From Candidatus Cloacimonetes bacterium ADurb.Bin211 (GTDB lineage: Bacteria > Cloacimonadota > Cloacimonadia > Cloacimonadales > Cloacimonadaceae), in assembly GCA_002070045.1 (NCBI GenBank), contig MWCN01000049.1, positions 1-48,426 of the forward strand: a stretch of DNA of 48,426 nucleotides, written 5' to 3'. The position numbers were made by a program, and so were the translations under genes. Positions 1-48,426 of this stretch are shown here, piece by piece; within the stretch, counting starts at the first letter, position 1; every line of letters begins with the position of its first letter. The notes under the pieces are model-generated. The model ran no database searches. It had not been told where the DNA came from and worked only from the letters and a program-made list of their open reading frames with translations.

Positions 1-1
1 A

Positions 2-97
2 GAAGATGTTATCTGCGAAGGAAAAGTGAGTCTTTATGCTGACCATCCAGTTTATATTAAAAGCAAGATATTAACCGGTGAAATTGTTTTTAACTAA
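2..97 (+). CDS. 3' end of an unidentified protein gene (partial)
   Basis: An open frame enters from the left edge and ends at TAA 95-97, giving 31 residues that finish in ...TGEIVFN. It stops only three bases before the dihydrofolate reductase start, so the two genes are probably in one operon. The fragment alternates hydrophobic and polar residues as a beta sheet would, but it is too short to assign to a family. Confidence 0.6.
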   Translation, partial: EDVICEGKVSLYADHPVYIKSKILTGEIVFN

Positions 98-100
98 AAA

Positions 101-643
101 ATGATGAATTCTATCTCTAAATTACCCGACCTAAAACTCTCTTTAATTGTAGCTATGGATCGCAATGGCTTAATTGGATACCAAAATCATATTCCCTGGC
201 GAATACCTGAAGACCTGGCATATTTCCGGAAAAAGACCTTAAATCATACAGTGATTATGGGAAAGAATACCTGGATGTCTCTGGGAAATACTTTAGATCA
301 AAGGGTGAACATAATTCTTACTCACGACCATAATTTTTATGTTCCAGGGGCAATAGTTTGTCATAATGTCACTGAATGCCTCCAACATTGTAAACCTGAT
401 GAGGAGGTCTTTGTCATCGGTGGAAGCCAGATATTTAAATTATTCCTTCCACTCATCTCAAAAATGTATATAACTCGTATAGATGCAGAATTTGAAGGAG
501 ATACCTGGTTTCCTGAAATTAACTGGGATGAATGGGAACTGATTTTCTTTGAACAGAAAAAAAGTAAAACTGGCTATTTGCTGACCATTTCTGAATATGT
601 TCGTAAAGATGAAAATTGGAAGCCCGAACTACCTGTGGAATAG
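101..643 (+). CDS. folA: dihydrofolate reductase
   Basis: Reduces 7,8-dihydrofolate to tetrahydrofolate with NADPH in the cytoplasm, supplying one-carbon carriers for thymidylate and purine synthesis. The product is 180 residues, slightly longer than the usual ~160. The N-terminal strand LSLIVAMDRNGLIG is followed by the substrate-site block IPWRIPEDLAYFRK, in which D38 matches the catalytic acid (D27 in E. coli). The cofactor motif VIMGKNTW follows, and FVIGGSQIF near residue 105 is the second conserved glycine block. Two consecutive ATG codons (101 and 104) could start it; no clear Shine-Dalgarno is visible, and the upstream stop is three bases away, so coupling to the preceding gene is likely. 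No thyA is seen in the window. Confidence 0.95.
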   Translation: MMNSISKLPDLKLSLIVAMDRNGLIGYQNHIPWRIPEDLAYFRKKTLNHTVIMGKNTWMSLGNTLDQRVNIILTHDHNFYVPGAIVCHNVTECLQHCKPDEEVFVIGGSQIFKLFLPLISKMYITRIDAEFEGDTWFPEINWDEWELIFFEQKKSKTGYLLTISEYVRKDENWKPELPVE

Positions 644-728
644 GAATTGTTCAGCATTTTTGTCTGAAAAATATCTTGTATTTTGATATATTAATGAAAT
701 TAAAAGAATTTTAAGATGGATATGGGAA

Positions 729-2009
729 ATGAAACTATATAAAATTTCTGCGATTTTAATACTTGTAGCTATTCTTTTTGGAGGTTGCGGTCAAGCTGTT
801 CAATCCAGTAAAGTTCAAGTTAGGTTTTGGCACGGATTGAGTGGTCCACTAGGTGATGTATTAAATGATATGATAATGGAATTCAATCGCACTCACAAAG
901 ATATTGAAATCATCACCAATCCTATCAGCAGCTATACTGCCTTATCTCAAAAACTTTCTGCTGCTCTTCAAGTGGGTAAACAGCCAGACCTGGCACAAGT
1001 TTTTGAATCCTGGGCAGCAAAATATCAGGAAGATAATGTGCTGGTTAGTATTGATAGCCTCATTGCGGTTGATCCTGATATGACTGAAGAAGATTTAAAT
1101 GATTTCTATCCCGTTTTTATGAATTCAATAACCTATAAAGGGAAAAAATGGTCGTTCCCGTTCAATAAAAGCGTTCGTGCTTACTTTTATAATAAAGATG
1201 CTTTTTACCGTGCTGGTTTAGACCCCTACTATTTTCCTGCTACCTGGCAGGAATTTCGGGAATACTGTAAACTACTCACTTCACCTCAAGATGATATTTA
1301 TGGCGCAAATTTTACGGTCAATGAATGGCAATTTGTTAATCTCATCCATCAAGCTGGTGGTACTATAATGGATGAGAATAACCGCCCTGTTCTGAATAGT
1401 AAGTATGGTTTAGAGGCATTAAATTATATTCTTACCTTAGTGAATGTGGATAAAACCGCTAAATCTACTAAAGAAATGGATGGACAGAATGCCTTTCTCG
1501 CAGGAAAAGTTGCTATGTATGAAGGTTCCAGTGTCTCTATCACCTATATGCGTCAACAACCCATCAATTTTGCTGTTGGCTATGCACCACTTCCTACTTA
1601 TAGAACCAAGAAAAGTGCTATAAGTGGAACTAATATTGTAATCTTCAAAAGTGGTAATCCCAAGAAAGAAAAAGCTGCCTGGGAATTCATAAAATGGTTC
1701 ACTTCTACTGAAAGAACTGCAGAATGGAGCGCTCGCACTTGTTATATGCCTTTAAGAAAAAGTGCTATGCAAACGAAGACTATCCAGGATTTTCTGGGTG
1801 AAAATCCTCAGTTTAAAGGTATATATGCACAACTGGAAGATGCCATTTTTGAACCGCAACATCCCGCCTGGTTCGTAGGACGAGATGAACTTAAAAAAAG
1901 TCTGGAAAAAGCCACTGCAGGAATTCTTACTCCTCAACAGGCACTGGATGAAGTAGCAGCTAAGCTTGAAGAACTCGTTAAAGAAGAAGAACAAAAGCAA
2001 AAACAATAA
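729..2009 (+). CDS. extracellular solute-binding lipoprotein, family 1 (carbohydrate ABC type)
   Basis: A 426-residue periplasmic-type binding protein resembling UgpB/MalE-class receptors for sugars or glycerol 3-phosphate. Residues 1-19 form a lipoprotein signal peptide ending in the lipobox FGGC, so C20 would be lipidated. The mature chain starts with the family pattern VRFWHGLSGPLGDVLNDMI. Later family-like segments include FNKSVRAYFYNKDAFYRAGL and the repeated AGKVAMYEGSS type motif. The tail is strongly charged (EEEQKQKQ). No ABC permease or ATPase gene flanks it: upstream is folA, downstream a tRNA. It must work with transport subunits encoded elsewhere or as a stand-alone receptor. The substrate cannot be read from the sequence. 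Confidence 0.88.
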   Translation: MKLYKISAILILVAILFGGCGQAVQSSKVQVRFWHGLSGPLGDVLNDMIMEFNRTHKDIEIITNPISSYTALSQKLSAALQVGKQPDLAQVFESWAAKYQEDNVLVSIDSLIAVDPDMTEEDLNDFYPVFMNSITYKGKKWSFPFNKSVRAYFYNKDAFYRAGLDPYYFPATWQEFREYCKLLTSPQDDIYGANFTVNEWQFVNLIHQAGGTIMDENNRPVLNSKYGLEALNYILTLVNVDKTAKSTKEMDGQNAFLAGKVAMYEGSSVSITYMRQQPINFAVGYAPLPTYRTKKSAISGTNIVIFKSGNPKKEKAAWEFIKWFTSTERTAEWSARTCYMPLRKSAMQTKTIQDFLGENPQFKGIYAQLEDAIFEPQHPAWFVGRDELKKSLEKATAGILTPQQALDEVAAKLEELVKEEEQKQKQ

Positions 2010-2025
2010 TAAAGTTCTATTGCTC

Positions 2026-2058
2026 TTCTTAACATCCTTGATATTGTCCAGTTAAGAA
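2026..2058 (+). terminator. hairpin downstream of the binding-protein gene (possible terminator)
   Basis: TTCTTAAC (2026-2033) and GTTAAGAA (2051-2058) form a perfect 8-bp inverted repeat with a 17-base loop, 17 bases past the stop codon. No T-run follows, so intrinsic termination is uncertain. It separates the binding-protein gene from the tRNA promoter. Confidence 0.4.
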
Positions 2059-2070
2059 TGCAAAATAAGC

Positions 2071-2097
2071 TTGACAATCATTTGTTAAATTTAAATA
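2071..2097 (+). promoter_or_regulatory. promoter of tRNA-Leu(CAA)
   Basis: A perfect -35 box TTGACA lies at 2071-2076 and a -10-like TAAATA at 2092-2097, a 15-base spacer. The predicted start falls just before the mature tRNA 5' end at 2111, which leaves room for a short leader. The -35 match is strong, the -10 moderate. Confidence 0.6.
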
Positions 2098-2110
2098 GAG
2101 TTCACAATAT

Positions 2111-2198
2111 GCCGAAGTGGTGAAATAGGTAGACGCAGTGGACTCAAAATCCACCGGGCTTTTAGCCCGTGCCGGTTCGATTCCGGCCTTCGGCACCA
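2111..2198 (+). tRNA. tRNA-Leu (anticodon CAA)
   Basis: A full class II tRNA. The acceptor stem GCCGAAG pairs with CTTCGGC, followed by an encoded CCA (2196-2198). The anticodon stem GTGGA/TCCAC carries the loop CTCAAAA with anticodon CAA at 2145-2147, reading UUG. The long variable arm CGGGCTTTTAGCCCG is typical of leucine tRNAs. The T arm is GCCGGTTCGATTCCGGC. The overall sequence is very close to the E. coli tRNA-Leu(CAA) layout. Confidence 0.97.
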
Positions 2199-2319
2199 TT
2201 AACTAAGTGGAGCGATTAAGTTCTTAAAAAGTTGATACAAACCCGCATTATTTGTAGAACGAGTTAGTAAAATAATTTTGATTGGGGTATTTTCTTCCCC
2301 TGAACTCATTATCATAAAA

Positions 2320-2338
2320 AAATAACCCAGGGTTATTT
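2320..2338 (+). terminator. short hairpin upstream of the PorV-like gene
   Basis: AAATAACC (2320-2327) and GGTTATTT (2331-2338) form an 8-bp perfect stem with a CAG loop, preceded by an A-run and followed by TTAATGC. It could terminate transcription from the tRNA side or be bidirectional. A weaker GGGG/CCCC hairpin lies just upstream (2284-2300). Otherwise nothing coding is seen between the tRNA and 2377. Confidence 0.4.
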
Positions 2339-2376
2339 AATGCTCTGAGTTGACGGATATCTTTTTTGGAGGTATG

Positions 2377-3411
2377 ATGTCCAAATATACTATATTAATC
2401 CTGGCAGCATTGTTGATACTAATGAACCTGCCCTTCACTCTGGATGCAATTTCCCAGGGTGCATTACTATTTCTCACTTTTGAACCTGGTGCTCGTGCTA
2501 ATGCCCTTGGTCGTGCCTATTCAGCTGTAACTGATGATGCTTATGCTGCCTGGTGGAATCCAGGTGCCACCGCATTCAATCGTAAAACACAATTGGCGGG
2601 AACTCATATACCCTGGCTACAAGGAGCTGGTGGTGGTTTTGATGATATGTTCTATGAATATTTAGGTTTCAACCACTACTTCAAAGATATCGGTAATGTG
2701 AATGTGCAATTTATCTTACTGGATGCTGGAACTCAGGAACAAACCGATGAACAAGGTAATACACTAGGGTCTTTTCACAGCTTTGATTTTGCTGGAGGTG
2801 CAGGTTATAGTTATGAAGTTATACCAGAACATTTAGGCGTAGGTGGAAACTTTAAGCTTGTCTATAGTTATTTAGGACCTGGCACTGGTAACACTGAGGA
2901 TGAAGGTAAAGCTTTTACCTTTGCCTTTGATGTGGGGGCAAAATATCAGGATCTCGGAGTTAATGGATTGGATCTCGCCTTGGCTATTCAAAATATCGGT
3001 CCTAATGTGACCTATGTGGATGAATCTCAGTCGGATCCCTTACCTATGACTTTTCGTTTAGGTGCATCATATCAAATTCTAGATAAACCAATGAATAAAC
3101 TGATTGTCTCTGCTGAAGCCAGTAAAATACTTGCTAATGATGACCCCCTATTTAAACGTTTCATAACTGGCTGGGAACACCTTGATGAGACAATGTATGG
3201 AATTGGGGCAGAATATACCTATCTTAATCTGATTTCTCTGAGAGGTGGATATTTTGCTGACCCTGCAGGAAGTATTGTTGGTCCCAGTTTTGGCGCTGGT
3301 ATTCAATACACCTTCAGTAAAAAATACAAGCTAACTGCTGATTTTGGTATGATAACTGCTGGTGAACTGACAGATTATAACAAAGTATTCTCTTTAGGTT
3401 TTGAGTTCTGA
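2377..3411 (+). CDS. PorV/PorQ-like outer-membrane beta-barrel protein
   Basis: An outer-membrane protein of the PorV/PorQ type, a family linked to type IX secretion. I chose ATG 2377 because GGAGG at 2368-2372 lies 4 bases upstream; ATG 2374 and TTG 2350 are worse placed. Residues 1-~24 are a signal peptide. The mature N terminus carries the family block FEPGARANALGRAYSAVTDD followed by AYAAWWNPGATAF, where WNP is the hallmark. The rest alternates in barrel-like strands and ends in aromatic FSLGFEF, as expected of a barrel C terminus. The next gene encodes a cargo with a type IX C-terminal domain, which supports a secretion role. PorV proper carries and hands off cargo to the sortase; whether this copy does so is inference. 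Confidence 0.82.
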   Translation: MSKYTILILAALLILMNLPFTLDAISQGALLFLTFEPGARANALGRAYSAVTDDAYAAWWNPGATAFNRKTQLAGTHIPWLQGAGGGFDDMFYEYLGFNHYFKDIGNVNVQFILLDAGTQEQTDEQGNTLGSFHSFDFAGGAGYSYEVIPEHLGVGGNFKLVYSYLGPGTGNTEDEGKAFTFAFDVGAKYQDLGVNGLDLALAIQNIGPNVTYVDESQSDPLPMTFRLGASYQILDKPMNKLIVSAEASKILANDDPLFKRFITGWEHLDETMYGIGAEYTYLNLISLRGGYFADPAGSIVGPSFGAGIQYTFSKKYKLTADFGMITAGELTDYNKVFSLGFEF

Positions 3412-3429
3412 TTAATAGAAAAATATTCC

Positions 3430-3467
3430 TTTCAGTTTCCTCGGGATTATTCCTGGGGAAACTGAAA
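3430..3467 (+). promoter_or_regulatory. strong hairpin over the presumed start of the M6 peptidase gene
   Basis: TTTCAGTTTCC (3430-3440) pairs perfectly with GGAAACTGAAA (3457-3467). The inner bases extend the stem by about six pairs (two are G-T) to a 4-base loop, giving roughly 17 bp. It begins 18 bases after the PorV-like stop. It may be a terminator, but no clean T-run follows. The 3' arm holds both the GGGG purine patch and the CTG proposed as the start of the next gene, so it could instead mask translation initiation. Confidence 0.6.
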
Positions 3468-6400
3468 CTCAAATTTCTTCTGAGAGCTGAGTTAATATCT
3501 CTATTTCTAATATATTCCACTTTATTAAGTGGTGAGAAACTTAACCTGAGCAAATATTATCCCACTCATCCACCTAAAGCTCATCCCTATATAGAATTAC
3601 TTAATAAACAGCCAGGAAAGAGCTTAGATAAAAACAAAGATAGCTATAACAAGCTGTTAGTGATTCTGGTTGATTTTCAAGAAGAAATACCAGATGACCC
3701 CAACACTACAGGAAATGGAAAGTTTCAGCTTGAACCTGATCCTAACTATCTTTACAGTATTGGAAGCCCTCCACATAATCGTAAATATTTTCAGGACAAC
3801 CTGGAGGCATTGAGATACTATTATCTTGCTGCTACAGCTGGTTTTTTTAATCTGGAATATGATGTCTATCCTGTAGAGGGAGCTTATACTTTACCCCATA
3901 CTCTGGGTTATTATAATCCACCTTCAGCTTCTAGCGACACTTTTGTTTCCAGAATGGAAGAATATTTCAGAGATGCCTTTACTACAGCAGATAATATTTC
4001 TCCTGAAATAGATTTTTCTGCTTATAGTCATTTTATGATTATTCATGCTGGTTCAGATTGGCAGCATGATATATTATCCGACACACCTTCAGACCTTCCT
4101 TCTTTTTTTATCAGTGTGGGAACTGGAAAAGAAGTTCCTGTAGATGATGGTTCCATTCTTATTAGTAGTGCCTGCAACGTGCCTTCTACAATATCTCAGG
4201 ATTTTATTGATGATGTATATGATGGAACAGTCATCCATTCGGGTTATGGAGCACTAAATGCGGTTATGGCTCATGAATTTGGACACTCTATCGGGTTAGT
4301 AGACCTCTATAATGTCTATAATTGGCAACCAATGGTTGGTGTTTTTGATATTATGGATAGTGGAGGTTCTGGAGTCCTAATGGATGAACTTGAGGATGGA
4401 ACTTATGTAATGCTGGAAGGTGGATTGCCTGTTCTTCCTGGAGCCTGGTCTCGTACTTTAATCTGTGAGGATTTTCTTAAAGCACAAGGTTTATTATTGG
4501 ATCTGGAAGAAATACCACTTCATACACCTATCTCAATTTCTGCCAGTAGCTGGAAACAGTCTGGAAATGCATTTACACCTCAGATTCTTCGTTTACCTCT
4601 ATCCTCTACAGAATATATCCTGGTAGAAAATAGAAGTGTAGACCCTGATGGCGATGGAGCAACTGCAGTTTTTGCAAACGAAGATAAAAGAGTTATTCTC
4701 TATCCTACGGCTATTGAGGACCCGGATAATATACCCACTTACGAATATGATTATCTATTGCCCTCTTTCCAGAAAGCAGACGGTTCTGCTATGGGAGGAG
4801 GTTTTCTGGTCTGGCACATCAATAATGATGTGATATACAATCAAGGAGTCTGGGATAACGAGGGAAATTTCTTTTCCAACTATCAGAATAATTCTGTTAA
4901 TACCCGATTCTCTCTTAGAGGAGTAGAAATAATAGAAGCTGATAATCTACCTGATATAGGTTATCCTTATTCCTGGTACTGGACTGGCACCCAATACGAA
5001 TATTTTTATGCTCACAAACCGTTACTTGATTCTGATGGCTTTTTTCTTCACTGGACTCAAGAACCCTGGAAACCCGCATTAAATAGCGATACAAAACCTC
5101 CCTTAAAAGATAGTCAAGATATGGGCTCACTCTACTGGCTAAATAATATGGGAAATCCTTCCAGAGATATGAATATAACTATATGTTCTGGTAATTTTGA
5201 TAGCACTCAAATCTTTGATTATTCAGAGTCCAGTATAATCACTGCTCCCTTAATTAAATCAAGTTTCAGCGATTTTAATATCCCTCTCTTGATGGACGAT
5301 TCCATCCATCTACTTTCTTATTCAGATAGCAACTGGAGTGACTTGATGGGCAGTTTCTCCTGGAATAATCAAGCTATAGATTTCCCTATAACTACTGCAG
5401 ATCAAGATGGAAATGGATTTCAGGAATTGATTTTAGTGCATAATAATATTCTGGAATTGATACAATTCTCCCAAGACGATTTAGAAAACATCTCCATAAA
5501 CTTTTCAGAGCATATAACTACAGCACCTATTTCTTTTGATAATACTATTTTTGTTACTACTCAAAATACTTTATCCTCTATCCGTAATAATCAAATAATA
5601 CATTCTGTACCCTTACAAAATATAGAGAGACTTGGCTATTATGATGACAAACTCATAGCACTTTGTCCAGACCTCTTATACATAATAGATATAACTACAC
5701 TAACTGTTAGTGAAGAAATGGAATTACCGGAACCTTTTGGCATCTACGAACCAGTAACTTTTTGTGCTTTACCTGAAAATACCTCAATGCTGTTTTTAAT
5801 GTCAAATAAAGGTAATATCTATAGATATGATAGTGGAGGTCTGCATCAGATATATATTGCAAAACCTGATGAACATCCTACACAATTAGGACTAACCTCT
5901 TATCATACTGATGAGACTTCAATTTGTCCTGCTATATTCTGGGGTTCTGGAAATAAAATCTATGCTATAAGCTTTGATGGTTCTTTATTGAAGGGTTATC
6001 CTTATGATACATCTCCTTTCACTTTTGAACCTAATGCTCATTTAATAGCAATGCAAAGCGGTTCAACACCTATTCTATATTTGCCTGTTACTGACAGAGG
6101 ACATCTAGCATTTTCTCCTGAACAAGGGATTTTATGGCAAAATTCGTTATTATCAAACGGAGAGACAGGAAATTCTCATCTAACTATAATCGCTGATGAT
6201 AAATTATCTTCCCATTTATATTGGTATTACACAGATGGAAGCGGAAAGATAATTATTCAAGGGAAAAATGTAGTTCTTGATGAAACTCAGCTTTGCTGGA
6301 ATAGCTTTCGCAATGGAGGGAATGGCACTCTTTATGGAGAATTTATCACTTCCACTCCTGCTCAAAATTTTAATGCCTATGTATTTCCTAATCCTGTAAA

Positions 6401-6623
6401 AGGAGATAATTTTAGAATCCGTATTGAAAATTTCAATCAAACCGTTAAACTACATCTTTATAACATCAATGCAGATTTAATTAAAAGTCAGACTATTCCT
6501 GCTAATGGAAATCCGCAGCGAGATATAATAATTGACAGTCGCAATCTTTCTTCAGGAGTATATATTATAAAGGTGCAGTGCGGAAATAAGAATAAGACTA
6601 TCAAATTTGCAGTACAAAAGTGA
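3462..6623 (+). CDS. secreted M6-family metalloprotease with type IX secretion sorting domain
   Basis: A zinc endopeptidase exported across both membranes. The zinc motif HEFGHSIGLVDLYN gives H271, E272 and H275 (counted from CTG 3462) and matches the M6 pattern HExxHxxGxxDLY. The middle is rich in beta-propeller or FG-GAP-like segments (DQDGNGFQELILVH). The last ~80 residues, VFPNPVKGDNFRI to GVYIIKV and a Lys-rich end, are a type A C-terminal sorting domain. The start is a problem: the first canonical codon is GTG 3660, yet the frame upstream continues with a signal-peptide-like stretch (KLKFLLRAELISLFLIYSTL) and an M6-like pro-segment. There is no ATG at all in 3412-3660. CTG 3462, with GGGG three bases upstream, gives the most natural N terminus (1053 residues). 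The PorV-like gene immediately upstream fits a secretion partnership. Confidence 0.85.
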   Translation: MKLKFLLRAELISLFLIYSTLLSGEKLNLSKYYPTHPPKAHPYIELLNKQPGKSLDKNKDSYNKLLVILVDFQEEIPDDPNTTGNGKFQLEPDPNYLYSIGSPPHNRKYFQDNLEALRYYYLAATAGFFNLEYDVYPVEGAYTLPHTLGYYNPPSASSDTFVSRMEEYFRDAFTTADNISPEIDFSAYSHFMIIHAGSDWQHDILSDTPSDLPSFFISVGTGKEVPVDDGSILISSACNVPSTISQDFIDDVYDGTVIHSGYGALNAVMAHEFGHSIGLVDLYNVYNWQPMVGVFDIMDSGGSGVLMDELEDGTYVMLEGGLPVLPGAWSRTLICEDFLKAQGLLLDLEEIPLHTPISISASSWKQSGNAFTPQILRLPLSSTEYILVENRSVDPDGDGATAVFANEDKRVILYPTAIEDPDNIPTYEYDYLLPSFQKADGSAMGGGFLVWHINNDVIYNQGVWDNEGNFFSNYQNNSVNTRFSLRGVEIIEADNLPDIGYPYSWYWTGTQYEYFYAHKPLLDSDGFFLHWTQEPWKPALNSDTKPPLKDSQDMGSLYWLNNMGNPSRDMNITICSGNFDSTQIFDYSESSIITAPLIKSSFSDFNIPLLMDDSIHLLSYSDSNWSDLMGSFSWNNQAIDFPITTADQDGNGFQELILVHNNILELIQFSQDDLENISINFSEHITTAPISFDNTIFVTTQNTLSSIRNNQIIHSVPLQNIERLGYYDDKLIALCPDLLYIIDITTLTVSEEMELPEPFGIYEPVTFCALPENTSMLFLMSNKGNIYRYDSGGLHQIYIAKPDEHPTQLGLTSYHTDETSICPAIFWGSGNKIYAISFDGSLLKGYPYDTSPFTFEPNAHLIAMQSGSTPILYLPVTDRGHLAFSPEQGILWQNSLLSNGETGNSHLTIIADDKLSSHLYWYYTDGSGKIIIQGKNVVLDETQLCWNSFRNGGNGTLYGEFITSTPAQNFNAYVFPNPVKGDNFRIRIENFNQTVKLHLYNINADLIKSQTIPANGNPQRDIIIDSRNLSSGVYIIKVQCGNKNKTIKFAVQK

Positions 6624-6639
6624 TTAAGAGGAGGAAAAT

Positions 6640-7638
6640 ATGAAGAAGTTTTTATTACTCATTATATGCCTTGCCTTCTTATCTACTCTTTTAGGACAAA
6701 ACATTGATGACTTAATATTCCAAAACAGTGATAAAAGCAATGAGCAAGAAATAATAAAAGTCAATTTTGAAAAGAAAGATGCACGATTAGCTATGCTATA
6801 TTCAGCTATTTTACCTGGAGCAGGACAATTTTATGCAAAACCTTCAGCCGTTATTACCTATATTTTCCCGGTTCTGGAAATTGCTATGATTGGAGGGATG
6901 ATTTATTTTGACCAGCAAGGAGATTCTAAAACAAAAAATTATGAAAATTATGCCAATAGCGAGATAGTTACTCACACCTTCAATTATACTGTTGGCGGAA
7001 ATGATTATTCTTATACCTATACCGGGACTCGCTATAGACGAGACTATCAAAATAATGTGCAAGAAGTTCTAAAAAATATTAATGCTTTTGATATCTATGA
7101 TGATACTTTTTTCCGTTTAGATCAATCGGATACTCAACATTTTTACGAGGATATAGGAAAATACAACAAATATATCTTTGGCTGGGCAGATTGGTATCAT
7201 CGCTTTGCCACAGATCCTACTTCTGGAGATGGAACCTTTATTATGGATGACCCTGCTTATGAAAATCTCTGGGTTTTTACTGGTAGCACAGACCCTCAAT
7301 TAATCCAGAATAGACGCTGGTATCAGAATTATACCGTGGAAGACTTTATGAATGGAGACCTATCTCATCCTATATCTCCCAAGGACCCGGAAGCTTCACT
7401 CTGGCGTCAGGAATATATAAAGATGAGAAAAGATGCAAACAAGCAATATACCTATTCTAATTATTTCACTCTTGGGTTAGCAGCAAATCATATCATTTCT
7501 GCTATTGATGCCTATATTATGACCAATAAGATTAATCGTACAGCTATCACAAAAAATGATAAGGTACAGATGTATTACTATACTGATGTTTCCAATAATA
7601 GTCTAACACCCACTTTAGCTTTAAGAGTAAACTTTTAA
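6640..7638 (+). CDS. envelope protein with PGAGQFY motif, paralogue 1 of 3
   Basis: A 332-residue protein of unknown function with signal peptide MKKFLLLIICLAFLSTLLGQ. It carries SAILPGAGQFYAK near residue 55, a pattern seen in the DUF5683-type membrane family. Two hydrophobic segments stand out, near residues 65-88 (VITYIFPVLEIAMIGGMIYF) and near the C terminus (YFTLGLAANHIISAIDAYI). Between them lies a Tyr-, Asn- and Asp-rich, likely periplasmic region. The start is set by GAGGAGG, 5 bases upstream of the ATG. It begins 16 bases after the M6 peptidase stop and is followed 7 bases later by a shorter relative, so all four are probably co-transcribed. Confidence 0.75.
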   Translation: MKKFLLLIICLAFLSTLLGQNIDDLIFQNSDKSNEQEIIKVNFEKKDARLAMLYSAILPGAGQFYAKPSAVITYIFPVLEIAMIGGMIYFDQQGDSKTKNYENYANSEIVTHTFNYTVGGNDYSYTYTGTRYRRDYQNNVQEVLKNINAFDIYDDTFFRLDQSDTQHFYEDIGKYNKYIFGWADWYHRFATDPTSGDGTFIMDDPAYENLWVFTGSTDPQLIQNRRWYQNYTVEDFMNGDLSHPISPKDPEASLWRQEYIKMRKDANKQYTYSNYFTLGLAANHIISAIDAYIMTNKINRTAITKNDKVQMYYYTDVSNNSLTPTLALRVNF

Positions 7639-7645
7639 ATTTATA

Positions 7646-8293
7646 ATGAAACGCTTTATCTTCTTTCTTCTAATTCTTTCTATAGTACCCTTAGCTGCAT
7701 TGCCAAAATTGAGTTATTCTGCTGCTTCTGCTATCTTACCTGGAACAGGAGAACTCGCACTTGGGAAAACAACTCGTGGTGCTATTATGCTCAGTACCGA
7801 TATACTGGTCTGGAGTTCCTTTTTTGCCCTGGAAAAGGAAAAGGACAATCTAACTGATACCTATAAACAATATGCAGTGGTTTATGCTGGAGCTAAATCA
7901 GGGATGCCTGAAAGTTATTATCAAAATCTACAAAATTATATAAGCAGTGATGATTTTAACCGATATGAGGAACTTTTTGCCCGTAATTATTATTTAATTT
8001 ATTCCTATAACCCAGAAGGATATGAGGAATATATTTTAGCTAATACCTATAGCGATGAAGAAAGCTGGAGCTGGCAAAATCAGACCTATCAAGACCATTA
8101 TAAAAAGTTACGCAGAAGAACTCAAAAAGCTAAAATCTATCAAAATCTTAGTATCGGAGCTTTGGTCCTGAATCGGGTTGTCAGTGTCATAGATGTTTCT
8201 CTTATTAATAAAAAAACAAATAGACCTCTATCCATCTATTTTACTCCTACTTCCAATAATGGTCTAATGTTCAATGTCCAGCTGGAGTATTAA
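7646..8293 (+). CDS. envelope protein with PGTGE motif, paralogue 2 of 3
   Basis: 215 residues, function unknown. The signal peptide is MKRFIFFLLILSIVPLAALP. After it comes SAASAILPGTGELALGKTTRGAIML, aligning with the glycine motif of the first paralogue, then a hydrophobic segment. The central region is aromatic and ends in the block EESWSWQNQTYQDHYKKLRRRTQKA. The C-terminal hydrophobic stretch NLSIGALVLNRVVSVIDV corresponds to AANHIISAIDA of paralogue 1. The stop overlaps the next start as TAATG (8291-8295), indicating tight coupling to paralogue 3. Confidence 0.72.
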   Translation: MKRFIFFLLILSIVPLAALPKLSYSAASAILPGTGELALGKTTRGAIMLSTDILVWSSFFALEKEKDNLTDTYKQYAVVYAGAKSGMPESYYQNLQNYISSDDFNRYEELFARNYYLIYSYNPEGYEEYILANTYSDEESWSWQNQTYQDHYKKLRRRTQKAKIYQNLSIGALVLNRVVSVIDVSLINKKTNRPLSIYFTPTSNNGLMFNVQLEY

Positions 8294-8955
8294 TGCCCAA
8301 TAAATCCAAATTAACCATCTCAATAATCATTTTAATATTGTTGCTAACTGTTTCTCTTGCTGCAGAAAGTCGGGGTTTAAAAGTCTTAAAATCTATGGTA
8401 GTACCCGGTTTAACACAAATTCAGGATGGTAGGAATTATGGCTATGCAATGCTTTCAGCAGAAGCAGGTATCATTTCTACTCTTTTTTATTTTAATGCAG
8501 AAGAAGATCTCCGAGCTCAAAAATACTACGAATATGCTATCAAATTTGCTCATATAGAACCCGGTAAATATGATGACCAATACTTCAGAAATTTAAGCCG
8601 TTATAATAGTAGTGGCTTTGAAGCAGGTGGATATAATGCTAAAATCAGAGAAGAAGCTATTCAATTATATCCAAATGACCCCATCCAACAACAAATATAT
8701 ATTGATGAACATTGCTATCCAGATGAATATAGCTGGAACTGGGATAGTTTAGAACACCGTCGTAATTATAGTAAATTGCGTATCCAGACTAGAGACCTTC
8801 AGAACTATGGAAAATTGACTATGGGAGTACTCATAGTAAATCATATAATCAGTGGAATAGATGCTCTACGCTATACTAGCCAAAAACCTAATCCTCAAGT
8901 TTATTTAGATATAAAAGATAATCAACCTATCTTAATGTTTACTTATAAGTGGTAA
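8293..8955 (+). CDS. envelope protein with VPGLTQ motif, paralogue 3 of 3
   Basis: 220 residues, function unknown, clearly related to the two genes before it. The signal peptide is LTISIIILILLLTVSLAAE. It is followed by LKSMVVPGLTQIQDGRNYGYAML in the place of the PGAGQFY/PGTGE motif. The tyrosine-rich middle ends in EYSWNWDSLEHRRNYSKLRIQTRD, matching the SWSWQN...KLRRRTQ block of paralogue 2. The C-terminal hydrophobic LTMGVLIVNHIISGIDALR matches the ends of both others. The ATG overlaps the previous stop by one base. It is probably the last gene of the secretion/envelope operon; the restriction system starts 55 bases downstream. Confidence 0.72.
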   Translation: MPNKSKLTISIIILILLLTVSLAAESRGLKVLKSMVVPGLTQIQDGRNYGYAMLSAEAGIISTLFYFNAEEDLRAQKYYEYAIKFAHIEPGKYDDQYFRNLSRYNSSGFEAGGYNAKIREEAIQLYPNDPIQQQIYIDEHCYPDEYSWNWDSLEHRRNYSKLRIQTRDLQNYGKLTMGVLIVNHIISGIDALRYTSQKPNPQVYLDIKDNQPILMFTYKW

Positions 8956-9010
8956 GTAGTATTGATCATTTTATAAATGCTGAATTTAGTTAAAGGTAGA
9001 AATTAATAAA

Positions 9011-9643
9011 ATGTCAGATTATTTGCTTCAACTGTTTGACGATAACAACACTGTTTTAAAAATTCAAAAGCGTTTACCCTATCTTTTCCAACTTGCTGAA
9101 TTGGAAAGCTCAAGAGCTGGAAAAATAGGAATGGAAGTTGGTTCTTTAAGAGAAAAAATCATTGTAGCTCTACTAATATATCTATTTGGTGAAAAAAATG
9201 TAGAAACTGAACTAGCTATAACTGAGCCAGAATTAGATGTTAAACTTTATGGTAATCCAATTTCAATAAAGACAATAACTGATTCAAAAATACGGGGTAT
9301 TAAACTTATCTGGACAGTTGATGCATTAAAGTCAAAAGAGTTCCTTAATAGCTATCAACCTAAATGCGATATTCTTCTTGTTCAGATAAATTGGAATAAT
9401 TATGGTGGATTTTATTATATTCCTTTAAGTGTTCAAAAGTCGGTATTTGATAAAATTGGAAGAGAAAAATATATAAAGCTTCCAAAAGCAGGTACTAATC
9501 CAAGAGGTATAGAACTTACAGGAGAAGCTCTAGATAATCTATTCAAGGACCAGAATAGTAAATCTATTTCTATTTTCTGGTACCGAACTGAAATCTTTTA
9601 TAACCCTTATAAAAGGTGGATTGATTTATGGATGGAGGATTAA
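9011..9643 (+). CDS. ThaI-family type II restriction endonuclease
   Basis: A 210-residue DNA endonuclease. The N-terminal block LFQLAELESSRAGKIGMEVG followed by SLREKI resembles the ThaI restriction family, whose type enzyme cuts CGCG (recalled family knowledge, not searched). A PD-(D/E)xK-like core is visible as PELDVKLYG (D76) and ISIKT (K87); S85 occupies the place of the usual acidic residue before K, so a nearby glutamate such as E42 may complete the metal site. A methyltransferase gene starts one base after its stop, as expected for a restriction-modification pair. No close Shine-Dalgarno precedes ATG 9011, which may keep endonuclease levels low. Confidence 0.75.
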   Translation: MSDYLLQLFDDNNTVLKIQKRLPYLFQLAELESSRAGKIGMEVGSLREKIIVALLIYLFGEKNVETELAITEPELDVKLYGNPISIKTITDSKIRGIKLIWTVDALKSKEFLNSYQPKCDILLVQINWNNYGGFYYIPLSVQKSVFDKIGREKYIKLPKAGTNPRGIELTGEALDNLFKDQNSKSISIFWYRTEIFYNPYKRWIDLWMED

Positions 9644-9644
9644 A

Positions 9645-10580
9645 ATGATTAATAAAAATAATAGAAATGGAACTAGAACAAGCAGTTTTGGTTCTCCAGG
9701 GAGAAGAAATCACGATTCCTTCCCCTTTTACTCCAGTAGATTATACGATGATTTACCAAAAGAACAAAAAGATAATTATATAGAAAATCCTATACCTTCC
9801 GATACTTTAGATAAAATCTTTTGTAAAAGTTGTGAGTTTATGAATGAACTTCCTGATAATAGTGTTCATTTAATGATTACTTCTCCTCCCTATAATGTTG
9901 GTAAGGAATATGATAATAATCTAACCTTAAAGGAATATCTTACTTTTTTAAAATCCGTATGGAAAGAGGTTAAAAGGGTTCTTGTTCCTGGTGGTAGAGC
10001 TTGTATTAATATTGCTAATTTAGGAAGAAAACCTTATATCCCACTTCATAGCTTTATTATTGAAGATATGCTTGATCTTGGATTCTTAATGAGAGGAGAA
10101 ATTATTTGGAATAAAGCTGCTAGTGGAAGTCCTTCAACTGCCTGGGGAAGCTGGCTTTCAGCAAAAAATCCAACTTTGAGAGATATACATGAATACATTT
10201 TATTATTCTCAAAAGAAATGTATGCTCTGCCAAATAATAAGAAAAAAAGTACCATCACCAAAGAAGAATTTTTGGAATTTACTAAAAGTGTATGGACTTT
10301 CTCCGCTGAATCTGCAACAAAAATTGGACATCCAGCCCCATTTCCAGTAGAATTGCCCTATAGATTAATTCAATTATATTCTTTTGAACAGAATATTATC
10401 CTTGACCCCTTTATTGGTAGCGGTCAAACAGCTATTGCTGCAATAAAAACTCATCGTCATTATGTGGGTTACGATGTTAATCCTGAATATATAGAATTGG
10501 CAGAGAAACGGATAGAACAATATATCTCAAAAAACAAATCTCCAGACCTATTTGATTATATACATAATTCCATAATATAA
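9645..10580 (+). CDS. beta-class DNA methyltransferase (probably N4-cytosine) of the restriction system
   Basis: Protects host sites from the adjacent endonuclease by transferring a methyl group from S-adenosylmethionine. I chose ATG 9645 because GGAGG at 9634-9638 sits 6 bases upstream; the TTG at 9621 lies inside the endonuclease gene. The product is 311 residues. The catalytic motif TSPPYN (T79-N84) comes first and the SAM-binding motif DPFIGSGQT (from D254) last, the beta-class order. SPPY rather than DPPY favours N4-cytosine methylation. That agrees with a CGCG target, which has no adenine to methylate. The gene ends 18 bases from the convergent GT9 gene. Confidence 0.88.
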   Translation: MINKNNRNGTRTSSFGSPGRRNHDSFPFYSSRLYDDLPKEQKDNYIENPIPSDTLDKIFCKSCEFMNELPDNSVHLMITSPPYNVGKEYDNNLTLKEYLTFLKSVWKEVKRVLVPGGRACINIANLGRKPYIPLHSFIIEDMLDLGFLMRGEIIWNKAASGSPSTAWGSWLSAKNPTLRDIHEYILLFSKEMYALPNNKKKSTITKEEFLEFTKSVWTFSAESATKIGHPAPFPVELPYRLIQLYSFEQNIILDPFIGSGQTAIAAIKTHRHYVGYDVNPEYIELAEKRIEQYISKNKSPDLFDYIHNSII

Positions 10581-10598
10581 TAACCTATACTTAGTAAT

Positions 10599-11591
10599 CT
10601 AAATATGTTCCAGAAGTTCTTTTAGCTTAGTTTCAACCATCTCCGGTGTAATCAATTTCATACACTCAAAAGTCCCTTTGGGACATTTCTTTTTTCCGTG
10701 TAAAGAACAGGGCTGGCATTCTAAATCTGCAGATAAAATGATAGCTTTATCATTTAGAGGGGCAAAACCTAAACGGGGATGAGTTCCACCAAAGATAGCA
10801 ATCTGAGGCTTATTTAAAGCTGCAGCTAAATGCATAGGACCGGTATCACCACTAATTATGGCATCACAAACATTTAATTCTGCTGTCAATTGCTGGAGAT
10901 TGAGTTTCCCACAAAGATTTTTGATATCATTATAATCGGCACCAAGATTTCTAGTTAACTCATAATCTGATTGGTTGCCATAAATTCTAAATTCATATTC
11001 ATTATGGCAATCTTCTATAAGCTTTTCCCAGTTCTCTATCTGCCAGATTTTAGTGTTATGCGCAGCACCTGGAAATAAAGCTACAAATTTTCTTTCCGGA
11101 TAAATTCTTGGAGTAATTTCCATCTTGGAGGTTATAAGCTCAGGATAAAGCACTGGATAGCGAATAGGAGAAGTAGAATTAAATTTATCTGGAAAGAGTG
11201 TTTCTAAAGCAGAATAATACAATCTAACCGTAGATTCTATACTGATAGAGTGATCTCCTTTCACGATTCTTCTTCTAAGTTTATGCTGTTTATGGTAAAC
11301 TGCCTTTTTATGAGAGCGAACCAGATGTCTAATCATCCAGGTGGAAAATTTATTATGGAGGTCTATCACTAAATCAAAAGATTGTTTAAGCAGACCTATA
11401 TGCCAGGAAAAGCTTCTTGAATAGGGAATAATCTTTAAATCCAGACCAAAAAGTTCTGGTAAAGCTTGATATTCTGGTTTACAGAGAAAATAGATTTCTG
11501 CTTCTGGAAAGAGATCTCGTAAGTCTGCTACTACAGATTGAGTGAGTATTATATCTCCAATAGAACTTAATCTGATAACCAGGATACGCAT
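10599..11591 (-). CDS. glycosyltransferase family 9 (heptosyltransferase-like)
   Basis: Probably adds a heptose or related sugar to the lipopolysaccharide core on the inner face of the cytoplasmic membrane. It has 330 residues with the GT9 start MRILVIRLSSIGDIILT, the mid-protein motif VALFPGAAHNTKIW, and the donor-site block SGDTGPMHLAAALNKPQIAI followed by FGGTHP. A cysteine cluster near the C terminus (CQPC, KKCPKG, ECM) is also seen in other GT9 enzymes. The start overlaps the alaS stop by one base in a TAATG junction, so it is the third gene of the trxB-alaS operon. The exact acceptor cannot be told; it could be WaaF-, WaaC- or WaaQ-like. Confidence 0.9.
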   Translation of the reverse strand: MRILVIRLSSIGDIILTQSVVADLRDLFPEAEIYFLCKPEYQALPELFGLDLKIIPYSRSFSWHIGLLKQSFDLVIDLHNKFSTWMIRHLVRSHKKAVYHKQHKLRRRIVKGDHSISIESTVRLYYSALETLFPDKFNSTSPIRYPVLYPELITSKMEITPRIYPERKFVALFPGAAHNTKIWQIENWEKLIEDCHNEYEFRIYGNQSDYELTRNLGADYNDIKNLCGKLNLQQLTAELNVCDAIISGDTGPMHLAAALNKPQIAIFGGTHPRLGFAPLNDKAIILSADLECQPCSLHGKKKCPKGTFECMKLITPEMVETKLKELLEHI

Positions 11592-14191
11592 TATAAAGTG
11601 CTTCGGATAATATCTGGAAGGCGGGGTATAAGTTCAGAAAGCTTTTCTGGATTTTTTCCTCCTCCCATAGCAGAGTCAGCTCTTCCTCCACCTTTTCCAT
11701 TAAGTTCTTGAGATACAGCTTTCACAATTTTCCCAGCATTAAATTTATCTATTAAATCTCTTCCCACTACACAAAGAACAGTAATTTTATCGCCATCTAT
11801 AGTGAATAAGAGGGATATGGCATCTTTTGCTCTGTCTTTAAGTATATCACCCAGTTCTCTTAATTTTTCCGGTTCAGCTTCTACAGTTGCACAAAGAAAA
11901 CGAAAATCCGGATATTCAATTATATTATCCAGCAAGCTATTAACTTCAGAAAAACTCTTTCTCTGCTCTTTCTTTTTAAGTTCATCTTCCAATTCTTTAA
12001 TCCGATTTTGTAAATTCTCCAATCTTGTCTCTATCATCTTTTCTGGTACATTAAGCATTGAGGCAAGATGAACTATCCTTTCTTGAAGTGAACGAACAAA
12101 TTTCTCTGCACCTCTTCCGGTTACAGCTTCTATTCTTCTAATTCCCGCAGAGGAAGAACTTTCGGATATAATTTTGAAAAGTCCAATCTCACCAGTGGCA
12201 GAAATATGCGTACCTCCACATAACTCTTTGGAAAAATCTTCTACACTAACAACTCTAACTTTCTGACCATATTTTTCACCGAAAAGAGCTATCGCACCAT
12301 CAGAGCGTGCTTCATTAATATCCTTTATTTCAATGTAGACAGACCTATTTTCTTTAACTATTTCATTAACAATGTCTTCCACCTTATTTATCTCTTCTTG
12401 CGTTAGTGCTTTCAGGTGAGTGAAGTCAAAACGAAGATAATCTGGAGCAACATAGGAACCTTTTTGCTGAACATATTCACCTAAAATCATTCTTAAAGCT
12501 CTATGCAGAATATGAGTGGCAGTATGATTACGAGCTATATCTTTTCTTCTTTTAAGGTCAATTTCTGCTTTTACTAAAGGTGAAGAAATGGCACCTTTCA
12601 CCAGATGTCCAATATGAATGAATTGATCTTCTATTCGTTTAACATCAATTACTTGCATCTCAAAATCTTCATTATAGATCCTTCCCGTGTCAGCAATTTG
12701 TCCACCTGATTCTGCATAAAAAGGAGTTCTATCCAACTGAAGATGTATCTTCCCCTCATCATCAATCCGATAACGCTGAATTTGAGCATCAGTAGCAAAA
12801 GTATTATAACCGACAAATTCTGTCGGAGTAGAGGGCAATAATTCAATCCAATCCATATCTTCCCATTTATAAACAAATTTAGAGCTTTTTCGAGCTCGTT
12901 CTCTTTGTTTTTTCATCTCTTCTTCAAAACCGATTGTATCAACCTTAAAACCTCTTTCTTCTGCCAGATTAATAGTCAAATCAAGAGGAAAACCATAAGT
13001 ATCATAGAGCAGGAATGCATCTTTACCAGAGATAATTTGTCCGGAAGCATTGGCACAAATCTGTTCAAATTTCTCCAGACCTTTATCCAGTGTAGCATTG
13101 AAACGTTCTTCTTCTGCTTTAATTACCATCTTGATATAGGCTTCTTTCCCTTCCAATTCGCTAAAAGGGTCACTCATTATTTCTATCACTGGATCAACTA
13201 AATGAAACATAAAAGGTTCAGAAAATCCAAGTAATCTCCCGTGACGAGCGGCTCTACGTAAAATCCTTCTCAGGACATAACCTCTTCCTTCATTAGAAGG
13301 AAAACCACCATCAGCGAGAGCAAAACATAGACAACGAATATGGTCAGCTATCACTCTATGAGACATACCAGTTTCAGGACTATAGGGAATCCCACTCATC
13401 TGGACAATCTTATCTATGATAGGCATAAATAAATCGGTCTCGTAATTACTATAAGCATTTTGAAGTATTCGCACTAACCTTTCAAAACCGGCTCCAGTGT
13501 CTACAAAATGAGATTTTAAAGGAGAAAGTGAACCATCTTCTTCTCTATTATACTGTATAAAAACGAGATTCCAGAGCTCAATGAAACGATTGCAATTACC
13601 ATTCAATTGACATTTATGCTCTGGAATATTCTTTTTATTGCAATGTTCTATACCGCAATCATAATGAATTTCTGTGCAGGGTCCACAGGGACCTGTCTCC
13701 CCCATTTCCCAAAAATTATCTTTATCTCCACAATAGAATATATGGGATGGGTCTATATCGGTATTATTTTTCCATAAATTGTAGCTTTCCTCATCAGAAT
13801 TATGCACGGTAGCAAAGAGTTTTTCTTTAGGAAGCTGATAGACAACCGTTAAGAGTTCCCAAGCCCATTCTATAGCTTCTTTTTTATAATAGTCACCAAA
13901 AGACCAATTGCCCAGCATTTCAAAAAAAGTATGATGATAACCATCTTTACCAACTGCTTCTAAATCATTATGTTTCCCACCAGCACGAATACATTTCTGA
14001 CTATTTACTGCTCTTTTGACTTCTGGTTCTTTTAATCCTAGAAAGATATTTTTAAACTGATTCATACCAGCATTGGCAAAAAGTAATGTCGGGTCATCCC
14101 GTGGAATTACCGGAGAAGATGGGATAAAGATATGACCTCTTTCCCTGAAGAAATCAATAAAGGTACGACGAATATCCTTACTGCTCCACAC
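11591..14191 (-). CDS. alaS: alanyl-tRNA synthetase
   Basis: Charges tRNA-Ala with alanine and edits mischarged serine or glycine. The protein is 866 residues, the usual size. The N-terminal catalytic core starts with IRRTFIDFFRERGHIFIPSS and contains DDPTLLFANAGMNQFK. The editing domain carries the zinc-site motifs HTATHILH and CGGTH. The C-terminal DHHA1-like domain ends in NGKGGGRADSAMGGG, preceded by a coiled coil (EKMIETRLENLQNRIKELED). ATG 14191 lies 14 bases inside the end of trxB and gives the standard N terminus, so it is translationally linked to trxB upstream and to the GT9 gene downstream. Confidence 0.97.
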   Translation of the reverse strand: MWSSKDIRRTFIDFFRERGHIFIPSSPVIPRDDPTLLFANAGMNQFKNIFLGLKEPEVKRAVNSQKCIRAGGKHNDLEAVGKDGYHHTFFEMLGNWSFGDYYKKEAIEWAWELLTVVYQLPKEKLFATVHNSDEESYNLWKNNTDIDPSHIFYCGDKDNFWEMGETGPCGPCTEIHYDCGIEHCNKKNIPEHKCQLNGNCNRFIELWNLVFIQYNREEDGSLSPLKSHFVDTGAGFERLVRILQNAYSNYETDLFMPIIDKIVQMSGIPYSPETGMSHRVIADHIRCLCFALADGGFPSNEGRGYVLRRILRRAARHGRLLGFSEPFMFHLVDPVIEIMSDPFSELEGKEAYIKMVIKAEEERFNATLDKGLEKFEQICANASGQIISGKDAFLLYDTYGFPLDLTINLAEERGFKVDTIGFEEEMKKQRERARKSSKFVYKWEDMDWIELLPSTPTEFVGYNTFATDAQIQRYRIDDEGKIHLQLDRTPFYAESGGQIADTGRIYNEDFEMQVIDVKRIEDQFIHIGHLVKGAISSPLVKAEIDLKRRKDIARNHTATHILHRALRMILGEYVQQKGSYVAPDYLRFDFTHLKALTQEEINKVEDIVNEIVKENRSVYIEIKDINEARSDGAIALFGEKYGQKVRVVSVEDFSKELCGGTHISATGEIGLFKIISESSSSAGIRRIEAVTGRGAEKFVRSLQERIVHLASMLNVPEKMIETRLENLQNRIKELEDELKKKEQRKSFSEVNSLLDNIIEYPDFRFLCATVEAEPEKLRELGDILKDRAKDAISLLFTIDGDKITVLCVVGRDLIDKFNAGKIVKAVSQELNGKGGGRADSAMGGGKNPEKLSELIPRLPDIIRSTL

Positions 14192-15137
14192 TTAATTTTG
14201 CTCCATTTTCTTCTAAAGCTTCGTAATTATCTCTGATCCATTTTTCTGCACTGAATGCAGCTATCGCACCATCGCTTGTTGCTGTGACTACCTGTCGCAA
14301 AACTTTATGACGAATATCTCCAGCAGCGTAGACACCAGGTATATTAGTATGCATAAATTCATCCGTGTAAACGAAACCTGCTTCATCAAGATTTATCCTG
14401 GATTCCAGCAGTTTATTGTTGGGTAAGATCCCTACATAAATAAAAACACCATCAACGGGCAGGAAGTTTATCTGACCCGTTATTCTATTAAAAATTTCCA
14501 GTTTTTCAATTTTATCGGTTCCATAAATCTCTTGCACCACTGAATTCCAGATAAATTCAATTTTGGGATTCTGAAAAGCACGTTCTTGCAGTATCTTTTG
14601 TGCTCTTAATTCATCTCTTCTATGGATGATATAGACCTTACGGGCAAAGTGGGTTAAATAAATCCCTTCTTCTACTGCAGAATCACCTCCTCCTATTACT
14701 GCCACTACTTTATCACGATATAGGGCACCATCACAGGTGGCACAATAGGAAACTCCTCTTCCCGTAAAGCGTTCTTCACCAGGAACATTTAGCCTTCTGG
14801 GATATGCACCAGTGCACACTATTAAAGCTTTAGTCCGGTATTTATTTTCACGAGTTTCCACTATTTTGCACAAACCCTCCATTCCTATTGCCGTAACTTC
14901 CTCATCTAAAAACTGTGCTTGAAACCTTTCCGCTTGTTGTCTCATTCTTTCTGTAAGCTCAAATCCTTCAATAGCCTCAGGAAATCCAGGATAGTTTTCC
15001 ACCTGATGAGCAGAAGTTATCTGACCTCCAATTATAGCTCTTTCCAGGATAACTGTCTTTAATCCTCCACGTGCAGCATAGATTCCAGCACTTAATCCAG
15101 CTGGACCGCTTCCTATAATAATTACATCATATTGCAT
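14178..15137 (-). CDS. trxB: thioredoxin-disulfide reductase
   Basis: Reduces thioredoxin with NADPH through FAD and a redox-active disulfide. In the 319-residue protein the FAD-binding motif GSGPAGLSAG is at residues 9-18. The active disulfide is CATC (C132, C135), and an NADPH-binding fold VIGGGDSAVEEG with HRRDELR follows at 148-178. A second FAD motif, VYAAGDI, lies near the C terminus. The start is ATG 15137, with GAGG (minus strand, plus-coordinates 15144-15147) 6 bases upstream. It is the first gene of a three-gene minus-strand operon with alaS and GT9. A thioredoxin partner is not in the window. Confidence 0.95.
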   Translation of the reverse strand: MQYDVIIIGSGPAGLSAGIYAARGGLKTVILERAIIGGQITSAHQVENYPGFPEAIEGFELTERMRQQAERFQAQFLDEEVTAIGMEGLCKIVETRENKYRTKALIVCTGAYPRRLNVPGEERFTGRGVSYCATCDGALYRDKVVAVIGGGDSAVEEGIYLTHFARKVYIIHRRDELRAQKILQERAFQNPKIEFIWNSVVQEIYGTDKIEKLEIFNRITGQINFLPVDGVFIYVGILPNNKLLESRINLDEAGFVYTDEFMHTNIPGVYAAGDIRHKVLRQVVTATSDGAIAAFSAEKWIRDNYEALEENGAKLSVEQ

Positions 15138-15440
15138 TTTCTACCTCATTACCAAATGATACTTTATACCCTTTTTAACACCAGGTATTAAAGTCAAGAA
15201 TTTTATCAGCCATATTAAAGATAAATTATTCTTTAAAGTTTTTAGAATTAAGGAAATAAGGCAAAATAAGGGAAATATAATGCTTGTCATATAATAATTT
15301 CTTATATTATAAATATATTTATATGCATTTAATAATCATTAAACTTTCATACTTATTATTATTTCAATTGTTTCTTCTGATTTATGCATAATTATTAATT
15401 CATCCTAAGATCCCATATGTATTCCGTATTATCTGCACAT

Positions 15441-15491
15441 TATGTCCAGCTTATGTCCAGCTTATGTCCAGCTTATGTCCAGCTTATGTCC
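15441..15491 (+). repeat. tandem repeat, 11-bp unit, 4.6 copies
   Basis: Four perfect copies of TATGTCCAGCT follow one another (15441-15484), then the first seven bases of a fifth. The copies are identical, which suggests recent slippage expansion. Eleven bases is about one helical turn, so any bound protein would see all copies on one DNA face. Confidence 0.95.
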
Positions 15492-15522
15492 GAAATCAAT
15501 CATAAGCTCAATATAAGTGACC

Positions 15523-15548
15523 CCTAAGCTTAATAAAAAGAGCTTAGG
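15523..15548. other. perfect hairpin, 8-bp stem
   Basis: CCTAAGCT (15523-15530) and AGCTTAGG (15541-15548) enclose a 10-base A-rich loop. It lies 31 bases after the 11-bp repeat in the trxB/nitrilase gap. No T-run follows on either strand, so an operator or RNA structure is as likely as a terminator. Confidence 0.6.
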
Positions 15549-15794
15549 AAGGGAAAATATTGTAATCTTTTATAGATTAACTATTATTTTTTTCTAATAT
15601 TTTGATGCCACACTTGAATTATAGGATAACTCAATGAAGCCAGAAATATCTACTTGATAAGGAGAAACAAAACAAGTAAAAGAACTTGACCGATAAATGG
15701 AAATCAAGATTTTGGAAGTAAAATAAATTGAAGAGAAAAGAAATGCAACTATTAGGCAGGAAAGAAGGATTTAATGCACAATATCCAATATATC

Positions 15795-15816
15795 AAACTG
15801 ATTTGTATATCAGTTT
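15795..15816 (+). promoter_or_regulatory. inverted repeat upstream of the nitrilase gene
   Basis: AAACTGAT (15795-15802) and ATCAGTTT (15809-15816) form a perfect 8-bp inverted repeat with a 6-base spacer, 50 bases before the nitrilase start. The position fits an operator or a 5' leader hairpin. Confidence 0.45.
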
Positions 15817-15866
15817 AATCTTCAATCTTCATTATAATTATATAACTAAAAGGAATAGCATAAGTT

Positions 15867-19974
<4,108 letters not shown>

Positions 19975-19984
19975 AGAATTGAAA

Positions 19985-21073
19985 ATGCGTATCTTAGACC
20001 GTTATATCGTTCGCGAATTCCTCAAAACCTATCTAATTATCTTTATCTGTTTTGCTGCTGTTTTTACCGTTATTGATGTTATAGATAATCTACCAAGATT
20101 GATTAGAAATGGCGCTACCGTTGAACAAGCTATAGAGTATTATTTGCTTCGTTTACCTTATCTGCTGGTGCTTACTTCTCCCGTAACTATCCTGATTACT
20201 GGTCTATTCTTGATGGATAGTCTATCCAAACACAATGAAAGTGTAGCTATTCGTGCTGCGGGTATCAGTATTCACCGAACTATGCTTCCACTTTTCATCG
20301 TGGGACTTGTCATCAGCATTATTGTTGCACTTTTTGGTGAATATGTAGTTCCCTGGGCTGAAAAAACTCGTAACTATGTGTATAATGTGGAAATCAAAGG
20401 AGAACCTGAGGAAAGTAATATGCTCAAAGCCAGAGTTCATTATCGGGGCACAAAAAACGATTTCTATTACTTTGGTTTCTTTGATGGATACAACAACACC
20501 TTACGAGTGATTGACCTCACTCAACTAAATCCTGAAAGTAAAGAGATTACTCAACATATTACAGCAAATGCTGCGGTCTGGCAAAACGATAAATGGATAA
20601 TTCAGGACTGTGAGATAAGAGGATTTGAGCAGGGCAAACAAACGCAATATCAATATTATCCGAAAACTGATCTGCCTTTGTTAGATGTGCAACCCCAAGA
20701 TTTTATCCGTATCACTAAAAAGACACTTTCTTTAAACTTTTTTGAACTAAAGGATTATATTGCTCGCTTGCAAAAAATGGGTGAAAAAGCACACAGAGAG
20801 ATAGTAGATTTACATATGAAGATTTCTTTCCCTTTAACCAATCTAATTGTTATCTTCTTCTGTATACCTATCGCTACCACTAATATAAGGTCTAAGGGTA
20901 GAGGTTTAATCTTCCTTCTGGGTTTAGTTATCTGCTTTGTCTACCTAATTTTTGTTAGAGTATTCCAGAGTCTTGGTTATAATGGTGTTGTTCCACCGGT
21001 TATAGCTGCTTGGTTCCCTAATATCTTTTTTACAATTCTCGGTCTATTTTTCTTGCATAAAGCCGAGATTTAA
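19985..21073 (+). CDS. lptG: LptF/LptG-family lipopolysaccharide export permease (second copy)
   Basis: The second transmembrane subunit of the Lpt exporter. It starts with the typical MRILDRYIVREFLKTYLIIF and has six predicted membrane segments around a periplasmic domain, 362-363 residues in all. I prefer ATG 19985 over the in-frame TTG at 19979, since it gives the family N terminus; no Shine-Dalgarno is obvious for either. Ten bases separate it from the preceding permease. The C-terminal membrane part contains LIVIFFCIPIATTNIRSKG, which aligns with the equivalent region of the first copy (FIMMGVPIGLMTRSSG). Confidence 0.9.
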   Translation: MRILDRYIVREFLKTYLIIFICFAAVFTVIDVIDNLPRLIRNGATVEQAIEYYLLRLPYLLVLTSPVTILITGLFLMDSLSKHNESVAIRAAGISIHRTMLPLFIVGLVISIIVALFGEYVVPWAEKTRNYVYNVEIKGEPEESNMLKARVHYRGTKNDFYYFGFFDGYNNTLRVIDLTQLNPESKEITQHITANAAVWQNDKWIIQDCEIRGFEQGKQTQYQYYPKTDLPLLDVQPQDFIRITKKTLSLNFFELKDYIARLQKMGEKAHREIVDLHMKISFPLTNLIVIFFCIPIATTNIRSKGRGLIFLLGLVICFVYLIFVRVFQSLGYNGVVPPVIAAWFPNIFFTILGLFFLHKAEI

Positions 21074-21080
21074 AAAAAGC

Positions 21081-21119
21081 TTGAATAAATTATGCTATTT
21101 AAAATAATTGCTTATTCAA
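21081..21119 (+). terminator. inverted repeat between lptG and the PpiD-like gene
   Basis: TTGAATAA (21081-21088) pairs with TTATTCAA (21112-21119), and inside it ATTAT pairs with ATAAT, so the hairpin is longer with a small bulge. It starts 7 bases after the lptG stop. It could attenuate or end transcription of the lpt operon, but no T-run follows. Confidence 0.45.
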
Positions 21120-21148
21120 AACAATATCTAACCCTCAGGAGTTAATAG

Positions 21149-22936
21149 ATGCTTGACCAACTTGTAAAAAAACAGAAAGTTATAATCTATATTGTTGCCA
21201 TTGCCTTTATTATTAGCCTTGGTGCTGGAGGTATTTTCGGTGGAGAAAGAATCATCCAGGCTTTAGGTGGCAATTATATAGGGAAAGTTAATGGAACTAA
21301 GATAACCCCCCAGCAATACAATCTCAAGATTCAAGAAATTAAAGAACGCTATGAATCTCAAGGACAGAGAGTAGATGAAAGCTATATGCCCTATATTCAA
21401 AATACTGCCTGGGAAGAACTGGTCAATGAAATACTATGGCAACAGCAGATAAAAAAGCATCGTATTAAAGTTACAGAAGCTGAAATTAAGAATGCCATAG
21501 AAAACGATATTCCTCAAGAACTGCTGCAAAATGAAAGTCTTCAAACGAACGGTGTCTTTGATAAAAAGAAGTATTTCCAGGCTTTGAATAATAGTCCTCA
21601 GTTTAAGCTGCAGATGTATGAATATATGAAGACCTATTTACCACGGAAAAAACTACAGCAAAAAATAATGAGTGAAGCAAACATTACACTGGACAGCTTG
21701 AAACAGGAATATATTAAAGATAACGATAAAGTCTATGGTAAGGCAATCTGGTTCTCGTATCACAAAGCCGATTCAGTTTATGTGAGCGATGCCGAAATCA
21801 AAAAATATTATGAAGAACATAAAGATACAGAGTTCAAGAAAGGACCTGCGTCCCGGATTAAATATATTACTATCCCTATCCAACCCTCAGAACGTGACTA
21901 CAATGAAGTCAAATTGGAAATAGAGGATATCTATAAAATGGTCAATGCAGAAAACTTCCCTATCATCGCTGAACAATACTCTGAAGATGAAGGTTCAGCA
22001 AAACAGGGTGGTTCTCTGGGCGTATTTGGAAAAGGTCAGATGGTTCCAGAATTTGAGAAAGTGGCTTTCTCTCTTAAACCTGGCGAAATTTCCAAACCTT
22101 TCAAGACAGATTTTGGTTGGCATATTGTTAAATGTGATTCCCTTGGTACCGACCAGATTAAAGCCAGTCATATACTTTTAAAAGTTACCACCTCTGATGA
22201 AACCAAGAGAGAACTCTACGAAAAAGCCAAGCAAGCACGTAAACTTATTGCTAAAAAAGGCATTGATGCTGCGGCTAAAGAACTTAAGCTGGAGGTTATC
22301 ACCAGTGATTGGCTGCCTCATGATACGGAACAAATGCCAGGGATAGGTCAGCATGGTGGCTTATATCAATTTATGGTCAAGAAAAAACCTGGAAAGGTCT
22401 CTGATGTCTTCCAGCTGAATTATCAGGGTAAACCTACCTATCTTGTTGCTCAAGTGATAGAAAATCGCAAATTCTACTATGAGGACTTTAACACTAAAAA
22501 ACTACAGATAAAGTATGAACTGGAGAAACAGAAAAAAATAGCTAAAGTGAAAACTAAGGCAGAAGACTTCATAAAACGAGTCCCTAAAGATAGATACTTT
22601 GATGTAGCAGCTGCTGAAGGATGGGACATTATAGAATTGAATGGGCATAAAAAAGGTTCCCGTTTACCTGCACCAGTAAATGCGACCCTGGAAGAATTTG
22701 ATAAAGCCGCTCTGGCACTAAATACAGGTGAATATTCCAATCTGGTTAACACCAAAGAAGGTCCTTTCATAATCTATGCTGAAAGACGTGAAAAACCTAA
22801 TATGCAAGCATTTACAAAAGAAAAACAAGAAGAGATTAGGAAAAGACTGGAAGAAGCTGCTTTCAATCGCTGGTGGCAACAAATTCGCAAGGAAGCAAAA
22901 ATCATTGATAATCGTTATAAATATGGATATTATTAA
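21149..22936 (+). CDS. membrane-anchored periplasmic peptidyl-prolyl isomerase/chaperone (PpiD/SurA type)
   Basis: A folding helper for outer-membrane and periplasmic proteins. The 595-residue protein has an N-terminal membrane anchor (about residues 11-30, VIIYIVAIAFIISLGAGGIF). A SurA-N/PpiD-like chaperone region opens with IGKVNGTKITPQQYNLKI. A parvulin domain near 265-330 has the signature EDEGSAKQGGSLGVFGKGQM and GEISKPFKTDFGWHIVK. A second, degenerate parvulin-like domain follows from ASHILLKV. The arrangement is that of PpiD. It lies between the lipopolysaccharide exporter and a sugar-phosphate mutase. AGGAG at 21137-21141, upstream of ATG 21149, supports the start. Confidence 0.9.
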   Translation: MLDQLVKKQKVIIYIVAIAFIISLGAGGIFGGERIIQALGGNYIGKVNGTKITPQQYNLKIQEIKERYESQGQRVDESYMPYIQNTAWEELVNEILWQQQIKKHRIKVTEAEIKNAIENDIPQELLQNESLQTNGVFDKKKYFQALNNSPQFKLQMYEYMKTYLPRKKLQQKIMSEANITLDSLKQEYIKDNDKVYGKAIWFSYHKADSVYVSDAEIKKYYEEHKDTEFKKGPASRIKYITIPIQPSERDYNEVKLEIEDIYKMVNAENFPIIAEQYSEDEGSAKQGGSLGVFGKGQMVPEFEKVAFSLKPGEISKPFKTDFGWHIVKCDSLGTDQIKASHILLKVTTSDETKRELYEKAKQARKLIAKKGIDAAAKELKLEVITSDWLPHDTEQMPGIGQHGGLYQFMVKKKPGKVSDVFQLNYQGKPTYLVAQVIENRKFYYEDFNTKKLQIKYELEKQKKIAKVKTKAEDFIKRVPKDRYFDVAAAEGWDIIELNGHKKGSRLPAPVNATLEEFDKAALALNTGEYSNLVNTKEGPFIIYAERREKPNMQAFTKEKQEEIRKRLEEAAFNRWWQQIRKEAKIIDNRYKYGYY

Positions 22937-22942
22937 AGCTCT

Positions 22943-24316
22943 ATGAACAAATTAATGACCGGTGTCAGCGGTGTTCGCGGCATTTTTGGTGAAACTTTAA
23001 ATCCTGAAGTGGCTCTGCAATATGCGAGCCACTTTGGACAATTTATGGCACAAGAAAGCACTAATCCTCCTTCCAGTCATAATTTAAAAATTGTAGTAGG
23101 AAGAGATTCTCGCACCACAGGTAAAGCTATGCTCTATGCAATCTTCAGTGGTTTAATTAGCACCGGATGCGAGGTTATTGATTTAGGCATAGTTCCCACT
23201 CCAACGGTTCTTCTTAATGTAAAAAAACATTCTGCTCAGGGTGGAATAAGCATAACTGCATCTCATAATCCTCCTCAATGGAATGCAATGAAATTTGTTG
23301 ATGGAGATGGAATGTTTCTATCTCCAGAAAAAGCTTTCCGCTTTCTTGATTCAATTAAAGAAGAAATTAGGTGGAATAACTGGCAAAATATAGGAACCGT
23401 AACTGAAGATCACGAAGCTATTAATTATCATATTCAAAGAATCCTGAATATACCTTATCTAAATATTGAGAAAATCCGTTCCAATAAATTTAAGATTGTG
23501 CTTGATTCAGTAAATGGGGCTGGAGGCCTGGCTTCTCCTTTATTACTAAAAGCTCTTGGCTGTGAAGTAATAGAAATAAATTCAGAACCTACTGGAGTTT
23601 TTGCTCACACTCCAGAACCTCTAAATGAGAATCTTCATCAGCTGGAAGAAGCTGTAAAATTTCATAATGCAGACCTTGGTTTTGCTACTGACCCAGATGT
23701 AGACCGTTTAGCGCTCGTTGATGAGACAGGACATTGCATTGGAGAAGAATATTCAGTAGCATTAGCAGAACTTTTTGTTCTTCCCAAAAAGCCTGGAGAT
23801 ATAGTAGTTAATCTTTCCAGTTCAATGCTTTCTGATTATATTGCTCAAAAATATGGAGTTAAAGTACATCGCACTAAAGTAGGTGAAATTTATGTGGGTA
23901 AGAAGATGCAGGAACTTCATTCTCCTATTGGAGGTGAAGGAAATGGTGGTATCATCTGTCCTGAAGTGAATTACACTCGTGATGCCCTGACTGGTATGGC
24001 TTTAATTCTGGCACTTCTGGCTGAAACAAACCAGAAGCTATCAGAGATTGTAAATTCACTACCTCGCTATTATATTGCTAAAGCCAAGATAGAATTACCC
24101 TTAGAAAAAATTGATACAGCTATGAAAACGCTTCCATCTTTACTCACTAATTATGAACTGGATTTTCAAGATGGCGTGAAAGCTATTGCTTCAGACCACT
24201 GGATTCATATTAGAAAAAGCGGGACCGAGCCAGTTATACGAGTCTATGCAGAAAGCGATTCTCTTAATTATTCTAACCAACTTTGTCAGGATATTTTAAC
24301 TAAATTAACTTCTTGA
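22943..24316 (+). CDS. glmM: phosphoglucosamine mutase / phosphomannomutase family enzyme
   Basis: Moves phosphate between the 1 and 6 positions of a hexose, most likely glucosamine phosphate on the route to UDP-GlcNAc. In 457 residues the catalytic phosphoserine is S107 in ITASHNPPQWNAMKF. The metal site is DPDVDRLAL (D250, D252, D254), the sugar-specificity loop is GGEGNGGII, and the phosphate-binding loop is RKSGTEPVIRVYAES at the C terminus. The N terminus GVRGIFGE is standard. ITASHNP and overall layout resemble the archaeal-type GlmM subfamily, so phosphomannomutase or phosphoglucomutase activity is possible. It starts 6 bases after the PpiD-like gene and closes the operon. Confidence 0.87.
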   Translation: MNKLMTGVSGVRGIFGETLNPEVALQYASHFGQFMAQESTNPPSSHNLKIVVGRDSRTTGKAMLYAIFSGLISTGCEVIDLGIVPTPTVLLNVKKHSAQGGISITASHNPPQWNAMKFVDGDGMFLSPEKAFRFLDSIKEEIRWNNWQNIGTVTEDHEAINYHIQRILNIPYLNIEKIRSNKFKIVLDSVNGAGGLASPLLLKALGCEVIEINSEPTGVFAHTPEPLNENLHQLEEAVKFHNADLGFATDPDVDRLALVDETGHCIGEEYSVALAELFVLPKKPGDIVVNLSSSMLSDYIAQKYGVKVHRTKVGEIYVGKKMQELHSPIGGEGNGGIICPEVNYTRDALTGMALILALLAETNQKLSEIVNSLPRYYIAKAKIELPLEKIDTAMKTLPSLLTNYELDFQDGVKAIASDHWIHIRKSGTEPVIRVYAESDSLNYSNQLCQDILTKLTS

Positions 24317-24407
24317 GTATTCTCATCCCTTTTATTTAATTATTTCTCTTGAAAATAAATTAAATCTCTTTCTGGATTCCAGATTCTATTTATAGGACAA
24401 AATAGAG

Positions 24408-24434
24408 TTGACCAAAAGCTTATAGATTTTAAAA
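24408..24434 (+). promoter_or_regulatory. promoter of the thiolase-aminotransferase operon
   Basis: TTGACC (24408-24413) and TTAAAA (24429-24434), 15 bases apart, lie just before the strong Shine-Dalgarno AGGAGG (24455-24460) of the thiolase. The -35 differs from consensus by one base. The rest of the 149-bp gap holds nothing recognisable. Confidence 0.45.
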
Positions 24435-24465
24435 TGTAAAAAAATAATATTAACAGGAGGAAACA

Positions 24466-25662
24466 ATGAGAAAGACCGTAGTAGTAAGTGCCAAACGAAC
24501 TGCTATTGGCAATTTTGGAGCTGCTTTCAAAGATGTTTCTGCAGTAGACCTTGGAGTTGCAGTACTAAAAGCTATACTTTCTGAGACGGGAATTCAGGGC
24601 GAACAGATAGATGAAATCATCATAGGTAATGTCTGTGGAGCAGGTTTAGGACAAAATGTAGCTCGTCAAATCTCTATTAAAAGTGGAATTCCGGTAACTG
24701 TTCCTGCCTATACTGTAAATAAGGTTTGTGGTTCCGGAATGAAATCAGTAACTCTGGGTGCTTTAATGATAGGAACAGGAGAAGCAGATATTATCGTTGC
24801 TGGTGGAACGGAAAATATGAGTCAGATACCTTATGCATCTCCAGATACCAGATGGGGTTGTAAAATGGGAAATCGTAATCTGGTAGACTTGATGATTCGT
24901 GATGGCTTAAGCGATATCTTCAATGATTGTCATATGGGTTTAACAGCAGAAAATCTGGCAGAAAAATATAATATAACACGAGAAGAACAAGATATCTTTT
25001 CTGCGCAAAGTCAGAATAGAGCAGAAGCAGCTATAAAATCTGGACGTTTTAAAGATGAGATTGTTCCTATTATTATCCCTCAACGCAAGGGTGAACCTTT
25101 AGTTATTGATACGGATGAAATGCCTCGTCCAGGCGTTACTCCTGAAAATTTATCTAAGCTCCGTCCTGCTTTTAAAGAGGGTGGCACAGTCACTGCGGGA
25201 AATGCTTCCGGAATTAATGATGGAGCCGCTTTGCTTCTTCTTATGAGTGAAGAAAAGGCTAAAGAACTGGGACTCCCTATTATGGCAACTTTAGTTAATT
25301 ATGCTTCCGCTGGTGTTGATCCTGCTTATATGGGATATGGTCCTGTTCCTGCTATAGCTAAAGTGCTAAAAAAATCTGGCTGGAATTTTAACAACATAGA
25401 ATTAATAGAACTCAATGAAGCATTTGCTGCTCAATCTTTAGCCGTTTTCAAGGGTCTGGAAGAAGAAGGGATAGGAAAGATAGACCTCTCCATTACCAAT
25501 GTAAATGGTGGAGCTATTGCTCTGGGACATCCTATTGGCGCAAGCGGAGCCCGCATAATTGTTTCCTTACTATATGAAATGCAAAAAAGAGATGTCCATA
25601 AAGGTCTTGCTGCTCTCTGCATTGGTGGTGGAATGGGCATTGCTTCTTTGTGGGAAAGATAA
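24466..25662 (+). CDS. acetyl-CoA C-acetyltransferase (thiolase)
   Basis: Interconverts acetoacetyl-CoA plus CoA with two acetyl-CoA. At 398 residues it has the full thiolase set: nucleophile C88 in [11 protein letters not shown], the [11 protein letters not shown] loop, H355 in [17 protein letters not shown], and C385 in [15 protein letters not shown] 5 bases before ATG 24466 predicts strong translation. The next gene, a class III aminotransferase, starts 14 bases downstream. If that enzyme makes acetoacetyl-CoA from 3-aminobutyryl-CoA, this thiolase would cleave its product, so the biosynthetic direction is the less likely one here. It corresponds to AtoB/ThlA-type enzymes. Confidence 0.93.
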
Positions 25663-25676
25663 AAGGAGATAATAAA

Positions 25677-26921
25677 ATGGCAGATAAATTAAAATTAGAT
25701 AAAAGTATGGCTCTCTTTGAGGAATCTCAGAAAGTAGTTCCTGGTGGAGTTGCCGGTATTAGAAGACCCTATAACTTTGTTCCTGGAGAATATCCTATCT
25801 TTTTTGACCACGGTAAAGGTGGACATATTACTGATGTAGATGGTAACGAATACATTGACTATTTATGTGCTTATGGACCCATCATTTTAGGATATCGGGA
25901 AGAAGAAGTAGATAATGCAGTAATTGAACAAATTCGGAATAAAGGTATCTGTTTTTCTCTCACTCAACCAGTTCAAACTCAATTAGCCCAGAAACTTACT
26001 GAAATCATTCCTTGCTGTGAAATGGCAGCTTTTGTTAAAACTGGAAGTGATGCCACTACTATTGCTATAAGAGTGGCTCGGGCTTATACAAATAAGGTAA
26101 AGATTGCTCGTTGTGGATATCACGGCTGGCATGATTGGTGTGTAGAAGTTAAAACTGGAATTCCTGAAAAACTCTATGAAGATATCCTGGAATTCCATTA
26201 CAACGACCTGGATAATCTGGAAGATATCCTGAAAGCCAATGCCAATGATATGGCAGCTATAATTATTACTCCAGTTGGACATCCCTTAGGCAACCCGGTG
26301 GAAATGCCAAAACCTGGTTATCTGGAAGGTGTACGTCAACTGGCAGATAAGTATGGCTGTGTGCTTATTTTTGATGAAATTAGAAGTGGTTTTAGATGCT
26401 CTTTGGGTGGTGCCCAAGAATATTTTGGAGTTACACCTGACCTTGCAACTATAGGAAAAGCTATGGCAAATGGCTATGCTATTGCCGCTCTGGTAGGAAA
26501 GAAAGAAATAATGGATGTGTTAACTAAGGATGTATTCCTATCTTCCACCTTCTTTCCCAATTCTGATGCACAGATAGCAGCCTTAAAGACCATAGAAATT
26601 CTGGAAAGAGATAAAGTTCTGGATACAATTGCGAAAAAAGGAACCAAGTTTGGTGCTGAAGTTCAAAAAGCAGTGGAAGAATCTGCTCTTCCGATTCAAT
26701 TTACTGGTGCTCCCTGGATGCCTTATATAACCTTTAATCGTGACCCAGAAGGTCTTTACAAAAAGCTCCGTAATGAATTCTACACTCAGCTTATTCGTCG
26801 CAGAGTTTTCTTGCAACCTTATCATCATGGTTATATCTGTTATCGTCATACAGATGAAGACCTGGCTTATACCGTTCAAGCTATTAAAGAATCTCTGGAT
26901 GAATTAAAACCACTGGTGTAG
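25677..26921 (+). CDS. kat: class III aminotransferase, probably 3-aminobutyryl-CoA (acyl-CoA beta-) transaminase
   Basis: A pyridoxal-phosphate enzyme of the glutamate-1-semialdehyde aminomutase-like branch, about 414 residues. ATG 25677 is chosen because AAGGAG precedes it by 8 bases; the earlier ATG at 25650 lies inside the thiolase gene. The cofactor lysine is K261 in ATIGKAMANGYAIA, the phosphate-binding segment is KTGSDATTIAIRVAR, and the ring-stacking aspartate is in IFDEIRSGFR. Heme synthesis (true HemL) is unlikely, since no heme genes are near. An acyl-CoA beta-transaminase of this family, replacing the ammonia lyase in lysine fermentation, was described from Candidatus Cloacimonas. 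The thiolase next door makes that assignment attractive, but the substrate is inference. Confidence 0.7.
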   Translation: MADKLKLDKSMALFEESQKVVPGGVAGIRRPYNFVPGEYPIFFDHGKGGHITDVDGNEYIDYLCAYGPIILGYREEEVDNAVIEQIRNKGICFSLTQPVQTQLAQKLTEIIPCCEMAAFVKTGSDATTIAIRVARAYTNKVKIARCGYHGWHDWCVEVKTGIPEKLYEDILEFHYNDLDNLEDILKANANDMAAIIITPVGHPLGNPVEMPKPGYLEGVRQLADKYGCVLIFDEIRSGFRCSLGGAQEYFGVTPDLATIGKAMANGYAIAALVGKKEIMDVLTKDVFLSSTFFPNSDAQIAALKTIEILERDKVLDTIAKKGTKFGAEVQKAVEESALPIQFTGAPWMPYITFNRDPEGLYKKLRNEFYTQLIRRRVFLQPYHHGYICYRHTDEDLAYTVQAIKESLDELKPLV

Positions 26922-26939
26922 TTAATATTGAGAAAAAAT

Positions 26940-26996
26940 GGCGTCCTGGAGGTGGGAATATGGTACATTACTATAAAAATTGCTTCCAGCGACGCC
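26940..26996 (+). terminator. long-range hairpin between the aminotransferase gene and pyrG
   Basis: GGCGTC (26940-26945) pairs with GACGCC (26991-26996). Directly inside, CTGGA (26946-26950) pairs with TCCAG (26985-26989), with one bulged C. The loop is about 34 bases. TTATTTATATA follows, so it may end the thiolase operon. It is also positioned as a leader structure for pyrG (ATG 27018). Confidence 0.5.
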
Positions 26997-27017
26997 TTAT
27001 TTATATATAGAGGATAA

Positions 27018-28634
27018 ATGGCAAAATATATTTTCGTAGTAGGTGGAGTGCTTTCTTCTCTGGGAAAAGGTATCGCTACTGCTTCCATTGGATTATTACT
27101 CAAATCTATGGGCTATAAAGTTGTCCTGCAAAAATTTGACCCCTATTTAAATGTTGACCCGGGCACTATGAGTCCTTTTCAGCATGGTGAAATATTTGTC
27201 ACTGATGATGGAGCAGAAACTGACCTGGACCTGGGACATTATGAACGTTTTACCGATGTATCTTTGACCCGTCATTCCAGTAGTTCTGCTGGTCAAGTAT
27301 ATGAAACAGTTATACAAAACGAAAGAAGAGGTGTTTACCAGGGAAAAACTGTCCAGGTAATACCTCATATAACCGATGAGATAAAACATAGAATCAGAGC
27401 TCTGGAGGCAGATTATGACATCATTATAACGGAAATTGGAGGAACTGTAGGCGATATAGAAAGTTTACCCTTTCTGGAAGCGGTACGTCAACTTAGACTT
27501 GATTTAGGTTATAAAAATACCCTATATATTATGTTAACCTATGTTCCTTACATTAAATCTGCTGGTGAACTGAAGACTAAACCTTCACAGCACAGTGCCT
27601 ACAAGCTTAGAGAAATAGGAATTCAACCTGAAATTTTGCTCTGTCGTTCAGAAAAACCTTTTGGCAAAGAAATATATGATAAGATTGCCCTTTTCACTAA
27701 TGTACCCAGAGAAAATGTCATTAATGCCATAGATGTTAAAAGTGTCTATGAGTGCCCTATCACATTTAAAAATGCTAACTTACACAAACTTATCTGTAAG
27801 CACTTTGAAATTGAATGCAGACCCCTAAATCTTCGTTCCTGGAATAAGTTTTTAACTAACAGTCAAGCCTGTGTGGATAAGGTGACTATAGCTATCTGTG
27901 GGAAATATGTCCGTCATCAGGATGCCTATAAAAGTGTAGAAGAAGCTTTAATCCATTCAGCTGCCTGGCATCGTCTAAAACTGCAAATAAAATGGATAGA
28001 TTCAGAACAAAACTTTAAATCTGCTTTGCTTAATCGTTTACTTCAGGATGTGGATGGTATTTTAATCCCTGGTGGATTTGGCATTCGTGGAATAGAAGGA
28101 AAAATAGCTATTGCTGAATATGCTCGCACTCATAAAATTCCTTATTTTGGTATCTGTCTTGGAATGCAGGTTGCAGTTATTGAATTTGCCCGTCATATCT
28201 GTCATTTAAAAGATGCAGATAGCACCGAGTTTAACCCTAAAACACCTTATCCCGTAATTCATTTGATGGAAGAGCAGCAATATGTGAAAATGGTGGGAGG
28301 AACAATGAGGTTGGGTGCTTATCCTTGTAAATTGAAACGCGGAACCTTAGCTCGTAAAGCTTATGGGAAAGCATTGGTAAGTGAACGTCATCGCCATCGT
28401 TATGAATTTAATAATACTTACAAAGATAAATTGGAGTCTAAAGGGCTTAATTTCAGTGGCTTTTCTCCTGATGGTCAGTTAGTGGAAATTGTAGAATTAC
28501 CTTCTCACCCTTTTTATATTGGAGTGCAGTTCCATCCTGAATTTAAATCTCGCCCTAATAAACCTCATCCACTTTTCCGAGAATTTATTAAAGCTGCTTA
28601 TCAGTTTCATCGTAATCATTCAACTCCTGAATAA
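27018..28634 (+). CDS. pyrG: CTP synthase
   Basis: Amidates UTP to CTP with glutamine and ATP, the last step of pyrimidine nucleotide synthesis. The 538-residue protein has the N-terminal synthase domain (IFVVGGVLSSLGKGIATASI, then FDPYLNVDPGTMSPFQHGEI). A C-terminal class I glutaminase domain has the nucleophile C380 in FGICLGMQ and the catalytic HPE in QFHPEF. GAGGA lies 6 bases before the ATG. It sits between the fermentation pair and the sensor operon with its own leader, so it is probably an independent transcript. No pyrimidine-sensing element is recognised. Confidence 0.97.
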   Translation: MAKYIFVVGGVLSSLGKGIATASIGLLLKSMGYKVVLQKFDPYLNVDPGTMSPFQHGEIFVTDDGAETDLDLGHYERFTDVSLTRHSSSSAGQVYETVIQNERRGVYQGKTVQVIPHITDEIKHRIRALEADYDIIITEIGGTVGDIESLPFLEAVRQLRLDLGYKNTLYIMLTYVPYIKSAGELKTKPSQHSAYKLREIGIQPEILLCRSEKPFGKEIYDKIALFTNVPRENVINAIDVKSVYECPITFKNANLHKLICKHFEIECRPLNLRSWNKFLTNSQACVDKVTIAICGKYVRHQDAYKSVEEALIHSAAWHRLKLQIKWIDSEQNFKSALLNRLLQDVDGILIPGGFGIRGIEGKIAIAEYARTHKIPYFGICLGMQVAVIEFARHICHLKDADSTEFNPKTPYPVIHLMEEQQYVKMVGGTMRLGAYPCKLKRGTLARKAYGKALVSERHRHRYEFNNTYKDKLESKGLNFSGFSPDGQLVEIVELPSHPFYIGVQFHPEFKSRPNKPHPLFREFIKAAYQFHRNHSTPE

Positions 28635-28700
28635 ACCTTACTTTGAAGACTACTGTATAAATTTATCAACATTTTTCTTTATTTTGGTTAATATTAATTC

Positions 28701-28730
28701 TTGACCAATAAGATATACTGCTTATCTTAT
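28701..28730 (+). promoter_or_regulatory. inverted repeat with -35-like box before the binding-protein/phosphatase operon
   Basis: TTGACC (28701-28706) is followed by ATAAGATA (28708-28715) and TATCTTAT (28723-28730), a perfect 8-bp inverted repeat with a 7-base spacer. TTATCT at 28722-28727 could serve as -10 (15-base spacing). If so, an operator overlaps the promoter. A terminator for pyrG is the alternative. Confidence 0.4.
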
Positions 28731-28759
28731 AAATATTATTAAAAGATAAGAGTCTGTCT

Positions 28760-29815
28760 GTGTTATTAAGGCAAATTTCCAGTAGAAGTCATCTATTAAT
28801 TAGAAGCACTATTACTTTGCTAATAGGAATAGTATTAATTTTTGCTGGTTCCTGTTTTAGTGGTGAGAAAAAAGCATCTGCCACAGAAACTACAACTTCT
28901 TTAGAAGAAAAATCCCCTTCATCTCGTCATCTACAAAAAGTTCGTTATACTATGAAATGGCTTCATCAAGCTCAATTTGCTGGTGCTTATATGGCAAAGG
29001 AAAAGGGATTCTTTCAGCAGTATGGACTGGATGTTGAAATACTTCAAGGCGGAGTTGATAATCCTCCATATAAAGCATTAAGTAATGGAAAAACAGAATT
29101 TTGTTGTATGAATCTGATTACCGCCGTAGAAAAGAACAATTCTGCATTCCCCTTAATCAATTTAGCTCAGATATCCCAGAAAAATTCTTCCTGGTTGGTA
29201 GGTAAAAAAACTGCTGGAATCAAGACTCTTCAGGATTTAAATGATAGAGAAGTTGGTGTCTGGAGAAATGAAGCCGGTGACCACATCCGCTATTTTCTAA
29301 ATGATAATGAAATTCAAGCTCACATCATTCCTTTAGATTGGTCTATAAATCTTTTTTTATACGATGCCATTGATATGATGAATGTGATGTCCTATAATGA
29401 ATATCACCGCATCTTGATGGCTGGTGTGGAACCCGAAGAACTGGTTGTTTTTAATCTTTCTGATTATGGTTATGACCTGGTTGATGATGGTATCTACACT
29501 TCAAAAGCTTATTATAGCCAGCATCCACAGCTATGTAAAAACTTCGCCAGAGCTTTAATTGAAGGCTGGATTTATGCTCTTGACCATCCAGATGAGACGG
29601 TTAATGTAGTTGTTCGTTATATGCGTGAAAATCATCTACCCGCAAATTATAATCATCAATCCTGGATGTTAGCTCATATGCGGGAACGAATTCTGGAAAA
29701 TCCTGATAAAGTTGGATATCTTAAGCCAGAAGATTTAATCCTGGCAGAAGAGATTTTAAAGAGAAACGGTAAGCTTACTTATCCTGTTGAATATAAGGAT
29801 TTCTTTCTACAATGA
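28760..29815 (+). CDS. NMT1/THI5-like substrate-binding lipoprotein
   Basis: A 351-residue periplasmic-binding protein of the type that carries thiamine pyrimidine precursors, riboflavin or aromatic sulfonates. Residues 1-31 form a signal peptide with a weak lipobox (AGSC, C32). The mature domain opens with RYTMKWLHQAQFAGAYMAKE, closely matching NMT1-like proteins. Further blocks are KTEFCCMNLITAVE, LNDREVGVWRNEAGD and DAIDMMNVMSYNEYHR. GTG 28760 is the only start that keeps the signal peptide; its Shine-Dalgarno is weak. No permease or ATPase adjoins. Instead the stop overlaps (ATGA) a sensor phosphatase gene, so it may deliver its ligand to that sensor. No TPP riboswitch is seen upstream. 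Confidence 0.85.
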   Translation: MLLRQISSRSHLLIRSTITLLIGIVLIFAGSCFSGEKKASATETTTSLEEKSPSSRHLQKVRYTMKWLHQAQFAGAYMAKEKGFFQQYGLDVEILQGGVDNPPYKALSNGKTEFCCMNLITAVEKNNSAFPLINLAQISQKNSSWLVGKKTAGIKTLQDLNDREVGVWRNEAGDHIRYFLNDNEIQAHIIPLDWSINLFLYDAIDMMNVMSYNEYHRILMAGVEPEELVVFNLSDYGYDLVDDGIYTSKAYYSQHPQLCKNFARALIEGWIYALDHPDETVNVVVRYMRENHLPANYNHQSWMLAHMRERILENPDKVGYLKPEDLILAEEILKRNGKLTYPVEYKDFFLQ

Positions 29816-31719
29816 AAAAGGAAATTAAACCACGCACCATCGCTTTCCAAATTATCTCATTTATGTTTATTGTTCTGGTTGTCCTTTTTATTATCTCCCT
29901 TTTTACTACTGGTAGACTTATTCAGAGCTTAATGGAATCTAATGCCCGGGAAAGCTTTGGTAATATTACTAAAATCAATGTTCAAACCATAGACCAAACC
30001 CTTTCTAAAATAGTAACTTTAAGTCGCAACCTGGAACTTTTAATTAAAGATAAAAATCATTATGAAGCAGACTTAAATCTTCATATCCGACAGTTACTGA
30101 TAGACAATCCAGAAGTTGTCTCTATTTGTATAGCTTATGGCAGTAAACCATATTCTTCAAATAATACATATCTTATAAGGGGTGAAAACTTCCTTATCAA
30201 TCCATCTTACAGCGATGATTTTTCTTTTAAAGACTGGTTTTTACTACCTCAATTAACAGAAAAACCTTACTGGAGTGACCCCTGGTTTGATTCAGATGGG
30301 ACAGGAACCATCGTTTGTTCTTATTCTATTCCTTTATTTCTAAATGGTAAAATTGATGGCATTCTGCGTCTGGATACCTCTATGGAAAATCTTCGTCAAA
30401 TTGTATCTTCCGTTAGAGTGAAAAAAACTGGCTATGCTTTCCTTGTTTCTAATAACGGAACTATTGTGGCTCATCCTCAAGATTCTCTGGCAATGAATTA
30501 CACCATTTTTGATCTGGCAGAACAATTTAAAAGCCCAAAACTTCGTTCTATGGGAAAAAGTATCGTCAATCGTGAATCAAACTTCGTGCATTTAAATAAA
30601 ATAGGCATTCCCGCTAATATCTGGATGTTCTATCAACCTGTACCAACTAATTCCTGGTCCTTAGCAACTGTAGCTCCTGATGCGGAAGTTTTTGCTGATT
30701 TACATAATCTTATGTATATATATATAGGCTGGGTGCTTCTCGCTTTCTTAATTATTGCGTTTGCCATCTGGTATAGAACACGAACTATAAATCAACCTCT
30801 GGAAAAGCTAGTAGATTCTATCCAGAAATCTCAATCAGGAGTCCCTTCTTCTGCCACTTTACCCATTTCCGATACTTATGAAATTCAAGTGCTAAATACA
30901 AGTTTCAATCGTTTAAAAAATTCCCTGAAAAAATATGCCGAAAGTCTGCAAGCTGTTACTGCTGAAAAAGATAAAATTGTAGATGAAGTAACTTTTGCCT
31001 CCGAAATTCAGCTTAACCTAATACCTAATAATAAAAAAACTTATACTATCCCACCTGGTATTTCGGCTTTTGGAATTCTGGAACCTGCAGGTTTAGTTGG
31101 TGGAGATTTATACGATTATTTCTCTGTGGACGAAGAACATTTCCTTTTTGCTATTGCCGATGTGGTTGGAAAAGGTGTAGCTGCTGCTTTAACGATGACT
31201 ATGGTAAGCACTCTTCTAAGAACCTCTGCACCTCAATTAAAACAGCCCGAAAAAATCTTGACCTATATGAATAAATTCCTGATAGAAAATAACCCGGACT
31301 ATAGATTTGTTACAATGTTACTGGGAATTATTGATCTTAAATCGGGAACTTGTACTTTTTCAAACGCAGGTCATACACCTCTTTTCTTGCTTTCAGAGGA
31401 TGGCAATATCACTAAATATGCCAGAACACATTCCACTGCTTTAGGTATTCTTGAGAACTTAAACGCCAGTTCCGAAACTATTCAATTAAAATCCGGAGAT
31501 GAAATTGTACTTTGTACCGATGGCATCACAGAAGCCATTAGCACCGAGGATAAACTATTTGGCACGGATAGATTGGAAGATGTCCTGAAAAATTTAAAAA
31601 ATCCAGATCCTGAGTCTACCGCTCAAGCTATTCTCAATGCCGTAAAAAGTTTCTCTGGACCTAATAAACAAACCGATGATATAACTATCCTGGTAGTTAA
31701 ATATATGAATTTAAATTAA
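29812..31719 (+). CDS. Cache-HAMP-SpoIIE/PP2C-type sensor phosphatase
   Basis: A membrane receptor with serine/threonine phosphatase output, typically acting on an anti-sigma-factor antagonist. In 635 residues: membrane segment 1 (~11-33), a ~265-residue extracytoplasmic dCache-like sensor (KTGYAFLVSNNGTIVAHPQD is characteristic), membrane segment 2 (~300-322), then HAMP (INQPLEKLVDSI) and a short coiled coil. The PP2C/SpoIIE domain runs from about 400. All its metal aspartates are visible: GGDLYDY (D432), IADVVGKG, CTDGITE and TDDITILVV, so it should be active. It is translationally coupled (ATGA) to the NMT1-like lipoprotein upstream. No STAS antagonist or anti-sigma kinase is encoded nearby. 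Confidence 0.9.
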   Translation: MKKEIKPRTIAFQIISFMFIVLVVLFIISLFTTGRLIQSLMESNARESFGNITKINVQTIDQTLSKIVTLSRNLELLIKDKNHYEADLNLHIRQLLIDNPEVVSICIAYGSKPYSSNNTYLIRGENFLINPSYSDDFSFKDWFLLPQLTEKPYWSDPWFDSDGTGTIVCSYSIPLFLNGKIDGILRLDTSMENLRQIVSSVRVKKTGYAFLVSNNGTIVAHPQDSLAMNYTIFDLAEQFKSPKLRSMGKSIVNRESNFVHLNKIGIPANIWMFYQPVPTNSWSLATVAPDAEVFADLHNLMYIYIGWVLLAFLIIAFAIWYRTRTINQPLEKLVDSIQKSQSGVPSSATLPISDTYEIQVLNTSFNRLKNSLKKYAESLQAVTAEKDKIVDEVTFASEIQLNLIPNNKKTYTIPPGISAFGILEPAGLVGGDLYDYFSVDEEHFLFAIADVVGKGVAAALTMTMVSTLLRTSAPQLKQPEKILTYMNKFLIENNPDYRFVTMLLGIIDLKSGTCTFSNAGHTPLFLLSEDGNITKYARTHSTALGILENLNASSETIQLKSGDEIVLCTDGITEAISTEDKLFGTDRLEDVLKNLKNPDPESTAQAILNAVKSFSGPNKQTDDITILVVKYMNLN

Positions 31720-31759
31720 CTGTTCAGTAGAATAAATAAAAAAACTCGGAGTATAAATT

Positions 31760-32404
31760 ATGAAACTACGAAAAAGTGAAATTATCTCTCTCCTGATTAT
31801 TATGATTTCCTTCATTATAGGCATCTCTTTTTATTCTCTTCTGCCAGATAAAGTTGCCTCACATTGGAATGCAAAGGGTGAAGTGGATGGTTATATGTCA
31901 AAGTTCGGGGGATTGTTTTTGATGCCCGTAATCTCATTAGTATTACTACTACTTTTTATTATAATCCCCAAGATAGATCCATTGAAGCATAATATTGAAA
32001 AGTTCAGAAAATATTTTGATGGATTTATAGTATTAATGATGTTGTTTTTATTCTATCTGTATATCTTAACTATTTTATGGAATATCGGAGTTAGATTTAA
32101 TTTTGTGCATCTTTTAGTGCCAATTTTTAGCATTTTCTTCTATTATTGTGGAATCTTAATCCAGAAAGCTCAGAGAAATTGGTTTATTGGCATCAGAACT
32201 CCCTGGACATTAAGTAATGAACAGGTGTGGAATAAAACTCATAAAATCGGAGGAATATTATTTAAAATTGCAGGAATCATTTCTTTAATCGGAATTTTAT
32301 TGCCAGAATATGCTTTGTTTTTTGTTATTTGCCCTGTAATTTTAGCTTCCCTATTCCCTGTTATTTATTCCTATTTTGCTTATCAAAAGCTGACAAAATC
32401 ATAA
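31760..32404 (+). CDS. SdpI-family (DUF1648) integral membrane protein
   Basis: A 214-residue membrane protein with about six hydrophobic segments. The DUF1648 signature SLLPDKVASHWNAKGEVDGY comes right after the first segment. The SdpI-type motif NWFIGIRTPWTLSNEQVWNK lies near residues 142-161. In Bacillus SdpI gives immunity to the SdpC toxin and senses it, but most family members are of unknown function and no toxin gene is present here. CGGAG lies 10 bases before ATG 31760. It follows the sensor phosphatase by 40 bases and may belong to the same transcript; a functional link is speculative. Confidence 0.85.
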   Translation: MKLRKSEIISLLIIMISFIIGISFYSLLPDKVASHWNAKGEVDGYMSKFGGLFLMPVISLVLLLLFIIIPKIDPLKHNIEKFRKYFDGFIVLMMLFLFYLYILTILWNIGVRFNFVHLLVPIFSIFFYYCGILIQKAQRNWFIGIRTPWTLSNEQVWNKTHKIGGILFKIAGIISLIGILLPEYALFFVICPVILASLFPVIYSYFAYQKLTKS

Positions 32405-32665
32405 AGGACCAAATACATTTTCTCCATTATAGGATATATATTACCAAAAAAGCATTAATCCTGGAGGATAAGAGAAACCATTGTCCGCAATATCATTTTT
32501 GTATCTGAGTTTATCTCTTATTCCTGAAGATATAAGATTCAATATGTTATTTTCACTTATCCAATTAATCTATCTCCCATAATATCCAAATCTCTATTCT
32601 TATTATATTCAGATATTCCCCAACATCTATTTAAATAATCTTTATTCAATATCCTATATCCTACA

Positions 32666-32683
32666 TATAATCAATTGATTATA
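32666..32683. promoter_or_regulatory. 18-bp perfect palindrome upstream of the rlpA promoter (candidate operator)
   Basis: TATAATCAATTGATTATA is fully self-complementary and lies 32 bases upstream of the -35 box. A partial copy of the half-site (AAATCAATTATAT) follows at once. The position and symmetry suit a dimeric transcription activator. Confidence 0.5.
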
Positions 32684-32715
32684 AATCAATTATATCATTA
32701 TAAAAGAAAAAATCC

Positions 32716-32742
32716 TTGACAACAATCAATATATTCTAAATT
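32716..32742 (+). promoter_or_regulatory. promoter of rlpA
   Basis: A perfect TTGACA (32716-32721) and TAAATT (32737-32742) are 15 bases apart, the same layout as the tRNA-Leu promoter. The rlpA ATG is 37 bases downstream, with a weak AGGAAA before it. Confidence 0.5.
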
Positions 32743-32778
32743 TAACCACTAAGACTAAAACAGACACAGGAAATCAAT

Positions 32779-33306
32779 ATGAAACAACAGAAAGTGAAAT
32801 TCTTTGCAGTCGTTTTTGCTGTTTGGTCCATATTTTGTGGTCCCATTATAGCTCAATCTATCAGTGAAATAACGGTTGAAGATGCTATGGAAGCCCGAAC
32901 TGAATTGGATGCACTGATTGATTCATTGCTAACAAAGGAACCACCAGATGTAGTAACAGCCCCGGCTATAGAGGAAACTCCACCGGGTGAAATCTGGTTA
33001 GCTTCTTATTACAGCAAACGATTTAACGGTAAGAAAACTGCAAGTGGTGAACCCTATAATCAAAATGAATACACTTGCGCTCACAAAACTCTCCCCTTTA
33101 ATACCCTTCTAAAAATCACCAATCCCAAAAACGGCAAAACTGTTAATGTACGAGTCACCGATAGAGGTCCCTTCATTAAGGGACGCGATTTAGACTTATC
33201 TTATGCAGCTGCTAAAGACCTTGGCTTATTAAAGCATGGGGTAATGAAAGTAGTAGTTTCAATTTTGCCTGAAAATAATGATAATTTACAATTAGCTCTT
33301 GAATGA
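32779..33306 (+). CDS. rlpA: RlpA-like double-psi beta-barrel protein (septal lytic transglycosylase type)
   Basis: A secreted peptidoglycan-acting protein; characterised RlpA cleaves naked glycan strands at the septum. The signal peptide ends at IIAQ-SIS (about residue 26), with no lipobox cysteine after it, so it is probably soluble. The RlpA domain runs from ASYYSKRFNGKKTASGEPYN to the end, with the conserved HKTLPFNTLLKI, VRVTDRGPF and RDLDLSYAAAKDLGL. At 175 residues it has the barrel only, without a SPOR peptidoglycan-binding domain, so how it would find the septum is unclear. It has its own promoter upstream and terminator downstream. Confidence 0.9.
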   Translation: MKQQKVKFFAVVFAVWSIFCGPIIAQSISEITVEDAMEARTELDALIDSLLTKEPPDVVTAPAIEETPPGEIWLASYYSKRFNGKKTASGEPYNQNEYTCAHKTLPFNTLLKITNPKNGKTVNVRVTDRGPFIKGRDLDLSYAAAKDLGLLKHGVMKVVVSILPENNDNLQLALE

Positions 33307-33329
33307 GGCAAGAGCAGTGCTTAAAGCAC

Positions 33330-33382
33330 GGAATCAATCCTTACCCCGCTGTTAGAGTAAAGATTGATTCCATTTTTTTATT
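33330..33382 (+). terminator. rho-independent terminator of rlpA
   Basis: GGAATCAATC (33330-33339) pairs perfectly with GATTGATTCC (33362-33371); inside, TTAC/GTAA extends the stem past small bulges. A run ATTTTTTTATT follows (33372-33382). A smaller GTGC/GCAC hairpin sits just upstream. This is the clearest intrinsic terminator in the window. Confidence 0.88.
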
Positions 33383-33394
33383 CTGGAGAAATTT

Positions 33395-34321
33395 ATGATA
33401 CCCAAATCTATCAATATTGCACCTTCAGTCAGGAATGCTTTAAAGGATAAAAAACCGGTAGTAGCTCTGGAATCTACTGTGCTAACTCATGGTCTTCCTT
33501 ATCCAGAAAATTTCTCAATTTTCCAGACCCTGGAAAACTTACTCATTTCACAAAAAGTAACTCCTGCTACTATAATTGTCTTAGATGGAATTGCTTATAT
33601 TGGTTTAGAAGAAAATATGCAGATGAAACTGAAACAAATGCTGAAGAATAAAGAAAACTTCAGCAAATTAGGAATGCGCGATTTACCTCTAGCAATAGCT
33701 AAAGAAATTAGTGGGGGTACTACTGTTTCGGCAACAATGCTGCTGGCTCATCTTGCCGGGATCAAAGTTTTTGCCACTGGAGGCATTGGAGGTGTCCATC
33801 GAAACTGGGAAAGTAGTCTGGATATTTCCAGTGATTTGATTGCTCTATCCCGTATCCCTGTTATAGTCATATCTGCTGGATGCAAAGCTATTCTGGATAT
33901 ACCTGCCACACTTGAAGTTCTGGAAACGCTGGCAATACCGATTCTCGGATGGAAAACAAATAGCTTTCCACTATTCTATACTTCCAAAAGTGTTTATCCT
34001 ATTGAAAAAATAGATAATCTGGACATATTCGTTTCTTTCTGGAAAAATCATCTTGCCCTGAAAGGAAAAGGGATTCTCATCGCTAATCCTATTCCTGAAG
34101 AATACAGTCTACCACTTGATAAGCTGGATTCTATTATCAATGAATCAATTGAGCAAGCACAAATTAAAGGAATAAAAGGGAAAGAATTAACACCATTTCT
34201 GCTTGACTTTCTGGCGCAGGCAACTAAAGGTGAATCCATAAAAGCCAATTTAGCTTTGTTAAAAAATAATGTCCAGTTAGCAGCAGAATTGGCTAAAGCT
34301 TTAATAAATAAAGGAAGTTAA
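33395..34321 (+). CDS. psuG: pseudouridine-5'-phosphate glycosidase
   Basis: Splits pseudouridine 5'-phosphate into uracil and ribose 5-phosphate, salvaging pseudouridine from RNA turnover. The 308-residue protein has the family landmarks: E26 in ALESTVLTHGLPYP (E31 in E. coli), MRDLPLAIAKEISGGTTVSA, FATGGIGGVHR, and ISAGCKAILDIPATLE (usually AGxKSILDIGxTLE). C-terminal NPIPEEYSLP also fits. CTGGAG lies 8 bases before the ATG. A psuK pseudouridine kinase is not nearby, so substrate phosphorylation would happen elsewhere. It is followed 4 bases later by dppA, starting a five-gene run to rnhB. Confidence 0.93.
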   Translation: MIPKSINIAPSVRNALKDKKPVVALESTVLTHGLPYPENFSIFQTLENLLISQKVTPATIIVLDGIAYIGLEENMQMKLKQMLKNKENFSKLGMRDLPLAIAKEISGGTTVSATMLLAHLAGIKVFATGGIGGVHRNWESSLDISSDLIALSRIPVIVISAGCKAILDIPATLEVLETLAIPILGWKTNSFPLFYTSKSVYPIEKIDNLDIFVSFWKNHLALKGKGILIANPIPEEYSLPLDKLDSIINESIEQAQIKGIKGKELTPFLLDFLAQATKGESIKANLALLKNNVQLAAELAKALINKGS

Positions 34322-34325
34322 AATT

Positions 34326-35162
34326 ATGAGAATCTATATATCCATTGATATGGAAGGTATTCCTGGGACCTTCAACTGGGAACAGGAAAAGACGAACCGT
34401 TCCTCAATACAAAATTGTATGTTTCACCATATTCAAACAGCTATAGAGAGCCTACTTGCCAGTCCTCAAGCCTCTCTAATAGAAGAAATCACCCTTGCCG
34501 ATTCTCATAGTGCAGGTGATAATCTTGATTATAGCATAACTGCACTGGATGAAAGAATTAATCTAATATCTGGCTGTCCTCGTCCTCGCTATATGATGCC
34601 CGATCTTGACTCTGGATATGACCAGGTATGGTTTTTAGGTTATCACAGTGGTACTGGTGCTTTACATGGAAATATGGACCACACCTATTCTAATAGTCGT
34701 ATTCATAATATCTGGATAAATGGAGATAGAATGAATGAAGCCCTCATCAATGCAGCTTATGCAGGATATATCGGAGTTCCAGTTGGACTGGTTAGTGGAG
34801 ATGAAACTTTGAAAGAAGAGCTTCTTTTCTATCTTCCCTGGATTGAATATATCACCACTAAGAAGGCAATAGCCAAGTTTTCTGCTAAAAACTATTCGCA
34901 AAAGCTGGTAGATAAACAGATTAAACTCTCTGTGCTTCATACTCTTACTAGAACCAAAGAAGAAATTCCTCTCTTTGTCTTTGAGCCTCCCTTAACTTTA
35001 AAAATAGAATTTAATCATAGCTCAATGGCAGATCAAGCTGAATTAATGCCTTACACCAAAAGATTAGATGGACGCACTATAGAATATCACACCGATGACT
35101 ATGCCATTCTGTTTGAAGCAATTATGGTGCTGGTATATCTGGCTCAAACGACTCCTATGTGA
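34326..35162 (+). CDS. dppA: M55-family D-aminopeptidase (DppA)
   Basis: A zinc aminopeptidase that removes N-terminal D-amino acids from peptides; the family forms a decameric ring. In 278 residues the metal ligands D8 and E10 are in ISIDMEGIPG, followed by a histidine in ADSHSAGDN and another in GYHSGTGALHGNMDH. SGCPRPRYMM and VGLVSGDETLKEE are further family blocks. It lies 4 bases after psuG and 15 before the pyrE fusion. Recovery of D-Ala peptides from peptidoglycan turnover is plausible but not shown. Confidence 0.92.
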   Translation: MRIYISIDMEGIPGTFNWEQEKTNRSSIQNCMFHHIQTAIESLLASPQASLIEEITLADSHSAGDNLDYSITALDERINLISGCPRPRYMMPDLDSGYDQVWFLGYHSGTGALHGNMDHTYSNSRIHNIWINGDRMNEALINAAYAGYIGVPVGLVSGDETLKEELLFYLPWIEYITTKKAIAKFSAKNYSQKLVDKQIKLSVLHTLTRTKEEIPLFVFEPPLTLKIEFNHSSMADQAELMPYTKRLDGRTIEYHTDDYAILFEAIMVLVYLAQTTPM

Positions 35163-35177
35163 TATAAGGAATCTAAA

Positions 35178-35969
35178 ATGGAAGATAAACTGGTTACTAT
35201 CGCTAAGTTTGACGATAACTTTGAGGCTGATTTAGCTCAAAGATTATTAGCTGATAATCACATTCAAGCATTTGTGAAAAATGCTATTTTCTACTCTATG
35301 ATGCCTGGAATATTCCCGGGAAAAGTGGATTTGGAACTTCAAGTAAGCAGTGAAGATGAAGAAAAAGCCCGAGCAATATTAAATGAATATCAAAATACAC
35401 CCGAGATAAAAAGGATTTTAGTGAGAAACGATGTCCTGCAGGAAGGACATTTTCTTCTAACTTCAGGACGCCATAGTGCAATCTACCTGGAGAAGATACA
35501 CCTTTATCAAAATCCACAGGATACCTCTCGTGTCTGTGAAATGCTTTCGGAACTTTTGGGTTCTTATGAATTTGATACGGTGGTTGGACCTGCTTATGGT
35601 GGAATTGTTCTGGCATTTGAGACGGCAAGAATGCTGGAAAAGGAATTTCTTTTCACACAAAGAAAAGATGCCTTAATGACAATTCGCAGTGGATTTGATT
35701 TAAGTAAGGTCAAAAAAGCAGTTATTACAGAAGATATAATTACCACAGGTGGCTCAGTTAAAGAAGTTATAACTGCACTGAAAGATGCGGGAATAGAGGT
35801 TATTGCAGTTGCAGCTATTGTAGATCGTAGCACAGAAGAAATAGATTTTGGTTGTCCCTTCCTTTCCCTATTGAAAATGGAAATTCCCTCCTGGGACCCA
35901 AATGATTGTGTTCTCTGTCAAAATGGAATACCATTAACCGTTCCTGGATCAAGTGATAAGAAAATATGA
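35178..35969 (+). CDS. pyrE: orotate phosphoribosyltransferase with N-terminal DUF2007 domain
   Basis: Joins orotate to PRPP to make OMP in pyrimidine synthesis. The 263-residue protein is a fusion. Residues 1-~72 form a DUF2007-like module (LVTIAKFDDNFEADLAQRLL to EEKARAILNEYQ), a small domain normally found alone. From about 78 it is a complete PyrE: EGHFLLTSGRHSAIYLEK, VVGPAYGGIVLAFETAR, and the PRPP loop AVITEDIITTGGSVKE. C-terminal WDPNDCVLCQNGIPLTVPGS is typical of this PyrE class. The two parts share one uninterrupted frame. pyrG is 6.5 kb upstream; no other de novo pyrimidine genes are here. Confidence 0.9.
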   Translation: MEDKLVTIAKFDDNFEADLAQRLLADNHIQAFVKNAIFYSMMPGIFPGKVDLELQVSSEDEEKARAILNEYQNTPEIKRILVRNDVLQEGHFLLTSGRHSAIYLEKIHLYQNPQDTSRVCEMLSELLGSYEFDTVVGPAYGGIVLAFETARMLEKEFLFTQRKDALMTIRSGFDLSKVKKAVITEDIITTGGSVKEVITALKDAGIEVIAVAAIVDRSTEEIDFGCPFLSLLKMEIPSWDPNDCVLCQNGIPLTVPGSSDKKI

Positions 35970-35975
35970 ACTTTT

Positions 35976-37448
35976 ATGCCTGAGCTTACTATTATAACTC
36001 TCAATAGACGAGAACATAGCGTTCTTTCACACCTCTGGAAATTCTTTCCCTTTGAAGCCGAACTCCAGTATCATTATCTCTATCCCGGTAAAGAAGATGA
36101 AGATATAATCTCGCTCCGCCCTAATTTCCATCCTGTTGCTTTTTCTGGGAAACTGGAAGAAGTGATAGAAGCAATGGCTAACTATTTAAAGGAAAAAAAT
36201 CTCTCTTATCTTTGCTTTTCTAGTCTGGAAACTCAAACGGTCTGGTCAAGATTTTTTCAAAATAATGCTGAAACTATTTACACCAGTCCGGACCTCTTTC
36301 TGGCTGATATTAGCGCTTTACCTTCCAACTCCCCAGAAAAGCTTGAAACTTTGTCTGACCTTGTGAAACGAGATATTGCAGTTCTATTCAGTGAAGCGGG
36401 AACTTTTATCTTACCAGAAAATGCGACCATCTATCCAGATTTTAATAGTTTTACCCGAACAATGTCCCACGAAATCCTGCTCACCAAAAATAGAGACCTC
36501 GTATCTGCTGTCTGCAAAGCAAATGTTCGGCATTACTTTGTTCTTCATCAAACGGACGATAATATTGCCCTTAATCTTTCTCTGGATACGGATAATCCTG
36601 ACTTTGGCTATGTATTTACGAACTTGAATCTTGCTGCTAAATGGATAAGAGAAGGAATTAATTCTGTTCTACAGGAAAAAAATAAAGGATATCTTCCCTA
36701 TTCTGTCTTTGCTTATTATTACGATGTTTATATGAGCCATGTGAATTATGATGATTGGATAGATGCGATGTGCAAGTGGTATAATCAATTAAAAACAAAG
36801 CCTCTGCGTAAAATTCTGGAATTGGCATGTGGAACTGCAAATGCTTCTGCTCTGCTTACTGCAAGAGGATTTGAGGTTGATGCCTGCGATGCTTCACCTT
36901 ATATGCTTCAGGTTGCAGACTCTAAACCTGTAAAACCAAACCTCTATCAAGCCTATCTTACTGACTCTATACCCAAAAAAGATTATGACCTGATATTTTG
37001 TATCTTTGATAGCATCAATTATCTACTTCATCCAGAAGAAATTAGCACAGTGCTACATAATGTCTATGAAGCACTCGCTCCACAAGGTGTATTTATCTTT
37101 GATATCTCCACTCTTCTGAATAGTATGGTCAATTTCTATGATAACACAAACTATCTAAAAGTACACGATGCCTATATCATTCAACGTTCTAATTACAATT
37201 CTTTTGCCAATCATCAGCTCACACATATCATTATTTTCCGCAAACATCTCCATAGTTATGAACTTTTTGAGGAGCAACACACGCAAAGAGTTTACTACAC
37301 ACCTGAACTCATAAAACTTTGTAACTCTTCTAAATTGAAACTGAAAGCCATCTATTCCCCTGAAAAACGCTCTAACCTGCTGGAAAAAAATGTGGATAAA
37401 CTGGATAATAATTTCTTCCGTCTATTCTTTGTGCTTCAGAAGGAATGA
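35976..37448 (+). CDS. two-part protein with C-terminal class I SAM methyltransferase
   Basis: 490 residues. The C-terminal half (from about 245) is a Rossmann-fold methyltransferase: AYYYDVYMSHVNYDDWID, the SAM motif ILELACGTANASALLTARG with the acidic end DACDAS, then CIFDSINYLLHPEE and LAPQGVFIFDIST. The N-terminal ~240 residues resemble nothing I can name firmly; they may hold an acetyltransferase-like fold (EDEDIISLRPNFHPVAFSG, LSYLCFSSLE). The methyl acceptor is unknown. It follows pyrE by 6 bases, and its stop overlaps the rnhB start (ATGA), so it belongs to the psuG-rnhB operon. Confidence 0.8.
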   Translation: MPELTIITLNRREHSVLSHLWKFFPFEAELQYHYLYPGKEDEDIISLRPNFHPVAFSGKLEEVIEAMANYLKEKNLSYLCFSSLETQTVWSRFFQNNAETIYTSPDLFLADISALPSNSPEKLETLSDLVKRDIAVLFSEAGTFILPENATIYPDFNSFTRTMSHEILLTKNRDLVSAVCKANVRHYFVLHQTDDNIALNLSLDTDNPDFGYVFTNLNLAAKWIREGINSVLQEKNKGYLPYSVFAYYYDVYMSHVNYDDWIDAMCKWYNQLKTKPLRKILELACGTANASALLTARGFEVDACDASPYMLQVADSKPVKPNLYQAYLTDSIPKKDYDLIFCIFDSINYLLHPEEISTVLHNVYEALAPQGVFIFDISTLLNSMVNFYDNTNYLKVHDAYIIQRSNYNSFANHQLTHIIIFRKHLHSYELFEEQHTQRVYYTPELIKLCNSSKLKLKAIYSPEKRSNLLEKNVDKLDNNFFRLFFVLQKE

Positions 37449-38068
37449 TGAATTCTCTATACGAATTTGATAGAGTTTTTTTGCAAAGCTCGGGCAGATT
37501 AATTGGGGTTGATGAAGCAGGAAGAGGTTCTTTAGCAGGACCTGTAGTCATAGCTGCAGTTATTCTTGATTTTACAAACAATATAGAGGGCATAAATGAT
37601 AGTAAAAAGCTCAAACCTGATAATAGAGAAAAGCTCTTTGAACAAATCATTCAATCCGCCATTTCCTATAAAATTGTGGAAGTGGATTCAAATTATATTG
37701 ATAAATACAATATCTTACAAGCTACCTTAAAAGGAATGTTTGATGCAGTCACTACCATCGCTCAACCACCAGATTTATGTTTGATAGATGGCAATAAAAT
37801 CCCGGATAACATTCCCTGTTATACCAAATGCATAATTCATGGTGATGCCCTCTCTGCTTCCATAGCTGCTGCTTCCATTCTGGCAAAAGTCCATCGGGAT
37901 AGATTAATGAAAACATTGGATAAATACTTCCCTCTTTATGGCTTCGCTAAACACAAAGGCTATGGAACAGCTCAACATCTTAATGCCCTTAAACTATATG
38001 GACCCTGCTCCATCCATCGGAAAACTTTCGCACCAATTGCGCAAATGATAGATCAAACAGCCTTATAA
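37445..38068 (+). CDS. rnhB: ribonuclease HII
   Basis: Cuts RNA in RNA-DNA hybrids and removes misincorporated ribonucleotides. The 207-residue protein has the active-site block GVDEAGRGSLAGPVV with D23 and E24, then INDSKKLKP, the catalytic D in CLIDGNKI, ASILAKVHRDRLM and YGFAKHKGYGT. All are RNase HII signatures. It starts at ATG 37445 inside the end of the methyltransferase gene (ATGA overlap), preceded by AAGGA. It is the last gene of its operon; a promoter for iorA follows. Confidence 0.95.
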   Translation: MMNSLYEFDRVFLQSSGRLIGVDEAGRGSLAGPVVIAAVILDFTNNIEGINDSKKLKPDNREKLFEQIIQSAISYKIVEVDSNYIDKYNILQATLKGMFDAVTTIAQPPDLCLIDGNKIPDNIPCYTKCIIHGDALSASIAAASILAKVHRDRLMKTLDKYFPLYGFAKHKGYGTAQHLNALKLYGPCSIHRKTFAPIAQMIDQTAL

Positions 38069-38102
38069 CATAGCTATTATGAAGTATTTACTAATATTAT
38101 CC

Positions 38103-38131
38103 TTGACTGAAACTTGGCTTTTCCCTTAAAA
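38103..38131 (+). promoter_or_regulatory. promoter of iorAB
   Basis: TTGACT (38103-38108) and TTAAAA (38126-38131) are 17 bases apart, about 70 bases before iorA. AGGAG at 38191-38195 lies 8 bases before ATG 38204. Confidence 0.5.
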
Positions 38132-38203
38132 GGAATAGAGAAAATAGTTATTGCAATATCGTTATAGATTTTACCATATAACATTAATAAAGGAGCTTCA
38201 TTA

Positions 38204-39811
38204 ATGGAAAAAATGATGCTATTGGGTGATGAAGCTGTAGCTCAGGGAGCTCTGGATGCCGGAATAAGCGGTTTTTATGGCTATCCAGGAACTCCCAGCA
38301 CAGAAATCATTGAATATGCCCAACAAAGTAAACAAGCAGAAGAAATGAAAGTTCATCGGGTGTGGTCCTCTAATGAAAAAACGGCATTAGAAGCAGCTCT
38401 CGGGATGAGCTTTTCAGGAAAAAGAGCAATGGTAACGATGAAGCATGTAGGATTGAATGTGGCTGCCGACCCTTTTATGAATTCAGCCTGCACAGGTGCT
38501 CATGGAGGTTTGATTATAGCAGTGGCAGATGATCCGAGTATGCATTCTTCTCAAAATGAGCAGGATTCACGCTTTTACGGAAAGTTTGCTATGATTCCTG
38601 TGCTGGAACCTTCTAATCAACAGGAATGTTATGATATGGCATTTTTTGGCTTTGAGCTTTCAGAAAAATATCATATTCCCGTTCTTTTAAGGTTAACTAC
38701 TCGTCTGGCTCATTCTCGTTCGGGAGTAATAAGAAGAAATTCTATTCCGCAGAAAGAGCTAAAGTTACCTGAAGACCTATACCAATTTTTACTACTTCCA
38801 GCTATTGCTCGCAAAAGGTACAAACATTTGATTGAACTACAGGCAGACTTTCTCAAAGAAGCAGAACAATCTCCTTATAATCAATTGACCCTGGAAGCAA
38901 AGGATTATTCAATGGGAATAATCACTACTGGTTTAGCTTATAACTATCTGCGGGAGAATTTCATTGATCAACCTATTCCCTATCCTGTTCTAAAAATATC
39001 GCATTATCCTCTTCCTGAGAAAGCTATTCATCAACTTTATGATAAATGCGATTCTTTGTTAGTGCTGGAAGAAGGTATGCCCGTTGCAGAAGATATCTTG
39101 AAAGGACTAGCCTGGACAGGAACAAAACCCATATATGGAAGATTAGATGGGACTATTGAAAGAGATGGGGAACTGAATCCTAATAAAGTGGCAAGAGCTC
39201 TTGGACTTCCTGACACTGAAGGAAAACCAGTTCCTGCAGTGGTTCGTCCCAGACCTCCAGCTCTTTGTATAGGATGTCCACATTCAGATAGTTTCCTGGC
39301 TTTAAATGAAGCACTGAAAGATTATGGCAAGGGACATGTATTTAGTGATATAGGATGTTACACGCTTGGATTTATGCCGCCCTATAATGCTATAAATTCC
39401 TGTGTGGATATGGGAGCAAGCATAACTATGGCAAAAGGTGCTGCTGATGCAGGACTTTATCCTTCTATAGGAGTTATAGGCGATTCCACTTTCTTCCATT
39501 CCGGATTGACTGGATTGATGGATTGTGTGTATGAAAATGCTAATGTAGTTATAGTTATCCTGGATAATTCAACTACGGCTATGACGGGTGGTCAAGAATA
39601 CACTGGCTATGGAAAGATTGAGGATGTGTGTAAAGGTATTGGTGTTAATCCTGATCATATCCGTATCTTTAAACCTCTCAAAACTAACTGGGATGAAATG
39701 GTGAGAATTTACCAGGAAGAGATAGCTTATAATGGTGTGTCTGTGGTTATTCCACGCCGAGAATGCATTCAGACTTTAAGAAAAAAGAATAAAATGGAGA
39801 CTCCAGAATGA
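38204..39811 (+). CDS. iorA: indolepyruvate:ferredoxin oxidoreductase alpha subunit, short form without ferredoxin domain
   Basis: Catalytic subunit that oxidatively decarboxylates aryl 2-oxoacids to acyl-CoA, in amino-acid fermentation. In 535 residues, the N-terminal pyrimidine-binding part has DAGISGFYGYPGTPSTEI and MKHVGLNVAADP. The conserved CIGCPHSDSFLAL (~350) opens the TPP domain, with FSDIGCYTLG, GDSTFFHSGLTG and ILDNSTTAMTGGQEYTG. Usual IorA proteins of ~600+ residues end in a ferredoxin domain with two CxxCxxCxxxCP clusters; here the chain stops at VVIPRRECIQTLRKKNK and 8 more residues. The stop overlaps the iorB ATG, leaving no room for a lost domain or a simple frameshift. Confidence 0.92.
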   Translation: MEKMMLLGDEAVAQGALDAGISGFYGYPGTPSTEIIEYAQQSKQAEEMKVHRVWSSNEKTALEAALGMSFSGKRAMVTMKHVGLNVAADPFMNSACTGAHGGLIIAVADDPSMHSSQNEQDSRFYGKFAMIPVLEPSNQQECYDMAFFGFELSEKYHIPVLLRLTTRLAHSRSGVIRRNSIPQKELKLPEDLYQFLLLPAIARKRYKHLIELQADFLKEAEQSPYNQLTLEAKDYSMGIITTGLAYNYLRENFIDQPIPYPVLKISHYPLPEKAIHQLYDKCDSLLVLEEGMPVAEDILKGLAWTGTKPIYGRLDGTIERDGELNPNKVARALGLPDTEGKPVPAVVRPRPPALCIGCPHSDSFLALNEALKDYGKGHVFSDIGCYTLGFMPPYNAINSCVDMGASITMAKGAADAGLYPSIGVIGDSTFFHSGLTGLMDCVYENANVVIVILDNSTTAMTGGQEYTGYGKIEDVCKGIGVNPDHIRIFKPLKTNWDEMVRIYQEEIAYNGVSVVIPRRECIQTLRKKNKMETPE

Positions 39812-40374
39812 AAAAGGATATTATACTCGCAGGCGTTGGAGGTCAAGGAATATTGACTATCGCTACAGTTCTTGGAGCTGCAGCACTTAATAGAGGCTGG
39901 AATCTTAAACAAGCAGAAGTGCATGGAATGAGTCAACGCGGAGGTGATGTGCAATCTCATCTTCGTCTTTCTGACCAAATTATCTTCAGTGACCTTATTC
40001 CTTATGGCAAAGCAGATATGATTCTTTCTGTGGAACCTATGGAAGCCTTGCGTCATCTGCCCTATTTGGCACCAGATGGCTGGATTATTTCTAATAGTAC
40101 ACCCTTCAAGAATATTCCGGATTATCCTGATGAAGAGCAGCTTTATGCAGAAATCAAGAAAATCCCTAATAATGTGCTAATTGATGCAGATTCCATTGCT
40201 AAAGCCGTAAAAGCACCTCGTTCTATGAACATTGTTATGCTTGGAGCAGCAATAAAATATCTGGAATTCACTCCAGAGGAATTGAAAGAAGCCATAAAAA
40301 TGATATTCAACAGAAAGGGAGAAAGGATAGTAGAAGAAAATCTTAGAGCTCTGGACGCAGGTATTAATGCTTAA
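39808..40374 (+). CDS. iorB: indolepyruvate:ferredoxin oxidoreductase beta subunit
   Basis: The small, POR-gamma-like subunit that pairs with IorA and helps bind CoA. The 188-residue protein starts with IILAGVGGQGILTIATVLGA and carries the hallmark AEVHGMSQRGGDVQSHLR. ADMILSVEPMEALRHLPYL and APRSMNIVMLGAA follow, as in other IorB proteins. Length is normal. ATG 39808 overlaps the iorA stop (ATGA), so the two subunits are made in step. A terminator follows. Confidence 0.94.
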   Translation: MKKDIILAGVGGQGILTIATVLGAAALNRGWNLKQAEVHGMSQRGGDVQSHLRLSDQIIFSDLIPYGKADMILSVEPMEALRHLPYLAPDGWIISNSTPFKNIPDYPDEEQLYAEIKKIPNNVLIDADSIAKAVKAPRSMNIVMLGAAIKYLEFTPEELKEAIKMIFNRKGERIVEENLRALDAGINA

Positions 40375-40383
40375 ATAATTTAT

Positions 40384-40418
40384 AGGAGCATCGTTGCTGG
40401 TGCTCCTCTTATTTTTTT
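40384..40418 (+). terminator. rho-independent terminator of iorAB
   Basis: AGGAGCATC (40384-40392) pairs with GGTGCTCCT (40399-40407; one T-G wobble) around a 6-base loop. It is followed by CTTA and seven T residues (40412-40418). Confidence 0.9.
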
Positions 40419-40430
40419 AAGGAGGATGTT

Positions 40431-40825
40431 ATGAAAAAAAGAAAAGGTCAGATACCTAGCCTTTTCAGATTCTGGCTTTTTTTATTTTTTTCTCTAAATA
40501 TATCCTCTTTTTCTGCTAATATCCGCTATCAAACTATAGAAGACTTTGAAAGTGGAAATGTAAATCTAATCTCCTATAGCAATGAAGACCAGGATCCAGG
40601 TGCCTGGGAATTAACTTCTTCCGATACATATGATAATAGTGCCTGGGCTTTACGATTGTATGGCAATACCTGGAAGCTGCAAATGATATACTTCCTGAAG
40701 GGAAGAATCAGTTAATCTGGAATGGCAAAGATTTTAATGATAAGAGAGTCTCAAATGGAGTGTATTTCCTCAAACTGGAACAAGATGGAAAACAAACTGT
40801 GAAAAAATTATTGCTTTTGCATTGA
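40431..40825 (+). pseudogene. remnant of a secreted protein gene (N and C ends joined out of frame)
   Basis: The first frame (ATG 40431, with GGAGG just upstream) gives a signal peptide, FWLFLFFSLNISSFSA, and a typical start of an exported repeat protein, IEDFESGNVNLISYSNEDQD. It runs to a stop at 40715 after only 94 residues. From about 40676 another frame, shifted by two, reads ILPEGKNQLIWNGKDFNDKR and VSNGVYFLKLEQDGKQTVKK, ending at TGA 40823-40825. That is the FlgD/type IX C-terminal anchor of such proteins. The centre of the original gene is missing. It looks like an internal deletion with a frame loss; a sequencing error alone would not explain the missing middle. Confidence 0.75.
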
Positions 40826-40872
40826 TGCTTAGGCAATTGACAAATACTTTAAAGCTTAATTGATGGCTATAT

Positions 40873-42237
40873 ATGGATGAATTAATTGTTTTCAGTGTCT
40901 CGGAAGTGACTGCCCATTTGAAGCAAGTGATTGAAGCACAGATAGAACCGCTTTATGTGCGTGGTGAAATTAGCAATTACACCCGTCATCCTTCCGGGCA
41001 TATATATTTCAGTTTAAAAGATGCAAATGCCAACTTGCGCTGCACCTTCTTTCGCAATTCCAATATCTATCTTGATTTTGAACCGGAAGAAGGGATGGAA
41101 GTGATATGCTTTGGAAAGCTTACTATTTATGAAAAAGGTAGCACCTACAATCTTAATGTTTACTCAATGCAACTGGCAGGCAGGGGAAATCTAGCCAGAC
41201 TATTTGAGCTCTTAAAGAAGAAGTTACAGGCAGAAGATCTGTTTGAAGAATCGCATAAAAAGCCCTTACCAAAATATCCTCGTCGGATTGGAATTGTCAC
41301 ATCTCCTGCTGGAGCTGCTTTACAGGATATTTTAAATATTCTAAAACGTCGTTATCCGGTTGAAGTTATTGTTTTCCCTGCTTTAGTTCAAGGTGAGGAT
41401 GCTCCTCCAACTTTAATTCAAGGTATAAGGTATTTTAATGAGATAGATAATGTAGATGTGATAATTCTTACTAGAGGAGGTGGTTCTCAGGAAGATCTTT
41501 TTTGCTTTAATGATGAACAATTAGCTCGCACTATCTACGATTCCAAAATTCCAGTTATATCAGCTGTAGGGCACGAAATAGATTTTACCATAGCAGATTT
41601 TGTGGCCGATTTGAGAGCTCCAACTCCTTCTGCTGCAGCTGAATTAGTTGTCCCCAATCGTTCTGATGTAATCAATTACCTTAATGCTTTAGAAGAAAGA
41701 TTGACCAATAGTATAAAAAGTAAAATATATATTCTACGAAATCAGATTAATGAATTGCAATTGCATTTAACTGCTTTGCATCCCAGAGCTATCTGGCAAA
41801 GCTATAAAAAAAGAATAGACCAGGCATCTATTGAATTTCTTAATTTAGCTTCTAATATGCAACAACAGCTTCATCGTTACAGCAATAAGCAAGTAGAAGC
41901 TTTTCATACTATGCAATATCTTCTGCAAAGTAAGCTGCATCAGTATCAGCAAAACCTGGATGAATTGACTTTAACTCTTCCCTCAGAAATGGCTAAGAAA
42001 TTCAAAGAAACGGAAAATAGAATTTCAATGCTTGAACTTCAACTGGAAAACATTTCACCAAAACATATGCTAAATAAGGGCTATGCATTAGTGCAAAGAG
42101 GTGAACACATTATCACTTCAGTAAAAGAGCTAACCCTTGAAGAAGAAATCTCATTGAGAATGAAAGATGGCTCAGCTGATGTTAAAGTGCAAGATATCTA
42201 TCCAGAACCCGAAAATGGTAACTCTACTGCAGATTAA
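40873..42237 (+). CDS. xseA: exodeoxyribonuclease VII large subunit
   Basis: Degrades single-stranded DNA as part of ExoVII. The 454-residue protein has an N-terminal OB fold (VSEVTAHLKQVIEAQIEPLY, VRGEISNY, GHIYFSLKD). The catalytic core follows with RIGIVTSPAGAALQDI, LTRGGGSQEDLFCFNDE, ISAVGHEIDFTIADFVADLR and APTPSAAAELVVP. A long coiled-coil region (~260-400) precedes the C-terminal KGYALVQRG. The small subunit XseB is not next to it. A TTGACA at 40837-40842 lies upstream but without a good -10, and no clear Shine-Dalgarno precedes ATG 40873. Confidence 0.95.
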   Translation: MDELIVFSVSEVTAHLKQVIEAQIEPLYVRGEISNYTRHPSGHIYFSLKDANANLRCTFFRNSNIYLDFEPEEGMEVICFGKLTIYEKGSTYNLNVYSMQLAGRGNLARLFELLKKKLQAEDLFEESHKKPLPKYPRRIGIVTSPAGAALQDILNILKRRYPVEVIVFPALVQGEDAPPTLIQGIRYFNEIDNVDVIILTRGGGSQEDLFCFNDEQLARTIYDSKIPVISAVGHEIDFTIADFVADLRAPTPSAAAELVVPNRSDVINYLNALEERLTNSIKSKIYILRNQINELQLHLTALHPRAIWQSYKKRIDQASIEFLNLASNMQQQLHRYSNKQVEAFHTMQYLLQSKLHQYQQNLDELTLTLPSEMAKKFKETENRISMLELQLENISPKHMLNKGYALVQRGEHIITSVKELTLEEEISLRMKDGSADVKVQDIYPEPENGNSTAD

Positions 42238-42284
42238 TATATTATGAATCTGGACTTTCCCTCTATTAAAAAAGAAAAAATATT

Positions 42285-43751
42285 ATGACCGAAGACCGTA
42301 GTAAACAAGCAGGAATTCTTACCACGGCAGAATTTATTCGTTTTGGCTTTAAAACAATTATTGGCATAGCCTTAGCTCGTATTCTCCTTCCTGTAGAGCT
42401 TGGCTCTTATCGTCAGCTTTTCCTTATATATTCAACCTTTTCCACACTTTTATTGCTTGGTATCCCTCAAAGCATCCTTTATTTTCTTCCTAAATTAAAA
42501 CATATAGATAGTAAAAAAGAGTTTATAACTCACACCGTCAATCTTATCACTCTGCTGGCTTTTATTTTTGCTCTGGCAATATTTTTACTAAGAGGATTCA
42601 TAGCTAATATATTTCATAATCCACAACTAAATATCCTTCTTGTTATCTTTGCTGTCTATCCCTTATTTATGTTCATCACTCAAATCTATTCTCAGATTAT
42701 GCTGGGATTAAAACAACCCAAAAAGACCGCTACTTTCACCTTAATCAGTGTTGCTTGTGATTTTGTTTTTATCCTGGGAACTGCTTTAATAACCAGAAAT
42801 CTGCATTATATTGTGCTAGGCGTGATGTTTTCTGCTTTGTTGCAATGGGGTTATGCTCAATATAATCTGGGAAGATATCTAACTAAGGTGACCTTTGACC
42901 CAGATTATTATAAAGAGATATTTCAGTATTCTTTACCGCTTGGTCTGGCTTCTATAATAGGAATGCTTTCCGTCCAATTGGATAAATTGGTCGTATCAGG
43001 ATTTTTCACACCTGCTGAATATGCTATCTTTTCTATTGGAGCAGTGGAACTTCCTCTCATTTCAATCCTTAATAATTCTGTAAATGCCATATTACTTCCC
43101 CATATTAGCAGTAATCCAGATCAAATTTATACTATTTATAAAGCTTCTGTGAGAAAGAATGCTCTCATTATTTTCCCTCTTTGTGCTTTAGGTCTTATTT
43201 TTGCTGAACCATTAATCACTTTGCTTTATTCCAGCACTTATAAAGCTTCAGCTCCCATTTTTCAAGTATATTTGATTAATTTACCACTTCGTATAGCCAC
43301 TTATGGAATCATATTTATGGCTTTAAAGAAAACTAAATACATAATGATTAATTCCATCATTACTCTGAGTATGAATCTGGTGCTAAATATATTGTTAGTC
43401 AAACTTATAGGTATGATTGGAGCTGCCATTGCCACAGTGATTGTAAGTTGGTTCTCTGTAACGATTTATCTTTACTGGATAAAAAACAGTTTAAAACTCA
43501 ATCTGAGAGAACTGTTCCCCTTGCCTGCCATAGGTAAAACGGCATTATCGGTAACTATTTCAGCTCTGTTAAGTCTTTCTGTGCTCTGGATTTTCGGAAA
43601 AGGCTGGCTTTTTCAAATTTTAGCTTTACTGGCATTTATAATATGCTATTTCTTTACCGGTAAAGCTTTAAATGCCATTCTCCCCTATGATATTCAATAT
43701 ATAAAACAACTTTTAAATCAAGCAAAAATGAAGATTTCAGGAAATAGATAA
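42285..43751 (+). CDS. polysaccharide flippase (Wzx/MATE-like oligosaccharide transporter)
   Basis: A 488-residue multi-spanning membrane protein of the polysaccharide-biosynthesis (MOP) superfamily, predicted to flip lipid-linked sugar units across the inner membrane. It begins with the family pattern KQAGILTTAEFIRFGFKTII followed by GIALARILLPVELGSYRQLF, and has roughly 14 hydrophobic helices. SILNNSVNAILLPHIS and ATVIVSWFSVTIYLYW are family-like. It is followed without a gap by a methyltransferase and two glycosyltransferases, which together look like a surface-glycan operon. A Shine-Dalgarno is not obvious. Confidence 0.9.
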   Translation: MTEDRSKQAGILTTAEFIRFGFKTIIGIALARILLPVELGSYRQLFLIYSTFSTLLLLGIPQSILYFLPKLKHIDSKKEFITHTVNLITLLAFIFALAIFLLRGFIANIFHNPQLNILLVIFAVYPLFMFITQIYSQIMLGLKQPKKTATFTLISVACDFVFILGTALITRNLHYIVLGVMFSALLQWGYAQYNLGRYLTKVTFDPDYYKEIFQYSLPLGLASIIGMLSVQLDKLVVSGFFTPAEYAIFSIGAVELPLISILNNSVNAILLPHISSNPDQIYTIYKASVRKNALIIFPLCALGLIFAEPLITLLYSSTYKASAPIFQVYLINLPLRIATYGIIFMALKKTKYIMINSIITLSMNLVLNILLVKLIGMIGAAIATVIVSWFSVTIYLYWIKNSLKLNLRELFPLPAIGKTALSVTISALLSLSVLWIFGKGWLFQILALLAFIICYFFTGKALNAILPYDIQYIKQLLNQAKMKISGNR

Positions 43752-44498
43752 ATGGATTACTTTTCTGAACATACCTGGTCAAATTATGATAGAGATGGTC
43801 GTTCTTCAGAGCGTTTATCCTATATCAGAAAAATGATTCCTCAAAAAGTACAAACCATTTTGGATGCAGGATGTGGTAATGGTCTCATAACGAATGAATT
43901 AGCCAGAGATTATGAAGTTACTGCCCTTGATCCATCACCTGTAGCTCTGCAATATGTGCAATGTCCAAAGGTCTGTGCTTCCATTGATACTATACCTTTT
44001 CCGGATAACTCTTTTGACCTGGTTTGTTGTAATGAAGTTCTGGAACATTTAGATGATCCCACCTTAAAAAAAGGTATATCAGAAATAAAGAGAGTGAGCA
44101 AGAAGTATTTAATTATTGGTGTCCCTTTTAAGGAACAACTGGAAAAAAAATTCTATCGTTGTGCTGTATGTGGTTTCACCGAAAATGTTTACAGTCATCT
44201 CCAATCTTTTGACCTGGCAAAACTGGATGAACTTCTCAATCCTGATTTTATCCTTTTAGAACATCACATTTTTGGACCGCCAGAACGCACCATCCATCCT
44301 TTTCTGTTATCTATATTGCATAAACAGGGACAGTGGTTTCTGCCTTCAGATAAGCAGAAATGTCCGCAATGTGGCAGCAATGAATTCCTTCATAAAAGCA
44401 ATCTTTTAACCAAGCTTATTAATGGATTTAATCTTATCATATCTCATTCTCATCCTTATTGGCTGTACACTCTATACCAGAAAAAAGATAAAATATAA
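43752..44498 (+). CDS. class I SAM-dependent methyltransferase with zinc-ribbon-like cysteines
   Basis: 248 residues. The methyltransferase core has TILDAGCGNGLITNELARDY, the acidic TALDPS, and the post-I block FPDNSFDLVCCNEVLEHLDD typical of Methyltransf_11. Two CxxC pairs follow: CAVCGF near residue 139 and CPQCGS near 204, which could bind one zinc ion as a split ribbon. It starts directly after the flippase stop, and its own stop overlaps the next gene (TAATG). In this context it probably methylates a sugar or a glycan end, perhaps controlling chain length; this is inference. Confidence 0.85.
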   Translation: MDYFSEHTWSNYDRDGRSSERLSYIRKMIPQKVQTILDAGCGNGLITNELARDYEVTALDPSPVALQYVQCPKVCASIDTIPFPDNSFDLVCCNEVLEHLDDPTLKKGISEIKRVSKKYLIIGVPFKEQLEKKFYRCAVCGFTENVYSHLQSFDLAKLDELLNPDFILLEHHIFGPPERTIHPFLLSILHKQGQWFLPSDKQKCPQCGSNEFLHKSNLLTKLINGFNLIISHSHPYWLYTLYQKKDKI

Positions 44499-45832
44499 TG
44501 AAAAAAGTTCTCTATATCGTCTTTTATTATCCTCCCATAGGTGGATCTGGAGTGCATAGAGGCGTAAAATTTACCCGTTATCTACCAGAATTTAACTGGG
44601 ATAGCGTGGTTTTAACGCCTGATCCTAAACTGATTAAGCAACCAAAGGACTACAGTCTTTTAAATGAAGTGTCGCCAGAGCAAAAGATACATCATTTCTT
44701 CACTCTGGATGCACGCTGGTTATTCAAAATTTTCTGGGGTTTGAAGTTACCTCAAGTGGTAAATTGGCTGAATTATCATATCTTTAAACCTGATGCTGAT
44801 ATCCTCGCTCTTCCTTTTTTGCGTTTTAAAATTTCGCAACTAATAAAAAAATATAAAATAGACCTCATTTTCATTTCTGGACCTCCTTTTTCTTTAATGT
44901 TAAATGTTTTATGGTTGAAGAAAAAATATCCTCTGCCGGTCATCGTAGATTTTAGAGATGATTGGAGTATGGGACAGAGTCGTCTGGATAATCCACCTCC
45001 AGAATCATTTAGAAAATATGAAGTCAATCTAGAGCACCAGGTCCTTTCTAAAGCTGACAAAGTTATCGTGGCAAATGAAGCAATAAAAAACAATTTTCTC
45101 TCTCTTCATCCTGATCTCAGTGCAGAGCATTTTGTAGTTATTACTAATGGTTATGATGAAAAGGATTTTCAGAAAGTTTTCCCTCCTCGTGAAACTGAAA
45201 AAGATAAACTTCAGATTGTTTATATTGGAAGTTTATACGGACGCCGTCAACCCGGAATTGTCTGGCAGGTTTTAATAGATTTAGTTGAACAGAGAAAAAT
45301 AAATCCTGATAAAATAAGCATCCATCTCTATGGACCAAATTATCGCTCTTTCGTGTTTAATGGCTTTGAAAACAATAAAATCCTGGAAAAGATGGTGAAT
45401 CTTCATCCTTATTTACCTCATTCTCAAGTTCCCCGGGTTATGAGTCAAGCTGATGTCCTCTGGTTATTTATAGGTTCAGGACCTAAAAGTGATGCTATAT
45501 CTACCGGAAAGATATTTGAGTATATGAGAAGTGGAAAACCTATTTGGGCAGTGATCAATCCACAGGGTATTGCCGCAGATATTCTTAAATCAAGTGGACT
45601 GGCTTTTATTGCAGATAACGAAAATCCTGATGAAATTGCCAGCTCATTGGTTAATTTATATAAGAACTGGCAAGAAGGAAAACTTACTGTTCAGCCAAAT
45701 TGGGATTATATTCATAGCTTTGAACGACGGAGATTAACCAAAAAATTGGCAGAGGTCTTTGAACAGACCTTAACTAATGTTAATAATAATAATTTTTATA
45801 CCTCCCATCAATCTCTAAATGGGCAATCATAA
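44498..45832 (+). CDS. glycosyltransferase family 4 (GT-B fold)
   Basis: 444 residues. The N terminus KVLYIVFYYPPIGGSGVHRG has the glycine-rich acceptor loop common to GT4 enzymes. PVIVDFRDDWSM, KVIVANEAIKNNF and VVITNGYDEKDF mark the junction of the two Rossmann halves. LQIVYIGSLYGRRQPG starts the donor half, and GKIFEYMRSGKPIWAVI is the nucleotide-sugar site. No signal peptide is present; it should act at the inner face of the membrane. It overlaps both neighbours by one base. The sugar cannot be assigned. Confidence 0.9.
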   Translation: MKKVLYIVFYYPPIGGSGVHRGVKFTRYLPEFNWDSVVLTPDPKLIKQPKDYSLLNEVSPEQKIHHFFTLDARWLFKIFWGLKLPQVVNWLNYHIFKPDADILALPFLRFKISQLIKKYKIDLIFISGPPFSLMLNVLWLKKKYPLPVIVDFRDDWSMGQSRLDNPPPESFRKYEVNLEHQVLSKADKVIVANEAIKNNFLSLHPDLSAEHFVVITNGYDEKDFQKVFPPRETEKDKLQIVYIGSLYGRRQPGIVWQVLIDLVEQRKINPDKISIHLYGPNYRSFVFNGFENNKILEKMVNLHPYLPHSQVPRVMSQADVLWLFIGSGPKSDAISTGKIFEYMRSGKPIWAVINPQGIAADILKSSGLAFIADNENPDEIASSLVNLYKNWQEGKLTVQPNWDYIHSFERRRLTKKLAEVFEQTLTNVNNNNFYTSHQSLNGQS

Positions 45833-46893
45833 TGAAAGATAAGCTTCTTTTAATACTACCTACGCATTCTTCCTTTATGAAAGTAGATGAAGAAATTCTT
45901 CAAAGTGCTTATGAAGTTACAACTCTTTATCTGGACCAGGATATCTCCAAAACAAGATATTTAAAAAGGATTTTAAAAGCCCTTCTTACTCTCATTTTTG
46001 ATCATCGTTATCAAAAAGTGCTCATCTGGTTTGCCGATTATCATTCTGCTCCTACTGTCCTACTTTCTAAATGGAAAAAAATCCCCAGTTTCATTTTTAT
46101 TGGTGGTTATGATGCGGTTAAATATCAAGAACTACGGATGGGAGTATATTGTTCACCAGTTCGTAGTCTGTGCGCAAAAATCGCTTTAAAAAAATGTACT
46201 CATATTATTGCTAATCATTCTGCTCTACTTTCTTCTAATAACACCTATTACAAACCTGAAGGACATAAAGATGGCATCTATAATTTAATCCCTGGATTAA
46301 AAACTCCCGCTACTGTTATTTTCAATGCAGTAACTATTTCTACTCCCTTAATTATATCTGAACAGAGATTGCGACAGATTGTTACGGCTGGTTCTACTCC
46401 CCGGTTACAGGACTTCTATAACAAAGGTTTTGATTTATTAACTGAAATCGCTAAACATAGACCCGATTTGAGTTTCGTTTTTGTGGGAATTAATAAAAAA
46501 TGGCTGGCTGAACTAAATAAAATCTTTCACTTGGAACATTTACCCAATATTACCATCTATCCCTATCTACCTCAAAATGAATTCATTAGCCTCCTTAATA
46601 TTAGCTCTGTCTATGCTCAACCTTCTATCTCGGAAGGAATGCCCAATTCTCTTATGGAAGCTATGCTGGCTGGTTGCATTCCAGTTGGCTCAAAAGTGGC
46701 TGGAATCCCTACTATCATTGATAAATATGGCTATATTATAGACCAACGAGATCCCCAGGGATTGGAACAAGCACTGGACCTTGCTCTTCAAAGTGAAGCT
46801 GACCGAAAAGAGATATCCGAAAGTATTAAAAACCGTTTCAACTTACAAATACGAAAAGAAAAACTATTAAACCTACTAAATAAATATAATTAA
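45832..46893 (+). CDS. glycosyltransferase family 1/4 (GT-B fold)
   Basis: 353 residues. A short N-terminal half contains PSFIFIGGYDAVKYQELRMG and CTHIIANHSALLSS. The donor half has IVTAGSTPRLQDFYNKGFDL, LSFVFVGINKKW, IYPYLPQNEFISLL and the conserved PSISEGMPNSLMEAMLAGCI, in which E in SEGMPN is the usual catalytic or donor-binding glutamate. ATG 45832 overlaps the previous stop (TAATG). It is the last gene of the flippase operon. Its donor and acceptor are unknown. Confidence 0.9.
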   Translation: MKDKLLLILPTHSSFMKVDEEILQSAYEVTTLYLDQDISKTRYLKRILKALLTLIFDHRYQKVLIWFADYHSAPTVLLSKWKKIPSFIFIGGYDAVKYQELRMGVYCSPVRSLCAKIALKKCTHIIANHSALLSSNNTYYKPEGHKDGIYNLIPGLKTPATVIFNAVTISTPLIISEQRLRQIVTAGSTPRLQDFYNKGFDLLTEIAKHRPDLSFVFVGINKKWLAELNKIFHLEHLPNITIYPYLPQNEFISLLNISSVYAQPSISEGMPNSLMEAMLAGCIPVGSKVAGIPTIIDKYGYIIDQRDPQGLEQALDLALQSEADRKEISESIKNRFNLQIRKEKLLNLLNKYN

Positions 46894-46944
46894 ATTTATT
46901 ACTAGTATCTGGTTAAATTTATTCCTGATAAAAATCAACTACAC

Positions 46945-47095
46945 AGTAATTCATAACCCAAAAAACTTGATTACTTCACCTTTGACTGATTTTACCACTA
47001 TTATCTCTTATCATACTGCAAAGTAATTCATACCCCAAAAAACTTAATTTCCTTTCCTTTGACTGATTTTACCACTATTATCTCTTATCATACTG
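46945..47095. repeat. direct repeat, two 74-bp copies with 77-bp period
   Basis: Copy 1 is 46945-47018 and copy 2 is 47022-47095. Both begin AGTAATTCATA and end ATCTCTTATCATACTG. The last ~45 bases, from CCTTTGACTGATTTTACC on, are identical, while the first part has scattered differences. Copy 2 starts 28 bases deeper into the gap than any likely terminator of the glycan operon needs, so it is not simply gene tail. Confidence 0.93.
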
Positions 47096-47153
47096 GTATT
47101 AAAGCAATTGAATAATATTACCCTATTTTCTCCTCACCCCCATCTCTTTCCTT

Positions 47154-47196
47154 ACTCTCTCTTGACTCTTTCGTCAACAAAGAGCTAAGAGAGAGT
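47154..47196. other. long hairpin (about 18-bp stem)
   Basis: ACTCTCTCTT (47154-47163) pairs with AAGAGAGAGT (47187-47196), and inside it CTCTTT (47166-47171) pairs with AAAGAG (47179-47184). The two bases between are a G-T wobble and one mismatch. The loop is CGTCAAC. No T-run follows, so it is not a standard terminator. Confidence 0.75.
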
Positions 47197-47409
47197 CAAT
47201 TAAGCGTTTATTACTTTGCATCTCCCACTGTCACAAACAATAATGACATAATATGTCTCTTTTTCTCTCTTTAAAGTACTCAATTCTGTTCCCTATAAAT
47301 AAAAAAGTGTGCTCATTTTATAATGCCTTAATTCCATTAAAAGTCGGAAAAACAGATTTGAGTTAATATTTAAAAAGTCCAGATATTTGAAGTAATCTAG
47401 ATCTGTAAC

Positions 47410-47521
47410 GGTATGTAAAGGTCCCGGTATATAAAGATCCCGGTTTGTAAAGGTCCCGGTATGTAAAGGTCCCGGAATGTAAAGTTCCCGGAATGTAAAG
47501 GTCCCGGAATGCAAAGGTCCC
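47410..47521. repeat. tandem array, 16-bp unit, seven copies
   Basis: Consensus GGTATGTAAAGGTCCC. Copies start at 47410, 47426, 47442, 47458, 47474, 47490 and 47506, with a few substitutions each. The last unit (GGAATGCAAAGGTCCC) runs straight into the first 141-bp element, whose head is the same sequence, so the array looks like amplification of the element's terminus. Confidence 0.95.
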
Positions 47522-47650
47522 CCTTTGCATAATGCGGTAATAGTTTTTCATCTACTAAAGGTATTATTAACGCGGTATAACTGCTTGCATTTAATATTAT
47601 TTCCTAGAAAGCCTCTACGAGGCTTGTGCAGATGGAGACATCTGCACACC
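47509..47650. repeat. structured repeat element, copy 1 (REP-like)
   Basis: About 142 bp, nearly identical to copy 2. It holds three hairpins: ATGCAAAGG/CCTTTGCAT around TCCC (47509-47530); AAGCCTC/GAGGCTT around TAC (47609-47625); and TGTGCAGATG/CATCTGCACA around GAGA (47625-47648). Between them are GCGGTA words (47534-47539 and 47572-47577). It lies close to a REP-associated transposase gene. Confidence 0.85.
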
Positions 47651-47658
47651 GTAAGGGT

Positions 47659-47799
47659 ATGCAAAGGTCCCCCTTTGCATAATGCGGTACTAGTTTTCAT
47701 TTATTCAGGGTATTATTAACGCGGTATAACTTCTTGTACTTAAAATTACGTTCTAGAAAGCCTCTACGAGGCTTGTGCAGATGGGGACATCTGCACACC
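47659..47799. repeat. structured repeat element, copy 2 (REP-like)
   Basis: About 141 bp, starting 8 bases after copy 1. The same three hairpins are kept: 47659-47680, 47758-47774 and 47774-47797. The last has the loop GGGA in place of GAGA, with all ten stem pairs intact. It ends 37 bases before the transposase stop codon. Confidence 0.85.
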
Positions 47800-47835
47800 C
47801 TTTCATCTACACACTGGGAAATAAATACACCTTTT

Positions 47836-48414
47836 TTAACCATTTTTTATATAGAAATACTCCCAATCATCTGGATGTTCTACCAATCCTGCCTTTGCTG
47901 GATTGTAAAAATAATAATTAATCACATTATAGTAATCTTTTTCATTTCGGATGTATCTATCAAAGTAGTTATCTTCCCAGACCTTACCCTTTCTTTTCAA
48001 TCTTTGATTAATTGCTTTTGCGGTATAGGTTTTCAATCGCTTTACGATATCGCTTAAATGATAATACTCTCCTTTTTCATTGATTAAGGGTCTAATTAAA
48101 ATATGGATGTGATTAGGCATAATACAATAACAATGAAGTTCATAAAGCTTATTATCATAAAAACTAAAAGCATATTGTATAATATTTGCTATCTCAGGAT
48201 TAGATAGATTTATACCTTCACATTTAAGCGAGGTAATTAAATTATCCCATTTTAACATATCTTGCATAAATTTGCAGTATTTTTCTTCAGTATAAATTCT
48301 ATTTTCTTTATTCATTTGCCTAAGAAATGCTCTAGCTCTTTCTTCTTTCAACCTCATAGGATAAGGTAAAACAAAAAATAATTTCCAATTTATAGAAATA
48401 ATTTGATCTTTCAT
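47836..48414 (-). CDS. REP-associated tyrosine transposase (Y1/IS200-like, RAYT)
   Basis: A single-strand DNA transposase of the HUH superfamily. The 192-residue reading has the metal motif H102-I-H104 in CIMPNHIHILIRPL. After it come VKRLKTYTAKAINQRLK and WEDNYFDRYIRNEKDYYNVI, ending with YYFYNPAKAGLVEHPDDW, the usual RAYT tail. The catalytic tyrosine is probably within residues 130-155; I cannot fix it. The protein has an extended N-terminal part before the HUH motif. No Shine-Dalgarno is seen before ATG 48414, and the frame stays open to the window edge, so the true start may lie outside. Two copies of a hairpin-rich element lie just downstream of it, as expected for RAYT and its target repeats. 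Confidence 0.88.
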   Translation of the reverse strand: MKDQIISINWKLFFVLPYPMRLKEERARAFLRQMNKENRIYTEEKYCKFMQDMLKWDNLITSLKCEGINLSNPEIANIIQYAFSFYDNKLYELHCYCIMPNHIHILIRPLINEKGEYYHLSDIVKRLKTYTAKAINQRLKRKGKVWEDNYFDRYIRNEKDYYNVINYYFYNPAKAGLVEHPDDWEYFYIKNG

Positions 48415-48426
48415 TTGAATATGAGG

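Follow-up and report, generated by a model that had tools for sequence, protein, structure and literature searches.

Tandem REPIN-type elements beside a RAYT gene in a Cloacimonadota genome, with a loop core common to one RAYT clade and changing stems

Paired REP hairpins and their associated transposases have been described in several bacterial groups. The REPINs of Pseudomonas fluorescens have a spacing of 71 or 110 bp (PMC3116915). The REPs of the GTAG type form head-to-head heterodimers with conserved structured spacers, some of them with a small stem-loop at one end, and Cloacimonadota are not named in the part of that survey drawn on here (PMC3733652). For the group 3 enzymes, mutations are not tolerated at certain positions of the loop (PMC8266576). 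Searches of open-access papers turned up no description of a REPIN/RAYT system from Cloacimonadota.

The window examined in this paper, a stretch of 48,426 nucleotides from Candidatus Cloacimonetes bacterium ADurb.Bin211, contains a tandem pair of elements with a period of 149 and 90% matches according to TRF. A preliminary description had recognized two near-identical copies with three hairpins each, and this is borne out by TRF, alignment and folding, with fold z-scores of -5.5 and -4.6 relative to dinucleotide shuffles. The start was moved from 47509 to 47506 and the length of 141 bp was revised to 145 and 144 bp.

Table 1. Features assigned in the window, with coordinates, strand and basis of assignment
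Feature	Position	Strand	Description	Basis
REPIN copy 1	47506..47650	+	145 bp, two REPs, feet outward, loop-to-loop 117 nt	
REPIN copy 2	47656..47799	+	144 bp, loop-to-loop 116 nt	
Left REP, copy 1	47506..47530	+	GGAATGCAAAGG-TCCC-CCTTTGCAT, single hairpin	sequence, DNA folding, pattern match
Left REP, copy 2	47656..47680	+	GGTATGCAAAGG-TCCC-CCTTTGCAT	exact pattern match
Right REP hairpin 1, copy 1	47625..47650	-	GGTGTGCAGATG-TCTC-CATCTGCACA on REP strand	sequence
Right REP hairpin 2, copy 1	47609..47625	-	AAGCCTC-GTA-GAGGCTT on REP strand, C-closed GNA triloop	sequence; form kept across genomes
Right double-hairpin REP, copy 2	47759..47799	-	hairpin 1 loop TCCC, then AGCCTC-GTA-GAGGCT	DNA fold
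Half-REP array	47410..47521	+	seven 16-nt units, GGTATGTAAAGGTCCC type	TRF, unit-by-unit parse
RAYT gene	47836..48414	-	192 aa, HUH motif PNHIHIL, Y motif YYFYNP	

As seen in Table 1, the two copies are built alike. The left hairpin common to both reads ATGCAAAGG-TCCC-CCTTTGCAT, and the right end of both, on the other strand, reads TGTGCAGATG-TCYC-CATCTGCACA followed by the small hairpin AGCCTC-GTA-GAGGCT. Left hairpins and reverse-complemented right hairpins share one plan, consisting of a GGNR foot, a perfect stem and a TCCY loop. Since both ends show GG(N)R, a stem and TCYC on their own strands, the structure is a paired one with its feet outward, and each element is, judged by its sequence, a REPIN, namely two inverted REP hairpins plus a spacer. 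The window hairpins have the palindromic form of REPs, both copies contain inverted REPs with outward feet, and pairs about 100 bp apart were found in a further relative, G003. The feet are GGTA, GGAA and GGTG in the window, GGAG and GGAA in G003, and GTAG at other RAYTs of the order. The right REPs of copy 1 and copy 2 were matched by a covariance model at 47610-47651(-) and at 47759-47800(-), the latter with an E-value of 1.6e-12. The elements had previously been thought too long for REPs; each of them comprises two REPs and a spacer, with 116-117 nt from loop to loop compared to the published 71 and 110 bp. The third hairpin does have the 10-bp perfect stem reported for it, with the + strand loop GAGA in copy 1 (47635-47638, the variant loop) and GGGA in copy 2 (47784-47787). 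This "GNRA" loop is the right REP viewed from the opposite strand, where TCCY appears as its complement.

The neighboring gene had been named a RAYT, and this identification holds. It matches Pfam Y1_Tnp (PF01797), scores 88 bits against NCBIfam NF047646 (cut-off 80), and has a structurally solved relative in the E. coli TnpA_REP (PDB 4ER8, E 2.4e-6); the IS200 model gives only 22.9 against a cut-off of 55. From these matches the gene is assigned as a RAYT (REP-associated tyrosine transposase), with the catalytic motifs NHIH and YYFYNP intact in the sequence. It is the sole Y1_Tnp found in its own genome, which is 72% complete. REPs flank it on the 3' side, where 37 bp separate the last REP from the stop codon, and the 5' flank is unseen because the contig stops 12 bp beyond the start codon.

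BLAST with the element identified 16 places in the own genome (G000), 28 in G011 and 11 in G009, the two closest species, while ten other congeners and 28 more distant genomes gave no match. The genome-wide search proposed in the preliminary description was carried out with a covariance model of the loop plus nine free pairs, and further copies do exist: 37 REPs were found in G000, 44 in G009, 37 in G011, 80 in G003, 83 in G020 (like G003, a further relative), 36 in G017, 27 in G010 and 13 in G006, with 0 matches in most other genomes of the order. Several contigs of G011 begin or stop exactly at the right REP, the usual sign of an assembly-breaking repeat. When 741 kb of G009 and 379 kb of G003 were scanned for hairpins, RGGA/TCCY was among the commonest tetraloops and sat on many different stems, with 28 such loops in each scan compared to Markov-shuffle means of 9.6 and 4.0. 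Of 18 REPs in G009, where the DNA is 91% coding, 17 fall outside ORFs. It can be seen that the REP family is dispersed, intergenic and multicopy. Crude ORF calls placed 16 of 29 REPs of G003 within ORFs; these calls were distrusted, being most likely false ORFs over GC-rich clusters. Additionally, a shortened REPIN with most of the spacer missing is repeated three times in tandem, at 95 bp per copy, in contig C79 of G000 (L011 992-1306), and the matching locus in G011 apparently has one copy.

Compensatory changes in the stems, which the preliminary description had proposed to look for, were found in 18 distinct right-type REPs from four genomes, and stems broken without compensation were not the pattern. 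In hairpin 1, 97.5% of cells are paired, a figure inflated by the partial selection of stems for hairpin form, compared to 24-45% in slid controls. There are 50 double-sided changes against 14.2 in shuffles, and both sides change at 7 of the 9 pairs. Only the loop-closing G-C and the A-T two steps below are invariant, and together with the loop these two pairs define the core ANG-TCCY-CNT. The alignment argues that the pairing of the stem is under selection while its letters are free to drift. A further hairpin of the right REP, with a C(GNA)G loop, also covaries; this hairpin was not a criterion when the REPs were picked. Where it occurs with at least 5 pairs, its stems are GCCTC, GCTTC, GCTCC, AAGCC, AGCCC and ACCCC with their complements, 27 of 33 have a GNA or GNNA loop, and the closing pair is C-G in 32 of 33. 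As DNA, C-closed GNA loops have exceptional stability.

The RAYTs of relatives are flanked, mostly on both sides, by inverted hairpin pairs whose loops vary by RAYT clade (TCCY, TCCG, TTCA/TTTA, GCC/GGC and others). The window RAYT clusters with G003a, G003b and G020b (support 95/91), and the core ANG-TCCY-CNT was scored within 700 bp of all 4 RAYTs of this clade, by a rule that was fixed but framed after the covariation alignment had been seen. Outside the clade, the core occurs only at G017b of the sister group and in 0 of the 19 remaining rows. On the RAYT tree the strict core label requires 2 changes compared to a shuffled mean of 4.7, and none of 500 shuffles was as low; the broad NGGA label is weakly clustered, with 43 of 500 shuffles as low. 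Presence of a RAYT of this clade co-occurs with at least 10 REPs (Fisher p 0.0055, uncorrected for kinship). It is the loop, and not the stem, that follows the enzyme. Since relatives share design and loop and differ in stem letters, the loop looks like the mark that the enzyme recognizes on DNA, in agreement with the loop intolerance of group 3 (PMC8266576). The link of REP to RAYT is statistical and not one to one, as G009 and G011 have repeats and no RAYT, the RAYTs of G010 and G006 belong to other clades in spite of their model matches, and G007 has a RAYT of the clade, yet no model match.

The reading that we consider highly probable is that the two elements are non-autonomous REPINs, mobilized in trans as single-stranded DNA by the neighboring RAYT. 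It builds on the observed anatomy, copy number, covariation, intergenic placement and tracking of the RAYT clade by the loop core; cleavage, transfer and the role of the window RAYT as agent would follow by analogy with the family. REPs would fold when their strand is single, for example on the lagging-strand template. The RAYT would recognize the GG(N)R foot and the constant core ANG-TCCY-CNT, and perhaps also the adjoining C(GNA)G hairpin at the right end, so that stem letters could drift provided that pairing holds. The enzyme would bind foot and loops, cut beside the foot, and join the ends elsewhere. The earlier proposal of a new family of RAYT-mobilized structured elements survives in part: a dispersed hairpin family with compensatory changes and a RAYT association is present, while its separateness from REPs and a role as RNA are not upheld.

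Half-REPs precede the left end of copy 1 (Table 1). Each unit consists of foot, 5' stem arm and loop without the 3' arm, and the left REP of copy 1 supplies its own 5' half as the last unit of the window array. Such units precede the full hairpin at thirteen left REPs in G000, G011 and G009 together, and corresponding arrays at right ends are built from the other arm. A half-REP count with one mismatch allowed was mostly noise and was set aside. The arrays may have originated by faulty strand transfer at the loop or by replication slippage at the hairpin. A bolder version, which we regard as doubtful, is that this RAYT lineage reads two loops (TCCY and C-closed GNA) and not the stem, leaving stems free, and that strand transfer at the loop deposits the 16-nt half-REP arrays outside the ends as footprints of activity. 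Upstream of the window array, a 77-bp tandem repeat of two copies occupies 46934-47095.

Among other explanations, the one that survives best, and which is possible but rather unlikely, is that the REPINs are relics, spread by an earlier RAYT since lost or replaced and no longer moved by the window gene. A merely coincidental adjacency of the RAYT was considered in view of the missing gene in G009 and G011, and was kept only in this weaker form, itself weakened by the match of loop and clade. Both species hold dozens of copies, and no RAYT was found in either even at E<=10. The orthologous site in G011 is cut off by a contig end lying within the array, and a RAYT gene there may have escaped assembly. 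In G009 the orthologous interval is complete at 758 bp without REP and without RAYT, and the gene looks lost; loss of the gene while repeats persist is reported for E. coli (PMC3733652). The long branch (0.9) of the window RAYT also fits relics. However, the two copies at the 3' side of the gene are about 90% alike, their loop core is that of the closest RAYT relatives, and the intact catalytic motifs likewise argue for mobilization by the present RAYT. The flanks of eleven locus ends yielded no clean pair of a filled and an empty site for one REPIN, as intergenic DNA was too diverged or contigs were broken in the repeat, and only the RAYT-locus site of G009 is clearly empty.

It is very improbable that the elements serve as structured RNA, either regulatory or as a decoy for an RNA-binding protein, with the loop as a GNRA or GGA protein site. 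The strong predicted RNA folds and the compensatory changes would suit such a role, and the RGGA loops resemble sites of CsrA, a known binder of GGA loops. However, the GNRA tetraloop that had been described as preserved, and taken as a hint of folded RNA, is outnumbered: among 25 right hairpins from three genomes, found by their arms alone, 14 have AGGA and 9 have GNRA. Since most copies carry AGGA and the "GNRA" is TCCY read from the other strand, the RNA argument fails. The left hairpin bears the loop in the opposite sense, and therefore GNRA could not be present at both ends of one and the same transcript. No Rfam family matched the elements; on this result, the loop tally and the opposite strands the GNRA reading was rejected. 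A CsrA sponge or decoy was also rejected, as nothing scored above the CsrA cut-off in 13 congeners of the genus while controls matched. The tracking of RAYT clades by the loop and the stability of the C(GNA)G class as DNA also speak against an RNA role. Ordinary intrinsic terminators or attenuators spread by local duplication are hardly credible, for although the hairpins are intergenic and contig C79 has its tandem 95-bp duplications, there is no T-run after the hairpins, loops are constant on changing stems, pairing is inverted with outward feet, and dispersal extends to dozens of places.

Several other repeats were observed. A separate imperfect palindromic repeat (TCTCTCTTGACTCTTT...AAAGAGCTAAGAGAGAG) at window positions 47140-47225 was located 25 times in G000, 31 times in G011 and 14 times in G009 but not in G003, and represents a further family of dispersed palindromes. 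An 11-bp tandem repeat, TTATGTCCAGC, at 15440-15491 recurs in several REP-bearing intergenic regions (L009, L022, L029, L170), and such repeats often end in CTTATGTCCGAAAGTGGACATAAG, a short hairpin. Contig C73 of G000 (L017 2200-3300) contains a CRISPR-like array with the repeat GTAAGAATTGAATTGACCCGTTTGAGGGGATTGAGAC and two REP hairpins near its end. In contigs C1, C2, C23 and C30 of G003 (L193-L212), a second abundant hairpin family has a TGAA loop (CGGTGGC-TGAA-GCCACCG, 14 of 24 identical), and is possibly the REP of another of the four RAYTs of that genome.

The system is of the same kind as the known REPIN/RAYT systems. With the REPINs of P. fluorescens it shares two inverted REPs with a spacer, intergenic placement, compensatory stem changes and a RAYT link; unlike there, the ends differ in stem, a second hairpin occurs at one end only, the foot is GGNR and not GTAG, and copies number in the tens and not the hundreds (PMC3116915). 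The GTAG heterodimers likewise pair unlike REPs with a structured spacer, but their families are defined by the GTAG motif, whereas here the genomes have a loop core in common and the stems vary freely (PMC3733652). Group 3 TnpA_REP systems (Stenotrophomonas, Marinomonas) resemble this one in a short perfect stem and mutation-intolerant loop positions, as if read by the enzyme; the loop here is TCCY, and the HUH and Y motifs of the relatives are nearer to subclass 2.4 (NHVH, YIxNNP) (PMC8266576). The resemblance to TnpA_REP subclass 2.4, or RAYT group 4, is by motif only (Y---NP and NH[IV]H in the relatives); REPs of that subclass have great length or a double foot and frequently lie inserted within the gene, and the window protein has WE and YYFYNP (PMC6006769). 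IS200/IS605 elements also combine a Y1 HUH transposase with subterminal hairpins in single-stranded DNA, but the gene here is single-copy and below the IS200 cut-off, and the REPs are mutually inverted. What sets the system apart is a right REP with two hairpins, a loop core that is common to several species whatever the stem, a foot of the GGNR type, and the arrays of half-REPs.

How a RAYT chooses its REP, and how a REP changes without loss of its enzyme, is partly known from a few Proteobacterial models. The order examined here provides a natural series, in which several RAYTs accompany wholly different REP stems, and a single loop core holds throughout one RAYT clade while other clades have other cores. 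This series makes recognition of the loop directly testable by swaps of loop and stem.
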